Below, one piece after another: positions 1 to 64,000 of a DNA stretch of 64,000 nt. Origin of the DNA: Natrinema salsiterrestre (GTDB lineage: Archaea; Halobacteriota; Halobacteria; Halobacteriales; Natrialbaceae); contig NZ_JAMQOT010000001.1 of assembly GCF_029502005.1 (NCBI RefSeq), positions 744,001-808,000 of the forward strand, in the 5' to 3' direction. Position 1 is the stretch's first letter. Every line of letters starts with the position of its first letter. The notes under the pieces are model-generated. The model saw nothing but the letters and a program-made list of their open reading frames with translations, did not search any database and was not told the origin of the DNA. The position numbers were made by a program, and so were the translations under genes.

Positions 1-1
1 G

Positions 2-529
2 GTGATCGATCTGGAGGAGGGCTGTGAGGTCGGCGACGTCTACCGCCGGCTGCCGCAGGTTCAGGAAGTCGACGTCGAGCACGCCGGGGGGAGTGCGATC
101 ATCGGACTGCCGGATCTGCTGGACCGCGAGCAACAGAAGGTCGTCCTGACCATGGACGCTCCCGTGGGCGAACTCGGGACGACCGCGACGATCGCTAACG
201 TCGACCTGCAGGCCGGGTCGGCGTCGGCATCGAGCGACATTTCGGTCAGCTACACCGACGACGAGGAGAAACTGGCGACCCAGAACGAGGACGTCACCCT
301 CTCCTACCGCGAGACGGATCTCCGCACCCGCATCGCCCACGCCGACGACGAAGACGAGATCGAGGAGGTCAAGGATCTGATCGACGAGACCGAGGTCATC
401 ACCGGCGAGACGGAGATCACGGACGCGCTCCGGGAGAACGTCACGAGAATCGAGGAAGGCGACGAGGAGGAGGTCCGCGAGATCCAGGAGAACACGACAG
501 TCGTCTACGATGCCGGCCGGTTCGACTGA
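2..529 (+). CDS. C-terminal part of a probable vWA-type protein
   Basis: Only the last ~175 residues are present; the frame is open to the left edge, so the true start lies outside the window. The piece has a beta-rich stretch (about residues 1-100) followed by a very acidic helical tail (about 105-170). This matches the region after the vWA domain in haloarchaeal vWA proteins, but no MIDAS motif is visible here. The gene sits 82 bp before a kinase/phosphatase/FHA cluster on the same strand. vWA, PP2C and kinase triads are known from TerY-P type systems, which supports the reading. The vWA assignment is an inference from context and general character, not from a catalytic motif. Confidence 0.4.
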   Translation: MIDLEEGCEVGDVYRRLPQVQEVDVEHAGGSAIIGLPDLLDREQQKVVLTMDAPVGELGTTATIANVDLQAGSASASSDISVSYTDDEEKLATQNEDVTLSYRETDLRTRIAHADDEDEIEEVKDLIDETEVITGETEITDALRENVTRIEEGDEEEVREIQENTTVVYDAGRFD

Positions 530-611
530 AAGCGGTCGACGCGATCGACCGGTGGCGGCGGATACCGTCCGCGGACGATCGGACACAGAGAGACACTAAG
601 TACCAACCAAA

Positions 612-1880
612 ATGTCAGAGCCAACAGCCGGAGACGAACTCGCCGGCCGATACGAGATTCGAGAACAGCTCGGGAGGGGCGGCTTCGGCGTCGTGTGGGC
701 CGCAACCGACACCGACACGGGACAGTCGGTCGCACTGAAACACCCCAACTACGACGGGAACGCGCCGGACGACCTCGTCGACAAGTACTTCGAGCGAGAG
801 CGGGACGTCCTCGAGGACATCCGCGACGCGGGCGGCCACCCGAACATCATGGGGTACTACCGGACGGAACGCGGGTTCGGAATGCCGGTCCTCGTCATCG
901 AGGCGATCGACGGCGAGGAGCTCGGGACCGTCGTCAAGAACGACGATCCCATCGCCGACGACGACGAGGTCCGCGAGATCGGCATCGGGATCTGCGACGC
1001 GCTCTCCTTCCTCCACGATCACGACCTCATCTACCGTGACCTCAAGCCGGACAACATCATGATCAACGGGACCAGGAACCCGAAGATCATCGACTTCACC
1101 ACGGCCAAGGGGTTCGTCCCCGAACGCGGCGGCGCCGAGTTCACGACGGAGAGCGCCGCGAGTTCCGCGGCGGGGGAGTCGAACGCGGACTCGACCGTCC
1201 CGGGGGAGTTCAAACCGCCGGAACTGAATCAGGGGTCGGAACAGCGCCAGGGCCCCTGGAGCGACGTCTACTCCATCGGGAAGATCCTGTGTTACCTCAA
1301 GGTCGGCTGGGTCCCCGACGACGACGGCGTCGCCCCCTCGGACTTTGGCATCGAGACGGCGCCGTACATGGACGAGATCATCCGACTCTCCACCCAGCAC
1401 GATACCGTCGACCGATATCCGAACGCGTCCGTGCTCAAGCGATCCCTCGAGAAGCGCGACGCGACGATGCCGGCGCAGGCGTCGGTCCACTGGCTCGGCC
1501 GCGACGAGCGGTGGACGATCAGTCCGGGCGACACCATCGGCAGGGTGACCCCCGACGGACCCCGGCCCTCGATCATGCTCGAGGACGACCGACACAAGGC
1601 CCTCTCGGCCGTGCACTGTCGGTTCGACACCGACGAGGAGGGGAACTGGCGTGTGATCGACACCAGTCTCAACGGCACCTACATCAGCAAACACGATGAA
1701 CAGGAGTGGCACCTCCTGCTGTCGGAGGCCGGACAGGAGCGCCAGCGACGCCACGGCGAGTCGGTTCCCGACGACCTCGAGGCGTCGACGTCGCTCGAGG
1801 GCGGCGACACCATCGCGCTGGTCAGTCCGTCCTACCCCGAGCGGTTCTACTTCCAGTTCGATCACCAACCCGTGGAATGA
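612..1880 (+). CDS. Ser/Thr protein kinase with C-terminal FHA domain
   Basis: Hanks-type kinase of 422 residues. The glycine loop is GRGGFG (21-26), the ATP lysine lies in VALK (K43), and the catalytic loop is YRDLKPDN (141-148, D143). The metal-binding DFG is changed to DFT (161-163) but keeps its Asp. No membrane segment is visible, so it should be cytoplasmic. An FHA-like domain spans about 300-420: GR at 310-311, a SxxH pair near 332-335 and NGT at 354-356, then an unusual insertion of about 35 residues before the last strands. The stop codon overlaps the start of the PP2C gene (ATGA), so the kinase and phosphatase are translationally coupled. It probably phosphorylates threonines read by the FHA domains of this cluster. 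Confidence 0.9.
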   Translation: MSEPTAGDELAGRYEIREQLGRGGFGVVWAATDTDTGQSVALKHPNYDGNAPDDLVDKYFERERDVLEDIRDAGGHPNIMGYYRTERGFGMPVLVIEAIDGEELGTVVKNDDPIADDDEVREIGIGICDALSFLHDHDLIYRDLKPDNIMINGTRNPKIIDFTTAKGFVPERGGAEFTTESAASSAAGESNADSTVPGEFKPPELNQGSEQRQGPWSDVYSIGKILCYLKVGWVPDDDGVAPSDFGIETAPYMDEIIRLSTQHDTVDRYPNASVLKRSLEKRDATMPAQASVHWLGRDERWTISPGDTIGRVTPDGPRPSIMLEDDRHKALSAVHCRFDTDEEGNWRVIDTSLNGTYISKHDEQEWHLLLSEAGQERQRRHGESVPDDLEASTSLEGGDTIALVSPSYPERFYFQFDHQPVE

Positions 1881-3559
1881 CTATGGAACACGCGAGCACT
1901 ATCGATATCGGCGCGCGGAAGCAACGACGCGACGGAATCAACGAGGACGGGATCGCGACGGCGGTCTTCGAGAACCAACACCGGCAGACGGAACGGCCGG
2001 TCGGGATCTTCGTCCTCGGCGACGGGGTCGGCGGCGAGGACTGCGGCGACGTCGCCGCCTTCTTAGCGACGACCGTCGTCAGGAAGTGGCTCACGGACGC
2101 CCTCCTCGGTCCCGGAACGGACGTCCCGGAACGGTTCGGCATCGATTCCTACGACCCGACGCCGCCGACGGCCGACGCCGACCCGAACGGGGCCGTCTCC
2201 GAAGGGAAGATCAAAACCGCGATCCAGGAGGGGATCGACGCCGCCCACCAGCACATCCAGGAGTTCGCCCAGAGCATCGGCGGCCGACCGGCGACGACGC
2301 TCGTCGTGGGCGTCTACGTCGACGGCCACCTCCACTACGGCTGGGTCGGCGACAGCCGGATCTACGTCATCAACGAGCGCCACGGGGAGACGAAACAGCT
2401 CACACGGGATCACGCCGTCACGAACGACCTGCTCGAGAAGGGGGAGATCGACGACGAGGTGTACGCCCGCATCCACCCCGACGCGACGGCGATCACGAAC
2501 GTCGTCGGCGGCTCCGCGCACGGCCAGCCGAGCGTCGACGTCGAGTTCGGCTCCACCGAGATCTACCGCGACGACATCATCCTGTTTACGAGCGACGGCC
2601 TGGTCGACGCGTTCCCGGACAACCGCTCGCTTCGGGAGACGTACCAGCAGGCGACGGACATGGACGCCGCTCGCGAAGAGATCCGCGAGTCGCTGGTCAC
2701 GGACGACGAGATTCGAGATATCGTCCTCGGGGCCGACGATCTCCGGGAGGGAGTCGAGCAGCTCGTCTCGTTCGCCAACGACCGCGGCGGCAAGGACAAC
2801 CTCTCCCTGACGCTTGCCAGGGACCGAGGGACGACGCCGTCGCCGGACTCGCCGCCGCTTCGCGGCGCGGCCACCGACACTCGTGAGCTGACGAATCAGG
2901 AGACGATCATCGATCCGCCCGAGGGGGCCGCCGAGTCCGGGTCGGCGACCGACTCCGGCGATAGCGGCGGGACCACGCGAGCCGGCAGCGAGGCGAACGC
3001 CTCGTCCGGCGGCTCGAGCCGATCGTCAGGGGACGGTGGAACGGCGAAGGTGGTTTCGGCCGGCGAGGGCGACCCGCCGACGGCCGCGGTCACGATCGCG
3101 GGCGACGAGACCATCTTCGAGATCGTCGACGGCGTCACCATCGGCCGGACGACGGAGGGGGGCGATGGGAGCCCGAACATCGGTCTGGTCGTCGACGACG
3201 ACGCGTCCGTCGAACCCCACCACGTCCGGCTGGAGTGCGACGACGACGGCTACTGGCAGGTCCGCGATATCAGCGCCGTCGGGACGTTCGTGGAGACCGG
3301 CGACGGGACGTGGACGGTGTTGCTCTCGAGCGAGGGAGCCGATCTGCACCGGGAGCACGGGTTCGACCCGAGCGCCGCCGCCGACGGCGACCTCGAGGAG
3401 ACGACCCGGCTGGAAGAGGGAATGGCGTTCACGTTCGAGGATCCGCGGAAGGAGGACCCGATCACGTTTCGCTTCTTCTCGTCGGTCGATCACGCCCAGA
3501 ACCGGACGCGCTGGAGCGACTCGACCGACGGGAGGCCCTTCAATGGGTTCTCCACGTAG
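1877..3559 (+). CDS. PP2C-type protein phosphatase with C-terminal FHA domain
   Basis: About 560 residues. I start it at the ATG of the ATGA overlap with the kinase; a second ATG lies two codons on. PP2C motifs appear in order: RDGINEDG (18-25), a GDGVGG metal-site loop (about 48-53), GDSRIY, TSDGLVD and GGKDN near 300. A linker rich in Ser, Gly and Asp follows, then an FHA-like domain (about 405-535) with GR, an altered SxxH (EPHH) and VGT, carrying the same kind of insertion as the neighbouring kinases. It should dephosphorylate substrates of the flanking kinases. The enzyme class is clear; the in-cassette substrate is inferred from coupling. Confidence 0.9.
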   Translation: MTMEHASTIDIGARKQRRDGINEDGIATAVFENQHRQTERPVGIFVLGDGVGGEDCGDVAAFLATTVVRKWLTDALLGPGTDVPERFGIDSYDPTPPTADADPNGAVSEGKIKTAIQEGIDAAHQHIQEFAQSIGGRPATTLVVGVYVDGHLHYGWVGDSRIYVINERHGETKQLTRDHAVTNDLLEKGEIDDEVYARIHPDATAITNVVGGSAHGQPSVDVEFGSTEIYRDDIILFTSDGLVDAFPDNRSLRETYQQATDMDAAREEIRESLVTDDEIRDIVLGADDLREGVEQLVSFANDRGGKDNLSLTLARDRGTTPSPDSPPLRGAATDTRELTNQETIIDPPEGAAESGSATDSGDSGGTTRAGSEANASSGGSSRSSGDGGTAKVVSAGEGDPPTAAVTIAGDETIFEIVDGVTIGRTTEGGDGSPNIGLVVDDDASVEPHHVRLECDDDGYWQVRDISAVGTFVETGDGTWTVLLSSEGADLHREHGFDPSAAADGDLEETTRLEEGMAFTFEDPRKEDPITFRFFSSVDHAQNRTRWSDSTDGRPFNGFST

Positions 3560-3643
3560 TCGCGCGATCGGTCCCGCGTCCGCGACCGTCGAAACGGGCA
3601 GTCGCCGCGAGCGGCCAGCGATCCGGCACCGGAGCGAAGCGCG

Positions 3644-4864
3644 ATGACGGACGGCGAGCGGACGGGGACGATCGTCGACGATCGGTTCCGTCTCGAGGAG
3701 CGACTCGCCGCCGGCGGTCTCGGGACGGTCTGGCGCGCGACCGACCGCGAGCGAGAGATCCAGGTCGCACTCAAGTGCGAGAACGACGGCTCGCACGACC
3801 CGGAGCAGGTTCGGGCGCACTTCCGGGGGGAGCTCCAGTGGTTCCGCCGGTTCGAGGGGGGACCGGTTCCCGGATCGCTCGTGCAGTTCGTCGACGGTGC
3901 GGTCGACGGGGACACGGTGTACATCGCGACGGAACTGATTCGGGGCGGCTCGGTCGACGACGTCGTGGACCGCGAGACGGATCCGGAATCCGCCCTCGAG
4001 CGCGTTCGCGAACTCGGCGGTCCGGTCTGCCAGGCGCTCGAGTTCCTCCACCGGAACGGCGTCGCGCATCTCGACGTGACGCCGAGTAACGCGCTCGTTC
4101 GCCGGTCCGGCCAGCCCGCGGTGATCGATCTGAACGCCGCGGTGTCGATCGAGGCAGAACCCGACGTCCGCTTCGGTCGCGACTCGTTCAAACCGCCCGA
4201 ACAGACGCGAACGGACGGTCGCAAGGACCCGATCGGCCCGTGGTCCGACGTGTACGCCATCGGGCGGTTTCTCGCCGTTTTGGTGACCGGAACGGCGAAC
4301 GCGGAGGCGGATTCGAACGAGGGCCGGGAGCCCGTCGATCTCCGGTCTCGCGGCGTGAATTGCCCGGCGGCTCTCAGCGACCCGATCCGTCGCGCGACCG
4401 CACCCGACTACCGCGACCGGTTCGACGACGCCGGCGGCCTCTACGACGCGCTCGTCCCGTTCTTCGAGGTCCCGGATCGAGCCGCCGAGTTGGTCCACGA
4501 GCCGTCCGGATGCGCCGTTCGCGTTCGTCCCGGGGACACCCTCGGCCGCTGGGCGGCGGACCGACGGACGCCGACCGTCGTGTTCCCGGACGACGAGCGA
4601 TACCTCTGTCCCGAACACGCCGCCCTCGAGTGCGACGAGGAGGGCTGGCAGCTTCGAGACCGGAGTCTCAACGGGACCTTCGTTCGGCGAGAGGGGCCGT
4701 GGGAGTACGTGCTCTCTCGAGAGGGCCGGGAGCGCCGGCGCGACGCCGACGCACCCCTTCCGCGCCCCGATCCGCCGGCGTCGGTCCGGCTGGCCGACGG
4801 CGATCGGATCTCGCCGGTCTCGCCCGACTACGGCTGTCACGTCGTGTTTCGCTCCGAGGACTGA
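3644..4864 (+). CDS. Divergent protein kinase with C-terminal FHA domain
   Basis: Protein of 406 residues with the same layout as the first kinase: a kinase fold (about 12-270) then an FHA-like domain (about 285-405). The glycine loop is AAGGLG and the ATP lysine is in VALK (about residue 43). The catalytic loop reads HLDVTPSN (about 140-147): Asp and Asn are kept but the usual Lys is Thr. DFG is replaced by DLN. It may be a weak kinase or a pseudokinase that still binds nucleotide. The FHA part has SLNGTFV and the cluster-specific insertion beginning with WEYVLSREG. It lies 84 bp after the PP2C gene on the same strand. Confidence 0.8.
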   Translation: MTDGERTGTIVDDRFRLEERLAAGGLGTVWRATDREREIQVALKCENDGSHDPEQVRAHFRGELQWFRRFEGGPVPGSLVQFVDGAVDGDTVYIATELIRGGSVDDVVDRETDPESALERVRELGGPVCQALEFLHRNGVAHLDVTPSNALVRRSGQPAVIDLNAAVSIEAEPDVRFGRDSFKPPEQTRTDGRKDPIGPWSDVYAIGRFLAVLVTGTANAEADSNEGREPVDLRSRGVNCPAALSDPIRRATAPDYRDRFDDAGGLYDALVPFFEVPDRAAELVHEPSGCAVRVRPGDTLGRWAADRRTPTVVFPDDERYLCPEHAALECDEEGWQLRDRSLNGTFVRREGPWEYVLSREGRERRRDADAPLPRPDPPASVRLADGDRISPVSPDYGCHVVFRSED

Positions 4865-4908
4865 ACCGGCTATTTTCGCCGAGAGTACCGCTCCGGGAGG
4901 GCTCCGGT

Positions 4909-6465
4909 TCAGTCGTCCCCGGTCGAGTCGCTCGCGGTCGCTCCGCCGGGCTCACTCGCAGTCGCTTCGTCGGGGTTCGATCCGTTCTCGGACCGAGACT
5001 CCCAGCCGAGCGGCGCGGGCTCGAGGAGGTCTTCTTCCCGTAACCCGGCGAGTCCGAGCAGGTCGTCGTCGTCGATTTCGACGGCAGAGTCCGACTCCGA
5101 CATGGCCCCCGAATCGGGAGCCGGCGCTTCGTTCGGATCGACCTGCGAGGTGGCCGCCAAGTCGGCAGATGAGGCTTCGTCCGGGTCGGTAGCCGACGCT
5201 GCCGTCGAGTCGGTCGTCGCCGCCCGTTCGTCGGTCACTGGTGGGGTGTCGGACGCGTCGGAGAGTGCCGGCCGGTCGCTCCCGCTCTCGACGATCGGTT
5301 CGCCGTCAGTTACCGACGACTGGGGGCTATCGTCGGCAAACGAAATTCGATCGTCGGCAGCCTCGGCCGCCGGCGGTTTCGCCGGCGGTTCGAAGACCGA
5401 GACCATCCCGTCGCCGCGAACGACGTACAGGTCCCGCTCCGGATCGAAGACGATCGCCGATCCGACGTCGATCCCGAATTCGGCCAGCGCCGACAGCGTC
5501 TCGAGTTCCCCTCGCGGCCCCTCGAGCGCGGCGTCGGGCAGCCGCATGGTCGTGATCACCCCCTCGAACTCGGCGCGGTCGTCACGGTACGCGAGCCACT
5601 CCCGCTCGGCGGTCGTCGGGGTCGGAACGCGCCGAGAGACGTATCCGAGTCCGGCGAGTCCGCCGATGCCGAGGACGACCAGCAGCGGCCCGCCGACGCT
5701 CCGAATCGGACTGACCGAGGCGGGGACGGTTTCGGTCTCGTACTCCTCGTGCGTCTCGTCGTAGGACTCCCCGTCCTCGATTTCATACGTTCCGCTATCG
5801 GCATCGATCGTGAGCCGATAGCTGTCCGCCGTCGATCGCCGTTCGCCGGCGATGGTGCCGTCGATCTCTCGCTCGAGGACGAGTTCGATCTCCGTGTCGC
5901 CACGGCTGGCCTCGAGGTCGGACTCGATCTCGTCGACTCGGGCCGTGATCTCGCTGACGTTGACCGAGAACGCGGCGGTGACGTTCTCTCCCGGTTGCAC
6001 GTTCGCTTCGCGGGTCGACGCCAGTCGTTCGCGCTCGCTCCAGTGGGTGGTGTTGTCGGACCCGACGGAGCGATACACGAGATCGACGGTGAGCCCGACC
6101 TGAACGTCGTCGCTCGTTCGCGCGTCGTACCCCGCGACGAACTCCCCGTCGACCGTCGGGCTGATGGCCGTGTAGTAGAGCGGGTCATTCTCGAGGCGCG
6201 TCCCCTCGTCGTAGATCGTGTTCGGTTCGGTGACCGTAGCCGCGTGGGAGACGTCCCCCGTCGCGGTCCAGGCCGTCGTCCGTTGCCGCGACGTCTCTTC
6301 GCCCGGCGTCGCGTAGGCGCCGTAACTGACCCATCCACCCAGTGCCACCAGCACGACGAGGGCGACGATGATCGCCGTCCGATACTCCGCCAACAGAACG
6401 CGGGAGCGCAGTCGGCGCTCGTCGTCCACCGTGCCGGCGTCCGTCTCGGTCAGACGTCCACTCAT
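4909..6465 (-). CDS. DUF5305 family membrane protein
   Basis: 518 residues, started at the ATG giving MSGRLTE, because upstream codons in this frame lie inside the signal peptidase gene. One membrane helix lies near 30-52 and a second near 250-275. Between them is a beta-rich domain of about 200 residues that would face outside. A soluble segment and a long acidic low-complexity tail (rich in Ala, Asp, Ser, Thr) follow. DUF5305 is a haloarchaeal family that, as far as I know, often sits beside signal peptidase I; its function is not established. It starts 2 nt after the end of the peptidase gene, so the two are co-transcribed. I infer a role in the export or assembly of the DUF1102 proteins. 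Confidence 0.75.
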   Translation of the reverse strand: MSGRLTETDAGTVDDERRLRSRVLLAEYRTAIIVALVVLVALGGWVSYGAYATPGEETSRQRTTAWTATGDVSHAATVTEPNTIYDEGTRLENDPLYYTAISPTVDGEFVAGYDARTSDDVQVGLTVDLVYRSVGSDNTTHWSERERLASTREANVQPGENVTAAFSVNVSEITARVDEIESDLEASRGDTEIELVLEREIDGTIAGERRSTADSYRLTIDADSGTYEIEDGESYDETHEEYETETVPASVSPIRSVGGPLLVVLGIGGLAGLGYVSRRVPTPTTAEREWLAYRDDRAEFEGVITTMRLPDAALEGPRGELETLSALAEFGIDVGSAIVFDPERDLYVVRGDGMVSVFEPPAKPPAAEAADDRISFADDSPQSSVTDGEPIVESGSDRPALSDASDTPPVTDERAATTDSTAASATDPDEASSADLAATSQVDPNEAPAPDSGAMSESDSAVEIDDDDLLGLAGLREEDLLEPAPLGWESRSENGSNPDEATASEPGGATASDSTGDD

Positions 6466-6467
6466 TC

Positions 6468-7631
6468 TCAGTAGAGCCTCCGAATGATCGATCGCACAGT
6501 CGACCGCCGACTGCGGGCGGCCAGTCGTCTCGAGCGAGCGTCCCCCGGCCCGGCGAGTACCCGGCCGAGACCGTAGGTACCACCGCCGAGCAACGAGAGG
6601 ATGGCGACGAACGGCACCCACGGGTGGAGGTCGTAGAGGGCGTCGAGAACCGGTGCCGGAAGCACGTACAGGTAGCGATACTCGGTGATGTACGTCGGGA
6701 AGTAGCCGGTCTCGTCGGGCGTCGTAATCGAGACCGTGACCGCCGTCTCGTCCCGTGGACCGACTGTCGCCCGATCCGGTGTGACCGTCACGTCGTCGGC
6801 GCCGGATTCGACGTAGGAGACCGTCGGAACGAAGCCGCCGTTCGAGACCGTATACGGGATCTCGTCGGTCGTTCCCCGTTCGATCACGAGCGGTTGCTCC
6901 GACTCGAACTCCGCGCTGATCACGTCGTAGGACTGCGTCCCCGCCGGCGCGATCATCGCCGCCCCTCCCGCGGAGACGACCAGCAGCGCGAACCCGGCCG
7001 AGAGCACTCGCGGATCGATTCCGTCGCCGCCGTCGTCTCTCCCGAGGCGCGATTCGAACGACGTCGATCGCCGTTCGCGGACCGTCTCGGCGACGTAGAG
7101 GACGCTCGAGAGGGCGAGCAGTACCGCCGCCAGGCCCGAGTTTCCGAGGAGGTTCCGCGTTCCGAACGTAGCTGCCAGCGTCGTCTGAACACCACGGAAC
7201 GCGTCGCTCACCGACATGACGGCCGTCCCGAAGTGAGGGATCGTCACGACCGCGCCGTTGACTCGCCACGCGGTCGCGACGATCTGAGCGTCCTGTACGT
7301 GGGGCTCGTCGCCGTCCTGATCGGTAAACGGGTTCGCGTCCCCGCGCGTGACGTACCCGCGAGGCGTCTCTTCGACGATACGGTGCGTCGTCAGTCCGCC
7401 GCCCTGGATTTCCGTGGCCTCGAACACGATGACGTCGCCCGGCTCCGGTTCGCCGCTCACTTCGCTCGGAACGGCGATGAATCCGTCACCCGTGTCGATC
7501 GTCGGTTCCATACTCCCCGTTTCGACGAAACTGAGCAGTATCGGCTGTCCGAGCAGTTGCCCCGCGACCAGCGCGAGAACGGTAACGAGGACGAGCCCTC
7601 GCAGTGTCCATCCGACCCCCCGACGAATCAT
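6468..7631 (-). CDS. sec11: Signal peptidase I, archaeal Sec11 type
   Basis: 387 residues. An N-terminal membrane helix (about 8-30) is followed by the nucleophile box GSMEPT with Ser40, a TTHRIV box with His83 and a RGDAN box with Asp98. This is the Ser-His-Asp arrangement of archaeal and eukaryotic signal peptidases rather than the bacterial Ser-Lys pair. It is much longer than a minimal Sec11: a further hydrophobic segment near 185-205, an extracytoplasmic beta-rich domain (about 210-330) and a C-terminal helix follow. Placement with two DUF1102 precursors and DUF5305 suggests a dedicated, SipW-like enzyme. It has its own promoter region and does not share the DUF1102 start. Confidence 0.9.
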   Translation of the reverse strand: MIRRGVGWTLRGLVLVTVLALVAGQLLGQPILLSFVETGSMEPTIDTGDGFIAVPSEVSGEPEPGDVIVFEATEIQGGGLTTHRIVEETPRGYVTRGDANPFTDQDGDEPHVQDAQIVATAWRVNGAVVTIPHFGTAVMSVSDAFRGVQTTLAATFGTRNLLGNSGLAAVLLALSSVLYVAETVRERRSTSFESRLGRDDGGDGIDPRVLSAGFALLVVSAGGAAMIAPAGTQSYDVISAEFESEQPLVIERGTTDEIPYTVSNGGFVPTVSYVESGADDVTVTPDRATVGPRDETAVTVSITTPDETGYFPTYITEYRYLYVLPAPVLDALYDLHPWVPFVAILSLLGGGTYGLGRVLAGPGDARSRRLAARSRRSTVRSIIRRLY

Positions 7632-7659
7632 TTTTCCACTAGATCAACGAGATAAACTC

Positions 7660-7702
7660 ACATATAAATATGTATCCATAAGAGTTTGGTTAATTATACC
7701 AA
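7660..7702 (-). promoter_or_regulatory. Putative promoter and operator of the sec11-DUF5305 unit
   Basis: An AT-rich island in otherwise GC-rich DNA, 29-71 bp upstream of the signal peptidase start. It holds ACATAT-AA-ATATGT (7660-7673), which includes a TATA-like box at the expected distance, and a second inverted repeat TTGGT-N7-ACCAA (7686-7702) just upstream that could be an operator. This supports separate transcription of sec11-DUF5305. Confidence 0.5.
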
Positions 7703-7880
7703 TAGCACTTTCGACGGGAGCGTCCCGGCTAACAGGATGCGAAGCGTGCGTCCTGTACGCCACGTTCGGTGCTCGAGACGCTCGTCGAGGACGGAGTCCG
7801 GTAACGTGAGGTGATCGGCTTCCTCCGAGAACCGATCCCCGAAGGGGTTCGATCCGTCGACGGCCCCGTAGTGGGTGTGG

Positions 7881-8006
7881 TTAGCTGTTGAAGAGCCGTT
7901 CGAGCTCCGCGTTGATCGCGTCCCGATCCAGTTCCTCGCTGTCGAGGTCGAAATCGACGTCCGCGACCGCTTCGTAGTCGCCGAGTGTCGGTGTGTCGTT
8001 CGTCAT
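7881..8006 (-). CDS. 41-residue acidic peptide in the DUF1102 operon
   Basis: A small ORF starting 2 nt after the stop of the DUF1102 gene, with a clear ATG and a TAA stop. The product MTNDTPTLGDYEAVADVDFD and onwards is acidic, with no signal peptide, membrane segment or cysteine, and a likely C-terminal helix (DRDAINAELERLF). The tight spacing argues for real, coupled translation. I do not recognise a family. It could be a cytoplasmic partner or chaperone of the secreted protein encoded just before it. Confidence 0.55.
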   Translation of the reverse strand: MTNDTPTLGDYEAVADVDFDLDSEELDRDAINAELERLFNS

Positions 8007-8008
8007 TG

Positions 8009-8608
8009 TCAGAGTTCCTCCGCAGTGATTTCGATTTCGTCGCTGATCTCGACCGAGTCCACCGCGCTTTCGGGGATCGCAAAGGCCGCCAGGCTGAAGT
8101 CGATCTCGTCGCCGGGCGAGAGCTCCGAGAGGGAGATGAGGTTCACCGGCGGAGTCCACGACATGTCGTAATCGAGCGCCACGCCGCCGATCTGTGGCAC
8201 CAGAAGGACGCCGAGAACGCCGTCGAAGTTAGCGAAGTCAGCGTCGGCGAACGCCAGCGGCGCGACCTCGAGTTGAACCTCCTGCGTGCCCTGGTTCTGG
8301 ATCTTGAACAGGTCCGCGATCCCGGTCACGGCGTTGGCGTTCAACCCTTCGCCGCCGGCGAGACCGGAGCCGATGTTGTCGTTGTCGCCGGTCAGATTGA
8401 TCGCGAGTGCGTCGCTGTCCGTCGTATCGACGTAGTTGCCGTTCGGTCCGTCGCCGGGTTCGATGCCGAGGTACGCGCTGGAGTCGTCGGAGACCGCGAC
8501 GCCGACGTCTCGCTCGGCCTCGACGGTACTGAACGCCCCGGTTCCCAGGGCGATGCCACCGCTCGCGGCGAGCGCGCCGGCACTGAGTACGAATTTTCGT
8601 CGTTCCAT
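8009..8608 (-). CDS. DUF1102 secreted protein, copy 2
   Basis: 199 residues. It begins MERRKFVLSAGALAASGG: a twin-arginine plus hydrophobic signal ending at GTGAFSTVEA, then ERDVGV. The mature part is a beta-rich domain with conserved DUF1102 pieces: AYLGIEPG near 45, an NxGTQEV strand near 110 and PGDEIDFSL in the C-terminal half. The signal resembles the SipW-cognate class (G[TS]GAFS). It is paralogous to the gene 15 bp upstream and belongs to the same operon as the 41-residue peptide. Known relatives are haloarchaeal surface proteins of unknown function; a TasA/camelysin-like filament subunit is a plausible inference. Confidence 0.8.
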   Translation of the reverse strand: MERRKFVLSAGALAASGGIALGTGAFSTVEAERDVGVAVSDDSSAYLGIEPGDGPNGNYVDTTDSDALAINLTGDNDNIGSGLAGGEGLNANAVTGIADLFKIQNQGTQEVQLEVAPLAFADADFANFDGVLGVLLVPQIGGVALDYDMSWTPPVNLISLSELSPGDEIDFSLAAFAIPESAVDSVEISDEIEITAEEL

Positions 8609-8623
8609 ATCGTTCTACTCCGT

Positions 8624-9163
8624 TTAGTTCGCCGTCGCGCTGACGGTCACCGAGTCGAGCAGCTCGTCGCCGTCGCCGAGCCCGCTGCCTTCCGTGTCGA
8701 CCTCGACGCTGACGGTCGTGCTATCGCCGGGACCTAACGTGACGGGACTGGTCGCCAGCGAATCGCCGTCGTAGGCCTCGCCGTCGGGGTAGAACGAGAC
8801 GCGGCTCGCGTTGTCGCCCGTCTTGGAGAGATCGACGTCGACCTCCTGAGTCCCCTGGTTTTCGATGACGAACAGCCCGTCGATCTCCGTGATCGCGTCC
8901 GGGTTGACGCCGTCACCGCCCGCGTCGGTGGGGTTGTTCGAGCTGAGGTCGATCGTCAGCGTCCCGCCGTTTCCGTCGCCCGTCACGTACTCCGAGTTCG
9001 CGCCACCCGCGCCTTCGAGGCGCAGGTAGGCTGAAGCGTCGTCGGCGACTTCGACGTCGACGTCTCGCGACGCGGTCACGCTCGAGAACGCGCCCGATCC
9101 GACGGCCGCAGCAGTTCCCGATGCCAGTGCTCCCATTCCGATAACGAATTTGCGTCGTTGCAT
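8624..9163 (-). CDS. DUF1102 secreted protein, copy 1
   Basis: 179 residues, first gene of the operon. Signal region MQRRKFVIGMGALASGTAAA to GSGAFSSVTA, with a twin arginine; the mature part opens with SRDVDVEVADDASAYLRLEG. The central strand ENQGTQEVDVDL matches KIQNQGTQEVQLEV of the downstream paralogue, showing recent common ancestry. LGPGDSTTVSVEVD is the usual C-terminal strand pair. There are no cysteines and no C-terminal anchor, so the protein should be released or polymerised after cleavage. Sec11, encoded about 1 kb downstream on the same strand, is the likely processing enzyme. Confidence 0.8.
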   Translation of the reverse strand: MQRRKFVIGMGALASGTAAAVGSGAFSSVTASRDVDVEVADDASAYLRLEGAGGANSEYVTGDGNGGTLTIDLSSNNPTDAGGDGVNPDAITEIDGLFVIENQGTQEVDVDLSKTGDNASRVSFYPDGEAYDGDSLATSPVTLGPGDSTTVSVEVDTEGSGLGDGDELLDSVTVSATAN

Positions 9164-9662
9164 GGTTGGATTCTCCGTTGTGTCGCTCGCGGGCGATCAC
9201 ACGGCCGCGTTCGGACGGCGGCTCGGCGCTCGCCCCGATCCCCGCTGCGGGGATCACGAGAGATCCGTGACCGGGACGGGGTATTGTAATACAGACGTGG
9301 ACTCGAGTCCGTGAGACGTTACCGTCGGGTCAACCGATCGCGTACCGAACGGGCGACGGCGTATCGGATCGGTTGACCGCTGTCGGTGCGGAACAGTCAA
9401 CCGGAGACGTCGGTACAACCGCCGTTGACTCGCGGTCAACCGACTCGAGACCGAGACCCGACCGTCGTCTGCGAACAGTTGACTACCAGTCAACGGCAGT
9501 CTGAGCCGATATTTTCGTGTCAATTTGCTAATACTGTCGATCAACAGCGCGATAACGACCCATCGTTCCGAGCAGGAATACGGCACTTCGAAGTGTAATT
9601 TTAATTTAAGATATGAAAGTAACCAATAGACTTATTTGCGAAAGTGTGGAGGTAGCAATCGA
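9164..9662. promoter_or_regulatory. Divergent control region of the DUF1102 operon
   Basis: 499 bp without a gene between the leftward DUF1102 operon and the rightward winged-helix gene. The middle (9329-9494) carries at least seven GTTGAC/GTCAAC-type half-sites. The right part is AT-rich (9590-9632) and holds a TATA-like TTTTAATTTAA about 55-65 bp before the regulator start. A palindromic GTATT-GT-AATAC lies at about 9281-9292, roughly 120 bp before the DUF1102 start. The array is placed to control both directions. Confidence 0.6.
9329..9494. repeat. Array of GTTGAC/GTCAAC operator-like half-sites
   Basis: Half-sites at 9329-9334, 9372-9377, 9396-9401, 9424-9429, 9435-9440, 9478-9483 and 9489-9494. 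Two pairs form perfect 17-bp palindromes, GTTGAC-N5-GTCAAC, at 9424-9440 and 9478-9494. Their starts are 54 bp apart, about five helical turns, so both would face the same side of the DNA. A weaker GTACAAC lies at 9413-9419. The geometry suits a dimeric helix-turn-helix protein; the adjacent DUF7344 regulator is the natural candidate, but this is inference. Confidence 0.65.
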
Positions 9663-10283
9663 ATGGGGGTCAGCCAAGCGGAACCATCTGGGGAGATCGA
9701 CGTATCGCAGCCCGACCGGGAGCGGTTGACCGAAGACGAACTCTTCGAGCTCCTGGCGAACCAGCGACGGCGACACATCATGCACACGCTCATGCGCGAG
9801 GACGCGCGGCTCGATATCGGCGACCTCTCACAGGAGATCGCCGCATGGGAGGACGGGCTCGCCTTCGAGGACGTTTCGAGCACCGATCGGAAGCGGGTCT
9901 ACACTGCCCTCCAGCAGTCCCACCTCCCGAAAATGGACAAAGCGGGCGTCGTCGAGTTCGATCGCGACCGGGGAACGATCGAGCCGACGCCGGCACTGGA
10001 AGACGTGGAGATCTACATGGACGTCGTCCGCGGCCGCGAGATTCCCTGGAGCGACTACTACCTCGGGTTGACGGCGCTGTCCGGACTGTTGTTCGTCACG
10101 TCGACGCTCGACCTGCTGCCGTTCAGCCAGCTCCCCGCGGCCGCGTGGGGCGTCTTCGTCATCGTCACGTTCGCCGTCTCCGCGCTCGCACACCGGTACT
10201 ACGCCAGACGGAACCGACTCGGGATCACGGAGCAGCCCCCGAGCGTGGAGCTCGAGTACCGGGATCGGCCGACGGACGAGTGA
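9663..10283 (+). CDS. DUF7344 winged-helix protein with two membrane helices
   Basis: 206 residues from the ATG giving MGVSQAEPS. A GGAGG lies 11 nt upstream, so I prefer it to an in-frame TTG nine codons earlier. About residues 25-115 form the winged-helix domain DUF7344, with LFELLANQRRRHIMHTL and KRVYTALQQSHLPKMD. Two hydrophobic helices follow near 133-150 and 155-172, then a basic-acidic tail. This haloarchaeal family pairs a DNA-binding domain with membrane anchoring. It lies divergent from the DUF1102 operon across the palindrome array, so local regulation of that operon is likely. Direct binding is not shown. Confidence 0.75.
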   Translation: MGVSQAEPSGEIDVSQPDRERLTEDELFELLANQRRRHIMHTLMREDARLDIGDLSQEIAAWEDGLAFEDVSSTDRKRVYTALQQSHLPKMDKAGVVEFDRDRGTIEPTPALEDVEIYMDVVRGREIPWSDYYLGLTALSGLLFVTSTLDLLPFSQLPAAAWGVFVIVTFAVSALAHRYYARRNRLGITEQPPSVELEYRDRPTDE

Positions 10284-10350
10284 TCGAACGACAGTACGAC
10301 GGCTCCGGTCGGGCCCCGTCACGGCCCCCACGACACCAGAGACAACACGA

Positions 10351-11274
10351 ATGAAACGGACGAGACGCGCTGCACTGGCGATGATTACGGGCTCGAGTGG
10401 CGTCCTCGCGATCGAGACGATGGGGTTCTCGACGGCGGAGCTCGAGCGAGACGCACAGGTTCGGACCGCCGGCGATGCGAACGCCTATCTCGGGCTGACT
10501 GCGGACGGCGTCGAGGAGGGCGGGGTGTTGTTCGAGGGAGATCCTCGGCGGCCGCCCACCGCGTTCGACGTCATAAATCAGCTCACGGAACCGATCGCGG
10601 TCACGCTCACGGTCGAGCACTTCCGGTTCCGGTCGGCCGACGGCGACCCCGTTTCCGACGACCGGGTGATCCGTCGCGAGAGCGCGAACGAGCGGCTGGG
10701 TCCCGGCGAACGAATCGCCGACGTTACCGTCGGACTGGATCCGGAACGCGACGGAGCGGGCGGCGAAACCGTCACGGGAACGATCGGGATCGAGGCTACG
10801 GGTGACGAGACGACGGTCGAGGCCGAACGCGAACTCGCCCTCGAGCGACCCGAGATCGCGGTCGACTCGGCTCGGCTCGAGCTGACCCAGACCGGCGGCG
10901 GCGTCTTCGAACACGTGTGGTCACTCTCCTCGGTCGATACCGACGGGGCCCCACTCGAGCGGCTCCGGTTCGACTACGGTCGCATCGAGACGACCCGCGC
11001 GCTCGACTTCACCGGCGCGGACGGGCTGTCGGCGTCGGTCGCGATCGACGGCAGTGAGCACGCGGCGACGATCGATCGGCGAACGCCCGAGACGCTCGAG
11101 ATCGCGCTCGAGTCGCCGGTCCCGATCGATCACGGCACGGTCGAAATCGTCCTGAGAAACACCGGGCCGCCCGCGAGTCCCGGCGGCGGAAATAGATCGC
11201 CGAGCGGTGCCGTCCTCGAACTCGAGTGTGGCGGAGCCAGCACTCGCGTCGAGGGCGTCTGGCGTCGTCCGTAG
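10351..11274 (+). CDS. Secreted SipW-signal-type protein
   Basis: 307 residues. It starts MKRTRRAALAMITGSSGVLA and continues to GFSTAELERDAQVR, a signal segment laid out like that of the DUF1102 proteins (GFSTAELERD versus AFSTVEAERD). ANAYLGLTADG corresponds to their AYLxL strand. The rest (about 60-300) is beta-rich, with no cysteine until a single one near 295 and no C-terminal anchor. It lies 67 bp after the winged-helix regulator on the same strand, so it is probably in one transcription unit with it. It looks like a larger, diverged accessory subunit of the DUF1102 cassette, perhaps a cap or anchor; that role is speculative. Confidence 0.6.
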   Translation: MKRTRRAALAMITGSSGVLAIETMGFSTAELERDAQVRTAGDANAYLGLTADGVEEGGVLFEGDPRRPPTAFDVINQLTEPIAVTLTVEHFRFRSADGDPVSDDRVIRRESANERLGPGERIADVTVGLDPERDGAGGETVTGTIGIEATGDETTVEAERELALERPEIAVDSARLELTQTGGGVFEHVWSLSSVDTDGAPLERLRFDYGRIETTRALDFTGADGLSASVAIDGSEHAATIDRRTPETLEIALESPVPIDHGTVEIVLRNTGPPASPGGGNRSPSGAVLELECGGASTRVEGVWRRP

Positions 11275-11283
11275 GCGGGGCAG

Positions 11284-12207
11284 CTACAGTTGATCGATGA
11301 TCTCGTCGGCGAACGTCGACAGCGCGGCTTCCCTGTCGTCGTTTTGAATCCCGACGATCGCGTGATCGAGGCCGTAGTCCTCGAGGCGGGCGAAGTACTC
11401 CCGGAACCACTCGACGCCGGCGTGAAACCCGAGGTGAAGCGGCTCCGGACCGGCCGTCGGATCGTCCGCGAGTTCGACGCGAACCGCGATCGAGAACGGT
11501 TTCTCGCCCGCGGCCTCGCGCCAGTCCGCGAGGTAGCTCTCGAGCGTCGATTCGGGGAGGTGATAGAACAGCCAGCCGTCGCCGTGCTCGGCGATCCACT
11601 CGCGGGACTGGCGGGCGTGGCCGGTCGGCAGCAGCGGCAGCGTCTCCGTCGTCGGCTTCGGGACGACGTCGAGGTCCCCCTCGAGCGATCCCCATCGCCC
11701 CTCGAGTTCGGGGAAGTCCTCCCGCCAGACCGTTCGGAGGGCCTCGACGCTCTCGCGGAACAGGTCCCCGCGCTCCCCCTGGTCGACGTCGAAGGCGGGG
11801 TACTCGGGGTCGCGGTCGCCGGATGCGACGCCGAGGACCAGTCGACCGTCCGACAGTCGGTCGACCGTCGCCGCGGATTTCGCGACGTGAAGTGGGTGGC
11901 GAAGCGTGAGGACGACGCTCGAGGTGCCGAGCGCGATGTCGTCGGTGTGGGCGGCGACGTGGGAGAGCCACGGCCAGGTGTCGAACGTCTGGCCGGCGTC
12001 GCCGAATTTTGGCCAGTAGGTCGGGACGTCCCGCGCCCAGAGGCCGTCGAATCCGACGGACTCGGCGTGTCGGGCGAGTCGTAACTCGTCTCCGACGTTC
12101 GGCGTGAAGCGGTTCGCTCCCGTGAGCGGAAAGCCGGCACCGAAGGTCAAGCCGTCGCGATCGAACAGGCGGCGATAGCCGGCGTTCGCGTGTCCACCGT
12201 CGGGCAT
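11284..12207 (-). CDS. LLM-class flavin-dependent oxidoreductase
   Basis: 307 residues, luciferase-like TIM barrel. Visible features are the opening RLFDRDGLTFGAGFPLTG, HAESVGFDGLWARDVPTYWP, TDDIALGTSSVVLTLRHPLH, and SDGRLVLGVASGDRDPEYPAF, the usual phosphate/flavin loop. This fits the BA3436-type group of the luciferase family. The protein should use reduced FMN (or F420 in archaea) to oxidise or reduce an unknown small molecule in the cytoplasm. It is convergent with the secreted protein gene, with only 9 bp between stops, and shows no functional link to its neighbours. Confidence 0.8.
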   Translation of the reverse strand: MPDGGHANAGYRRLFDRDGLTFGAGFPLTGANRFTPNVGDELRLARHAESVGFDGLWARDVPTYWPKFGDAGQTFDTWPWLSHVAAHTDDIALGTSSVVLTLRHPLHVAKSAATVDRLSDGRLVLGVASGDRDPEYPAFDVDQGERGDLFRESVEALRTVWREDFPELEGRWGSLEGDLDVVPKPTTETLPLLPTGHARQSREWIAEHGDGWLFYHLPESTLESYLADWREAAGEKPFSIAVRVELADDPTAGPEPLHLGFHAGVEWFREYFARLEDYGLDHAIVGIQNDDREAALSTFADEIIDQL

Positions 12208-12388
12208 TCGGTCGTGCTATCGGACGGAGCGGTATGACGATGGCGTTTTGCGATCGGTGTCGTCGGTAGCGATGCCCGAGAGACGGGTCGACGGCCGATT
12301 GAGACGGGTATCCGATCGAGAGCGTCGTCACTCGCCGGCGAGCGAAAAAGCGAAAATTCGAATCGGCTGCCGAGTCGGCGGTGTCCGA

Positions 12389-14362
12389 TCAGTCGTCGGC
12401 GGGCGCCGCGCCGCTGCCGCCTTCGGCCTGCTCTTTCGTCCAGGCGAGCTTGCCACCGGCGGCGAGAATTGCGCGTTCGCGCTCGGAGGCGTCCAGCGTC
12501 GCCGTGTACTCGTCCTCGCCGTTGATGCGGACGGTGAACTCCTCCTGTCCGCTGGTGACGGCGTCGTAGACGTCGTCGACGATCTCGACGTCGTCGCCCT
12601 GATCGATGTTCTCGTAGGTGTCCTCGTCGATCGTCAGCGGGACGATCCCGAAGTTGAAGAGGTTCGCGCGGTGGATGCGCGCGAAGCTCTGTGCGAGGAC
12701 GCCCTCGATACCGAGGTACATCGGACAGAGAGCGGCGTGTTCTCGCGAGGAACCCTGGCCGTAGTTCTCGCCGGCGACGAGGAAGCCGCCGTCGGCGTCC
12801 AGTGCTCGCTGTGCGAAGGTCTCGTCGACGCGGCTGAGCGTGAACTCGCTCAGCTTGGGGACGTTCGACCGGTACATCAGGATGTCCTGCGTCGCGGGGA
12901 TGATGTGGTCGGTCGTGATGTTGTCCTCCATCTTCAGGAGCGCTTCGCCCTGAATGTCCGAGTCGAGCTGGTCCTTGAGCGGGACGTCGCCGATGTTCGG
13001 GCCCTTGATGAGCTCGTCGTCGACTGCCTCGTCGGGACTGATGAGGTCCGTCTTGGAGCCGTCGTACTCGTCGGGAAGCTCGACGCCGGGCGCTTCGAGG
13101 TCGCCGAGTTCGTCGGCGAGGTTGCGCGGATCGACGATTTCGCCCTTGAGGGAGGCCGCGGCAGCGACCTCGGGCGAGCAGAGGTAGACGTTGTCGTCTT
13201 CGATCCCCGAGCGACCCTCGAAGTTGCGGTTGAAGGTTCGCAGGGAGACCGAATCCGAGGAGGGAACGTGACCGATGCCGATACAGGCACCGCACGTCGC
13301 CTCGGAGAAGTTGACGCCGGCGGCCATCATCTCCGCGACCCAGCCCTCGCGGGCGAGCATCTCGGAGGCCTGCTTGGAGCCGGGTGCGACGATCGTCTCG
13401 GTCTCCATCGAGGTCTCGCGACCCTCGAGCATCTTGGCGACGGGGAGGATGTCCTCGTAGCCGCCGTTCGTACAGGAGCCGACGATGACCTGCTCGACGG
13501 ACTCGCCTTCGACTTCGCTGACGGGAACGACCTTGTCCGGCATCGAGGGCTGTGCGATCAGCGGCTCGAGGTCGGAGAGGTCGACGACGATCTCGTCGTC
13601 GTAGTCGGCGTCGTCGTCGGGCTGGAGCTCGACGTACTCGTCGCCGCGGCCGACGCGCTCGAGGTAGTCCTCGGTCTGGTGGTCGGTCGGGAAGATCGAC
13701 GTGGTTGCGCCGAGCTCGGTGCCCATGTTGGTGATGGTCATCCGCTCGGGTGCGGTCAGGGTCTCGACGCCCGGACCGGTGTACTCGAGGATCTTGCCGA
13801 CGCCGCCCTTGACGGAGAGGCGACGGAGCATCTCGAGGATGACGTCTTTCGCGGTGGCCCACTCGGGGAGCTCGCCCTCGAGGCGGACGTTGACGACTTC
13901 GGGCATCTCGATGTAGTAGGGCGCGCCGCCCATGGCGACGGTGACGTCGATCCCGCCGGCGCCGATGGCGAGTTCGCCGAGGCCGCCGGGCGTGGGCGTG
14001 TGGCTGTCCGAGCCCAGCAGCGTCTTGCCGGGGGCCGCGAAGTTCTCGCGGTGGACGTTGTGGCAGATACCGTTACCGGGTCGGGAGAAGTGAGCGCCGT
14101 ATTTGCCGGCCGCAGAGCGGAGGAAACGGTGGTCGTCGGTATTCTTAAAGTCGAACTGATAAGTCTGGTGGTCGCAGTACTGCGCTGCGATCTCGGTCTG
14201 GATCTCGTCCAGCCCCATGGCTTCGAACTGGAGCCAGACCATGGTCCCGGTCGTGTCCTGGGTAAGTACCTGGTCGATCTCGATCCCGATCTCCTCGCCG
14301 GTCTCGAGTTCGCCCTCGACGAGGTGGTCGTCGAGAATCTTTTCGGTGAGAGTCTGTCCCAT
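12389..14362 (-). CDS. acn: Aconitate hydratase
   Basis: 657 residues, started at MGQTLTEK; the frame stays open upstream, but homologues begin here. It interconverts citrate and isocitrate in the TCA cycle. Iron-sulfur cysteines are visible in GSCTNGGYED (about residue 296) and CGACIGIGH (two cysteines near 357-360). The C-terminal swivel domain has ENYGQGSSREHAA. Substrate motifs SDSHTPTPGGLG and TTDHIIPATQD are intact. The length fits the archaeal/mitochondrial-like single-chain form, which is shorter than bacterial AcnA. It is transcribed alone and divergently from the dUTPase gene. Confidence 0.95.
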   Translation of the reverse strand: MGQTLTEKILDDHLVEGELETGEEIGIEIDQVLTQDTTGTMVWLQFEAMGLDEIQTEIAAQYCDHQTYQFDFKNTDDHRFLRSAAGKYGAHFSRPGNGICHNVHRENFAAPGKTLLGSDSHTPTPGGLGELAIGAGGIDVTVAMGGAPYYIEMPEVVNVRLEGELPEWATAKDVILEMLRRLSVKGGVGKILEYTGPGVETLTAPERMTITNMGTELGATTSIFPTDHQTEDYLERVGRGDEYVELQPDDDADYDDEIVVDLSDLEPLIAQPSMPDKVVPVSEVEGESVEQVIVGSCTNGGYEDILPVAKMLEGRETSMETETIVAPGSKQASEMLAREGWVAEMMAAGVNFSEATCGACIGIGHVPSSDSVSLRTFNRNFEGRSGIEDDNVYLCSPEVAAAASLKGEIVDPRNLADELGDLEAPGVELPDEYDGSKTDLISPDEAVDDELIKGPNIGDVPLKDQLDSDIQGEALLKMEDNITTDHIIPATQDILMYRSNVPKLSEFTLSRVDETFAQRALDADGGFLVAGENYGQGSSREHAALCPMYLGIEGVLAQSFARIHRANLFNFGIVPLTIDEDTYENIDQGDDVEIVDDVYDAVTSGQEEFTVRINGEDEYTATLDASERERAILAAGGKLAWTKEQAEGGSGAAPADD

Positions 14363-14599
14363 AGCACCCAGAACTCGGCTTTCCGTCCTGATAAATCCAG
14401 CGTGTTTCTGTGAGCCACGCCCCCCGCGTGGGCCTCGGAAACGGAAGGTTTCGAGTAAATATTGCCGAGTGAGTGATCGTTCGTCGATAACGGGATACGT
14501 CCCCGTCATATGACCGTTGTCCGGTCGCGTCGGGCCCGTCCGACGCGATACCGGCATGTTGAATGGTACCGAACTGATGAACCGGGTCGAACGGATACG

Positions 14600-14607
14600 C
14601 TTTTATC
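14600..14607 (+). promoter_or_regulatory. TATA-like box of the dUTPase gene
   Basis: CTTTTATC centred about 30 bp before the dUTPase ATG at 14634. This places transcription start almost at the start codon, the usual leaderless arrangement in haloarchaea, and supports that ATG over the upstream in-frame codons. Confidence 0.55.
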
Positions 14608-14633
14608 GTCGCCGCGGCGTTGCGACAACAGAC

Positions 14634-15116
14634 ATGTTCCGCTCCGGTGCGTTCGTTGCCGACCACGTCTCGCCGACGACCGACGCGCAGATCCAGCCCA
14701 ACGGGGTCGATCTGACCGCCGACGTCGTCTTCGAGCAACTGGAGCCGGGGCGCATCGGCCGAGACGGGAAGGAGATCGGGGAGCGGGTAGCCCGCCCGCT
14801 CGAGGAACTCGAGGAGAGAGATCCCCACACGTACTACCTGCCCGAGGGGTCCTACGTCGTCCGCTACGGCGAGCGGATCGCGATTCCGGAGGGGCACGTC
14901 GGCTTCGTCTACCCCCGCTCGTCGCTCATGCGGAACTCCTGTATGCTCAATACCGCGGTGTGGGATGCCGGTTACGAAGGACGGGGCGAAGGGCTGTTGC
15001 AGGTCCACCACGACGTCGAGATCGAGCGCGGTGCCAGGATCGCCCAGCTGGTCTTCGCCGAGGCGAACCACGAGGACGTCTACGACGGGAGTTATCAGGG
15101 CGAAAACGTCGAGTAG
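14634..15116 (+). CDS. dut: dUTPase / dCTP deaminase family protein
   Basis: 160 residues. Motifs of the trimeric dUTPase/Dcd fold are present: QIQPNGVDLTAD (19-30), PRSSLMRNSCML (about 94-105), and NTAVWDAGYEGRGEGLLQVH, which holds the catalytic Asp and the uracil-contacting beta-hairpin. It removes dUTP by hydrolysis to dUMP and so limits uracil in DNA. The family is split between dUTPases and dCTP deaminases; haloarchaeal proteins of this size are usually annotated as dUTPase. The start at 14634 is chosen for the TATA box 30 bp upstream. Confidence 0.85.
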   Translation: MFRSGAFVADHVSPTTDAQIQPNGVDLTADVVFEQLEPGRIGRDGKEIGERVARPLEELEERDPHTYYLPEGSYVVRYGERIAIPEGHVGFVYPRSSLMRNSCMLNTAVWDAGYEGRGEGLLQVHHDVEIERGARIAQLVFAEANHEDVYDGSYQGENVE

Positions 15117-15199
15117 GCGACGGTCGCCTCCCTCTCCCTCGACTCGAGTGCCGGTTCGCGTACCGTTTTGCCGGTCCGTCCCGTATTCTCGACACATCG

Positions 15200-15754
15200 A
15201 TGATGGCGACCACCCACGTGTTTGCCGGGCTCGCGGCCGTCGCACCGGTCGCGGTCCTCGCACCGGAGTTCGCCGCAGTACTCGGGATCGGTGCGATTCT
15301 CGGCGGCATCGCCCCCGACTTCGATCTCGTCCTCACGCATCGGCGGACGCTCCACTTCCCCGTGGCCGGGCTCGCGGTCGCCGTCCCCGCGGTCGTCGTC
15401 GCAGCTCTCTTCCCCTCGCCGCTCACGCTCGTGCTGGCCGCGTTCGCGGGGACCGCCTGGCTCCACGCCGCGAGCGACGCGATCGGGGGCGGCCCCGAAA
15501 TGGACCCCTGGACGGAACGCACCGAGCGCGCGGTCTATAACCACGTTCGCGGTCGATGGATCCGTCCGCGGCGGTGGATCCGCTACGACGGCGCTCCCGA
15601 GGACGCCGCCCTCGGCATCGTACTCGCGGTCCCGGCGCTCCTCGCCTTCGACGGCGGGCTCACCGCCGTGATCGCCGCCTGTGTCGCCGTCTCGCTGCTC
15701 TACGCACTGTTCCGGCGGCGACTGGTCGAGTGGACGCCCGACTGGCTCGAGTGA
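15200..15754 (+). CDS. Membrane-bound metal-dependent hydrolase, YdjM/DUF457-like
   Basis: 184 residues starting MMATTHVFAGL. Family signatures are the early TTHVFAG, GGIAPDFDLVL near 45, HRRTLHFPV near 54-62 and WLHAASDAIGGG near 94-105, which supply conserved His and Asp residues for a metal site inside a membrane protein. Four or five hydrophobic helices are visible. Relatives are LexA-regulated YdjM of E. coli and phospholipase-C-like membrane hydrolases; the substrate is unknown. The gene lies 83 bp after dut on the same strand. Confidence 0.7.
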   Translation: MMATTHVFAGLAAVAPVAVLAPEFAAVLGIGAILGGIAPDFDLVLTHRRTLHFPVAGLAVAVPAVVVAALFPSPLTLVLAAFAGTAWLHAASDAIGGGPEMDPWTERTERAVYNHVRGRWIRPRRWIRYDGAPEDAALGIVLAVPALLAFDGGLTAVIAACVAVSLLYALFRRRLVEWTPDWLE

Positions 15755-15853
15755 CCGGAAAACGGAAGCGTCCCCCGGAAAGTGACGGCGTCCCTGACTG
15801 TCTCGCGGCCAGAAGTCGGAACCCTGATACGGTCGGTGGCCGAGCGACCCCGT

Positions 15854-16318
15854 ATGATAGACGAGCTCGCCGCCAGAACGATCCATCTGGTCGTTGCCGC
15901 CCTCTGGGCCGGCAGCGTCTGCTTCGTCGCCGCCGTCGTCCTGCCGCTCGTGCGCGACGGCGCGTTCAACACGACCCATCCGCTCGAGGTCATCTCGGGG
16001 AAGCTCACGACGGTGTCGCGGGTGAGTTCGCTGCTCCTCTTGCTGACGGGAGGGCACCTCGCGGGGACCGGTTACACCACCGGGACGCTCGTCGGCTCGA
16101 CCAGCGGGCGGCTGGTGCTCGCGATGGTCGCGCTCTGGCTCGTGCTGACCGCACTCGTCGAGATCGGGACGAAACGGTTCGAAACGGGACTCGCCGGGAA
16201 GAAGATCCGCGAACCGGCTCGCGACGCGCTGCCGGTGTTTCGGGCGGCGGCGATCGTGGCGATCGGGTTGCTGGTCGTTGCCGGGTTGCTGTCGGCCAAC
16301 GTCGGCGCACTCGTGTGA
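15854..16318 (+). CDS. CopD-like four-helix membrane protein
   Basis: 154 residues with four hydrophobic helices (about 6-27, 50-70, 85-105, 130-150). The pattern HLVVAALWAGSVCFVAAVVLPL and a GKLTTVSRVSSLLLLLTGG segment resemble the CopD/DUF2269 membrane family (copper resistance or heme-linked). Histidine is present in the first helix, but no full metal motif can be shown. It lies just after the DUF457 gene on the same strand. The function remains open. Confidence 0.5.
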   Translation: MIDELAARTIHLVVAALWAGSVCFVAAVVLPLVRDGAFNTTHPLEVISGKLTTVSRVSSLLLLLTGGHLAGTGYTTGTLVGSTSGRLVLAMVALWLVLTALVEIGTKRFETGLAGKKIREPARDALPVFRAAAIVAIGLLVVAGLLSANVGALV

Positions 16319-16390
16319 GAACGGTGACGGTTTCCCGCGACGACGACCGAGTTCGGGGGCGAACCTCTCAGAAACGAACGTTCTTGCGAA

Positions 16391-16399
16391 AAATACTTA
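16391..16399 (+). promoter_or_regulatory. TATA-like box
   Basis: AAATACTTA, 26-34 bp before the ATG at 16425, fits a leaderless promoter for the following small membrane-anchored protein. Confidence 0.45.
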
Positions 16400-16424
16400 G
16401 TCGGTTACTGTAACGTACTCGCTA

Positions 16425-16859
16425 ATGATTCGGGGCAAAGATATGGCACTGTCGCTCTTCGTCGTGGGGACTGCCGCCGTCGCCGGCTACGTACTGCGTT
16501 CGGAACGCAAGGGAGCCGCGAGATCACGATCGAAAGCCGACCTTGGTGCACGCGTCATCTGCCCGGATGACGTTCCGGACGACGCCACGGTCGTCGACGC
16601 ATCCGCACAGCGCCTCGGCGAGATTCCCGGCGCGCGACGAGCGCTCGACCGGGCGATCCGCAACGGCGCGCGCGAGGAATGGGAACACATTACACTCGAC
16701 CGGGACGGTGCCTGGTCTGTCGTCGACCGCGTTCGACAGACGTTACCCTACTACGACGCCGACGGGGACGAGTACAACGGCGTCTACGTCCGGTACAACG
16801 ACCGAATCGTCGTGCTCGACGCGATCGGTTGGGCACACCTCGAGGACTCGCTCGCGTAG
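16425..16859 (+). CDS. Conserved haloarchaeal protein, membrane-anchored
   Basis: 144 residues. One N-terminal hydrophobic helix (about 7-24, MALSLFVVGTAAVAGYVLRS) is followed by a basic stretch and a soluble domain with no cysteines except one near 45 (ARVICPDD). The soluble part contains ARRALDRAIRNGAREEWEHI and ends with VRYNDRIVVLDAIGW. I do not recognise an enzyme motif. A membrane-tethered cytoplasmic regulator is possible. It is not clearly linked to the histidine kinase that follows. Confidence 0.65.
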   Translation: MIRGKDMALSLFVVGTAAVAGYVLRSERKGAARSRSKADLGARVICPDDVPDDATVVDASAQRLGEIPGARRALDRAIRNGAREEWEHITLDRDGAWSVVDRVRQTLPYYDADGDEYNGVYVRYNDRIVVLDAIGWAHLEDSLA

Positions 16860-16939
16860 GGGACAGTGCCGATCGCCGCCGGCTTCGCGGCGAACTGCCA
16901 CAACATTAATCACTAGCCGCTTCCTCCGTTGGCCCGACA

Positions 16940-19630
16940 GTGACCAGTTCCGGTCGGCCCGTCGTCTTCGTCGGGGACGACCCGACACCGCCCGACGACC
17001 TCGAAGCGGCGTTCGACGTGGTCGTTTTAGCGGATCGAACGGCGGTCGTCGACTATCTCGAGACGGCTCCCGCTGGCTGTGTCGTCGTCGACGGGTCCCA
17101 GACCGATCGCGTCGCGACCGTCGCCGCGGCGTGCGACGCTTCGTCATCGGTACCGATTATTTACACGACAGCGACGGCCGACGGGGCCGCCGCTGCCGCC
17201 GCGACGCGCGCGGGAGCGACCGAGTACGTCGTCCGCGAAGCCGACGAAACGGTCACCGACCGCGTCGCGGCCGTCGCACCCACCGGCGACGCGACGGACG
17301 ACTCGACGACCGGATTCGCGGCTACGCCGTCCGCCCTCGAGGGTCGGTCACGCCGGCGCGACCGCGAGCAGGCACGGCCATCCGGCCAGCGGATCCCCGA
17401 GACGTTCGACGATGCGCACTTCGCCGTCGACGAGGACTTCGAACTGACCGCAGTACACGATCGGTCCGAGGAGTTGCTGACACGCGACGCGGCCGTGGGA
17501 ACCTCGCTCTGGGAGGCGGTACCCGACGCCATCGGGTCGACACTGGAAACGCAGTATCGTCGCGCGCTGGCGGAGGAAACGACGATCTCCCGAGAAACGT
17601 ACGCTCCGTCGGTCGAGCGATGGGTGCGGCTTCGGGTCGACCCCACGGAAGGCGGTCTCTCGGTGTACGCGACCGACGTTACCGAGCGCCACGAGCGGGA
17701 AACCGATCTGCAGCGCTGCGAGGCGATCGTCGAGACGATCGACGACGGCGTGCTCGTGATCGACTCGGATCAGCGGTTCGTCCACGCCAACGATGCCTTC
17801 GCCGACCTCGTCGGGACGGACGCCGAAACGATCGTCGGGATGCACGCTTCGTCGTTCGTCGACGACGCCACCTGGAACGACTGGATGGGCGTTGCCATGT
17901 CGCTGACGGCCGGCGACGCGAGTCACGAGACGATCGAAGCCGAGCTCGAGCGAGTCGACGGCGGGACCGTCCCGATCGAAGCGAGGGTGAGCCCGCTGGA
18001 ATCGACCGACAGCGACGACGTCTCGTTCGTCTGCGTCGTCCGCGACGTGACCGAACGAAACCGCCGCGCTGACGTCGTTACGGAGTTACTCGAGACGACG
18101 CAGGCGCTGTTTTCCTGTGAGTCGCGCGAGGCCGTCGCGGAGGTCGTCGTCGACGCCGCCGAGCGCGTCCTCGGGTTCGAAATCGTCACCGTCCGCTTCT
18201 ACGATCCGGACGCCGAGGAACTGGTCCTGACGGCCGCGTCCGAAACGGTCAGCGATCTGTTCGACGAGCGGAGGCGAGCGGGGACCTACGAGAGCAAAAT
18301 GGGCGAGGCCTTCCGGCAGTCGGAGCCGATCGTGTTCGACGACTTGCGGACCGACCCACGCAGTACGGTCCACGATTACGAGTCGTTCCGGGGTGCGATG
18401 TGCATCCCGATCGGGGACCACGGCATCCTCAACGTCGGCTCGGCAGTGACCGGCGCGTTCGACGACCGTCACGTCCAGCTCGCGCAACTGCTGACCGCGA
18501 GCGCGACCGCCGCGCTCGAGCGAGCCGATCGACGGGAGGACCTCCTGCGACACGAACAGGTCCTCGAAGCCGTCGAAGGGATGGTGTACGCGCTCGACGA
18601 GGACGCCCGTTTCACACTGGTGACCGACCCGCTCGCCGAGCGTCTGGGGTACGACCGCGAGGACCTCCTCGGCGAACCCGTCTCGCTCATCTTCGACGAC
18701 GACTCGTCCGATCGCGCGAGCGACCGCCTCGAAGACATGCTCTCGGATCCCCAGCGCGACCGCGACGCCTTCGAGGCCACCTACGTCACCGCCGACGGCG
18801 AGCGGTTTCCGGTCGAGATCGAGTGCTCGCTGTTGCCCCGCAGCGAGACCGAGGTCGAGAACGGGACGTTCCGCGGGATCGTCAGCGCCGTCAGGGACAT
18901 CACGCGCCGCAAGGAGCGCGAACAGTACCTGCAGGTTCTCAACCGCGTTCTCCGACACAACCTCCGCAACGATCTGACCGTCGTCATCGGCTACGCGGAA
19001 CTCCTCTGTGACCGGCTCGAGGACCGGGATCTCACGGCCGCCGCGACCACGTTACGGGAGACCGCGACCGATCTGGCCCGAACCAGCGAGAAGACCCGCG
19101 CTATCCAGTACGCCCTCGACCGAGACGGCGACCTCCAACCGGTCGACGTCGCCGCAACTGTCGAGGACGCTATCGACACCGTCGAGATCGGAGATGCCAC
19201 CATTTCGGTCTCCGCGACCGGCGACTGCCGCGCCTGGGCCGACCCCGGGCTGGAACTCGTCGTCGACAACCTGCTCGAGAACGCGGTTCGGCACACGGGA
19301 GCGGCACCGACCGTCGAAGTCACCGTCGAGCGCGCCGACGAGGGGATCCGGCTCTCGATCGACGACGACGGGCCCGGCATTCCGCCCGCCGAGATCGACG
19401 TCGTTACCGGCGAGAGCGACATCACGCAACTGACCCACAGCAGCGGCCTCGGCCTCTGGCTGGTCCGCTGGATGGTCGACAGCTACGGGGGCAGCGTCTC
19501 GTTCGCACGGTCGCCGCTGGGCGGCAGTCGCGTCGACATCGTCCTCGAGGCTGCCCCACCGGAGTCGACGGACGCCACAGGGGGAGACGCGACGGATGCA
19601 GCGATATCGGAGCCAGCGGACGGACCGTAA
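16940..19630 (+). CDS. PAS/GAF sensor histidine kinase
   Basis: 896 residues from a GTG; a TATA-like CATTAATCA lies about 28-36 bp upstream. Domain order: a receiver-like N-terminal region (about 1-115, without the full phospho-acceptor set), a PAS-like segment, a PAS/PAC (about 250-380), a GAF (about 385-530), another PAS/PAC (about 540-660) and the histidine kinase. The H-box is LRHNLRNDL (His near 672), the N-box LLENAVRHTG, and the G-boxes DDGPGIPP and SSGLGLWLV. There are no membrane helices, so it senses a cytoplasmic signal. The nearest output candidate is the HalOD1 protein about 1.2 kb downstream, but pairing is unproven. Confidence 0.9.
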   Translation: MTSSGRPVVFVGDDPTPPDDLEAAFDVVVLADRTAVVDYLETAPAGCVVVDGSQTDRVATVAAACDASSSVPIIYTTATADGAAAAAATRAGATEYVVREADETVTDRVAAVAPTGDATDDSTTGFAATPSALEGRSRRRDREQARPSGQRIPETFDDAHFAVDEDFELTAVHDRSEELLTRDAAVGTSLWEAVPDAIGSTLETQYRRALAEETTISRETYAPSVERWVRLRVDPTEGGLSVYATDVTERHERETDLQRCEAIVETIDDGVLVIDSDQRFVHANDAFADLVGTDAETIVGMHASSFVDDATWNDWMGVAMSLTAGDASHETIEAELERVDGGTVPIEARVSPLESTDSDDVSFVCVVRDVTERNRRADVVTELLETTQALFSCESREAVAEVVVDAAERVLGFEIVTVRFYDPDAEELVLTAASETVSDLFDERRRAGTYESKMGEAFRQSEPIVFDDLRTDPRSTVHDYESFRGAMCIPIGDHGILNVGSAVTGAFDDRHVQLAQLLTASATAALERADRREDLLRHEQVLEAVEGMVYALDEDARFTLVTDPLAERLGYDREDLLGEPVSLIFDDDSSDRASDRLEDMLSDPQRDRDAFEATYVTADGERFPVEIECSLLPRSETEVENGTFRGIVSAVRDITRRKEREQYLQVLNRVLRHNLRNDLTVVIGYAELLCDRLEDRDLTAAATTLRETATDLARTSEKTRAIQYALDRDGDLQPVDVAATVEDAIDTVEIGDATISVSATGDCRAWADPGLELVVDNLLENAVRHTGAAPTVEVTVERADEGIRLSIDDDGPGIPPAEIDVVTGESDITQLTHSSGLGLWLVRWMVDSYGGSVSFARSPLGGSRVDIVLEAAPPESTDATGGDATDAAISEPADGP

Positions 19631-19743
19631 TTCGAGGCGGGGTCGAATTCCCCGTCAGACAGGGCGAGCGGTCGCGTCTCGGCCGCAACCGTCTCCGGCA
19701 CGGAATCGCAACCACTACCACAGCGGCCGGCGCACGCCTATCC

Positions 19744-20643
19744 ATGCAACTGGGCCTGATCGGACTCGGACGGATGGGACAGATCGTCGTCGACCGAAGC
19801 CTCGCGGCGGGCCACGACGTCGTCGCCTTCGACTTGGACGAAGACGCCGTCGCGACCGCGGCCGATGCCGGGGCCGTCCCCGCCGATTCGATCGACGACT
19901 TCCTCGACCGGCTGGGATCGGACAAACGTATCTGGCTGATGGTCCCCGCCGGCGAGGCGGTCGACGTCACCCTCGAGGAACTCGAGCCCCGGCTGGACGG
20001 CGACGATATCGTCGTCGACGGCGGGAACTCCAACTTCGAGGACTCCGTCCGGCGAGCCGAGTCCTGCCCCGCGGCGTATCTCGACTGCGGGACCTCCGGC
20101 GGCCCCGCGGGTGCCGAGCTGGGGTTCTCGCTGATGGTCGGCGGGCCCCAGTGGGCCTACGACGAACTCGAGCCGATCTTCGACGCCGTCGCGACCGGCC
20201 CCGACGGACACGAGCGAATGGGACCGGCGGGCTCCGGACACTACGTCAAGATGATCCACAACGGCGTCGAGTACGCCCTGATGCAGACCTACGGGGAAGG
20301 GTTCGAACTGCTCCACGAGGGGCGGTACGATCTCGACCTCGAGAACGTGGCCTCCGTCTGGAACAACGGTGCGGTCATCCGGTCCTGGCTGCTCGAACTG
20401 TGTGAGGAGGCCTTCCGCGAGGAGGGAACCGACCTGGGCACCGTCGCCGATCGGATCGAAGGCGGCTCGACCGGCACGTGGACCGTCCAGGAGAGTCTCG
20501 AGCAGGAAGTGCCCCTGCCGCTGATCTACACCGCGCTGTCCGAACGGTTCGGCTCGCGAGCCGACGACGGCCGGTTCTCGCGGCGACTGGCGAACCGACT
20601 CCGGTACGGTTTCGGTCGACACGACGTCCCGCGGCGCGAGTAA
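19744..20643 (+). CDS. gnd: 6-phosphogluconate dehydrogenase, decarboxylating
   Basis: 299 residues, the short form. The Rossmann motif GLIGLGRMG (4-12), VDGGNSNFEDS and CGTSGGPAGAELG (substrate loop), and KMIHNGVEYA with the catalytic lysine are all intact. It converts 6-phosphogluconate to ribulose 5-phosphate with CO2 and reduced nucleotide. In haloarchaea this oxidative pentose-phosphate step has been reported as the source of pentoses. The short C-terminal domain is typical of this group rather than a truncation. Confidence 0.95.
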   Translation: MQLGLIGLGRMGQIVVDRSLAAGHDVVAFDLDEDAVATAADAGAVPADSIDDFLDRLGSDKRIWLMVPAGEAVDVTLEELEPRLDGDDIVVDGGNSNFEDSVRRAESCPAAYLDCGTSGGPAGAELGFSLMVGGPQWAYDELEPIFDAVATGPDGHERMGPAGSGHYVKMIHNGVEYALMQTYGEGFELLHEGRYDLDLENVASVWNNGAVIRSWLLELCEEAFREEGTDLGTVADRIEGGSTGTWTVQESLEQEVPLPLIYTALSERFGSRADDGRFSRRLANRLRYGFGRHDVPRRE

Positions 20644-20656
20644 CGGCCGCTCGGGG

Positions 20657-20677
20657 CCAACACGGCCTGCGTGTTGG
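20657..20677 (+). terminator. Hairpin downstream of gnd
   Basis: CCAACAC and GTGTTGG form a 7-bp stem with a 7-nt loop, 14 bp after the gnd stop. It has no T-run, so it is at best a weak terminator or processing signal. Confidence 0.3.
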
Positions 20678-20812
20678 TGTCTCGGCAGTGATGCGAGAGC
20701 ACATTCACCCGCACGACCCGACATTCGTTATAGACAGAATATGTTTTTATCCAGATGCAATCGCGTGAAATGTTGAGTCAGCTTCATTATTCCCGCCTTC
20801 GCAGCAGGAATT

Positions 20813-21124
20813 ATGAAATCATTCGAGCAGACGGCAGTTTCCGTTTCGGCCGATGACAAACTGAGCATGGCCGTCATCGATCTCGTCGCCCGGGCGACCG
20901 ACACCGATCCGCTCGAGCTCGACCCGCTGTACGACGCGATCGACCCCGACCTCCTCGACTCGCTTCCCGACTCGGACGGCTTCTCGAGCCTCGAATTTTC
21001 CTATCACGGGTATACGATCTCCGTCGCGGCCGTCGACGACGAAATCACGGTCGCGCTCGAGGGGAGACGGATTTCGGCCGACGACTCCTCTGGCGATCTC
21101 ATTGGCGGCGAGCCGTCGACGTAG
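20813..21124 (+). CDS. HalOD1 output-domain protein
   Basis: 103 residues. The stretch from LSMAVIDLVARATDTDPLEL to PLYDAIDPDLLDSL and the later FEFxYHGYxIxV-like strand (LEFSYHGYTISVAA) are the HalOD1 domain, a small haloarchaeal output module often fused to receiver domains. Here it stands alone. The family is thought to act in transcriptional or signalling output. It lies between gnd and the origin-associated orc1/cdc6 gene and is preceded by a TATA-like ATGTTTTTAT (about 20740). Confidence 0.75.
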   Translation: MKSFEQTAVSVSADDKLSMAVIDLVARATDTDPLELDPLYDAIDPDLLDSLPDSDGFSSLEFSYHGYTISVAAVDDEITVALEGRRISADDSSGDLIGGEPST

Positions 21125-21187
21125 GGCTGATCCAGAACGGTCGGAACCGGCGAGCACCGGATTGGTCCGCAGGGATCACTGGATCCC

Positions 21188-21215
21188 ACAGACACACACC
21201 ACTGTTACAAGTGAA
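21188..21215 (-). repeat. Origin recognition box-like repeat 1
   Basis: On the minus strand it reads TTCACTTGTAACAGTGGTGT and continues GTGTCTGT. It matches the array consensus TTCAC(A/T)TGTAACNGTGGTGT almost exactly. Confidence 0.65.
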
Positions 21216-21390
21216 GATGCGAGAGATGAGGTGGCGGAGCGGCCCGTTCTCGAGCAACTGATCGATACCGACTGCCAGTTTGCACCTGTGTATCGAACAC
21301 GCGCGGTCCGAGTCCATGGTACGGCTCAAAATGTCACCGCTTTAGATGAAAGTACGGACTGTTCTCTCCGACACTACTACTAGACTAGTC

Positions 21391-21416
21391 TTCACATGAA
21401 ATAGTGGTGTGTCTGA
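21391..21416 (+). repeat. Origin recognition box-like repeat 2
   Basis: Reads TTCACATGAAATAGTGGTGT and then GTCTGA. It is followed directly by a partial copy, TTCACTTGCATCAG, from 21418. Confidence 0.65.
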
Positions 21417-21444
21417 GTTCACTTGCATCAGATGAAAGAGTGGC

Positions 21445-21454
21445 TTTAAATATA
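21445..21454 (+). promoter_or_regulatory. TATA-like box of orc1/cdc6
   Basis: TTTAAATATA, 21-30 bp before the ATG at 21475. It implies a leaderless transcript and confirms the start codon. Confidence 0.6.
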
Positions 21455-21474
21455 GCATCTCTCTTGATACGGAC

Positions 21475-22701
21475 ATGCCTCGGTTCGAGCGGAAGCAGAA
21501 CATCTTCCGGAACAAGGACGCGCTGGGGGAGTCGTACCAACCCGAACGGATCGAAGAGCGGGACGACGAAATCGAGGCGTACATGGACGCGCTCCAGCCC
21601 ATCATCGACGGCTGGGAGCCGAACAACGTCTTCCTCTACGGGAACACGGGCGTGGGGAAGACCGCCGTCACCGACTTCCTCCTCGACGTCCTGCAGGAAG
21701 ACGTCACCGAGTACGACGACGTCGATCTCTCGGTGCTGAGCGTCAACTGCAAGACGCTCAACTCGTCGTACCAGGTCGCGGTCGAGTTAGTCAACACGCT
21801 CCGCCCCGCCGGCGCCGAGATCAGCACGACCGGGTATCCCCAGCAGACCGTCTTCAAGAAACTCTACAGCGAACTCGAGGCACTCGGCGGAACCGTCGTC
21901 ATCGTGCTCGACGAAATCGACTCCATCGGCGACCGCGACGAGTTGCTGTACGAACTCCCGCGAGCCCGCTCGAACGGCTACCTCGAGACGACGAAGGTCG
22001 GCCTCATCGGCATCAGCAACGACTTCAAGTTCCGCGAACAGCTCGATCCCCGCGTCCAGGACACGCTCTGTGAGCGCGAGCTGCAGTTTCCGCCCTACGA
22101 GGCGTCCGAACTGACCAACATCCTCGAGTCGCGAGCCGAGGTCGCGATCACCGAGGACGGCTGCGACGGCGGCGTGTTGAACCTCTGTGCGGCGCTCGCC
22201 GCTCGCGACAGCGGGAGCGCTCGGCAGGCGCTGGACCTGCTCCGACTGGCCGGCGAGGTGGCGGAGAACAACGACGACGACGCCATCCGGGAACACCACG
22301 TCGATCAGGCGCGATCCAAACTCGAACAAGAGCGCGTCGAGGAAGGGATGCGGGAGCTGACCACCCACGGCCGCCTCGCCCTCCTAGCGGTCGTCTCGAA
22401 AGCCGCCAAGGAGTCGACCCCCTGCCGAACGCGGGAACTCTACCAGGAGTACGAGGCGCTCTGTGAATCGTCGGGAACCGACTCGCTCGCCCAGCGATCG
22501 GTACACAACCACCTCTCCGATCTCCGGATGCTGGGCATCCTCTCGGCGAAGGAAAACAGAAGCGGCTCCCGCGGGAACTACTACAGCTACGAACTCGACG
22601 TTCCCTTCTCGAGCGCCGTCGACGCGATGGCCGACGTGCTCTACCTCGACGACGAGATCGAGACGATCCGGGACATCGCGCGGATGAACAGCGTCGTCTG
22701 A
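21475..22701 (+). CDS. cdc6: Orc1/Cdc6-type DNA replication initiator
   Basis: 408 residues, AAA+ ATPase plus winged helix. The Walker A is GNTGVGKT (56-63), the Walker B is VVIVLDEIDS (about 142-151), and sensor-type segments LIGISNDFKF and RDSGSARQALDLLR follow. The C-terminal winged helix spans about 300-405. It binds origin recognition boxes and loads the MCM helicase. Haloarchaea have many paralogues, each usually beside its own origin; boxes of one type on both sides of this gene show that it is the initiator of this origin. Confidence 0.95.
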   Translation: MPRFERKQNIFRNKDALGESYQPERIEERDDEIEAYMDALQPIIDGWEPNNVFLYGNTGVGKTAVTDFLLDVLQEDVTEYDDVDLSVLSVNCKTLNSSYQVAVELVNTLRPAGAEISTTGYPQQTVFKKLYSELEALGGTVVIVLDEIDSIGDRDELLYELPRARSNGYLETTKVGLIGISNDFKFREQLDPRVQDTLCERELQFPPYEASELTNILESRAEVAITEDGCDGGVLNLCAALAARDSGSARQALDLLRLAGEVAENNDDDAIREHHVDQARSKLEQERVEEGMRELTTHGRLALLAVVSKAAKESTPCRTRELYQEYEALCESSGTDSLAQRSVHNHLSDLRMLGILSAKENRSGSRGNYYSYELDVPFSSAVDAMADVLYLDDEIETIRDIARMNSVV

Positions 22702-22736
22702 GGACGTCTTCCGAACTCAGCGTCAGTCCGTGACCA

Positions 22737-22760
22737 CCCACACCACCGTTGCAAGTGAAC
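22737..22760 (-). repeat. Origin recognition box-like repeat 3
   Basis: On the minus strand it reads GTTCACTTGCAACGGTGGTG then TGGG. It is the only inverted copy downstream of cdc6. Confidence 0.6.
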
Positions 22761-22787
22761 GGCGAGCGACACGACGCCGGACCGCCG

Positions 22788-22814
22788 TTTCACTTGTATC
22801 GGTGAGGTGTCACC
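22788..22814 (+). repeat. Origin recognition box-like repeat 4
   Basis: Reads TTTCACTTGTATCGGTGAGG then TGTCACC. One inserted base splits GTGGTGT into GTGAGGTGT, the weakest of the downstream set. Confidence 0.5.
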
Positions 22815-22870
22815 GTATCACACTTCCGAACGGACGTCGTTCCCGATCTGGTCACACGACTGGCGAGCGA

Positions 22871-22896
22871 CTTCACGCGAAACCGTGGTGTCTCGG
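22871..22896 (+). repeat. Origin recognition box-like repeat 5
   Basis: Reads CTTCACGCGAAACCGTGGTG then TCTCGG. The first half is diverged; the GTGGTGTCTCGG end is identical to that of repeat 8. Confidence 0.6.
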
Positions 22897-22949
22897 ACAG
22901 TCACTCGCCTCTCTTCCACTCCGGCTATCGAACGATGATGGTGCCGCGT

Positions 22950-22976
22950 GTTCACATGTAGTGGTGGTGTCTGTGG
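22950..22976 (+). repeat. Origin recognition box-like repeat 6
   Basis: Reads GTTCACATGTAGTGGTGGTG then TCTGTGG. Confidence 0.6.
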
Positions 22977-23016
22977 GTCGAGACCTCGATCGAAATTCCC
23001 CCGACGGAACTCGCTC

Positions 23017-23043
23017 GTTCAGATGTAACCGTGGTGTGTCTCC
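23017..23043 (+). repeat. Origin recognition box-like repeat 7
   Basis: Reads GTTCAGATGTAACCGTGGTG then TGTCTCC. Confidence 0.6.
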
Positions 23044-23066
23044 GTCCCGATTCCCACCCGTTCTGA

Positions 23067-23091
23067 TTCACTTGAACCAGTGGTGTCTCGG
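23067..23091 (+). repeat. Origin recognition box-like repeat 8
   Basis: Reads TTCACTTGAACCAGTGGTGT then CTCGG. Confidence 0.6.
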
Positions 23092-23166
23092 TAGGCGAAC
23101 GGTTCCTAAAGAGACTACGCGAGCGCTGATTGCTTCAGCAGCGGCCGAGTCCTCCGACCGACCGCG

Positions 23167-23532
23167 CTACGCGTCCCCCTCTGGCTCGTACTCCTCGTAG
23201 ATGCGATCCATCCGGGCGGCCATCACGAAATCGGTCTTGTGGAGCCCGTCAATCTTGTGCGTCCACATCTCGATCGTCACCTCGCCCCACTCGAGTCCGA
23301 TATCCGGATGGTGCCACTCCTCCTCCGCCAGCTCGCCCACCTCGTACGTGAACTCGAGGGCGTCGCGGAAGTCCTCGAACGCGTAGGTTCCCTCGAGGTG
23401 ATGGTCGTCGACGACCGTCCAGACGTCGTCGCGGATTTCCTCTTGATAGTCGGCGTATTCGTCGGGCTCGAGGGGTTCGTCGTCGCTCGTACAGGCCTCA
23501 CACTCCTGATCGGCGAGCGCTTGCTCGGACAT
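23167..23532 (-). CDS. phhB: Pterin-4a-carbinolamine dehydratase
   Basis: 121 residues. The catalytic region [20 protein letters not shown] followed by [19 protein letters not shown] is the complete family signature, with the paired histidines HH and the TH of the active site. It dehydrates 4a-hydroxy-tetrahydropterin to recycle the cofactor of aromatic amino acid hydroxylases. The N-terminus has a C..C pair (ECEAC, about 11-14) that is not part of the core. It is a stand-alone gene, transcribed towards the origin repeats. Confidence 0.9.
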
Positions 23533-23660
23533 GGGTCGGGGTACGACCGCGAGCGACGTGAAGATTTGCGTGGTGACTCCCGGTGCCGTGGTTCGTATTC
23601 GGTCGTGCCACTCGTTTTATATTGCCGTCATCACAACGGGGGAGACAGAGAATTTCACCG

Positions 23661-25103
23661 ATGGGAGGGGACAAACGCAACATCGCGGTTCGGTTTTTCG
23701 GCGGTGCGGGGAACTACACGGACGTCCTCGAGGAATTCTGCACGTACGTCCTCACCGAGAATCCGAGCGAGGAGGCGGTTCTCCAGTGGACAAAATCGAA
23801 CACGCGAGCGACGAGCGACGACGGCATTCGGCGTCGCCTGACCTTCCTCGAAGGGATCGGACTGCTCGAGCGCGACGGCGATAGCGTTCGGCTCACCCGG
23901 CAGGGAATGGCGTGGCTCTCGGAGACCGATCCGGCGGTGCTCTACGACCTGCTCTCGAGTACCGTCCGCGGATTCGATACGATACTCGAGGCGCTCCTCG
24001 ACGGACCGAAGACGGACGCCGAACTGGGCGACGCGATCGGGGCCGACCATCCCGAGTTCGACTGGACCGATCCGTCCGGCCCCGCCCAGCACAGGGGCTG
24101 GCTGCAGAGTCTGGGTTACGTCGAGCGCTCCGACGAGATGAACTCCCTGACGGACAGCGGCCGGGAACTGGCGCGGCGTCGGTCCTCGGCGTATCCGGGT
24201 CTCGATCGGGGCGAATTCTACGCGCAGACCGACCTCGAGGACGCCTTCGACACCAGTTTCGGTTCGTACATCAAGGGAATCAGTCCGCGAACGGACGACG
24301 ACGGGGAGCTGGCGTACGTCATCGTGAAGGCTCGCGAGGACGGCCCCTACGGCGACGAGATCGAGGGCGATCGCTTCACCTACATCGGGGAGGGCGTCCC
24401 CGAAAAGGGCGACCAGCAGATGACCGGGGCGAACAGTGCGCTCCTCGAGCAGGCCGAGGAATCGACCGTTCCGGTGTACTTCTTCTACCAGTCGGCGGAC
24501 AGCGACGAGCTCCGGTACGAGGGGCTGGTCGACGTCGTCGCCGCCGAGTACGTCTCGCGGGACGGGCGGATGGTCTACCAGTTCACGATGGAGCGGCTCG
24601 GGCTCGAGCCGGCCGAGTTCGAGGCGCTCTCGGAGTCGGTTTCCGAGGGGGTCGGAGAAGACGAAGCCGACGAACCGGCCCTCACCGACGATGAAGAGGA
24701 GTTCACCGAAGTTCAGCGACGGGTCCGCTCGAGCGCCTTCCCGAAGACGGTCACGGCCGCCTATGACGGCCAGTGTGCGATCTGCGGGAAATCGCGTGAA
24801 TCGCCGAACGGGACGATCGACATCGAGGCAGCTCACATCTATCCGAAGCGGGCGAACGGCCGCGACAACGTGCGGAACGGCCTCGCCCTCTGTCGGCTCC
24901 ACCACTGGGCGTTCGATACCGGCTGGCTCGCAGTGTCCGACGACTACCGAGTGCTGGTCGCCGATCGTCCGGATCTCGAGGGCTACGAGGAGTTCGCGGC
25001 GCTCGAAGGGGACTCGCTGACGCTGCCGGCGGACGAGGACCGCCGTCCGCACGCGAAATTCCTCGCCACGCATCGGGAACGGCACGGGTTCGAATCGGCG
25101 TAA
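23661..25103 (+). CDS. HNH endonuclease with winged helix and SRA-like middle domain
   Basis: 480 residues from the ATG giving MGGDKRN; the longer frame lacks support. Residues about 10-90 look like a winged helix (RRLTFLEGIGLLERDGDSVR). About 200-330 is a PUA/SRA-like domain, with YVIVKAREDGPYGDEIEGDR and FTYIGEGVPEKGDQQMTGAN, as in McrA-type readers of modified cytosine. The HNH nuclease follows (about 360-440): CAICGK, IDIEAAHIYPK, NGLALCRLHHWAFD. The predicted role is a type IV-like restriction enzyme cutting modified foreign DNA. The nuclease call is firm; base-modification sensing is inferred from domain layout. Confidence 0.7.
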   Translation: MGGDKRNIAVRFFGGAGNYTDVLEEFCTYVLTENPSEEAVLQWTKSNTRATSDDGIRRRLTFLEGIGLLERDGDSVRLTRQGMAWLSETDPAVLYDLLSSTVRGFDTILEALLDGPKTDAELGDAIGADHPEFDWTDPSGPAQHRGWLQSLGYVERSDEMNSLTDSGRELARRRSSAYPGLDRGEFYAQTDLEDAFDTSFGSYIKGISPRTDDDGELAYVIVKAREDGPYGDEIEGDRFTYIGEGVPEKGDQQMTGANSALLEQAEESTVPVYFFYQSADSDELRYEGLVDVVAAEYVSRDGRMVYQFTMERLGLEPAEFEALSESVSEGVGEDEADEPALTDDEEEFTEVQRRVRSSAFPKTVTAAYDGQCAICGKSRESPNGTIDIEAAHIYPKRANGRDNVRNGLALCRLHHWAFDTGWLAVSDDYRVLVADRPDLEGYEEFAALEGDSLTLPADEDRRPHAKFLATHRERHGFESA

Positions 25104-25159
25104 TTGTTCGACTCAGAATAGCTGTACAGGCGGAAGTCGAACGCGTTTCTCGGTCCGTT

Positions 25160-25176
25160 GTTACACTACGTGTAAC
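25160..25176. repeat. Palindrome GTTACAC-TAC-GTGTAAC
   Basis: A perfect 7-bp inverted repeat with a 3-nt centre, between the convergent ends of the HNH gene and the unknown gene at 25265. TGTATGTAACGG (about 25186-25196) repeats part of the arm. It could be a bidirectional terminator or a protein site. Confidence 0.4.
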
Positions 25177-25264
25177 GCCTTACGCTGTATGTAACGGTTC
25201 TATCGGGATCCACGCTCGGTGACAATTCGAATGTGAACACTCAACCCTATCCGCGGTGGTGAGG

Positions 25265-25708
25265 TCAGTCCTCAGCACAGCCATCACCACTCTCCCCGCG
25301 CTGGCGCTCGAGTTCCCGCTCGAGCGCCTCCGCGTCCGGCCCGAGATAGGACGTCGTGAACGAGCGCGGGCGATCAGTCTGCGACGAACCGCGGTCGGGG
25401 TCGTCCCCCGGGCGATAGGGAATCACCGCCTCGGAGCCGACCAGCAACAGGCCGACTTGGCTGGCCTCCGCTCTGATCCCGCGGACGTGACGCGCGGCCT
25501 CGCGACGGTTTTCGTGGGTCGTGGTCTCGAGGTCCGTCTCCGCGTCTCGGATGGCCGAGAGCAAGGTGCGCGTGAGGTAGTCGATCGCCGCGAGGCAATC
25601 GCGGACGATATCGTTTTGTGTTCCGCCATCGGTGCGGACTCGAGGGTTCGACGTCGATGCCACTGATCGGTCGGGGCCTTCAAGGTCCCGCGAATTGTGG
25701 TCGGACAT
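25265..25708 (-). CDS. Unknown haloarchaeal protein
   Basis: 147 residues, hydrophilic and acidic. About 30-75 is probably helical (QNDIVRDCLAAIDYLTRTLL and onwards to HENRREAARHVRGIRAEASQ). The C-terminal half carries YRPGDDPDRGSSQTDR and a charged helix ending in DGCAED. There is no signal peptide, membrane segment or catalytic motif that I recognise. It is convergent with the HNH endonuclease gene and divergent from the repressor-like gene, which places it inside the accessory island. Confidence 0.5.
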   Translation of the reverse strand: MSDHNSRDLEGPDRSVASTSNPRVRTDGGTQNDIVRDCLAAIDYLTRTLLSAIRDAETDLETTTHENRREAARHVRGIRAEASQVGLLLVGSEAVIPYRPGDDPDRGSSQTDRPRSFTTSYLGPDAEALERELERQRGESGDGCAED

Positions 25709-25843
25709 GGCTTCCGTAGCTGGAATACGGGAGCTGCGGCGGCTCGGTGCCCAGACACCGGCCGCTTTCTACAGCGGAGTCTCTCACTCCACAGACATTC
25801 CCGTGTGCGAACAGTTACAGGTCGATCGCTGATAAGTTTTGTT

Positions 25844-25853
25844 ACTAATTAGT
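25844..25853. promoter_or_regulatory. Palindromic site upstream of the repressor-like gene
   Basis: ACTAATTAGT, a perfect 10-bp palindrome in an AT-rich stretch 78 bp before the start at 25931. It is a plausible operator for autoregulation by the winged-helix protein, by analogy with phage repressors. Confidence 0.35.
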
Positions 25854-25930
25854 ATCCCAATAGATGCCGTTTGATATCCTATTTTTGCCGTATCGATAAT
25901 CGTAAGCGTCTGTTTTGCCACCCAGAAACA

Positions 25931-26194
25931 ATGCGACAGCCCGGGGAGTGGATGCAATTACCCACCGACGAGCGGATTCTCGAGATTCTCGATTCGGGAT
26001 TGCTTCTCTCGCCGCAAGTCATCGCGAAGAACATCGACAAATCTCGCGTTCACGTGAATCGTCGTCTCTCCGTCCTCGTCGACTACGGATTAGTCACCCG
26101 GGTCGAACGCGGCTACTACGAGATCGACGATCTCGGCATGCAATATCTCGAGGGCGAACTCGACGCCGACGATCTCGAAGCAACCGACGAGTAA
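25931..26194 (+). CDS. PhiH1 repressor-like winged-helix protein
   Basis: 87 residues starting MRQPGEWMQLPTDERILEIL. The helix-turn-helix is in SPQVIAKNIDKSRVHVNRRL (about 31-50), then the wing RVERGYYEIDDLG. The acidic tail ends in EATDE. This is the pattern of the phage PhiH1 repressor-like proteins common in haloarchaeal genomes and proviruses. I take the ATG over an in-frame TTG 20 codons upstream. Its presence next to a palindromic element and toxin-antitoxin genes supports a mobile or proviral past for the island. Confidence 0.75.
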   Translation: MRQPGEWMQLPTDERILEILDSGLLLSPQVIAKNIDKSRVHVNRRLSVLVDYGLVTRVERGYYEIDDLGMQYLEGELDADDLEATDE

Positions 26195-26627
26195 CGACCA
26201 CACTGATTCCCACGTGCTTGCTCCCATTCTCACTTGAGGCCGCGATAGCTCGTGCAGCAAACCACCGCTGGGTGGGACTGAAAGGGGCGACGCCGCTCGA
26301 GAGGCGAGACGACGCAAGGACCGCAGGCCGAAGGCCGAGGACCGCAGCGAGTCGCAGTTCTCGAGCGGCGTCGGGGCTTTCATGATGTTGTCGACTCTGT
26401 CTAACCACCGCTATTCCTCCCAAAAACACTCTGAAAGCCCCTTCCGCGCTCGGCTCCCAGGACTCGCTGCGCTCCTCGTCTCACTCCGTTCGACTGCGGT
26501 GCTTACGTCGTCCGGGTTCGCCGACCGCGGAAGCCCCTTTCAGTCCCACCCAGCGGTGGGTAGCGACACGTGTTTTCGCACGGTGATATCGCGAGGAGCG
26601 CGAAACAGATCGAAACAACAGAACTCG
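26195..26627. other. Gene-free stretch carrying the palindromic element
   Basis: 433 bp between the repressor-like gene and the antitoxin gene. No convincing ORF; nearly all of it is filled by the nested inverted repeats described next. Confidence 0.6.
26241..26593. mobile_element. Palindromic element with 27-bp perfect inverted ends
   Basis: Outer arms: 26262-26288 and 26533-26559 are perfect reverse complements over 27 bp, ending in GACTGAAAGGGGC on the inner side. Each end can also fold alone, CCACC-GCTG-GGTGG. Outside the arms a second conserved motif is kept in inverted form: CGCGATAGCTCGTGC (26241-26255) and GCACGGTGATATCGCG (26578-26593). Inside are a 15-bp perfect inverted repeat (26288-26302 with 26359-26373) and a second hairpin-like half with TGAAAGCCC (26432-26440) mirrored by GGGCTTTCA (26373-26381). 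There is no ORF. It looks like a non-autonomous (MITE-like) element or a structured RNA locus. Confidence 0.6.
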
Positions 26628-27029
26628 CTACGGTGTCGCGGGTGCCGTATCGCCGTCGTCGTGTGCGAACGGACTGATGATGAGGTCGTCGTAGGGGAAG
26701 ACCGGTCGCTTCGATTGGTCGTCCTCGTCGAAGCGGATGATCCCCAGCGCCTCGAGGGTCGTCACCTCCTCGTAGACGTTCTTCACGTCGCGGCCGACGA
26801 GACGTGCGGTCTCGCGGATGCTGTCGGGTTCGTCAGAGCGGATGACACGCAGGAGCGTGTACGTGCGTTCGTTGAGCACGTCGCTCAGCTGTTGTTCGTT
26901 CGTAAACGTTACTATCGCGGGTTGGTCGACGGGGTCACCGCCCTGAAGCGTTCGAATCGCTTCGCGTCCCTCTTCGTAGAGCGACTCTGCATCCCCGATC
27001 GTGACCAGAAGTACGTTGGTATCTGTCAT
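26628..27029 (-). CDS. Antitoxin-type winged-helix protein of a TumE module
   Basis: 133 residues. About 55-110 is a winged helix: LSDVLNERTYTLLRVIRSDE then SIRETARLVGRDVKNVYEEV. This fits the HVO_A0114-type putative DNA-binding proteins found beside TumE-family toxins. Its ATG overlaps the TGA of the upstream toxin gene (ATGA at 27026-27029), so the two are coupled, with the toxin first. It should neutralise the toxin and repress the operon. The pairing is family knowledge plus the overlap; activity is not shown. Confidence 0.75.
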   Translation of the reverse strand: MTDTNVLLVTIGDAESLYEEGREAIRTLQGGDPVDQPAIVTFTNEQQLSDVLNERTYTLLRVIRSDEPDSIRETARLVGRDVKNVYEEVTTLEALGIIRFDEDDQSKRPVFPYDDLIISPFAHDDGDTAPATP

Positions 27030-27379
27030 AACCTCTCACCCTCGTTTTCGGATGGTCCAAACCGTTGCTTCGGAATTTCGTCCCAGAACTGCTCGTACAG
27101 GGCCGCCATCCCAGGAAATTCGATCAGTTGCGGTTCCGGATCCGGCGCGATGTGCCGTTCGTGACCTTTCGTGTCCTCGTGAGCGTTGTCATATCGACGG
27201 AGCGTGCCGTCCTCGAGCGTCCCCGGCCCGGACGTGAGTCTCCCATAGTGGAGCGTATACCGCCACCCCGACGGATACGCGCCGTCATCCGTGCGGCGAA
27301 TCGACAGCCGGACGAGCGTCCCATCTTCGTACACGTGCGAGCGACTGTACCCGTCGAGATCGTCGGCAACTGGTGCCAT
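27026..27379 (-). CDS. TumE/DUF6516-type toxin
   Basis: 117 residues. It opens MAPVADDLDGYSRSHVYEDG, followed by RLSIRRTDDGAYPSGWRYTLHYG and a later YDNAHEDTKGHERHIAPD, the usual DUF6516 pattern of conserved aromatic, Asp, and K-x-H residues. The family includes the TumE toxins of TumE-TumA systems, thought to act on RNA. It overlaps the antitoxin by 4 nt. The upstream 125 bp (27380-27506) ends in the degenerate element end and has only a weak promoter. Confidence 0.7.
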   Translation of the reverse strand: MAPVADDLDGYSRSHVYEDGTLVRLSIRRTDDGAYPSGWRYTLHYGRLTSGPGTLEDGTLRRYDNAHEDTKGHERHIAPDPEPQLIEFPGMAALYEQFWDEIPKQRFGPSENEGERL

Positions 27380-27430
27380 CCGCTACTGCGTTGGTTCGCT
27401 AACCAACGGCAAAAATGTAACGGGAGTCCA

Positions 27431-27487
27431 TTCAGTCACACCCGGCGGTGGCTACCTCCAGTCGCTTTTGCACGGTGGCGTCTCGAG
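27431..27487. repeat. Degenerate copy of one end of the palindromic element
   Basis: TTCAGTCACACCCGGCGGTGG (27431-27451 region) and, with equal spacing, GCACGGTGGCGTCTCGAG (27470-27487) match the right end of the 26241-26593 element (TTCAGTCCCACCCAGCGGTGG and GCACGGTGATATCGCGAG). The 36-nt stretch after GGTGG aligns without gaps in the two copies. No left end is visible. Both copies lie just beyond the stop of a leftward gene. Confidence 0.5.
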
Positions 27488-27506
27488 TACTCCGAAACAA
27501 ACCAAC

Positions 27507-28757
27507 TCAGACCGGCTCCCGAAGCGCCCAGACGTCCTCGAGCGGCTCGAGCCGACTCGGCTCTGCTCCACGTTCGGTGAGTATCCCACAGTGGTACAGC
27601 ATCGCCTTCAGTTGAAACACCGTCGGCGAGTGGTAGACTGATCCGTCCTCGAGCGCCGCGGGTCGAAGCTCGCCGTCCGCAGTCAGAACCCGACTTCGGA
27701 CGCCGTCGGTCCCGCGGATGAACAACTCCACGGTAAACGACGGGTGCAACTCGTGGAGGTACTCCACGACGTCCACGAGCGACGGCTCCGCGATCCCGTC
27801 CTCGTGCATGTGCTGGATTTCGCGGACGAGCAGCTCCGTCGCCTCGTAGTCGAACAGCACGCGGCGGGCCAGCTGGCCCCACGCCGGCGCGAAATCAATA
27901 AACCGTTTTCCCGATCGGTACCAGGTCTCGAACTCCTCGAGGGCCGCCTCGACGGACCCGTAGCGCGCCGTCGCGAACCGGACGACTTCCTCGCCGAGCG
28001 AGGTCAGTTCGACGCCCTCGGAACGAATGCCGTCCCGAATCAACCCCAGGAATTCGGCTCCCTGCCGGGCGCTATCGACGGCGCTGACGACCTTGTACTC
28101 TGACAGTAACGTCTCGGTGTCCCCGGCCGCGTAGTGGGCCAGCGGATAGCCGAGGTAGTTCTTCGGATGGTTCAGGCCGAACGACGCGTCCGCGACTCCC
28201 TGCGCGCCGGCCTGAAACCGGAGCGCAGTCGCCTCCGTCGTCGTCCGATTGCCGACGACGCGGGGGATCTCGAGCGGGTCCACGTCCCCCGCGGAATCGA
28301 CGCCGAGCACGCCGACGTTCAGCTCCCGCGCGAGCGTCCGATCGGTCTCGGAGATCGACGCCGCCGGCGCGGCGAGGTAGGCCGCGTTGGCCTCGTGGAG
28401 CCGGTCGTAGGCCTGCAGGATCCCGCGCTGGGTATCGACGCCGTCGCTCGTCACCCCCTTCGCCTCAATGGCGATCAGCGGCGGCTCGTCGCCGAGGCGC
28501 TCGACGGCGAGGAGATCCGACTCGAGCGTTCGAACGCCCACCAGATCCGGATAGCCGCCGCCGATCTGCACGTGGTTGAACGGCGCCAGACAGTCCCGGA
28601 CGGCCGCGTCGACTGGACGGCCGGGGAGCCACTCGTCCCTCGAGAACTGGGTGTCGGCCACCGCGTAGGCGGTCGACTCGTCGTCCGCGGGGAAGAGCCG
28701 CCGCTTCGCGTGGGCCAGCACCTGCGGTTCCGACAGCGACCGGGCCGCGCTACTCAT
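27507..28757 (-). CDS. PD-(D/E)XK nuclease-like protein
   Basis: 416 residues. The N-terminal part has the motif set of a PD-(D/E)XK fold: GGGYPDLVGV with D71, then PPLIAIEAKG with E98 and K100, preceded by a helical region. About 150-416 is a helical domain without recognised motifs. No membrane segment or signal is present. Such proteins in haloarchaeal accessory regions are mostly annotated as hypothetical. A DNA-cleaving role in restriction or conflict is an inference from the catalytic pattern and the location between a toxin-antitoxin pair and a split subtilase. Confidence 0.6.
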   Translation of the reverse strand: MSSAARSLSEPQVLAHAKRRLFPADDESTAYAVADTQFSRDEWLPGRPVDAAVRDCLAPFNHVQIGGGYPDLVGVRTLESDLLAVERLGDEPPLIAIEAKGVTSDGVDTQRGILQAYDRLHEANAAYLAAPAASISETDRTLARELNVGVLGVDSAGDVDPLEIPRVVGNRTTTEATALRFQAGAQGVADASFGLNHPKNYLGYPLAHYAAGDTETLLSEYKVVSAVDSARQGAEFLGLIRDGIRSEGVELTSLGEEVVRFATARYGSVEAALEEFETWYRSGKRFIDFAPAWGQLARRVLFDYEATELLVREIQHMHEDGIAEPSLVDVVEYLHELHPSFTVELFIRGTDGVRSRVLTADGELRPAALEDGSVYHSPTVFQLKAMLYHCGILTERGAEPSRLEPLEDVWALREPV

Positions 28758-28836
28758 AGCTCAGCATTCGCCACTGGTCTGAATAATGTTCTGGCGACCG
28801 GAATCGAACTGACCGATCACCGATGAACCGATTACC

Positions 28837-29811
28837 CTACTCGTACCGCTCAGTCTCGAGAAGCGACCACGTCTCTTGGGCGTCGAATTTCGGAATCGGT
28901 CCCTCGTCGATTTCGGTCGCTCCAGTACGGACAGCGTTTCGAATCGCTGACGGAGAGGGACGGGCACCGAGTTCGAGAAGGTCGCCGAGAATACACGCGA
29001 GAAGTCCGACGACGACCGGCGTTCCGAAGCTCGTTCCCTTCTGCAAGAGCGGTCCGGTATCGGTTCTAACAGGGGTATGGACGGGAGCGAGAACGTCCGG
29101 TGCAGCGTTGTGGAACGAAACGTTCCCTCGCCAGGGCTGTTCGAATCGATGCTCGGAGCACGATCGCGACGATTCACACCCTCTCTGACCGCAATACGGA
29201 CCGTCCAGTTCGGACGACCGAATCCAATATTGGCCCGAGTCGCGATGATCCAGAAGGGGTGCAGTACAGCGCGAAACGAACCCACCGACACCGATCGATT
29301 CGTCGATCAGGGCAGGGAAGTGTGACGCCTTCGTATCGTCCGAACCGCGGTTTCCGTTTGCGACGACGACGGTCGTTCCGGCTTCGATCGCCAGCTTCGT
29401 TTCACTCGCGATCGTACAGTTTCCGCCGCAGTCGTGGTCCTCATCTCGCGCGTGAAAGACGCCGACGGAGAGGTTCAGGAGGTCGATTCCGTGCTGACTC
29501 GCATCCGCGACCGCGTCGGCTATATTGCTCCGTTTCGCTTTCCCGTTTCGAGCGATTACTCGATAGAGGTTGAACTCCGCGTTCTGGGCAAAATAGCCGA
29601 GTATTTCGAGAACATCTGAGCCGTGCCCCGTCGTATCACCGAGTTCAGTTGCAATATAGTTCTCGCGGCGGTTGATAGAAAACGCGGATTTCAACACCGG
29701 TGACGGCGAGAATACCGAATCGACGACACCGACTCGGATAAGCGATCCGCCGTTCTCCGATGCCGCCGCATTGAGCGTGTGGAGATACGATTCGAAAACG
29801 AAGCGGCGCAA
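28837..29811 (-). CDS. Subtilisin-like serine protease without its own propeptide
   Basis: 324 residues, peptidase family S8. The triad is complete: Asp in GVVDS (D31), His in GHGSDV (H63) and Ser in GTSFGTP (about 261); VVANGN supplies the oxyanion region. The start used is a TTG 5 nt after the stop of the I9-like gene; there is no ATG nearby, and the frame is open further upstream. No signal peptide is seen. Cysteine pairs (CGGNC, CGQRGC) suggest metal or disulfide sites. Either an internal protease regulated in trans by the upstream I9 protein, or one gene broken by a frameshift. Confidence 0.7.
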   Translation of the reverse strand: MRRFVFESYLHTLNAAASENGGSLIRVGVVDSVFSPSPVLKSAFSINRRENYIATELGDTTGHGSDVLEILGYFAQNAEFNLYRVIARNGKAKRSNIADAVADASQHGIDLLNLSVGVFHARDEDHDCGGNCTIASETKLAIEAGTTVVVANGNRGSDDTKASHFPALIDESIGVGGFVSRCTAPLLDHRDSGQYWIRSSELDGPYCGQRGCESSRSCSEHRFEQPWRGNVSFHNAAPDVLAPVHTPVRTDTGPLLQKGTSFGTPVVVGLLACILGDLLELGARPSPSAIRNAVRTGATEIDEGPIPKFDAQETWSLLETERYE

Positions 29812-29816
29812 TTCGG

Positions 29817-30113
29817 TTATCGAATCACACGCTGGCGGGAATTCGCGTTTCCCTCGTGGAGGACCTCGACATCGTCGTGGTCTACTTCGATCGACGAAAC
29901 GGCGTCGAGTTCACAGAGGTCATCAACGACGGCCTCCGCCGTCTGCACTCGAAGTGCAGTCCTGCCAATAGTGCTGTCGATAGTAACGTCAAATCGAGAG
30001 AGGGCTCGTTCGAGTTCCGATCGATCCTCAGCCGCGCCGATCAGCAGCGTTACCGGCGTTTCCGCGGTACTCTCGCGGAGTTGCTCGACAGCTGGATCGA
30101 CGTATTCAGGCAT
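29817..30113 (-). CDS. I9/propeptide-like inhibitor protein
   Basis: 98 residues from MPEYVDPAVEQLRES. It matches the ferredoxin-like fold of subtilisin propeptides (inhibitor I9): TPVTLLIGAAEDRSELERAL, a middle strand TALRVQTAEAVVDDLCELDA and the closing SSIEVDHDDVEVL. It stops 5 nt before the subtilase frame. In most subtilases this domain is the N-terminal part of the same chain and acts as chaperone and inhibitor. Here it would act in trans, or the two ORFs are halves of a frameshifted gene. Confidence 0.65.
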   Translation of the reverse strand: MPEYVDPAVEQLRESTAETPVTLLIGAAEDRSELERALSRFDVTIDSTIGRTALRVQTAEAVVDDLCELDAVSSIEVDHDDVEVLHEGNANSRQRVIR

Positions 30114-30259
30114 GGATATCGGTTCCTCCACTGAACAATTAAACCTTTGTGATGCTCGAGCGCCGGTGTCTCTACACGCAGTTACGTCGCGAACGATATT
30201 AGACCTACTGTTGCTTTTGAACGTGAGTTCACGAACCGTATTGATCGGCAGAACACTAC

Positions 30260-30454
30260 TCACATGTCGATACTTGGTATTCCGACCGACTCGAGTTGGC
30301 TGACGATCCCGGCGAGGACAGCACCAGTTCCGAGCAGTGCGAGAACGACGCCGCCGAACCACACCACCGATCCGTACTCGACCAGCGCCGCGAGCCAGAG
30401 CGCGCCGACGAGGACGACGCCGCCCGCGACGATCAGCTGGACGAACCGCTCCAT
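30260..30454 (-). CDS. Small two-helix membrane protein
   Basis: 64 residues starting MERFVQLIVAGGVVLVGALW. Two hydrophobic helices (about 5-25 and 30-50) with a short loop and a polar C-terminus ending in PSIDM. An in-frame codon 9 residues upstream is possible. No family is recognised; many haloarchaeal genomes carry such small membrane proteins. It is divergent from the DCC-family gene, 110 bp away. Confidence 0.5.
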   Translation of the reverse strand: MERFVQLIVAGGVVLVGALWLAALVEYGSVVWFGGVVLALLGTGAVLAGIVSQLESVGIPSIDM

Positions 30455-30564
30455 GGACGTCCGTTCGTCGCCCCGACCCAAGTATCCCGCCGCTCGAGTC
30501 GGCTGTAGCTCTCACCGGCCACGCTCGAGCCAAGCGTTTGTATCTCGAGCCCGTTGACACCAGT

Positions 30565-30951
30565 ATGACCGACGCGATACTCGTCTACGACGACGACTGC
30601 GGCTTCTGTACGTGGTGGGCCGACCTCTTCGACGAACGGACGGCCCTCCGCATCGTCGGCTTCAGCGACCTCACCGACGACCTGCGCGAGCGGTTGCCCG
30701 AGAACTACGAGGAGTGCTCGCACCTGGTGGCCGACGACGGCGTCTATTCCTGCGGGGCCTCGCTCGAAGAAGCGGTCGTCCGCACCGACGTGGCCGAGCC
30801 CGCCGGTGACGTCGTCGAGTTCCTCCGACAGTTCGAGGACTACGAGCGCTTCCGCGAACGATCCTATCGGTGGATCGCCGACAACCGCGACCGCTGGGGG
30901 ACGTACCTCTCGAAGACGCCGCCGGCGCGCCGGGGATCCGACGAGGGCTGA
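30565..30951 (+). CDS. DCC-family thiol-disulfide protein (DUF393)
   Basis: 128 residues. YDDDCGFCTWWADLF (8-22) is the defining DxxCxxC motif of the DCC family, with C13 and C16 as the likely redox pair. The rest is a thioredoxin-like helical domain ending in a basic tail. It is probably a cytoplasmic or membrane-side oxidoreductase. It is convergent with the lipase maturation factor gene, 16 bp between stops; both families deal with disulfide or membrane-protein folding, so a link is possible but not shown. Confidence 0.8.
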   Translation: MTDAILVYDDDCGFCTWWADLFDERTALRIVGFSDLTDDLRERLPENYEECSHLVADDGVYSCGASLEEAVVRTDVAEPAGDVVEFLRQFEDYERFRERSYRWIADNRDRWGTYLSKTPPARRGSDEG

Positions 30952-30967
30952 GCGTACGCCGCCCGAA

Positions 30968-32428
30968 TTACCGCGATCGCGGCCCGCGACCCCGCAACTC
31001 CTCGAGCGTGACGGGATGGACGTAGGTCCCGACGCGCTCGCGGGACCACCAGCGACCGCTCGCGGCGCGTTCCTCGGGCGTCGTGTACCGGTAGCGGTAC
31101 CGGATCGCGCGGACGTGCGTCGGCCGCTCCCCGTCGAAGGGGTCCTCGGCGAGGAGATCGAGCGTCTCGTCGTCGGCCTCGAGGAGCGTCACCAGAAACC
31201 GGAGAAACCAGGGGCTCCGCCGCGGGCTGGGCGACATGGCGGCGAACCACAACTGCCAGTCGAGGCGGAGGTGATAGGGCGCGACCTGCGGCGGCCGACG
31301 TTCGGGATCCGTCGGCTTCCCCTTGAAGCGATAAGACTGCCACTCGGTCTCGGGCGAAATCTCGTCCTCGGTGGTCCCCTCGACGACGACCTCGTACCGG
31401 TCTCGCGTCACCGAGCCGAACGCGCCGTAGGTGTTGACCAGGTGGAGCGGATCGAACGCGGTGTTCATCAGCTGGCGCTCCGAGAGCATGTTCTTGACCG
31501 GGCGAACGCTCAGTGCGATCACGAGGACGGCGAGGAGGATCGCCGCGGCCTCGAGGTAGAGCGGCGTCGGGGCGGTCGCGGGCGCGGAGATCGGGAGCAC
31601 GGACGCGAGCACGCCGTCGCTGAACGTCGGAATCGCCAGCACGATCGTCAGCGCGTTCAGCCACGCGAAGTTGCCGGTGACCACGAGCCAGCCCTGAAAG
31701 CCGATCGTCGCCAGCCCGGCCAGCGCCGACAGCGGCTGCGGCGCGAAGTAGAGAAATGGGATCAGCAACTCGAGGACGTGGTTGCCAAAGGTCTCCACGC
31801 GGTGAAACCGATCCGGGAGGTGGTGAGCGAACCAGCTCACCGGGTTCGGGATCGGCTGGGTCTCGTAGTGGTAGTCCAGCGCGGTCAGGTCCCGCCAGCA
31901 GTCGTCCCCGCGGAGCTTGATCAGCCCCGCACCGAACATATTGCGGAAGAGCACCCACTGCAGCAGGACGATGACGACGAACGGCGGTGCGACCGGCCCC
32001 GAACCCAGGAAGATCGCGAGGAAGCCGGTCTCGCATAACATCGACTCCCAGCCGTAGCCGTAGAACGTCTGGCCGGCGTTCACGAAGGAGAGATAGAGTA
32101 TCCACAGCGTCGCCCAGAGGACCATCGACGCGGGCGTCGCGAGGTCCGTCGGAAGCCAGTACGGTACCCCCACCAGCGCCAGCGCAGATAGCGCGACGCC
32201 GATCCAGGCCGTGATCCCGATCGCCCGATCCGTCGGTACGAGATAGAAGAGGCTCGGTCGCTCCCGGAACGAGACGCCGTCGACGTACCACTCGAGGGGC
32301 AACAACCCGTCTTCGCCGGCCAGCGGTCGGAACTGGTTGGCTGCAACCAGGAAGGCGAGCAGGTACAGCAGCGCGAGCCCCCGCTGGAAGACGACCCGAA
32401 CGAGCCAGTAGCTCTCCCCCTGCCACAT
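30968..32428 (-). CDS. Lipase maturation factor family membrane protein
   Basis: 486 residues, started at MWQGESYWLVRVVFQ; the longer upstream frame is not needed. Family hallmarks are GLLPLEWYVDGVSFRERPSL, FYGYGWESMLCETGFLAIFL, and IKLRGDDCWRDLTALDYHYE with TQPIPNPVSWFAHHLP. About eight membrane helices are seen. In vertebrates LMF1 is needed for lipase folding in the ER; the role in archaea is unknown, perhaps folding of exported hydrolases. The C-terminus after 400 is soluble and includes the LRLDWQLWFAAMS segment typical of the family. Confidence 0.85.
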   Translation of the reverse strand: MWQGESYWLVRVVFQRGLALLYLLAFLVAANQFRPLAGEDGLLPLEWYVDGVSFRERPSLFYLVPTDRAIGITAWIGVALSALALVGVPYWLPTDLATPASMVLWATLWILYLSFVNAGQTFYGYGWESMLCETGFLAIFLGSGPVAPPFVVIVLLQWVLFRNMFGAGLIKLRGDDCWRDLTALDYHYETQPIPNPVSWFAHHLPDRFHRVETFGNHVLELLIPFLYFAPQPLSALAGLATIGFQGWLVVTGNFAWLNALTIVLAIPTFSDGVLASVLPISAPATAPTPLYLEAAAILLAVLVIALSVRPVKNMLSERQLMNTAFDPLHLVNTYGAFGSVTRDRYEVVVEGTTEDEISPETEWQSYRFKGKPTDPERRPPQVAPYHLRLDWQLWFAAMSPSPRRSPWFLRFLVTLLEADDETLDLLAEDPFDGERPTHVRAIRYRYRYTTPEERAASGRWWSRERVGTYVHPVTLEELRGRGPRSR

Positions 32429-32609
32429 ACGCGGGTGTGACTCCGCGAACGGACAAAGGAGTGACGCGTCGTCCGCGTCCGGTTTCGATGTGGCTACTCG
32501 CGAGTGTCTGTGGGTGCACGATAGGAAACGAATTGCGTCACAAGCAAGAACGGGGTCGGGCAACGGAACCGCAAATAGCTACGTCCGCCCCTCGGTAAGA
32601 CTCCGTCAA

Positions 32610-33842
32610 TCAACCGTACCGAAACCGCAAGACACCGCCGGCGACAGCGACTACCAGTCCGCCCGAGGCGAGAATCCCCAGACCGGGCGCGTACGAACCC
32701 GTGAGATCGTACAAGGTCCCGACGAGGACCGGACCGAGGAAGCCCCCGATCTCGCCGACGGCGAAGATGAAACCCACGGCTGTGCCGGTCAGTCGCGCGC
32801 CGATACCCTCGAGTTCGGGCGGGATCGCTCGTATGAGCGGCGAGAGCCCGCCGAAGCCGAACCCGGTGACGACGACGCTCCCGAGCAACAGGAGGCCGAT
32901 ATCGGTCGCGATCACGCCCGAGATACCGAACCCGGCGACCAGCCCGCAGACCGACAGCGCGGTCCGGCGAGCGCCGAACCGATCGGCTGCCGCGGGGACC
33001 GTCAACACCCCGACGACGTTGGCGGCGACGAGCAGGCTCGTCGTCCGTCCCGCCCGGTCCGGGGAATAGCCCCGGGCCTCGAGCAGCGTCGGGAGCCACC
33101 CCTGCATGCCGTGGGCGATCAGCAGGTACATCGTGCCGACGACGACCACGAGCTGCAGTTCGCGGTGTGTCAACACGAGCGTGAGATCCCGGCGGATCGC
33201 AGCGAGCGAGAGCGACGAGTCCGCCGCATCGGCGTCGTTGGCCGCGCGATTGCGCGCGTCGATTCCCAATCGCCACGCGACGACGAACCACAGGAGGCCG
33301 TAGCCGATCGCGACGATCCCGCTCCAGAGGAAGAGGCCCCGCCAGCCGCCCAGGAGCGGTCCCAGAATCGGCCGGCCGACTGCGAAGACGCTCGCCGTGC
33401 CGGCCGACGCTCCGACGAGGTAGATCGAGGACGGGAGGCCGGTCTCCTCGGGCGGAAACAGCACCGAGACGAGTTTCGGTAATCCGAACGTGATCGCGGT
33501 CGCACCGACGCCGATCAGCAGCGTCGCCGCGAGCAGCGACGGAAAGCCGACCGCGAAGCTGCGACCGACCTGCGCGATACCGTAGATCAACACGCCGGCC
33601 GCGAGGCTCCGGCCCGGTCCGACGCGGTCGACGACCAGTCCCGTAAACAGCGCGATCGGGATGTAGGTCAGCGGCACCGCCCCGGCGACCACGCCGGCCT
33701 GCGTGCCCGAGAGCCCGAGTTCGTCGATAATCGTCGAGAGATACGCCGGCAGCGAGAACCAGATGAACATCAGGCAGGTGTAGCCGATCGTCCCCACCAC
33801 GACGGCGCTGTACGCGCGGCGGCGACTCATCCGATCAGTCAT
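32610..33842 (-). CDS. MFS transporter
   Basis: 410 residues from MTDRMSRRRAY, with a second ATG four codons on. Twelve hydrophobic segments fit the major facilitator fold. Loop motifs FTGLVVDRVGPGRSL (between helices 2 and 3) and PAAADRFGARRTAL (second half) are the standard conserved turns. It resembles nitrate/cyanate-type or generic anion MFS members; the substrate cannot be told. It is divergent from the PPOX-class gene. Confidence 0.85.
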   Translation of the reverse strand: MTDRMSRRRAYSAVVVGTIGYTCLMFIWFSLPAYLSTIIDELGLSGTQAGVVAGAVPLTYIPIALFTGLVVDRVGPGRSLAAGVLIYGIAQVGRSFAVGFPSLLAATLLIGVGATAITFGLPKLVSVLFPPEETGLPSSIYLVGASAGTASVFAVGRPILGPLLGGWRGLFLWSGIVAIGYGLLWFVVAWRLGIDARNRAANDADAADSSLSLAAIRRDLTLVLTHRELQLVVVVGTMYLLIAHGMQGWLPTLLEARGYSPDRAGRTTSLLVAANVVGVLTVPAAADRFGARRTALSVCGLVAGFGISGVIATDIGLLLLGSVVVTGFGFGGLSPLIRAIPPELEGIGARLTGTAVGFIFAVGEIGGFLGPVLVGTLYDLTGSYAPGLGILASGGLVVAVAGGVLRFRYG

Positions 33843-33950
33843 CCGAACGTGGATGGGTGACGCTGGCCCGAGTAGTTTGTCGTACCGGAACGACTCCACC
33901 ACAGCGACGTTAGGGCTACCCCTTTCCCCCGCGCCGCCGTATATCAGCCC

Positions 33951-34484
33951 GTGACGCCCGAAGAGCACGTCTTCCTCGAGCGAGCCCGCGTCGCTTCCCT
34001 GGCGACCGTCGACGACGCGGGGCGACCGCACGCGGTCCCGATCTGTTTCGCGTTCCTCGAGCGAAGCGCTTCGCCAGAGTCGGCAGCCGCGAACGGGTCG
34101 GTCCACGAGAACAGCGGTGACGGCGACCACACCCGGCTCGTATCGGCGATCGACGAGAAACCGAAGTCGACTCGAGAACTCCAGCGCGTGCGGAACATTC
34201 GGTCGAATCCGACGGTAACGCTGCTCGTCGATCGCTACCGCGAGGACTGGTCGCGCCTCGCGTGGGTACAGGTCCGCGGTCGCGCCCGAATCCTCGAGCC
34301 CGATATCGCTGCCAACCACCCCGACGCATCGGTCCGCTTCGACGCCGTCCGCGCTCTCGAGTCGAAGTACGACCAGTACGCCGATCACGATCTCGAGTCG
34401 CGCCCGCTTCTCTCGATCCGCGTCGGCCGAACCGTCTCCTGGGGTGCGCTCGGGGACGAGGCGGCGACTGCAAACGAAGGGTGA
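33951..34484 (+). CDS. PPOX-class F420/FMN-dependent oxidoreductase (TIGR03668-like)
   Basis: 177 residues from a GTG. The split-barrel pattern is clear: RARVASLATVDDAGRPHAVP (12-31), KPKSTRELQRVRNIRSNPTV for the flavin-phosphate loop and SRLAWVQVRGRARIL. An Asn/Gly-rich stretch (about 40-62) is an insert compared with the core fold. It should bind F420 or FMN and reduce a small substrate. It is convergent with the P-type ATPase gene, 10 bp apart. Confidence 0.8.
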   Translation: MTPEEHVFLERARVASLATVDDAGRPHAVPICFAFLERSASPESAAANGSVHENSGDGDHTRLVSAIDEKPKSTRELQRVRNIRSNPTVTLLVDRYREDWSRLAWVQVRGRARILEPDIAANHPDASVRFDAVRALESKYDQYADHDLESRPLLSIRVGRTVSWGALGDEAATANEG

Positions 34485-34494
34485 GAACGACCGC

Positions 34495-37068
34495 TCAGTC
34501 GACGAGCGACCGTTCCGCGTTGCCGACGATGAGGAGCGCCCCCGCCACGACGGCGACCGTCGTTACCAGCGGGTTGACGATACCGAGTGCGGCGGCCGGG
34601 ATGGCGATCGCGTTGTAGACGAACGCGAGACCGATATTCTGCCTGATCCGACCGCGTGCAGCCCTCGCCAGCGCGAACGCCTTCTCGACCGCCGCGAGGT
34701 CGTCGTCGACGATCGCGATGTCGGCCGCGTCGGCGGCCAGCGCGGTACCGCTGCCCAGCGAGATGCCCAGATCGGCCGCGGCGAGCGCGGGCGCGTCGTT
34801 CGTTCCGTCGCCGACCATCGCCACGCGACCGTCGGTCTTCATCCGTTCCACCGCCGCCGTCTTCCCGTCCGGCGAGACCCCTGCGAAGACGTGATCGACG
34901 CCCGGATGCCGAGCGAAGGCGTCGGCCGCCGTCCCGTCGTCGCCCGTCAGGACGACGACGTCGATTCCGTCGTCGGACAGCGCGGAGACCGTCTCGTCCC
35001 ACTCCGCTCGCGGTTCGTCCCCGACGATCACGATCCCCTCCGCGGCCCCGTCTCGACCGACGACGACCGGGAGCCGACCGGCCTCGCGCGCCCGATCGAT
35101 CCGCGACTCGAGGCCGTCTTCGAGCGCCCAGTCCCGCTCCCGGAAGAGGTCGGGGTGACCGACCAGTATCGACCGGCCGTCGACGGTGCCCTCGACGCCG
35201 GTCGCGTGGGCCTGGAAGTCTCGAACCGTCAGTCCATCGGCCGCGGCCGAGCCGCCGTCCGCTCGAGCCGGCCGACCGTCTTCGTCCGTGCTACCGTCGA
35301 ACGCCGCCGTGATCGCCGCCGCAGCGGGGTGGGCGGCCCGCCGCTCGAGGGCGGCCGCCGCCGCCAGGAGGTCGTCGGGCGCGTCGGCCTCGCGGACAGT
35401 CATCTCGCCGGTCGTGAGCGTCCCGGTCTTGTCGAAGACGACGACGTCGACCGCGCGGAGCCGCTCGAAGACCGTCTCGTCGAAGACGACGATCCCGCGC
35501 TCCAGGGCTTCCTGCAGGCTCGCGGCGACGGAGTACGGCGTCGCGAAGCCCAGCGCCCACGGGCTCGCGACCATGATCGTCACGAGGGCGGCCAGGACGG
35601 TCGTCGTCGCGCTCGCGCCGGTCAGGAGAGAGCCCGCGCCGACCGCGACTGTAGCGGCGAGGACGACCGGCAGGAGGGTCGCGGCGAACTCGTCGGCGCG
35701 CCGCGTGACGCCGTGGTCCGCGCTCTGGACGTTCCAGACGACCCGCGTGAGTCGCTCGATACTGCTCGTCGTCCGTTCGCCGACGTCGACGATCGCCGCG
35801 TCGGTCGTCACGACCGACCCGCCGACCAGCTCGTCGCCCTCGCGTTTCGTCACCGGAAGCGACTCGCCCGTTACCACGGCCTCGTCGACGGCGCACTCGC
35901 CCTCCGCCAGCCGGCCGTCGACGGGGATTCGCTCTCCCTCGCGGACGAGGAGCCGATCGTCCGACTCGAGGTCGCTCACGGGGATCTCCGTCGTCGATCC
36001 GTCGGCGGCGTACAGCCGAGCCGTATCGACCTGCGAGACGGTGAGGTCGGTCAACCGGTCCGTCGCCCGGCGTTTGACCGTCGCCTCGTAGTAGATCGCC
36101 CCCATCACGAGCGAGGCCACGAGGATCGTCAGATCGAAGTAGAGATCGCTGCGTCCGAGTCCCGAGACGAGGACGCTGTAGGCGTACGCGCTGACGATGG
36201 TTAGCGCCGCGAGCAGGTCCGTCGTGGGTCGTCGCAGCTTCAGGCTGACGTACGCGCCCCGCAGGAGCGGACCCCCGGTCAGATAGAGGATCGCCCCCGT
36301 TCCGACGAGAAAGAGCGGCAGATACAGCGGCCCGCTGAAGCCGGTAAAAGCGCCCTCGAAGTGCGAAATCGCGCCCCAGTCGGTAAACGAGGTCAGGAAC
36401 ATCGGGTAGAGGACGGCCACGAACGGCAACAGGAGGAAGGTCCCGAAGACGACGCCGACGACGTAGCGCATCTCGAGCATGTCCTCCGACCGCCGTTTCC
36501 GGAGCCCGGTCATCTCCCGCGAGCGCCGGGTGCCGCCCGTTTCCTCGTCGGCGGTCGCCTCCTCTCGCAAGTACGCCGTGTAGCCGACCGTACTCAGCGC
36601 GTCCTCGAGCTCGGCCGTCGAGAGCCGGTCGGGATCGTGATCCACCCGGACCGTCTCCGTGACGTAACTCGCCTCGGCGTCGGTCACGCCGTCGCGGCCC
36701 CGAGCGACGGACTCGAGGAACGTCTCGTCGATCGCCGACTGCATCCCGTCGATCCGGAAGAACGTCCGGGCGGTCCCGTTTCGTCGCTCCTCGCCGTCCG
36801 TCGCAGCGGTCGCCTGCGGGTCGGTCGGTCGGTCCCCGGGACGGGAGTCGTCCGCGACGGTGACTCCGTCGGTTCCGTCGTCGGGCCCGCTGTCGGCGTT
36901 CGTTCCGAACTCGGCGGCCACGTCTCGACAACCGGTCGAACAGAAGCCGGCCGACGGTGATTCGCCGTCGGTCTCCCGGAGCGGCGTCCCACACAGCCGA
37001 CAGCGGTCGTCCCGATCGCTCCCCGCGTGTCGATCGCTCACAGTGATAGCTGTGGGTTCGACGGCCAT
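34495..37068 (-). CDS. P-type metal ATPase lacking the usual CPx motif
   Basis: 857 residues from MAVEPTAITV. The N-terminus has a zinc-ribbon-like C4 region (CRLC and FCSTGC, about 19-47). About 110-180 is an HMA-like domain in which the metal-binding CxxC is lost (GMQSAID). Catalytic parts are intact: TGESLPVTK, FDKTGTLTTGE with the phosphorylated Asp (about 546), the HP locus and GDGTNDAPAL. In membrane helix 6 the CPC/CPH/SPC motif is SPW (about 504). Eight membrane helices. It is probably a transporter of an unusual ion or one with altered metal selectivity. Confidence 0.85.
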   Translation of the reverse strand: MAVEPTAITVSDRHAGSDRDDRCRLCGTPLRETDGESPSAGFCSTGCRDVAAEFGTNADSGPDDGTDGVTVADDSRPGDRPTDPQATAATDGEERRNGTARTFFRIDGMQSAIDETFLESVARGRDGVTDAEASYVTETVRVDHDPDRLSTAELEDALSTVGYTAYLREEATADEETGGTRRSREMTGLRKRRSEDMLEMRYVVGVVFGTFLLLPFVAVLYPMFLTSFTDWGAISHFEGAFTGFSGPLYLPLFLVGTGAILYLTGGPLLRGAYVSLKLRRPTTDLLAALTIVSAYAYSVLVSGLGRSDLYFDLTILVASLVMGAIYYEATVKRRATDRLTDLTVSQVDTARLYAADGSTTEIPVSDLESDDRLLVREGERIPVDGRLAEGECAVDEAVVTGESLPVTKREGDELVGGSVVTTDAAIVDVGERTTSSIERLTRVVWNVQSADHGVTRRADEFAATLLPVVLAATVAVGAGSLLTGASATTTVLAALVTIMVASPWALGFATPYSVAASLQEALERGIVVFDETVFERLRAVDVVVFDKTGTLTTGEMTVREADAPDDLLAAAAALERRAAHPAAAAITAAFDGSTDEDGRPARADGGSAAADGLTVRDFQAHATGVEGTVDGRSILVGHPDLFRERDWALEDGLESRIDRAREAGRLPVVVGRDGAAEGIVIVGDEPRAEWDETVSALSDDGIDVVVLTGDDGTAADAFARHPGVDHVFAGVSPDGKTAAVERMKTDGRVAMVGDGTNDAPALAAADLGISLGSGTALAADAADIAIVDDDLAAVEKAFALARAARGRIRQNIGLAFVYNAIAIPAAALGIVNPLVTTVAVVAGALLIVGNAERSLVD

Positions 37069-37161
37069 AACAGTGACCGATCGGACTGCTCGCCGAACTG
37101 CGAGCCGCCGGGATCGTCTGGCCGCCACCCCGCGTCCGCTCGAGCCGCGAGACGGGTCGCG

Positions 37162-38493
37162 TCACGAGCGTTCGACGACGGTCCCGTCCTCGCCGACCGC
37201 AACCGCCCGATTTCCGTCCGGATCGACCGAGACGGCGATGAGCGATTCCGGCGCGCGCGTCTCGACGTCGTCCCAGTCGCCCGCGGCGGTTCGCTCGTAG
37301 ATTACGCCGTCCGCGTCGCAGGCGATCGTCTCCCCCTCCCGTCGAGCGAGGCCGCAGATCGCCCCTTCGCCGACCCGTTCGGGCGTCCACGTCGACCCAC
37401 CGTAGCGATGCACGACGCCGTCGTCAGCGCTCACCAGACAGTCGCCCCGTCCCAGCGTCGCGAGGGTCTCGAGCGTGCCACCGGCATCCTCGAGGCCGAC
37501 GCGATCGAACGACGTCCCGCCGTCGGTCGTCTCGAAGACCCCGTCGTTCGTGTCACAGCAGTAGCCGACCGACGCGTCGGCGAGGGCGACGCCGCTCAGG
37601 CTCGAGCCGCTCCCCGGCGTGACCGGGTCGTCCCACGAGATCGCGCCGTCGCGGTAGCGGCCCCGGAGGACTGCGCCGGAGCCGTTGATCAGCAACACCG
37701 TCTCGTCGTCGTTCGCCCCGCCGACGGCGACCCCCAGCCAGTTGTCGGTGATGTCGGCGGGGGCGGTATAGTCAGTGTGGAGTCCCGTGTCGGCCTCGAG
37801 CCGACCCACCGCACCGCTGTCGCCCGCGATCCAGATCGCCTCGCCCTCGGCGGTCGCGTCGACCCCGTGAAGCTCCTCACCCTCGGCGGCCGGCCCATCC
37901 TCGAGGGTGATCGCCCACGCTTCGGTTCCGTTGCCGCCGCCCGTGGCCTCGCCAGTGAGAACCAGTCCGTCCTCACCCACCGCGTGGACCGCTCCGGCTT
38001 CGGTCACGCAGACGTCCCGGAGCGTCGCTTCGGTCGGGACGTCGACGAGCTGCCAGCCGACGGGTCGGTCTTCCTCGGGTTCTTGCTCGATCAGACCTGC
38101 ATCGTCGAGGTCGGGCGAGACGTCCGTTCGCTCTCCGTCGGGTATCGTATCGCTACCGGCCGGCGTGTCATCGGTCTCGGAGAGATTCCCGGTGGGAGTG
38201 CCCTCGAGCGACCCGGCGTTCGTCTCCGGCGGTCGATCGTCCGTCGTCGCGTCGCGGCTTCGGTCGGGCGCGGACTCGCCGTCGGTTCGGTCCGGTGGGG
38301 TTCCCCAGACGTACAGCACGATCGGCGGCACGACGTACGAGGCGAGCGCGAGGACGATGAACCAGCGGTGGAAGATGGTGAGCGTCCCGAACGCGGTCAG
38401 TCCTGCTGCTGCGACCGCGTGAACCCACGTCTGGGTATAGCGCCGAAAGAACGAGAGGAAGCCGTCGCCGGAACGCGCGTCCTGAGTAGCCAT
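37162..38493 (-). CDS. Membrane-anchored beta-propeller protein, YCF48-like
   Basis: 443 residues from MATQDARSG. Two hydrophobic helices near 25-70, then an acidic linker (70-150), then repeated blades of about 45 residues (LRDVCVTEAGAVHAVGEDGL, LSGVALADASVGYCCDTNDG, LIAVSVDPDGNRAVAVGEDG). The repeats are of the BNR/YCF48 type, known in photosystem II assembly factors and other binding propellers. It probably holds a protein or ligand at the membrane. The function in haloarchaea is unknown. Confidence 0.65.
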   Translation of the reverse strand: MATQDARSGDGFLSFFRRYTQTWVHAVAAAGLTAFGTLTIFHRWFIVLALASYVVPPIVLYVWGTPPDRTDGESAPDRSRDATTDDRPPETNAGSLEGTPTGNLSETDDTPAGSDTIPDGERTDVSPDLDDAGLIEQEPEEDRPVGWQLVDVPTEATLRDVCVTEAGAVHAVGEDGLVLTGEATGGGNGTEAWAITLEDGPAAEGEELHGVDATAEGEAIWIAGDSGAVGRLEADTGLHTDYTAPADITDNWLGVAVGGANDDETVLLINGSGAVLRGRYRDGAISWDDPVTPGSGSSLSGVALADASVGYCCDTNDGVFETTDGGTSFDRVGLEDAGGTLETLATLGRGDCLVSADDGVVHRYGGSTWTPERVGEGAICGLARREGETIACDADGVIYERTAAGDWDDVETRAPESLIAVSVDPDGNRAVAVGEDGTVVERS

Positions 38494-38582
38494 TGGTCGA
38501 ACCCCCGCACCTGCTCGAGTCATCCTATCGGACTGGCGAGCAAAAACGTGCTGCAGGCACGGCCCCGACGGCGACACTCCGA

Positions 38583-38918
38583 CTACCACCCTCGAGGAAC
38601 GGTCTCGAGCGAGACGCTGAGCACGCCGTTGTTGTAGACCGCCTCGCAGTCGTCACCGACCACGAGCCCGGCGGGAAGCGGCGTGAGGGTCCGCTCGGCG
38701 GTCCCGTCGTCGCGGTCGACCGCGATCCGGAGGCGGCGCGAGCCGACTTCGACCGTCACGTCCTCGAGGGGAGCGGGGTCGACGTCGACGGCGACGCGCA
38801 GCCTGTCGGCCGGCCCGTCGTACTCGATCTGGAGCGGGAACGGAAACGACGCCGCGTCGGAGGAGTCACTCGAGGACACGGGAGCCCGTTCCGACCGCCG
38901 TCGGAAACCTCCCCGCAT
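38583..38918 (-). CDS. Hsp20/alpha-crystallin-like small protein
   Basis: 111 residues from MRGGFRRRSERAP. About 35-108 is a beta-sandwich with the pattern LRVAVDVDPAPLEDVTVEVG, RRLRIAV and the closing NNGVLSVSLETV, which resembles the alpha-crystallin fold (GVL in place of the usual GVLxI/V motif). It belongs to a haloarchaeal group of short Hsp20-like proteins. It could be a chaperone or a protein-protein adaptor. It is divergent from the membrane protein at 39049. Confidence 0.55.
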   Translation of the reverse strand: MRGGFRRRSERAPVSSSDSSDAASFPFPLQIEYDGPADRLRVAVDVDPAPLEDVTVEVGSRRLRIAVDRDDGTAERTLTPLPAGLVVGDDCEAVYNNGVLSVSLETVPRGW

Positions 38919-39048
38919 GGATACGTGTACGTTTGATATGCTCGACCAAATCGTCGGACGGTACGATCGATCAGACGATCCGAATCGATCAACTGACCAA
39001 ACCCGTCGAAACAACAGTAATATATGATGTTAGCATTGATTCAATCCT

Positions 39049-39789
39049 ATGAGCTCTAAACTCAATATTTGGAGTGCGATCAGTTACGGGTTCGACCGAC
39101 TAACAACGCGTGGCGGGGCCGTGCTCCTCACCACGTACGTCCTCTTCCAATTCGCCGCACAGGTGGGTTTCCAGTCGTTCTTCATCGGACTACTCCCGGA
39201 CTCAGCCGCCAATGAACAAGTGTTGCGGAGTTTGCCGTTCGCTCTCGACCTTCCGATTTCGATCAGCGGCGGGCTGCTCGTGCTGTTAGTTGTCGTCGGC
39301 TCCGTGCTCAGTGTCGTGGCGATGCGAGCGATCTACGCGGACATCGATAGCATTCCGACGGCCGACCACACCCGGCGGCTCGTCCGAACCGTCGGTGTAA
39401 CGCTCATCGTCGGGATCATCACCGTCTTGGCGGTCTGGATCGGATCGATATTCTTCTTGGTCCCCGGCATATTTCTCGCTGTGAGTCTGATTTTCGCCAA
39501 CGCCGTGGTGATCATCGAAGACGCCGGCGTCATCGAGTCACTCAAGCGGAGTTGGGAGCTCACGTCCGGAAATCGCTTTCACCTCTTCGGTCTCGGTGTC
39601 ATCGTATTTGGCGTGTTTGTCGTCGGGTATCTCATTACCACTCTCACCAGTATGTTCGCCCCTACGGTCGGCGGTGTGCTATCGGCGATCATGTTCGGAT
39701 CGCTGACGATGGTTCAGATCGCCGTGTTGGTCGGCGCGTATCGGCAACTCGCCGACGGTGGCGAACAGGCTAGCTCGTCCAGCTGGTAA
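39049..39789 (+). CDS. Polytopic membrane protein, DUF7847/GPDPase-membrane-domain type
   Basis: 246 residues, about six hydrophobic helices with short loops. The segment FLVPGIFLAVSLIFANAVVI and then ESLKRSWELTSGNRF is the signature of the glycerophosphodiesterase-membrane-domain-like family (a repeat with SLKRSW.LT.G). No catalytic domain is attached. It may organise lipids or partner proteins. Its own promoter (AATATATGATG near 39020) lies in the divergent gap. Confidence 0.65.
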   Translation: MSSKLNIWSAISYGFDRLTTRGGAVLLTTYVLFQFAAQVGFQSFFIGLLPDSAANEQVLRSLPFALDLPISISGGLLVLLVVVGSVLSVVAMRAIYADIDSIPTADHTRRLVRTVGVTLIVGIITVLAVWIGSIFFLVPGIFLAVSLIFANAVVIIEDAGVIESLKRSWELTSGNRFHLFGLGVIVFGVFVVGYLITTLTSMFAPTVGGVLSAIMFGSLTMVQIAVLVGAYRQLADGGEQASSSSW

Positions 39790-39864
39790 CCGCTGCCAAC
39801 TCGACTCGACCGCGGTTGGCGCCGCACCGAGTCGACAGTTCTCGAGCGCAATCCCGTCGAACGC

Positions 39865-41454
39865 TCAGAGATACCCCAAATCCGCCAGCCGCTCTTTCGT
39901 CCCCTCGCGCATTTCGAGTTCGTCCGACGCGTCGGCCTCGGCGAGCGGCTCGAATCGGTCCTCGAGTCGCCGCCGCAGCGTTCGAACTCGCGCCGGCTCC
40001 GCGTCGCTGATGTCGGTCCGTTCGAACGGATCGGTCCGAACGCGGTGCAACCGCTCGAACCCGTCGTCGCCGCGGACGTACTTGTAGTCGGCCGTGCGAA
40101 CCGCTCGGAGCCGGCGGTCGAACGCCCGGACGCGATCGGGGATCTCACCGAAGCGAGCCTCGAGCCGGTCGATCGAGGGCTGAGGAGCGACGTATTCGGC
40201 GAAGACCGCATCTCGGGACGCCGCAGTGGAGTCGGGATGGAGCGAGCGGCTCGATGACTGTTCTGAGAGTTCGGAGTCGTCGACGCCGGCCGTCTCGAGC
40301 AGCGTCGCGGGGAGATCGAGCAACTGGACAAGGTCGCGGCGTCGTCCCCCGTCGGTGAACGGGCCGCCGTGACAGACCAGCGGGACGTTGAGCAGCGTGT
40401 CGTAGAGGTTGTACTGGTGGCCGAAGAAGCCGTGCTCGCCGATGTGTTCGCCGTGGTCGCCGCAGACGACGAAGAGGGTGTCCTCCCACTCGTCGGCGGC
40501 CTCGAGCGCGGCGCGGAGCCGGCCGAGCTGGTGGTCGACGTATGCGAGCGCGGCCCGGTAGAGACCCCGGAGCAGCGCGAACTCGTGGTCGGAGATGTCG
40601 TAGTCCTCGCAGTCGTAGGCCCGGGGATCCTGCCTGATGGCGGTCGCCGCCTCGTAGCTAGCACCCTCGGGAAGGTACCGTTCGGCGTACTCCGGCGGCG
40701 GGTCGTACCGGACGTGGGGCTCGATGAAATTACAGAACAGGAAGAACGGGCGGTCGTCGGTTCGACTCGTGAGCCAGTCGGCGATCCAGCCGACCGAACG
40801 GTCGGAGCCGTCGTCGCCGGCCGGCTGCAGGAGTTCGCTGTAGAGGATGTTGGCGGCGTTGACGAACGGGTTGCCGTCGAAGAGTCGGTTCCGGGTCGCT
40901 GCGACCTTTTCCCTGAGGTCCTCGCCGCGGACGACGGCGCCCATGTCCGCGTCCGACTGAATGTACTGCCACCCCTTGCGGAGGTGCTCGAATCCGCGGT
41001 CGAAGCCGAATTCCTCGGTGATCCAGGTGTTGTTCGAGACGCCGACCGTCTGAAACCCCGCGTCGCCGAACGCCTCTGGGAGCGTTCGCAACTCGTCGTC
41101 GAGATACGTGTGGCCGCCGTGCGTGCCGTGCTCGGAGGGGTAAGTGCCCGTGAAAAACGACGCGTGAGAGGGCAGCGTCCAGGGGGCGGTCGCGAACGCG
41201 TTCTCGAACGCAGTTCCGTCCTCGGCGAGCCGCGAGAGCGTCGGCATCGGGTGTGTGTCCGCGGATCCGTCGTTCGAGGCCGTTCGCCCGCCCGGGGCGG
41301 CTCCCGTCCCGGCGCGGGCGGGACCTGACGCGGGGCGATCCGTCGGGAGCGACTGCATCCCGACGCTCTTCGCCCGGGCGGTATCGAGAACCACGAGAAC
41401 GACGTTCCGCACGGTACTATGTGACTCGTCGTCACGTCCGTTAGCGTCCGACAT
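39865..41454 (-). CDS. Sulfatase-family hydrolase with Thr at the nucleophile position
   Basis: 529 residues from MSDANGRDDE. The alkaline-phosphatase superfamily core is present: NVVLVVLDTARAKS (metal Asp), APWTLPSHASFFTGTYPSEHG and GDHGEHIGEHG (metal Asp/His). True sulfatases have C/S-x-P-S/A-R for formylglycine formation; here it is T-L-P-S-H, so no formylglycine can form. It is more likely a phosphodiesterase or phosphotransferase acting on lipid or glycan. No signal peptide is seen. Divergent from the acidic protein gene. Confidence 0.8.
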   Translation of the reverse strand: MSDANGRDDESHSTVRNVVLVVLDTARAKSVGMQSLPTDRPASGPARAGTGAAPGGRTASNDGSADTHPMPTLSRLAEDGTAFENAFATAPWTLPSHASFFTGTYPSEHGTHGGHTYLDDELRTLPEAFGDAGFQTVGVSNNTWITEEFGFDRGFEHLRKGWQYIQSDADMGAVVRGEDLREKVAATRNRLFDGNPFVNAANILYSELLQPAGDDGSDRSVGWIADWLTSRTDDRPFFLFCNFIEPHVRYDPPPEYAERYLPEGASYEAATAIRQDPRAYDCEDYDISDHEFALLRGLYRAALAYVDHQLGRLRAALEAADEWEDTLFVVCGDHGEHIGEHGFFGHQYNLYDTLLNVPLVCHGGPFTDGGRRRDLVQLLDLPATLLETAGVDDSELSEQSSSRSLHPDSTAASRDAVFAEYVAPQPSIDRLEARFGEIPDRVRAFDRRLRAVRTADYKYVRGDDGFERLHRVRTDPFERTDISDAEPARVRTLRRRLEDRFEPLAEADASDELEMREGTKERLADLGYL

Positions 41455-41747
41455 TGGTACCGTACTTCCACGGCAGACAGGGAAGGTCATCGGCCCGGAG
41501 TATGCAGGCCCCTATTCGGATTCACCCGCCGATTTCGCGTCGAAGACGCCCGATTGCGGTACTATCCGATATCGCTCGGCGGACGGCGGAGACGCCGGCG
41601 TCGTACCGGGTCGTCTCCTGCCGGTCGAATCTTCATCCGGCCGCCGATCGTACACGTCGTGAGCGGACGCCGGTGTCCCGGTGGCTCCCGAGCCCGACCG
41701 CTGGCGACTCGAGCACAGGCACCGGCACTGTCGCTCGGAGGGTTTCC

Positions 41748-42551
41748 ATGACTGCAAACCACGAGACCGACGCGCCGACGGAGAGTACACTGGGCGAAGT
41801 CACCGAGATCGAGGACCTCGAATCGATGGATGTACCGACCGGACGGATCGCCACAGTGGCGTCCGATGCGATCGGGAGCGAAACGGTGTCGCTGCTCGGC
41901 GGCGGGCTCCTGCTCGCCGCCGCGATCCGTTCGCTGGCCGCCGACCGATCGCGGGCGATTCCGCTCGCGATCGCGGGCAGCGGGCTGGTCGGGTTCGGCC
42001 TTCACAGGCGTCGCTCGAGCGACGAGTCGTCGCGGGAGAGTCACCCGGACGTCGAAGGCGGAACCGAGGGGAAGGAGATGTCGGATCAGGCCAGTGCCGC
42101 CGCCGAGCGGGTCGATTCCGGCCGAGAGTCCGAGATCGGAGCCGACGGCGAGATTTCCGACGAACGGGGGATCGACGCCGCGTCGGAGGCGGATTCGGAA
42201 CCGAACTTTACCGACGAGCCGGACGAAGACCCGACCCAGTCGGGACCGACACTAGACGAGTCGGAAGAGACGGATCCACGGCGCGAGACCGACGCCGAGG
42301 GGACCGAGATCGACGTCTCGGATTCGGCGATGGCCGACGAAACCAGCGAGGCGACGGGGCCGACGCCCGAACAGGCCCAGCCGACCCAGACTGCGGATAC
42401 GGAGCCGGAAGAGAGTCCCGCGCAGGACGCCTCGGAGATGAAAGTCGAGCCGCCCGACGAGGGTGAGTCCGATTCCAAATCGGACGGCGGAGACACCGCG
42501 GGGGAGGAAGACGCCACGGGGAACGACGAGTCCGACGAGAGTGACCGCTGA
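41748..42551 (+). CDS. Acidic low-complexity protein with membrane segment
   Basis: 267 residues from MTANHETDAP. A hydrophobic region (about 48-85, LLGGGLLLAAAIRSLAADRS and following) is one or two helices. The remainder from about 95 is almost wholly Asp, Glu, Ser and Thr with no predicted fold. It may be a membrane-tethered disordered protein. I do not recognise a family. Its start is set by an ATG following GGAGGG (about 41736). Confidence 0.55.
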   Translation: MTANHETDAPTESTLGEVTEIEDLESMDVPTGRIATVASDAIGSETVSLLGGGLLLAAAIRSLAADRSRAIPLAIAGSGLVGFGLHRRRSSDESSRESHPDVEGGTEGKEMSDQASAAAERVDSGRESEIGADGEISDERGIDAASEADSEPNFTDEPDEDPTQSGPTLDESEETDPRRETDAEGTEIDVSDSAMADETSEATGPTPEQAQPTQTADTEPEESPAQDASEMKVEPPDEGESDSKSDGGDTAGEEDATGNDESDESDR

Positions 42552-42811
42552 CTCGCCGGCGAGAGTACGGACTCCGCTCCGAGTTTCGCACCGGTCACCG
42601 ACCGACGGAACCGGACTGTCGTGATCAATCCGAACGGAGTGGGACGGTTCGGAGACGTCTCCGACTCCACCGTTCCCTCCCGGGTGAACGTTCCGTCTCC
42701 TCCTCACTCTTCTCGTCAGTCGAGGAGAGACAGCTCACGTATCCGGCCCCTTCGTCGAACCCGCAGCCAAGACACTCCACGGGGAATCGCTGCAGCGGCG
42801 TGGCCCTGCAG

Positions 42812-44470
42812 TCACGAGGTGGTGACCGTTCGCTCGAACTCCTGAATCGCGTCGTCGCTCCCCGCGACGATCACTTTGTCGTCGGCTTCGATAGTGGTCT
42901 GCTCGTCGGTATGGACGGTTCCATTGCGTGAGACGCCGATCACGGTCCATCCCCGCTCGGGATTGCGACGGGCGTCCTTCAGCGACTCACCGGCGAACGG
43001 CGCCGCGTCGGACCGAATCAGGCGGATCTGATTCGTCGGCGACATGACCTGTTCGCCGTGGACCTCCGCCGCGACCAGTCGAGCGGACACCTGCTGGATG
43101 GAGAGAACGTAGTCAGCGCCCGCTCTGAACGCCGCCCTCGTCTTCTCGCTATCGGTCATACGCGCGAGGATCTCGACGTCGCTCGAGAGCGAGCGGGCGA
43201 TGGCGATGGTCATCAGTGCGGTCGAATCGGTGCCGACGGTGACGATCAGGGCCGACGCGTCGTCGATGCCGGCTTCGGTGAGCGTCTCCGGTTCGGTGAC
43301 GTCGCCGACGACGTCGGGATCGCGTTCCGCCGATTCGTCGATCGTCGTCACCGAGACATCCGCCGAGAGCGCGTCGACGGCCGCGGTGCCGCCCTCGCCG
43401 AAACCGGCGACGACGAGTTTCGAGGGGGCCCGGATGCGCCGCGACCGGGCGCCCGCGATCTCGTCCGTGATTTCGTCGATCTCGCTCCTCGGTCCGGCGA
43501 CGACCAGCACGGTGTTGGGCGTGAGTTCGTCGTCGGGTGACGGCGGCAGGTGCAACTCGCCGTCGAACCACCCGGCGACCAGCGTCAGGTTCGGGTGGTT
43601 CACGACCGGCGAGTCGCGCACTCTGACGCCGTGGAGCGGGCTATCCCGCCGGACGAGGATCTCCCGGACGTCGACCTCGTCGCCGTCGGCTCGGTCGGGC
43701 ACCGTGACCGGCGTCGTCGCTTTCTCCGCCAGCCGCTGGCCGATCAGCGCGTGCGGGGCGATACTACGGTCGACACCGACTTCGGCGAGCGCCGCCTTGC
43801 GGCGCGTCGACTCCGTGAAACTGATCACCCGCAGGTCCTCGTTGGCCTCCAGCGCCGTCAGGACGATACTCGCGGTTTCGTCGCCGGCGTCGGTGATGAG
43901 CAGCGACGCTCGCTCGATCGTCGCGCGGTCGAGGTCAGCCCGTTCCTCGGGATCGCCATGGATAGCCTGATAGCCGTCGTCCGAGAGCCGCTTCGCTTCC
44001 TCCTCGTCGGATTCGATGAGGACGTAGTCGATATCGAGTTCCTCGAGTTCCTCGAGGAGCAACTCGGTATCGTGCTGGTACTCCGCGATGACGACGTGGT
44101 CGTTCTTGGTCGTGAGGCGGTCGGAGAGGTCCAGCGGCGTCCGTTCGAAGAGCGGGATGACCAAGACGCGCAGCGTGACGAACCCGATGATGACGCCCGT
44201 CACCTGGATCGACACCATCAGAACGTTCATCACCGGCGTTTCCCAGGGCGCATCCGCTCCGAAGCCGGTCGTCGTCATCGTCTCGACGACCGTCTGGAAC
44301 GACCGGAAGATCGACTGGGGGCGATTCTCGAGCGCTCGCATTCCCCAGTTGTAGACGACCGTGTAGAAGAGGACGACCGAAGCGAGACCGACCACGAATA
44401 CCACTAACAGTCGTTGCCGTTGCGTCAGATCGCGCGGGTGCAGTCCCTCGATGTCCCGAAGTTCGCGCAT
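42812..44470 (-). CDS. Potassium channel with double TrkA/RCK domains
   Basis: 552 residues. I choose the ATG giving MRELRDI, as GGAGG lies 8 nt upstream. Two membrane helices (about 22-42 and 82-105) flank a pore loop with TMTTTGFGAD (about 62-71) in place of the TVGYG filter, closer to Trk/Ktr filters. Two RCK repeats follow, each with an N-terminal Rossmann part (DHVVIAEYQHDTELL; KLVVAGFGEGGTAA) and a TrkA-C part. It is probably ligand-gated K+ flux. Divergent from the KhtTU-like pair. Confidence 0.85.
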   Translation of the reverse strand: MRELRDIEGLHPRDLTQRQRLLVVFVVGLASVVLFYTVVYNWGMRALENRPQSIFRSFQTVVETMTTTGFGADAPWETPVMNVLMVSIQVTGVIIGFVTLRVLVIPLFERTPLDLSDRLTTKNDHVVIAEYQHDTELLLEELEELDIDYVLIESDEEEAKRLSDDGYQAIHGDPEERADLDRATIERASLLITDAGDETASIVLTALEANEDLRVISFTESTRRKAALAEVGVDRSIAPHALIGQRLAEKATTPVTVPDRADGDEVDVREILVRRDSPLHGVRVRDSPVVNHPNLTLVAGWFDGELHLPPSPDDELTPNTVLVVAGPRSEIDEITDEIAGARSRRIRAPSKLVVAGFGEGGTAAVDALSADVSVTTIDESAERDPDVVGDVTEPETLTEAGIDDASALIVTVGTDSTALMTIAIARSLSSDVEILARMTDSEKTRAAFRAGADYVLSIQQVSARLVAAEVHGEQVMSPTNQIRLIRSDAAPFAGESLKDARRNPERGWTVIGVSRNGTVHTDEQTTIEADDKVIVAGSDDAIQEFERTVTTS

Positions 44471-44653
44471 TTGGTGTCCTCCAGTCACCGTCGATAGCGC
44501 CTCTGATAGATTAAGTGGCCGGTTTTATCCGGTCTTTTTCTTTTAAATATGCGTCGGCTCTCGATCGGGAGCGTACGACGCCCGTAACACGTTCGCTGAC
44601 GGCGTCGGGAGAGTCACCGACAGAAACGGACGCGATCGGTCGACGGGACACGC

Positions 44654-44662
44654 CATTTATTG
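44654..44662 (+). promoter_or_regulatory. TATA-like box of the antiporter operon
   Basis: CATTTATTG, 24-32 bp before the ATG at 44686, fits a leaderless promoter for the regulatory-subunit/antiporter pair. Confidence 0.5.
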
Positions 44663-44685
44663 TCGCGCCCTCGCTTTGATGACGT

Positions 44686-45180
44686 ATGACCGTCTACGAG
44701 AGCGACCTCCCTGGCGTCGGAAAGAAGTTCGAGATCGAACTCGATGACGGGGAGCGCCTCGTCATCGTGACCCACAACACGGGGAAACGGGAAGTGTACC
44801 TGAAAGCGGACGCCGACGCGGACAGCGAGAAGGTGTTCGAGGCGTCCGATCGCCTGGCCCGAAAGATCGGCACGATTCTGGAAGGGGCGTACTTCCAGCC
44901 GGTGCAGGCCGAACAGGTGGAAACGATGCTCGCCGACGACACCTACCTCGAGTGGTACGGCGTCTCCGAGACCGCCGAGGTCGCCGGCCAGACCCTCGCT
45001 GAGGCGAACATCCGCGACGAGACCGGCATCTCCGTCGTCGCCATTCAGCGCGGCGAGGAGTTGATCTCGCCGCCGACGCCGGAGACGGTCCTCGAGGTCG
45101 GTGACACGCTGGTCGTCATCGGCGACCGCGAGGACTGTGCCCAGTTCGAAACACTGCTCGGTGCCGGACTCGACGAGTGA
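44686..45180 (+). CDS. Cation/proton antiporter regulatory subunit, KhtT-like
   Basis: 164 residues. An N-terminal domain (1-75) is followed by a TrkA-C domain (about 80-160): EVAGQTLAEANIRDETGISV, then EVGDTLVVIGDRED. The same layout as KhtT, which gates the KhtU antiporter in response to ligand. The downstream gene encodes the antiporter 34 bp later, confirming the pair. The subunit lacks a membrane segment and works on the cytoplasmic side. Confidence 0.85.
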   Translation: MTVYESDLPGVGKKFEIELDDGERLVIVTHNTGKREVYLKADADADSEKVFEASDRLARKIGTILEGAYFQPVQAEQVETMLADDTYLEWYGVSETAEVAGQTLAEANIRDETGISVVAIQRGEELISPPTPETVLEVGDTLVVIGDREDCAQFETLLGAGLDE

Positions 45181-45214
45181 TTGCGACAAATGTTCCCGTC
45201 CGAGGTGAGCGGTA

Positions 45215-46546
45215 GTGGCGACTGAAACCGCGCTCGTGGACGTCGGCATCCTCTTCGCCGCGGTCGCCCTCGCCGGTATCCTCTCGAGTCGGATCGATCA
45301 GTCGGTCATCCCGTTTTACATCGTCGTCGGCGTCCTGCTGGGATCGAACGTACTGGGCGAGCTCCCCGCGCTCGCCGGCAGCGAGGTCGGGATCGGTGGG
45401 GTCGCCGTCACCGTTCCCGAGGTGGCGATCGGCGGCGTCGATCTCCTCGCCGCAGTCGGCGGGCTCGCGCTCGGCGAAACCGACTTCATCGTCGTCGGCG
45501 CGGAGATCGGGATCGTCCTCCTCCTGTTCTTCCTCGGCCTCGAGTTCAATTTGAACCGGTTGATCGCGAGCAAAGACCGGATCGGCAAAGCGGGGTCCGT
45601 CGATCTCGTCATCAACTTCGGTATCGGGCTGGTGTTCGGCTATCTCGTCTTCGGCGGCTTCCTCGCGGCCTTCCTGACGGCGGGCATCGTCTACATCTCC
45701 TCGAGCGCGATCATCACGAAATCGCTGATCGACCTGGGCTGGATCGCCAACGACGAGTCCGAACCGATGCTCGGCACGCTCGTCTACGAGGACCTGTTCA
45801 TCGCGGTCTATCTGGCGATCGTGTCGGCGCTGGTTCTGGGCGGGGGTGACGTCGGGGAAGCCGCGGGACAGATCGGGATCGCGGTCGGGTTCATCGTCGC
45901 GTTGCTCGGGCTCGTCGCGTTCGGAACCGGCTTCTTTCAGCGCTTTCTCGACGCCGACACGAACGAGTTCGTCGTCGTCCGGGCGCTCGGCGTCACGATC
46001 CTCGTCGCCGGGATCGCGCTCGCACTGGGCGTCAGCGAGGCCGTCGCCGCCTTCTTCGTCGGCATGGCCTTCTCTTCGACCGATCACGTCCACGACCTGG
46101 AGCAGTTGCTCGAGCCGCTTCGAGACGCGTTCGCGGCGATCTTCTTCTTCTGGATCGGGCTCGTCACCGATCCGGGATTGTTCACGCTCTCGATTCTCGG
46201 GATGATCGTCGCCGCCGTGATCGTGACGACGCCGACGAAGCTCGTGAGCGGCTACCTCGGCGGACGGATATACGGCCTCGACGACCGCCGCTCGCTCCGG
46301 GTCGGGTTCGGAATGACCACCCGCGGCGAGTTCTCGCTGATCATCGCGAGCCTCGCCCTCTCCGGGGCCGGCAGCGGCATGGCAGCGGAGACGGCCCAGA
46401 CGATCTACGCCTTTACCGTCGGCTACGTCCTCGTGATGAGTATTCTCGGCACGTCGCTCATGCAGTACTCGAGCCGCATCGAACCCGTCGCCGTGTCGCT
46501 GCTCGAACGGGCCCGCAGCGGAACTCCCCCGCCGGCTACTGACTGA
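45215..46546 (+). CDS. CPA2-family cation/proton antiporter, KhtU-like
   Basis: 443 residues from a GTG, with 12-13 hydrophobic helices. Conserved parts: FFLGLEFNLNRL, SSSAIITKSLID and the TTRGEFSLII signature of KefB/KhtU-type proteins. It has no C-terminal RCK domain, which is supplied by the preceding gene. The expected function is K+ (or Na+) efflux in exchange for protons, important for salt balance. It lies with a K+ channel gene in a small ion-homeostasis cluster. Confidence 0.9.
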   Translation: MATETALVDVGILFAAVALAGILSSRIDQSVIPFYIVVGVLLGSNVLGELPALAGSEVGIGGVAVTVPEVAIGGVDLLAAVGGLALGETDFIVVGAEIGIVLLLFFLGLEFNLNRLIASKDRIGKAGSVDLVINFGIGLVFGYLVFGGFLAAFLTAGIVYISSSAIITKSLIDLGWIANDESEPMLGTLVYEDLFIAVYLAIVSALVLGGGDVGEAAGQIGIAVGFIVALLGLVAFGTGFFQRFLDADTNEFVVVRALGVTILVAGIALALGVSEAVAAFFVGMAFSSTDHVHDLEQLLEPLRDAFAAIFFFWIGLVTDPGLFTLSILGMIVAAVIVTTPTKLVSGYLGGRIYGLDDRRSLRVGFGMTTRGEFSLIIASLALSGAGSGMAAETAQTIYAFTVGYVLVMSILGTSLMQYSSRIEPVAVSLLERARSGTPPPATD

Positions 46547-46638
46547 GCGGTCAGCGCCGAACCCCGGTAACGGGAATCCGTCGCCCCCTCATCCCCGACT
46601 CGGAGGTGCGCCTCTCGGGAACGAGCGGACGAATGTGC

Positions 46639-47547
46639 TCAGATACCGCTGGCCTGCCCGGATCGATAGCGTTCGGAGGCGGCGACGACCGCGGCGACGA
46701 CCAGCCCGAGCGCGCCGCTGCCGGCGAGTATCACGGTGGGCCAGAAGAGACCGATGAGCGCGACGAGCGAGACGAGAGCGACGGCGATTACGGCGACTCT
46801 CGCGGTGAGCGGGCGGTCCTCCCGGATCGGGCCGCGGCCCGCGTCCAGCGCTCGAGCGAGGGCGGCGAGCTGCCAGCCGGCGAGCGCGCCCAGCGACGCG
46901 CCGAAGAGGAGCAGGGCGTCGGCGTCCATCCCGCTCGGAACGAGGGCAGCCGCGCCGACGACGACTGCGAGACTGAACCCGAGCGTACCGCGGTGGGTCG
47001 GATAGCGGTTCAGGAGCCCCCACGCGAGGAGGAGAAAGGTCACGCCGACGCCGACGCCCGCGACGACGTCGACGAGATAGTGGACGCCGAGGCCGACTCG
47101 AGAGAGGCAGACGGCCGTCACGAGCCCCGCGGCACCGAGGTATCGACGGCGGCGCGTACTGACGCCGCTGTACTCGGCCAGACTCAGGTAGACGATGGTC
47201 GACATGAGGGCGTGACCGCTCGGAAAGCCGTAGCCGGTCGCCGTCGCAGTGGCCTCGTACAGCGGGTGGAGAGCCTCCGGGAGCGCCCCGACCTCCACGA
47301 GGACGCGCTCCGGCCGCGGGAGCGCGAAGAGGTGTTTCAGTCCCGTAATGAGCGAGAGCCCCGCCAGCAGGAGCCCGGCGATAGCGGCGATCCCGTCGCG
47401 ATTTCCGGTTTCGAACACGTAGAGCGCCCCGACGAGGGCGCTGAGAAACCAGACGTCACCGAGCTGGGTCACCAGCCCGAGCACAACGACGACCCACTCC
47501 GGGGCGACCTCGCGGAACGCGTCGAACCAGCCGATTCCTCGAGCCAT
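46639..47547 (-). CDS. PAP2-family membrane phosphatase
   Basis: 302 residues from MARGIGWFDAF. The three-part PAP2 motif is present: KHLFALPRP, GYGFPSGHALMS and SRVGLGVHYLVDVVAG, giving the two catalytic histidines. About eight membrane helices; the last three (about 190-290) are beyond the core. It probably removes phosphate from a lipid phosphate such as undecaprenyl- or dolichyl-type phosphate on the outer membrane face. It is convergent with the antiporter gene. Confidence 0.85.
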   Translation of the reverse strand: MARGIGWFDAFREVAPEWVVVVLGLVTQLGDVWFLSALVGALYVFETGNRDGIAAIAGLLLAGLSLITGLKHLFALPRPERVLVEVGALPEALHPLYEATATATGYGFPSGHALMSTIVYLSLAEYSGVSTRRRRYLGAAGLVTAVCLSRVGLGVHYLVDVVAGVGVGVTFLLLAWGLLNRYPTHRGTLGFSLAVVVGAAALVPSGMDADALLLFGASLGALAGWQLAALARALDAGRGPIREDRPLTARVAVIAVALVSLVALIGLFWPTVILAGSGALGLVVAAVVAASERYRSGQASGI

Positions 47548-47778
47548 ATGCACGTTACGTGCGACCGACCACATAAACGATTCCGCTCGAGCGGAGCCGT
47601 CCGACGGAGATCGACCCGGGCACGCGTGTCGCGTCGAGGCCGATCACGAGCCGTGAATCCCATCTGCGAGCGGCGTTTCGATTCGGGAGACAGTCACGCT
47701 AACGCGGGAAAACCCTCATTTCCGCGTCACCTGTAGGGTATCGGGACGCGCCACCGACTGGCGTTAGGAGGGTGTCCA

Positions 47779-49470
47779 ATGAGTGAGCATTCGGAACCCG
47801 AGCGCGAACGCATCGGCATCGATCCGGAGTACGACCACCGCCGCGAGGACGGCGTCGACGAGGCCCGACTCGAGGCCCTCCTCGGCGAGTACGCGATGGG
47901 CCGGGACGACCACGAGAACGCGCCTGCGTTCGTGATCCGTCCGGACGACGTCCAGGAGGTGGTCTCGCTGCTGCGCGACGAAGCGGGGTTCGATCACCTC
48001 TCCTGTCTCACCGCCCAGCAGTACGAGGACCGCTACGAGTCGATCGTCCACATGACGAAGTACGACCGGCGGACCCACGAGGTGACGCTGGTCGTCCCGC
48101 TGCCGACCTCCGATCCCGTCTGCGAGTCCGCCGAACCCGTCTTCCGGACGGCCGACTGGCACGAGCGCGAGGCCTACGACCTCGTCGGGATCGAGTACGC
48201 GGACCACCCCGATCTCCGTCGCATTCTCCTCCCCGAATCGTGGCAGGGACACCCGCTCGCGCTGGACTACGACCAGGACAAACCGCAGGTCGTCAGCTAC
48301 ACCGAACACGCGAACCCGATTCAGGCGGATCACCGCGTCGCCGAGTCGGACACGATGTTCCTCAACATCGGGCCCCACCACCCGGCGACCCACGGCGTCC
48401 TCCACCTCGAGACGGTGCTGGACGGCGAGTCGGTCGTGGACGTCGACCCCGACATCGGCTACCTCCACCGCTGCGAGGAGCAGATGTGCCAGAACGGCAC
48501 GTATCGCCACCAGATCATCCCGTACTCGAACCGCTGGGACTACACGGCGAACCTCCCCAACGAGTGGGCGGTCGCACGCGCGATCGAGGACATCGCCGAC
48601 ATCGAGGTCCCCGAGTACGCGCAGGTCCTGCGGACGATGGCCACCGAGTTCGGGCGCATGCTCGGTCACTTCCTCGCGGTCTCGACGTTCGCGCTGGACG
48701 TCTACGGCGACTTCACCGCCATCTTCCAGTACGGGATGCGCGACCGCGAGGTCGTTCAGGACATCCTCGAGGACCTCACGGGCCAGCGGATGATGTTCTA
48801 CTTCTTCCGGCTGGGCGGGGTCTGCTGGGACCTCCCCGAACCCCGCGAGGAGTTCATCGAGAAGTGTCGGGACTTCCTCGACGAACTCCCCGCCAAGGTC
48901 GACGAGTATCACGACCTGCTGACCGGCAACGAGATCTTTCAGGTCCGCACGATCGACACCGGCATCTTAGAGCCGGAAGTCGCCAAGAGCTACGGCGTGA
49001 CCGGACCCGTCGCCCGCGGCTCCGGTATCGAGTACGACATCCGCCGGGACGACCCCTACGGCTACTACGACGACCTCGAGTGGGACGTCGTCACCGAGGA
49101 CAGTTGCGATAATCACGCGCGCGTCCTCGTCCGCCTCCGCGAGGTCGAGGAGTCCGCGAAGATCATCGAGCAGTGTCTCGACCTGCTCGAGGAGTGGCCC
49201 GAAGACGAGCGGACGGTCCAGAGCAACGTCCCCCGAACGCTGAAACCGGACGCCGGGACCGAGACCTACCGCGCCGTCGAGAGCGCGAAGGGCGAACTCG
49301 GGATCTACATCCGCGCTGACGGCTCGAACTCGCCCGCCCGGTTCAAGATCCGGAGCCCGTGTTTCCACAACCTCTCGGCGCTCCCGGAGCTGTCCGAAGG
49401 CGAGTACGTCGCCGACCTGATCGCGTCGCTGGGCAGTCTCGATATCGTCCTCGGAAGCGTCGATCGGTGA
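47779..49470 (+). CDS. nuoCD: NADH-quinone oxidoreductase-like subunit CD fusion
   Basis: 563 residues. The NuoC part (about 1-170) ends with WHEREAYDLVGIEYADHPDL; the NuoD part (about 190-563) opens PHHPATHGVLHLE and has HRCEEQMCQNGTYRHQIIPY (the G-E region altered to C-E-E-Q-M-C) and the DPYGYYDDL stretch. It should form the Q-module of a complex I-like enzyme. A GGAGGG lies 6 nt before the ATG. Other nuo subunits are not next to it, so this is an isolated copy. Confidence 0.85.
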   Translation: MSEHSEPERERIGIDPEYDHRREDGVDEARLEALLGEYAMGRDDHENAPAFVIRPDDVQEVVSLLRDEAGFDHLSCLTAQQYEDRYESIVHMTKYDRRTHEVTLVVPLPTSDPVCESAEPVFRTADWHEREAYDLVGIEYADHPDLRRILLPESWQGHPLALDYDQDKPQVVSYTEHANPIQADHRVAESDTMFLNIGPHHPATHGVLHLETVLDGESVVDVDPDIGYLHRCEEQMCQNGTYRHQIIPYSNRWDYTANLPNEWAVARAIEDIADIEVPEYAQVLRTMATEFGRMLGHFLAVSTFALDVYGDFTAIFQYGMRDREVVQDILEDLTGQRMMFYFFRLGGVCWDLPEPREEFIEKCRDFLDELPAKVDEYHDLLTGNEIFQVRTIDTGILEPEVAKSYGVTGPVARGSGIEYDIRRDDPYGYYDDLEWDVVTEDSCDNHARVLVRLREVEESAKIIEQCLDLLEEWPEDERTVQSNVPRTLKPDAGTETYRAVESAKGELGIYIRADGSNSPARFKIRSPCFHNLSALPELSEGEYVADLIASLGSLDIVLGSVDR

Positions 49471-49609
49471 ACGGAGCCGTCTCGAGCTAGTCATCGCCGA
49501 TCTCTGCGAGGTACTCGTCACGGTGTTCGCCGATCGGGTGCGGCGGTGTCGGGCCGGTGGTGCCGGTAGCACGAACCTATTTGACGGTGAGCGGGCAATT
49601 CACCGGCGT

Positions 49610-50761
49610 ATGGAAAACGGAGGATTCGAGGGATACGGCGGGCGACACGTACCGGAACCGCTTCGAGAGCCGCTCGAGCAGCTCGCGACGGCCTACGACG
49701 ACGTCGCGAACGCCGACGAGTTCCAGTCCGAGCTGCGCGGCCTGCTCGAGGAGTTCGCGGGGCGACCGACGCCGCTGTACTACGCGCGGAACCTGAGCGA
49801 GCGCTACGGGGCCGACATCTACCTCAAGCGGGAGGATCTGCTCCACGGCGGGGCCCACAAGATCAACAACTGTCTCGGGCAGGCCCTGCTCGCGAAGCGG
49901 GCCGGTCGCGACCGCCTCATCGCCGAGACCGGGGCCGGTCAGCACGGCACCGCGACCGCGATGGTCGGTGCCCTGCTCAACCTCGAGACGGAGATCTACA
50001 TGGGCAAGAAGGACGTCGAGCGACAGGAGATGAACGTCTTCCGGATGCGGCTCATGGGAGCCGAGGTCAACGAGGTCACCCGCGGCGACGAGGGGCTCGC
50101 CGACGCCGTCGACGCGGCCCTCGAGGACTTCGCCGAGAACGTCGAGAACACTCACTACCTGGTCGGCAGCGTGGTCGGTCCCGACCCGTTCCCGCGAATG
50201 GTCCGGGACTTCCAGAGCGTCATCGGCCGGGAGGCCCGCGAGCAAATGCAGGAGCGGACGGGCGACCTGCCCGACGCCGCGGTCGCCTGCGTCGGCGGCG
50301 GCTCGAACGCGATCGGCCTCTTCCACGCCTTCCGCGACGATCCCGTCGACTTCTACGGCGCCGAAGGCGGCGGGAAGGGAGCCGACTCGAGCAAACACGC
50401 GGCCCCGCTGGCGAAGGGGACCGACGACGTCATCCACGGAATGAAGACGCGCGTCATCGACGACGACGTCGAGGTCCACTCCGTTTCGGCGGGACTGGAC
50501 TACCCCGGCGTCGGCCCCGAACACGCCATGTTTCGGGCCGTCGGCCGCTGTGAATACACGGGCGTCACCGACGACGAGGCGCTCGCGGCCTTCCGCGAAC
50601 TGAGCGAGACCGAGGGGATCATCCCCGCGCTCGAGTCCAGCCACGGGATCGCTCGCGCGATCGAGCTCGCGGAGGCCGGCGAGCACGACACCATCCTCGT
50701 GAACCTCTCGGGTCGCGGCGACAAGGACATGGAGACGGCGGCCGCGAAGTTCGATCTCTGA
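49610..50761 (+). CDS. trpB: Tryptophan synthase beta chain
   Basis: 383 residues from MENGGFEGYGGRHVPEP. The pyridoxal lysine is in HGGAHKINN (about 86), the phosphate loop is GGGSNAIG and EGGGKG follows. Closing motif: LSGRGDKDM. It condenses indole and serine to tryptophan. It is of the TrpB1 type, but trpA and other trp genes are absent from the neighbourhood. It is a single transcription unit; a TATA-like CTATTTGA lies about 32 bp upstream. Confidence 0.92.
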   Translation: MENGGFEGYGGRHVPEPLREPLEQLATAYDDVANADEFQSELRGLLEEFAGRPTPLYYARNLSERYGADIYLKREDLLHGGAHKINNCLGQALLAKRAGRDRLIAETGAGQHGTATAMVGALLNLETEIYMGKKDVERQEMNVFRMRLMGAEVNEVTRGDEGLADAVDAALEDFAENVENTHYLVGSVVGPDPFPRMVRDFQSVIGREAREQMQERTGDLPDAAVACVGGGSNAIGLFHAFRDDPVDFYGAEGGGKGADSSKHAAPLAKGTDDVIHGMKTRVIDDDVEVHSVSAGLDYPGVGPEHAMFRAVGRCEYTGVTDDEALAAFRELSETEGIIPALESSHGIARAIELAEAGEHDTILVNLSGRGDKDMETAAAKFDL

Positions 50762-50811
50762 GCCGCGATCCCGGTGTCGAGTCGCGATCGATACACGACC
50801 TCGCGTCGCAG

Positions 50812-51222
50812 TCAGAGCTGTTCTCGAACCCGATTTCGAAGATCCGCCGCCTCGTCCGGGTCTAGGCGGTCGCGCGACAGCGACAGCGTCACGTCGTCGT
50901 CGTCGAACCGGGGCAGGAGGTGGACGTGTGCGTGATCGACGGTCCCGACCAGCGGCCCGCTCGTGTGGAACACGCTGAACCCGGTCGGCTCGAGCGTCGT
51001 CTCCAGTGCGCGCGCGACGGTCCGAACCGTCTCGAAGACGGCCGCCGACGTCGACTCGTCGATCATCACGACGTCGTCTTCGTGAATCCGGGGAACGACG
51101 AGGCTGTGGCCCGTCACGGCCGGGTTCTCGTCGAGAAACGCGATCGTTCGGTCGTCTTCGTGGAGCACGTGTGCCGATCGATCCCCGGCCGCGATCTGGC
51201 AGAACTCGCAGTCATCGTCCAT
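50812..51222 (-). CDS. HIT-family nucleotide-binding protein
   Basis: 136 residues. CEFCQIAAG at the start supplies a Cys pair for zinc, and the HIT motif HAHVHLLPR (about 96-104) holds the catalytic His. GHSLVVPRIHEDD is the substrate strand. It hydrolyses nucleotide-conjugates such as AMP-lysine or AppppA. Convergent with trpB, 51 bp between stops. Confidence 0.9.
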   Translation of the reverse strand: MDDDCEFCQIAAGDRSAHVLHEDDRTIAFLDENPAVTGHSLVVPRIHEDDVVMIDESTSAAVFETVRTVARALETTLEPTGFSVFHTSGPLVGTVDHAHVHLLPRFDDDDVTLSLSRDRLDPDEAADLRNRVREQL

Positions 51223-51288
51223 AGCCGAACTCTATTCCGGACCGACATATATCCATCTCCGACCGACGGACCGGTCGGTGTCGGATTC

Positions 51289-52350
51289 CTACAGAACGCC
51301 GCGTTCGTCCTGTAACGTCCGGTATAGCTCGAGGTACCGCTCACCCACCGCCGACCGGTCGTACTCCTCGAACGTCTCGTCGTACGTGCGGTGCTCGAGG
51401 TCGCCCGCCTCGACGATCGCCGCCGCGAGTTCGTCCTCGCTGGTCGTCCGGAACCCGCGGTCCCAGCCCTCGACGAGTTCGTGGGCGCTCGAGTTCGCGT
51501 GGTACTCCACGACGCCCACACAACCGGCGGCGATCGCCCACAGCATCTCCGTCGGAAAGACGCAGTGGTCGGCCGTCTGCGCGAAGACGTGCGCTCCGCG
51601 ATAGGCCGCGATCCGTTCCTCGAGATCGAGATCGCCCGCGAACGTCACGCGATCCGCGATCCGGAGGTCGCTCGCGAGTTCCTCGTAGGCCTCCCGCTCG
51701 GGACCGTCGCCGACGATCTTCGCCTCCCAGTCGCGACCTCTGTGTTCGGCCAGCGCCAACAGCAGGCTCTCGAGGTTGGCACCGTCGTCGAGCCGGCGGG
51801 CGTAGATCACGTCGACGTCCGCGCCCGGTTCGACGTCCCGGATCCGCTGGCAGTCGATCGGATTCGGAATCGTCTCGACAATTTCGCCGTTCGCGCCGAG
51901 TTCCCGGACCCACGTCCCGACCAGCTCCGACGGTGTGACGATCCGGTCGGGCCGACCCGTGGCGAACCGGCTCCATCGCGTATTCAGGACGCCGCCGTCG
52001 CCGTACCACTCGAGGACGAGCGGCGAGCGAGACAGCCTCGCGCCCCACTTGGCTGCGGTGACCTGACTCGGCGGCTCCGCGCTGACGTGGATCACGTCCG
52101 GATTCGCGGCCGCGAGGACGAACGGCAGCCGCAGGAGGAACGAACCCCGGGCCTCGATGGCGTTCGAGACCGCGTGATAGGTGATTCCGTCGCGTTCGAA
52201 GGTGGCCTCCTCCCCCGCCCAGAACCCCGCGCAGTAACAGTGAACGTCGTGACCGCGTTCTGAGAGGAGCTCGAGGACGGTCCGAAACCGCCGGTTCGTC
52301 TCGGTGTCGCGGTGATGAGCCGTTTCGAACGAGACGAACGCGACGTGCAT
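51289..52350 (-). CDS. Glycosyltransferase, GT4 family
   Basis: 353 residues from MHVAFVSFETAHHRD. The two Rossmann-like halves are visible: RFRTVLELLSERGHDVHCY, DVIHVSAEPPS, and in the second half DVIYARRLDDGANLESLLLA, KIVGDGPEREAYEEL and the FPTEMLWAIAAGCVGVVEYH donor-binding block. It should transfer a sugar from a nucleotide donor to a lipid or glycan. Convergent or adjacent genes do not form a glycan cluster, so the acceptor is unknown. Confidence 0.85.
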   Translation of the reverse strand: MHVAFVSFETAHHRDTETNRRFRTVLELLSERGHDVHCYCAGFWAGEEATFERDGITYHAVSNAIEARGSFLLRLPFVLAAANPDVIHVSAEPPSQVTAAKWGARLSRSPLVLEWYGDGGVLNTRWSRFATGRPDRIVTPSELVGTWVRELGANGEIVETIPNPIDCQRIRDVEPGADVDVIYARRLDDGANLESLLLALAEHRGRDWEAKIVGDGPEREAYEELASDLRIADRVTFAGDLDLEERIAAYRGAHVFAQTADHCVFPTEMLWAIAAGCVGVVEYHANSSAHELVEGWDRGFRTTSEDELAAAIVEAGDLEHRTYDETFEEYDRSAVGERYLELYRTLQDERGVL

Positions 52351-52493
52351 CTGCTCGCAGAATGCGAGCGGGAGGGTAAAAACCCTCCCTGTTTCGGTCG
52401 ACCGCGGGGACCGAAGGCACCTCCCCGACAACTCCCGAATCGGCGATCGAACGGACCGAAACGACTACTCCCTCGAGTCCGTACGGCCCAGTC

Positions 52494-54365
52494 ATGAGCG
52501 GCTACGACATCGAGCGCTATCTCAACGTCCGCAGCGCCTACGGGGCCTCGTTCGGACCCCACGGGGAACGGCTTTCCTTCCTGATGAACACGACCGGAAC
52601 CTCGCAGGTCTGGACCCTCGAGGAGCCACGCGGCTGGCCCGAGCAGCGGACCTTCTACGACGAGCAGGTGAGCTTCGCATCGTGGTCGCCCGAGCGGCCG
52701 GAACTGATCTTCGGGATGGATGAGGGCGGCAACGAACGGGCACAGCTGTTCCGCCTCGACGCCGAGACGGGCGCGATCGAGAACCTCACGGAGATGCCCG
52801 ACGCGAAACACCGCTGGGGCGGCTGGAGCCACGACGGCGAGCGCTTCGCCTTCACGTCGAATCGCCGCGACGAGTCCGTCTTCGACGTCTACGTGCAGGG
52901 GCGCGACGAGACCGGCGAAGAAGCCGAGCTCGTCTACGAGGGCGACGGCTGGCTCTCGCTGTCGGGCTGGAGCCCCGACGATTCCCGCCTGCTCGTCTCG
53001 CAGGCCTACTCCAACTTCGACCAGGATCTGTACGTCCTCGACCTCGAGGCCGACGAACCGGCCCTCGAGCACCTCACGCCTCACGAAGGCGACGTCCGCT
53101 ACCAGAGCGCGAGCTGGGCACCCGACGGCGAGGGGATCTATCTCGTAACCGACGTGGGGGAGGCGGACACCCTCTATCTGGCCTATCTGGATCTTGACAG
53201 CGGCGACGTGGCGACCGTAATCGACGGGGACGGATGGAACGTCGACGGCATCGCGCTGGACGACGACACCGGCCGGTTCGTCTGCTCGCGGAACGTCGAG
53301 GGCTACACCGAATTGACCGTCGGGGAGTTCGACACCGACGACCCGACGGCGTTCGAGACCTTTCCGGAGCCCGACCTGCCGGGCGGAATCTCCGGCGGCG
53401 TGAGCTTCGACCCCGACGCCGAGCGGTTCGCCCTCTCGACGTCCGGCGATACGGTCAACACGAACGTCTTCGTCGTCGACCTCGAGAGCGGCGACGCGAA
53501 CCGGTGGACGAACGCGCCCACCGCGGGCATCCCTCGCGAGTCGTTCGGCGGCTCCGAACTCGTCAGCGTCGAGAGCTTCGGCGTTGACGGGCGAAGCCCG
53601 TCCGCTCGTGGGACTCCAGAGGAGTCCCACGCTGGACTCGAAGTGCCCGGCTTTCTGTCCCTTCCCGACGACCACGAGGAGGGAGCAACGCCGGTCATCG
53701 TCGACATCCACGGCGGTCCCGAGAGCCAGCGCCGCCCCTCGTTCTCGAGCGTCAAGCAGTACTTCCTCGACCGGGGCTACGCCTATTTCGAACCGAACGT
53801 CCGGGGCTCGTCGGGCTACGGCTCCGACTACGCCGGCCTCGACGACGTCGAAAACCGGATGGATTCGGTCGCCGACATCCGTGCCTGCGTCGAGTGGCTG
53901 CGAGATCACCCGGCCGTCGATCCCGATCGAATCGCCGCCAAGGGCGGCTCCTACGGCGGCTTCATGGTGCTCGCCGCGCTGACCGAGTACCCCGACCTCT
54001 GGGCCGCCGGGATCGACGTCGTCGGGATCGCCAACTTCGTCACGTTCCTCGAGAACACGGGCGACTGGCGGCGTGAACTCCGCGAGGCGGAGTACGGCTC
54101 GCTCGCCGAGGACCGCGAGTTCCTCGAGGAGATCTCACCGATCAATAACGTCGAACGGATCGAAGCGCCGCTGTTCGTCCTCCACGGCGAGAACGATCCC
54201 CGCGTCCCGGTCGGCGAAGCCGAACAGATCGCCGAGAAGGCGGCCGAACAGGGCGTTCCAGTCCGGAAACTGATCTTCGAGGACGAGGGCCACGGCTTCT
54301 CGAAGCTCGAGAACCGCATCGAGGCGTACTCCGAGATCGCTGATTTCCTCGACGAACACGTCTGA
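52494..54365 (+). CDS. S9-family serine peptidase (acylaminoacyl-peptidase type)
   Basis: 623 residues. The N-terminal part (about 1-370) is a beta-propeller made of WD-like blades; the alpha/beta-hydrolase domain follows (about 390-623). The triad is Ser in GGSYGGF (about 486), Asp in NDPRVP (about 568) and His in GHGFSK (about 600). It cleaves short peptides in the cytoplasm. A stretch at about 365-380 (DGRSPSARGTPEES) is encoded by two back-to-back DNA hairpins and looks like an in-frame insertion at the propeller-hydrolase joint. Confidence 0.92.
   Translation: MSGYDIERYLNVRSAYGASFGPHGERLSFLMNTTGTSQVWTLEEPRGWPEQRTFYDEQVSFASWSPERPELIFGMDEGGNERAQLFRLDAETGAIENLTEMPDAKHRWGGWSHDGERFAFTSNRRDESVFDVYVQGRDETGEEAELVYEGDGWLSLSGWSPDDSRLLVSQAYSNFDQDLYVLDLEADEPALEHLTPHEGDVRYQSASWAPDGEGIYLVTDVGEADTLYLAYLDLDSGDVATVIDGDGWNVDGIALDDDTGRFVCSRNVEGYTELTVGEFDTDDPTAFETFPEPDLPGGISGGVSFDPDAERFALSTSGDTVNTNVFVVDLESGDANRWTNAPTAGIPRESFGGSELVSVESFGVDGRSPSARGTPEESHAGLEVPGFLSLPDDHEEGATPVIVDIHGGPESQRRPSFSSVKQYFLDRGYAYFEPNVRGSSGYGSDYAGLDDVENRMDSVADIRACVEWLRDHPAVDPDRIAAKGGSYGGFMVLAALTEYPDLWAAGIDVVGIANFVTFLENTGDWRRELREAEYGSLAEDREFLEEISPINNVERIEAPLFVLHGENDPRVPVGEAEQIAEKAAEQGVPVRKLIFEDEGHGFSKLENRIEAYSEIADFLDEHV
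53586..53630. repeat. Double-hairpin palindromic insertion inside the S9 peptidase
   Basis: Hairpin 1: GACGGGC-GAA-GCCCGTC at 53586-53602 (7-bp stem). Hairpin 2: GTGGGACTCC and GGAGTCCCAC around AGA at 53608-53630 (10-bp stem). Five bases separate them. The insertion keeps the reading frame and adds about 15 polar residues between the propeller and hydrolase domains. Confidence 0.7.
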
Positions 54366-54392
54366 TCGGCGGCTCGCGATCCCGCTCGGCGA

Positions 54393-55454
54393 TCAGTCGA
54401 TGACGCCGGTCTTCGTCGCCACGTCTCGAGCGGCCCGCTCGTTCATCCCGTCGCCGAGGATCGTGTACCGGTCGCGAATCTCGTGGCAGGTCGTCAGCGC
54501 CTCCAGTACGGTCTCGTCGTCGATCCCCAGTTCCGCGGCGGTCGTCGGCGCGTCGATACTCGCGAGGGCGTCGCGGATGTCGCGCCAGATGCCCCGATCG
54601 CCGCCGTGGAGGTAGGCGGTCATGATCGAGCCGACGCCGACCTGATGGCCGTGGAGGGCCGCCTCGGGTGCCAGCCGGTCGAGCTGGTGGGAGAAGAGGT
54701 GTTCGGCCCCGCTGGCCGGTCGCGAGGAGCCGGCGATGCTCATCGCGACGCCCGAAGACATGAGCGCCTTGGTGACGGTCCAGGCCGACTCCTCGAGCCC
54801 CGGGCGGATGAGATCGGCGTTGTCGACGAGGATCTCGGCGGTCATCTCCGAGAGCGCGGCGGCGTACTCGGAGTACTCGACGTCTTTGAGCCGCTGGGCG
54901 AGCCGCCAGTCCATCACCGCGGTGTAGTTGGAGATGATGTCGGCGCAGCCGGCGGTCGTCAGCTCCCACGGTGCATCGGCGAGGATCCCGGTGTCCGCGA
55001 CGACCGCGAGCGGCGGTTCGGCGGCGACGCTGTGGCGGGAATCGCCGTCCGGGACGGAGCCGCGATTGCTGACGATCCCGTCGTGGCTCGCCGCGGTCGG
55101 CACCGAGAGAAAGCCCATCTCGAGGTGGTGGCTGGCCAGTTTCGCGATGTCGATGGCCTTCCCGCCGCCGATCCCGACGAGGTAGGAGACCTCCTCGGCT
55201 TCGGCGGTCTCGATCACCCGTTCGACGGCGTCGAAGGTCGCTTTCTCGATCGTGACGATCGCGGGATCGATCCCGGCGGCCTCGAAATCGGCCGCGATGG
55301 GATCTGCCGCGACTTTTCGGGGCGTCGGACTCGTGACGAACAGCGGCCGCCCCTGGAGGTGGAGATCGTCGACTACGTCGACGACCTCGTCCCGGACGCC
55401 GTGGCCGACGACGACGTTTCGCGGAAGGCGGATCCACGTCGACTTCTCGAACAT
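54393..55454 (-). CDS. egsA: sn-Glycerol-1-phosphate dehydrogenase
   Basis: 353 residues from MFEKSTWIRLPRN. Motifs: GIGGGKAIDIAKL (NAD site), SVPTAASHDGIVSNRGS, and the metal histidines in GAEHLFSHQLD and HGHQVGVGS. It reduces dihydroxyacetone phosphate to sn-glycerol-1-phosphate, the backbone of archaeal ether lipids, so it is essential. Transcribed alone, towards the S9 peptidase gene. Confidence 0.95.
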   Translation of the reverse strand: MFEKSTWIRLPRNVVVGHGVRDEVVDVVDDLHLQGRPLFVTSPTPRKVAADPIAADFEAAGIDPAIVTIEKATFDAVERVIETAEAEEVSYLVGIGGGKAIDIAKLASHHLEMGFLSVPTAASHDGIVSNRGSVPDGDSRHSVAAEPPLAVVADTGILADAPWELTTAGCADIISNYTAVMDWRLAQRLKDVEYSEYAAALSEMTAEILVDNADLIRPGLEESAWTVTKALMSSGVAMSIAGSSRPASGAEHLFSHQLDRLAPEAALHGHQVGVGSIMTAYLHGGDRGIWRDIRDALASIDAPTTAAELGIDDETVLEALTTCHEIRDRYTILGDGMNERAARDVATKTGVID

Positions 55455-55633
55455 ACCCGTTCCCACACACCCCCGGGACATGTGCTTTTCCTCGTCGGCG
55501 CGCCGATCGCCGGGAATTCGCGGCGATCGGTCCCGATACGAGGGGCTCGAGCGCCCGCTTCCCGTCGCTACCCACTCGCTTCCGTAACGGCGGATTCGAC
55601 AGATTATAAAAATTCCAACCCTATCCGGGAGAT

Positions 55634-56719
55634 ATGATCGCGACGGTCGCGTTCTGGCTCGCCCTGCTCGTCGCCGGTCACGTCGCGGGCCGACTGTACG
55701 GCGCGTACACGGTTCGACGCCACGGTGACGACGGTCATCAGTCGCGCGGGACGTACCGGCTGCTGGGTATCGTCGGCTGTACGGCCATCGTCGGCCTCAC
55801 ACTGTCCGGTCTCGTCGAGACGACCGAGGCGACCCTCTCGACGCTCCATCCGGCACTCTCCGGTGGGCTGGCCGCACCCCTCGCCTGGATACCGACGGGG
55901 GCCGGAACGATCGTCGCGGTCCTCGTCGCGTACCTCGGCGTCTTTCCGTACGCCCGCGAGCGCCGCGATCTCGAGATATCGGCCGCGACTGCGGTCGGTC
56001 GGCTCGCGAAATACCTCCTCGCGATAGCGGTACTCTGTCTCGGTACGCTCGCCCCGCTCGTCGTCCTTCTCCGCCTGCCCGATCCGAGTCCGTTCCTGAT
56101 CCCGATCCTCTTTGCCGTCCTCGCCGTCGGCGTCTCCGTCTGGATACAGTACAACGTTCGGCTCTCACAGCGACTCTCCGAGCCGACGGGCGAGCAGCGA
56201 CGGCGGCTCGAGGCCGCGGCCGACCGGGCGAATCTGACCGCGACGGTCGCCGGCGTGTTTCCGGGCCGCGAAACGGAGACCGCCGGCCTCTACGTCGACG
56301 GACCGTTCTGGAATCGGCGAGCGTACGCCACCGACTACGCCGTCGACGTTCTCACGGACGACGAACTGACGGCGCTGTGTGCACGACTGCAAGCGGCGGG
56401 CGAACGTCGACTGCCCGAGCGACAGGCCCTCATCCTGGCGCTCCTGTTCGGATCGTTCCTGACCGCGACCGTCTGGCTATCCCTGTGGCTTGCACTCGCG
56501 GTTCTCGTCGTTTGCTGGCCGCTCTGTGCGCGATATCTCCGGCGCTACGAGTTCGCCGCCGATCGTCGCGCCGCTCGATCGGTCGGTGTCGACGAACTCG
56601 CGGGGGCGTACGAGGCTACCGACGATCTGGCCGACGATCGCGGTCGATTCCACGAACGGTTCGCAGCGAGCCCGTCGACCGCGCGGCGGCTCGAGCGGCT
56701 CCGGGAACCGGCGTCCTGA
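55634..56719 (+). CDS. M48-like membrane protein lacking the zinc motif
   Basis: 361 residues with about seven membrane helices. The region DVLTDDELTALCARLQAAGE is where HtpX-type M48 peptidases have the DELxAVLAHEIGH helix; HExxH is absent. Further on YEFAADRRAARSVG keeps the family's ExxAD motif. Hence a degenerate, probably inactive relative of HtpX. It may act as a membrane scaffold or regulator of an active paralogue. The next gene starts on the opposite strand immediately after its stop. Confidence 0.6.
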   Translation: MIATVAFWLALLVAGHVAGRLYGAYTVRRHGDDGHQSRGTYRLLGIVGCTAIVGLTLSGLVETTEATLSTLHPALSGGLAAPLAWIPTGAGTIVAVLVAYLGVFPYARERRDLEISAATAVGRLAKYLLAIAVLCLGTLAPLVVLLRLPDPSPFLIPILFAVLAVGVSVWIQYNVRLSQRLSEPTGEQRRRLEAAADRANLTATVAGVFPGRETETAGLYVDGPFWNRRAYATDYAVDVLTDDELTALCARLQAAGERRLPERQALILALLFGSFLTATVWLSLWLALAVLVVCWPLCARYLRRYEFAADRRAARSVGVDELAGAYEATDDLADDRGRFHERFAASPSTARRLERLREPAS

Positions 56720-57709
56720 TCAGAGCGTTTCGAGAATCCCGAGAACGCGCTCCTCGGCCTTCCGATCGGGACCGGTGTCGTCATCGTCCCGGTCGCTGTC
56801 AAGGTGTGCGTCGACCGACCGCCCCATCGCCTCCTCGAGCGGCGTCGACTCCCAGCCCAGCGCGGCGAGTTTCCCGGTCGAGAGGACGTGTGGATACGTC
56901 CGGTAGAGCGGGTAGTCGTCGAGTTCGATCTCGCCGGCCGCGAGTTCGCGCGGGCCGGCGTGAACGAGATCGACGTCGGTGTCGAGACGGTCCGCGATCA
57001 ACTCGACCATCTCCTCGAGCGTGACGAGCCGCCGATCGCCGACGTTGTAGGCCTCGCCGGCCGTCCCCCCTTCGGCGACGATCCGCAGGGCGCTGGCGAC
57101 GTCCTCGACGTAGACGCGGTGTCGGAGGTTCGTCCCGTCGCCGGGGATCACGACGCGGTCGAAGCGGTTCACCCGGTCGATCCACCAGTCCAGCCGCTCG
57201 GTGTAATCGTGCGGGCCGTAGACGATGGGCGGTCGAACCGCCATGGCGCGGATCCCGTCCTCGGCCGCTGCGAACACTGCCCGGTCGCCCTCTGCCTTTC
57301 GGTTGCCGTAGGTCTCGAAGGAGTCGTCGGTCGCTTGATCGGCCGTACAGGAATTGAGCGGCGTCTCGTCTTCGCGCTTCGGGATTACTTCGCGACCGTA
57401 GGCCGCCCCGCTCGAGACGTAGACGTAGGCCTCGCAGTCCGCGAAGATGCGGGTGGCGGCGCGGACGTCCTTGGGGTGGTAGGCGACGCAGTCGAAGACG
57501 GCGTCGGGATCGGCGGTCGTCGCCGCCGCCTCGAGCGCGGTATCGTTCGTGCGATCGCCCTCGATGTGGTCGACCCGGTCGTCGTCCGCGAACGGGTTCT
57601 CGCGATTGCCGCGTGTGAAGATCGTCACGTCGTATGCGTGGTCCAGCAGGTCGTCGACGAGGTGGCGGCCGATGAAGCGAGTGCCGCCGAGAACGAGTGT
57701 ATTGTCCAT
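56720..57709 (-). CDS. NAD-dependent epimerase/dehydratase
   Basis: 329 residues, extended short-chain dehydrogenase. The Rossmann glycine pattern is GGTRFIGRH (8-16), the catalytic tyrosine and lysine are in YGNRK (about 155-159) and VRPPIVYGP is the substrate loop. It probably modifies a nucleotide-sugar. It is convergent with the M48-like gene, stops abutting (56719/56720). Confidence 0.85.
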   Translation of the reverse strand: MDNTLVLGGTRFIGRHLVDDLLDHAYDVTIFTRGNRENPFADDDRVDHIEGDRTNDTALEAAATTADPDAVFDCVAYHPKDVRAATRIFADCEAYVYVSSGAAYGREVIPKREDETPLNSCTADQATDDSFETYGNRKAEGDRAVFAAAEDGIRAMAVRPPIVYGPHDYTERLDWWIDRVNRFDRVVIPGDGTNLRHRVYVEDVASALRIVAEGGTAGEAYNVGDRRLVTLEEMVELIADRLDTDVDLVHAGPRELAAGEIELDDYPLYRTYPHVLSTGKLAALGWESTPLEEAMGRSVDAHLDSDRDDDDTGPDRKAEERVLGILETL

Positions 57710-57895
57710 GTTCGACCGTCGCGCCTGCGGGGCAAAACGCTGGCGGACGGACCGGTTTCACCCGGTGACGAACGGCCGAGAACGCGGTCCTGCTGCCGAT
57801 CACGAGGAGGACGAGTTAAACGGACTGGGGCCGATCGCCGACGAGCACCGATCGAAATCACCCTCGTTTTACCGCCGCTGTCCCGACTGTGCCGC

Positions 57896-58306
57896 ATGAC
57901 CGGGACGTACGTCCTCGTGATCGAGGTGACGGAGGCGACGACTATCGAGGTCGGTGCGCTCGGAGACCGGAATTTCACCCCTGGCACGTACGCCTACGTC
58001 GGGAGCGCGTTCGGTCCCGGCGGCTTCGCCCGCATCGATCGCCACCGCGAACTCGCCGCCGGCGACCGCGAGACCCGTCACTGGCACGTCGACTACCTGC
58101 TCGGAGATCCGGCGGCCCGACTCGAGACCGCGATCACGTTCCCCGACGCCGACCGGGAGTGTGAACTCGCGGGATCGCTTCCCGGAACGCCGGTTCCCGA
58201 CTTCGGGGCGTCGAACTGTGACTGCGGCTCGCACCTCCTCGCGGTCTCGACCGATGACTCCGTTCTCGATGCGGCGGTCGATACGGGCGGCATCGTCGAC
58301 GGATAG
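57896..58306 (+). CDS. GIY-YIG-type DUF123 protein
   Basis: 136 residues from MTGTYVLVIEV. GTYAYVGSAFGPGGFARID (about 29-47) matches the DUF123 variant of GIY-YIG, followed by HWHVDYLL and a C-terminal CELA and CDCGSHL cysteine set. DUF123 proteins are archaeal, related to endonucleases, and possibly act in DNA repair. Divergent from the epimerase gene by 186 bp. Confidence 0.75.
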   Translation: MTGTYVLVIEVTEATTIEVGALGDRNFTPGTYAYVGSAFGPGGFARIDRHRELAAGDRETRHWHVDYLLGDPAARLETAITFPDADRECELAGSLPGTPVPDFGASNCDCGSHLLAVSTDDSVLDAAVDTGGIVDG

Positions 58307-58356
58307 CGCCCGACGTTCGCCCCCGAGTTATTAGGGATGCCTGTGAAACGGTATCC

Positions 58357-58977
58357 ATGGCCAATTCAGGTTCCGACGGCGAGTCAGCGACCGATCCCGA
58401 GCCCGAACTCAGCGACGACGCGATGGCGCGGTTCTCCGTGCCGGCGTTCGACGATCTCCCGGAAGACCTCCAGGATCGTATCGAAGAAGAGACCGACCGC
58501 GCCGGATTCACGCCGAACGTGTTCTCGGCGTTCGCGTACAAACCCTCGCACTTCCGGGCGTTCTTCCAGTATCACGACGCGCTCGTCGAAGACACGGCCC
58601 TCGAGCGCGAGGAGATCGAGATGATAATCGTCGCCGTCTCGGGCGTGAACCACTGCTACTACTGCAACGTCGCCCACGGGGCGCTCGTTCGGATCTACGC
58701 CGAGGACCCGACGCTGGCCGATCAGCTGATCGCGAACTACCGGACAGCCGACATCAGCGAGGCCCATCGAACGATGCTCGACGTCGCGGTCACGCTCACC
58801 GAACGGCCGACCGAGGTCGAACCGGCGGACCTCGAGGCGTTGCGCGACGCCGGCTTCAGCGAGGAAGCGATCTGGGACATCGCGGCCGTCACGGCCTACT
58901 ACAACATGAGCAATCGCATGGCCACGTTCGCCGAGATGCGGCCCAACGACGAGTTCCACACGCTCGGTCGCGAGTGA
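58357..58977 (+). CDS. Peroxidase-related AhpD-like protein
   Basis: 206 residues. The AhpD/carboxymuconolactone decarboxylase motif NHCYYCNVAH (about 99-108) has the redox CxxC and the His. The upstream SVPAFDDLPEDLQDRIEEET is typical of the peroxidase-related subgroup. It would reduce hydroperoxides or act as a thiol partner in oxidative defence. It follows the DUF123 gene by 50 bp; a TATA-like GTTATTA lies about 25-31 bp upstream. Confidence 0.85.
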   Translation: MANSGSDGESATDPEPELSDDAMARFSVPAFDDLPEDLQDRIEEETDRAGFTPNVFSAFAYKPSHFRAFFQYHDALVEDTALEREEIEMIIVAVSGVNHCYYCNVAHGALVRIYAEDPTLADQLIANYRTADISEAHRTMLDVAVTLTERPTEVEPADLEALRDAGFSEEAIWDIAAVTAYYNMSNRMATFAEMRPNDEFHTLGRE

Positions 58978-59110
58978 CCGGCGAGTCCTGCCTCGCTCTC
59001 CGCCGTTTCTGACGCCGGTAGTCGTTCGGGTCGCGACCGTTTTCGCTATCGAACGTCGAAACGGCCTCGAGAAACGAATTCCGATCGCGACCGCTCGAGA
59101 GGAACGGCCG

Positions 59111-63670
<4,560 letters not shown>

Positions 63671-63690
63671 ACACGCACCTAGCCGGAACC

Positions 63691-63700
63691 AGTATAAGAG
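63691..63700 (-). promoter_or_regulatory. TATA-like box of gltB
   Basis: On the minus strand CTCTTATACT, 21-30 bp before the gltB ATG (63670), giving a leaderless transcript. Confidence 0.55.
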
Positions 63701-63736
63701 GCTAATCCATTATGACTAAGCGTATTATTAACACAT

Positions 63737-63757
63737 ATATACCAATATAAGGTATAT
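63737..63757. promoter_or_regulatory. Inverted repeat upstream of gltB
   Basis: ATATACC-N7-GGTATAT, perfect 7-bp arms, about 35 bp beyond the TATA box on the gltB side. It is placed like a binding site for a nitrogen-responsive regulator. Confidence 0.45.
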
Positions 63758-63856
63758 TGAAAACCCTTAATCACGATTGTCTCAGCGGAAGAGATGTCGC
63801 TGGTCTCAATCGGGACCCGTCTCGGAGAAAGACGTCCGTCACTGCTACACGTCGAA

Positions 63857-63933
63857 CCCCGTCCGGAAAGGGGAACTTCCCGGTAGCGGGGAAATGTCAG
63901 AGGCACGTAGTGTTCACCCACCAGAGTGAACAC
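63857..63933. ncRNA. Pair of stable hairpins, possible structured RNA
   Basis: Hairpin A: CCCCG with CGGGG (63857-63861, 63887-63891), extended inside by CCGGAA against TTCC(C)GG around an AGGGGAAC loop. Hairpin B: GTGTTCAC-N8-GTGAACAC (63910-63917 and 63926-63933), a perfect 8-bp stem. Such paired hairpins occur at transposon ends and in guide RNAs of TnpB elements, but no transposase is seen here. Strand is undecided. Confidence 0.35.
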
Positions 63934-64000
63934 CACATGGTTCTAATGCGTTCCCACAGGTAAACAATCTCGGGCTAAACGATTAGGGTTGTGTGAAACG

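Follow-up and report, generated by a model that had tools for sequence, protein, structure and literature searches.

The locus at positions 4909-11274 of the window, that is, of the whole 64,000-nucleotide stretch of the Natrinema salsiterrestre genome analysed here, is very probably a cassette dedicated to assembling a Tafi-like pilus. This kind of pilus is already known: a haloarchaeal relative, the Tafi pilus of Natrinema sp. J7-2, has been solved (PDB 9P0A, released 2025-07-23), and its pilin is the only solved haloarchaeal relative of both DUF1102-type proteins of the window. Computation supports this by homology to 9P0A, by gene linkage, by catalytic residues that are intact, and by the conservation of a peptide, of operators, and of a promoter element. 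Every gene named in the preliminary description was found, the set is contiguous, and the arrangement is far beyond chance. The surface fibre proposed there is well supported, with the homology to 9P0A as its direct link to a solved pilus; that the window locus itself forms a filament is inferred. For the Tafi pilus, the sources used here are the PDB entry and the NCBIfam names alone; a search of the open literature (PMC) on Taf, Tafi, DUF1102, and DUF5305 found no relevant paper.

The pilin-like subunits are encoded on the minus strand by taf2 (8624..9163) and taf1 (8009..8608), the latter with an RR signal peptide and a GTGAFS site; the sites of the pair are of the G[TS]GAFS type. In sequence comparison with the 9P0A pilin, Taf2 gives E=2e-9 and Taf1 E=1.3e-12, and the family profile reaches E=5.8e-35. 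The two had been described as a DUF1102 pair. They are indeed paralogues by alignment, but only Taf2 passes the gathering cut-off of Pfam DUF1102 (PF06510, 34.3 > 22.2 bits), and the Pfam search with Taf1 gave no match. Against the NCBIfam models, the pair scores 66-68 bits for TafE (cut-off 155; 7.5e-19 for Taf1) and 37-46 bits for TafA (cut-off 190). A third secreted protein of 307 aa (10351..11274, plus strand), a candidate tip or adapter, gives 4e-13 and 49 bits against TafC (NF052521, cut-off 410). The similar signal ascribed to it holds for the downstream motif, but its site reads TMGFS, not GTGAFS. Because all Taf scores lie under the NCBIfam cut-offs, the cassette proteins are regarded, on sequence grounds, as Tafi-like and not as Taf equivalogs. 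Taf2 is probably the main subunit, since taf2 is the first gene of the operon.

A twin-arginine signal, RRxx[ILVMF], is present in 72 of the 73 members of the Taf set, for which RR/RK was among the selection criteria. Positions after the cleavage site, which were not used in selection, are conserved as well: A at +5 (68/73), R at +7 (72/73), and V or I at +9, +11, and +13. The 9P0A sequence has 215 residues, 188 of them modelled, and this gap fits cleavage before F28. An AlphaFold (AF2) model was made for one DUF1102 protein, Taf2, and compared with the PDB by Foldseek. Its best matches are mostly donor-strand pilins, although weakly: chaperone-usher FimA (5LP9) at the top, the bundling pilus AbpA of Pyrobaculum calidifontis (7UEG) at rank 4, a Sulfolobus thread, and Tafi. 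The archaeal pilin matches are modest (TM 0.34-0.52; E 3e-4 to 1e-2), and prediction confidence is low for the first 30 residues of the model. Donor-strand pilins, AbpA among them, match, whereas TasA itself is outside the top 50 PDB matches.

AbpA comes from a distant lineage and shows no sequence match. FimA shares the donor-strand fold, whereas the assembly machinery of chaperone-usher pili is unrelated; no PapD-like chaperone or usher gene was recognised in the cassette. This archaeal group has no outer membrane. In Bacillus, TasA/camelysin and SipW combine a dedicated ER-type signal peptidase, a phenylalanine at the cleavage site, and the donor-strand principle (PMC9674648, PMC10269814). 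The cassette likewise carries a dedicated SipW/ER-type peptidase within the operon and the cleavage-site phenylalanine, and donor-strand assembly is proposed for it. However, no TasA or Pfam M73 family match was found among the cassette proteins at E<=1, the signals are of the twin-arginine type, and DUF5305 and a DUF7344 regulator stand in place of TapA and SinR. The closest system is the Tafi pilus with its NCBIfam families TafA, C, E, and F, with which the window shares homologous subunits, the RR...GTGAFS...R signal, and the strand motif. It differs from it in scoring under the TafA/TafC/TafE cut-offs, in lacking a TafA or TafF gene, and in four features of its own: two paired subunits, the 41-aa protein, a TafC-like gene accompanied by DUF7344, and an operator type of 17 bp.

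The peptidase gene (6468..7631, minus strand) encodes a 387-aa Sec11L of the large ER/archaeal type, as first read from the sequence: it scores 54.3 bits against TIGR02228 (cut-off 51.85) and 4e-8 against the SipW model, and the catalytic residues S40, H83, D98, and D104 are intact in 55/55 homologues. Its C-terminal extension carries further TMs and, judged by eye, probably an extracytoplasmic beta domain. That sec11 has its own promoter is plausible; the candidate is the AT-rich segment at 7632..7720 (minus strand) with a TTTATA-like box, and AT-rich upstreams also occur in the related loci L034, L036, and L031, but not in L029. Linkage was surveyed independently in 146 genomes of the order Halobacteriales, where 118 DUF5305 genes were counted and 94 of them have a large Sec11 gene no more than 3 kb away (0.26 expected). 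Among the 150 best-scoring Taf/DUF1102 genes, 103 are within 10 kb of a large Sec11 gene, while 41 lack both a Sec11L and a DUF5305 gene in the 20 kb around them. A DUF1102 fold unlike TasA/camelysin, or DUF1102 genes mostly without a nearby peptidase, had been named beforehand as evidence against the fibre; both were examined, and within the limits given above neither refutes the fibre, the fold matches being mostly modest ones to donor-strand pilins and a peptidase gene lying near the majority of the Taf/DUF1102 genes. In 55 related loci, which were chosen by Sec11, DUF5305 is encoded in 53 and Taf-like proteins in 46. In locus L065 of Natrinema ejinorense, the gene of a close 9P0A homologue (E=8e-87) shares an operon with a TafF-like gene, Sec11L, and DUF5305, which come after it; the window subunits are linked to the same peptidase type and DUF5305. 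The genome holds three paralogous cassettes, one of TafA type 230 kb away, and Sec11L trees put the cassettes in different clades. The window cassette is a divergent paralogue, not the TafA-type one, and stands as a distinct sister to the Tafi pilus.

The DUF5305 gene (4909..6465, minus strand) starts 2 nt past the sec11 stop. Its assignment proved sound, since the product of about 518 aa matches PF17231 with 189.6 bits (gathering cut-off 29, E=6e-56). TMs are predicted at 31-49 and 256-274, and the AF2 model of residues 1-375 has a pLDDT of 88. The predicted order is a TM, a large extracytoplasmic beta-sandwich, a second TM, a cytosolic alpha/beta domain, and an acidic tail. A profile search against the PDB gave no match, and Foldseek gave no assignable fold, only scattered beta-sandwiches (arrestin, Kir, AF_0446, TMEM106B; TM <= 0.20 of query). 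It is rather unlikely that DUF5305 is an accessory signal-peptidase subunit of the SPC22/23 kind instead of an assembly factor. It does adjoin Sec11L, with probable translational coupling, almost everywhere; however, this identity is left unsupported by the top 50 fold matches, which contain no SPC22/23 structure, and the second TM and cytosolic domain speak against it.

For the Taf proteins, two other readings were weighed. That the window genes encode accessory (adapter or tip) subunits of the TafA-type pilus 230 kb off, with no separate filament, is unlikely. Such a TafA-type cassette does exist in the same genome, and Taf1 and Taf2 are both nearer to TafE, the annotated adapter, than to TafA; but the 9P0A pilin homologue itself scores TafE-like, so that TafE-likeness does not mean adapter. 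Moreover, the window cassette owns its Sec11L, DUF5305, regulator, and operators, and the Sec11L clades are separate. Less probable still is a role for the Taf-like proteins as surface adhesins or envelope proteins, single or in short oligomers, that have a pilin fold but do not polymerise, with Sec11L as a processing enzyme only. The sub-threshold Taf scores, the indirect case for a filament, and orphan Taf-like genes outside cassettes, such as the C26 gene, would suit adhesins, whereas the N-terminal strand motif is kept as in the solved pilus and the 9P0A homologue in L065 shares the operon neighbours.

In the preferred reading of a pilus cassette, Taf2, Taf1, and the TafC-like protein would be exported through their twin-arginine-type signal peptides, and the linked Sec11L would cut these at GTGA|FS, probably after the A. 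The N-terminus exposed by the cut, F-S-S-V-x-A-x-R-x-V-x-V-x-V, may then serve as the donor strand that fills the gap in a neighbour's incomplete beta-sandwich, and subunits would polymerise without a motor, with Taf1 and the TafC-like protein as putative adapters or tip. DUF5305, anchored in the membrane and coupled to Sec11L, may act as a base or chaperone for assembly. Bacterial donor-strand pilins use Sec export. Twin-arginine signals would imply folded export, which is unusual for donor-strand pilins and counts against a pilus, as do the 41 distant Taf genes, the fact that no member exceeds the Taf cut-offs, the modest fold scores with TasA outside the top 50, and the lack of an assignable fold for DUF5305.

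The 41-residue peptide reported earlier (7881..8006, minus strand, starting 2 nt past the taf1 stop) is a genuine protein shaped by purifying selection, new here: orthologues are present in 10 related loci, and dN/dS lies at about 0.1-0.5, with a median near 0.16. It is acidic, has no TM, and may act within the cytosol, either on precursors or on the tail of DUF5305. With four clear cases in 146 genomes and one marginal one in an orthologous cassette, mainly alongside a Taf1-type orthologue, it was rejected as a part common to all Taf cassettes.

Two families of unknown function, DUF1102 and DUF5305, and an unnoticed small protein are thereby tied to a pilus class that is widespread among haloarchaea, its components occurring in about 60% of the 146 genomes sampled from the order. 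This raises the questions of how donor-strand pili are assembled without chaperone-usher machinery, whether such subunits cross Tat in folded form, and how several paralogous fibres are controlled separately in one cell. A bolder and less likely possibility is that the locus represents a separate haloarchaeal donor-strand class with a self-contained assembly line, in which a processing-assembly platform is formed by the peptidase, with its fused extracellular domain, and the DUF5305 coupled to it, the conserved 41-residue cytosolic protein handles Tat precursors, and a private operator and promoter per cassette let the three fibres of one cell be controlled apart.

As for control, the winged-helix membrane protein noted at 9663..10283 (plus strand) is a DUF7344 protein (PF24035, E=5e-29) with two C-terminal TMs. 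Its gene occurs at 46/55 Sec11 loci, usually divergent from the pilin operon, which it may govern through candidate operators of the type GTTGAC-N5-GTCAAC (17 bp). The only two perfect palindromes of this type in the genome, at 9424..9440 and, 54 nt from it, 9478..9494, both lie between the pilin genes and the divergent DUF7344 gene; candidate half-sites are at 9329..9334 (GTCAAC), 9372..9377 (GTTGAC), and 9396..9401 (GTCAAC). The operator is absent upstream of the other two cassettes of the genome; one near-match, in L018 at 5967, falls within the CDS of that locus's divergent secreted gene. Across 1.07 Mb of loci, each of the 6 perfect operators precedes a Taf gene by no more than 600 nt. 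The promoter-like element GTATTACAATACCC (9279..9292, minus strand), 129 nt before the taf2 ATG, has a single match in the genome even when one mismatch is allowed, and its core is invariant across the loci of 15 relatives. This element and the palindromic candidate operator are new here. The leader inverted repeat GATCCCCGC/GCGGGGATC (9237..9255, minus strand) is kept in most relatives. As a shared structural signal the hairpin is not general, with a mean z of only -1.0 over 24 leaders, but in the window it is strong (z -2.6).

The cassette between positions 4909 and 11274 of the window is real and conserved, and it very probably encodes a donor-strand pilus of the Tafi-like kind. This kind of pilus has been known since 2025; within the searchable literature, there seems to be no description of the window's subtype, of its small protein, or of its control sites. 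All genes named in the preliminary description were found in the order given there. On the minus strand lie taf2, a DUF1102 gene (8624-9163), taf1 (8009-8608), an ORF of 41 aa (7881-8006), the gene of the 387-aa signal peptidase Sec11L (6468-7631), and the DUF5305 gene (4909-6465). Divergent from taf2, the plus strand carries a gene for a winged-helix protein of the DUF7344 family (9663-10283), which has two TMs at its C-terminus, and one for a secreted TafC-like protein (10351-11274). In NCBIfam 2026, the relatives of these and the other secreted products are named as the fimbrial proteins TafE, TafA, and TafC, with window scores that are significant, yet far under the curated cut-offs. Adjoining the cassette end upstream (1706-4864), a PP2C-like phosphatase with an FHA-like region and a kinase-like protein were seen by eye.

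The sole solved structure matched by both DUF1102-type proteins is PDB entry 9P0A, the pilin of the Natrinema sp. J7-2 Tafi pilus, and a profile built from 40 relatives matches it at 5.8e-35. In the AlphaFold model of Taf2 (pLDDT 79, pTM 0.70), the N-terminal 30 residues are ill-defined. Its first eight PDB matches include FimA, the Pyrobaculum bundling pilin 7UEG, the Sulfolobus 0406 filament, and 9P0A (E-values of fold matches, 3e-4 to 1e-2), and further beta-sandwich proteins rank after the pilins. For this model, such matches are consistent with a donor-strand pilin rather than strong evidence. The cassette had been proposed to encode a TasA-like surface fibre with its own processing and control. 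TasA is absent from the top 50 PDB fold matches of the Taf2 model, so that the link to TasA is one of principle, namely an N-terminal donor strand (PMC9674648) and a Phe beside the cleavage site with a dedicated SipW (PMC10269814), and runs via AbpA, cited as TasA-like (PMC9674648).

Of 73 Taf proteins, 72 have RRxx[ILVMF] and almost all have GA[F], but the set had been selected in part on RR/RK and on the G..[GA][AS][FLYW] site. Informative, because they played no part in that selection, are the positions counted from F: A at +5 (68/73), R at +7 (72/73), and either V or I at +9, +11, and +13. The mature N-terminus is predicted to be alternating and strand-like. The sequence of 9P0A has 215 residues and the modelled chain 188; the 27 missing residues would place the mature start at F of GTGAF.

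In 55 loci, 52 retrieved by the window's Sec11 and three from this genome, DUF5305 is present in 53, Taf-like proteins in 46, and DUF7344 in 46, and all 55 Sec11L proteins have the Ser-His-Asp-Asp residues. Most commonly, a DUF7344 gene and, beyond it, a TafC-like gene diverge from two Taf genes followed by Sec11L and DUF5305. In an independent set of 146 genomes, drawn from the order without selection, DUF5305 is carried by 91, Sec11L by 91, and Taf-like genes by 89. DUF5305 genes lie <3 kb from Sec11L in 94 of 118 cases (0.26 expected under random placement) and <10 kb in 104. Among the best 150 Taf genes, 103 have Sec11L at most 10 kb away, and 41 are orphans. Six cassettes (L074, L075, L076, L079, L070, and L073) are reversed, with DUF5305 ahead of Sec11 and then DUF7344, and their Sec11 ORFs have 513-744 aa. 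Natrialba-type cassettes encode 560-aa proteins immediately ahead of Sec11L (L040:8173-9867, L042:560-2263, and L044:8170-9867); an NCBIfam scan of the L040 protein gave no match.

Whole-genome searches found three DUF5305 and three large Sec11 genes, paired every time. Besides the window, the cassettes are L017 (C11:979-986k), with TafA over the cut-off and TafE-, TafF-, and TafC-like proteins, and L018 (C20:667-670k). Two smaller signal peptidase matches lie elsewhere (contig C24), which makes the cassette enzymes additional copies. The Sec11L tree puts each of the three cassettes in a different clade, and L017 clusters with the Natrinema ejinorense locus L065 (support 100/98). The pilin of L065 is closely homologous to 9P0A (E=8e-87), and its gene precedes a TafF-like gene, Sec11L, and DUF5305; this gene order connects Sec11L-DUF5305 with the class of the Tafi pilus. 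The window cassette is a distinct paralogue. Beside the L017 cassette, L017:10076-18045 (C11:986-994k) encodes a small GAFDS protein along with two very large secreted proteins of acidic composition (1027 and 1336 aa); these may be adhesins of the TafA-type pilus. An orphan Taf-like secreted protein without a nearby signal peptidase is encoded at C26:131708-131872 (L019:9300-9872).

In the DUF5305 model (pLDDT 88), two helices at the N-terminus precede a large beta-sandwich, after which come a long TM helix and, in the cytosol, a small alpha/beta domain; the PDB gave no convincing match. The 41-aa protein is acidic, without TM or signal, and accompanies Taf1-type orthologues; the ribosome-binding sequence of its ORF sits within the taf1 3' end. 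Ten other loci share its position with nearly equal length, and among the 146 genomes there are only four clear cases and one marginal, in an orthologous cassette. Pairwise dN/dS is ~0.1-0.5 (median ~0.16), a rough estimate by NG86 on a short gene with dS often ~1 or higher. Its role might be guessed to be in precursor handling or assembly.

Additional to the preliminary description is an operator array with a promoter-like sequence between the pilin operon and the DUF7344 regulator. The 499-bp intergenic region (9164-9662) has seven GTTGAC/GTCAAC against 0.24 expected, four of which form two perfect 17-bp palindromes GTTGAC-N5-GTCAAC, 54 nt apart. These two are the only perfect copies in the whole genome (4.79 Mb), and in 1.07 Mb of loci each of the six perfect copies precedes a Taf gene by at most 600 nt. 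When <=2 mismatches are allowed, 20 homologous intergenic regions contain 26 copies (0.29 expected), these regions being related sequences and not independent. From position and symmetry, the DUF7344 protein may bind the palindromes. The promoter-like GTATTACAATAYCC lies 129 nt ahead of taf2, with its core unchanged in 15 relatives, and occurs once in the genome with one mismatch allowed. A 19-bp palindrome, GTTCA-N9-TGAAC, was found in Taf-gene upstreams of four other loci (L065, L067, L050, and L070; four upstream, one elsewhere). L065 and L067 are Tafi-type; this palindrome, which precedes pilin genes of other cassette types, is possibly a related operator with altered spacing.
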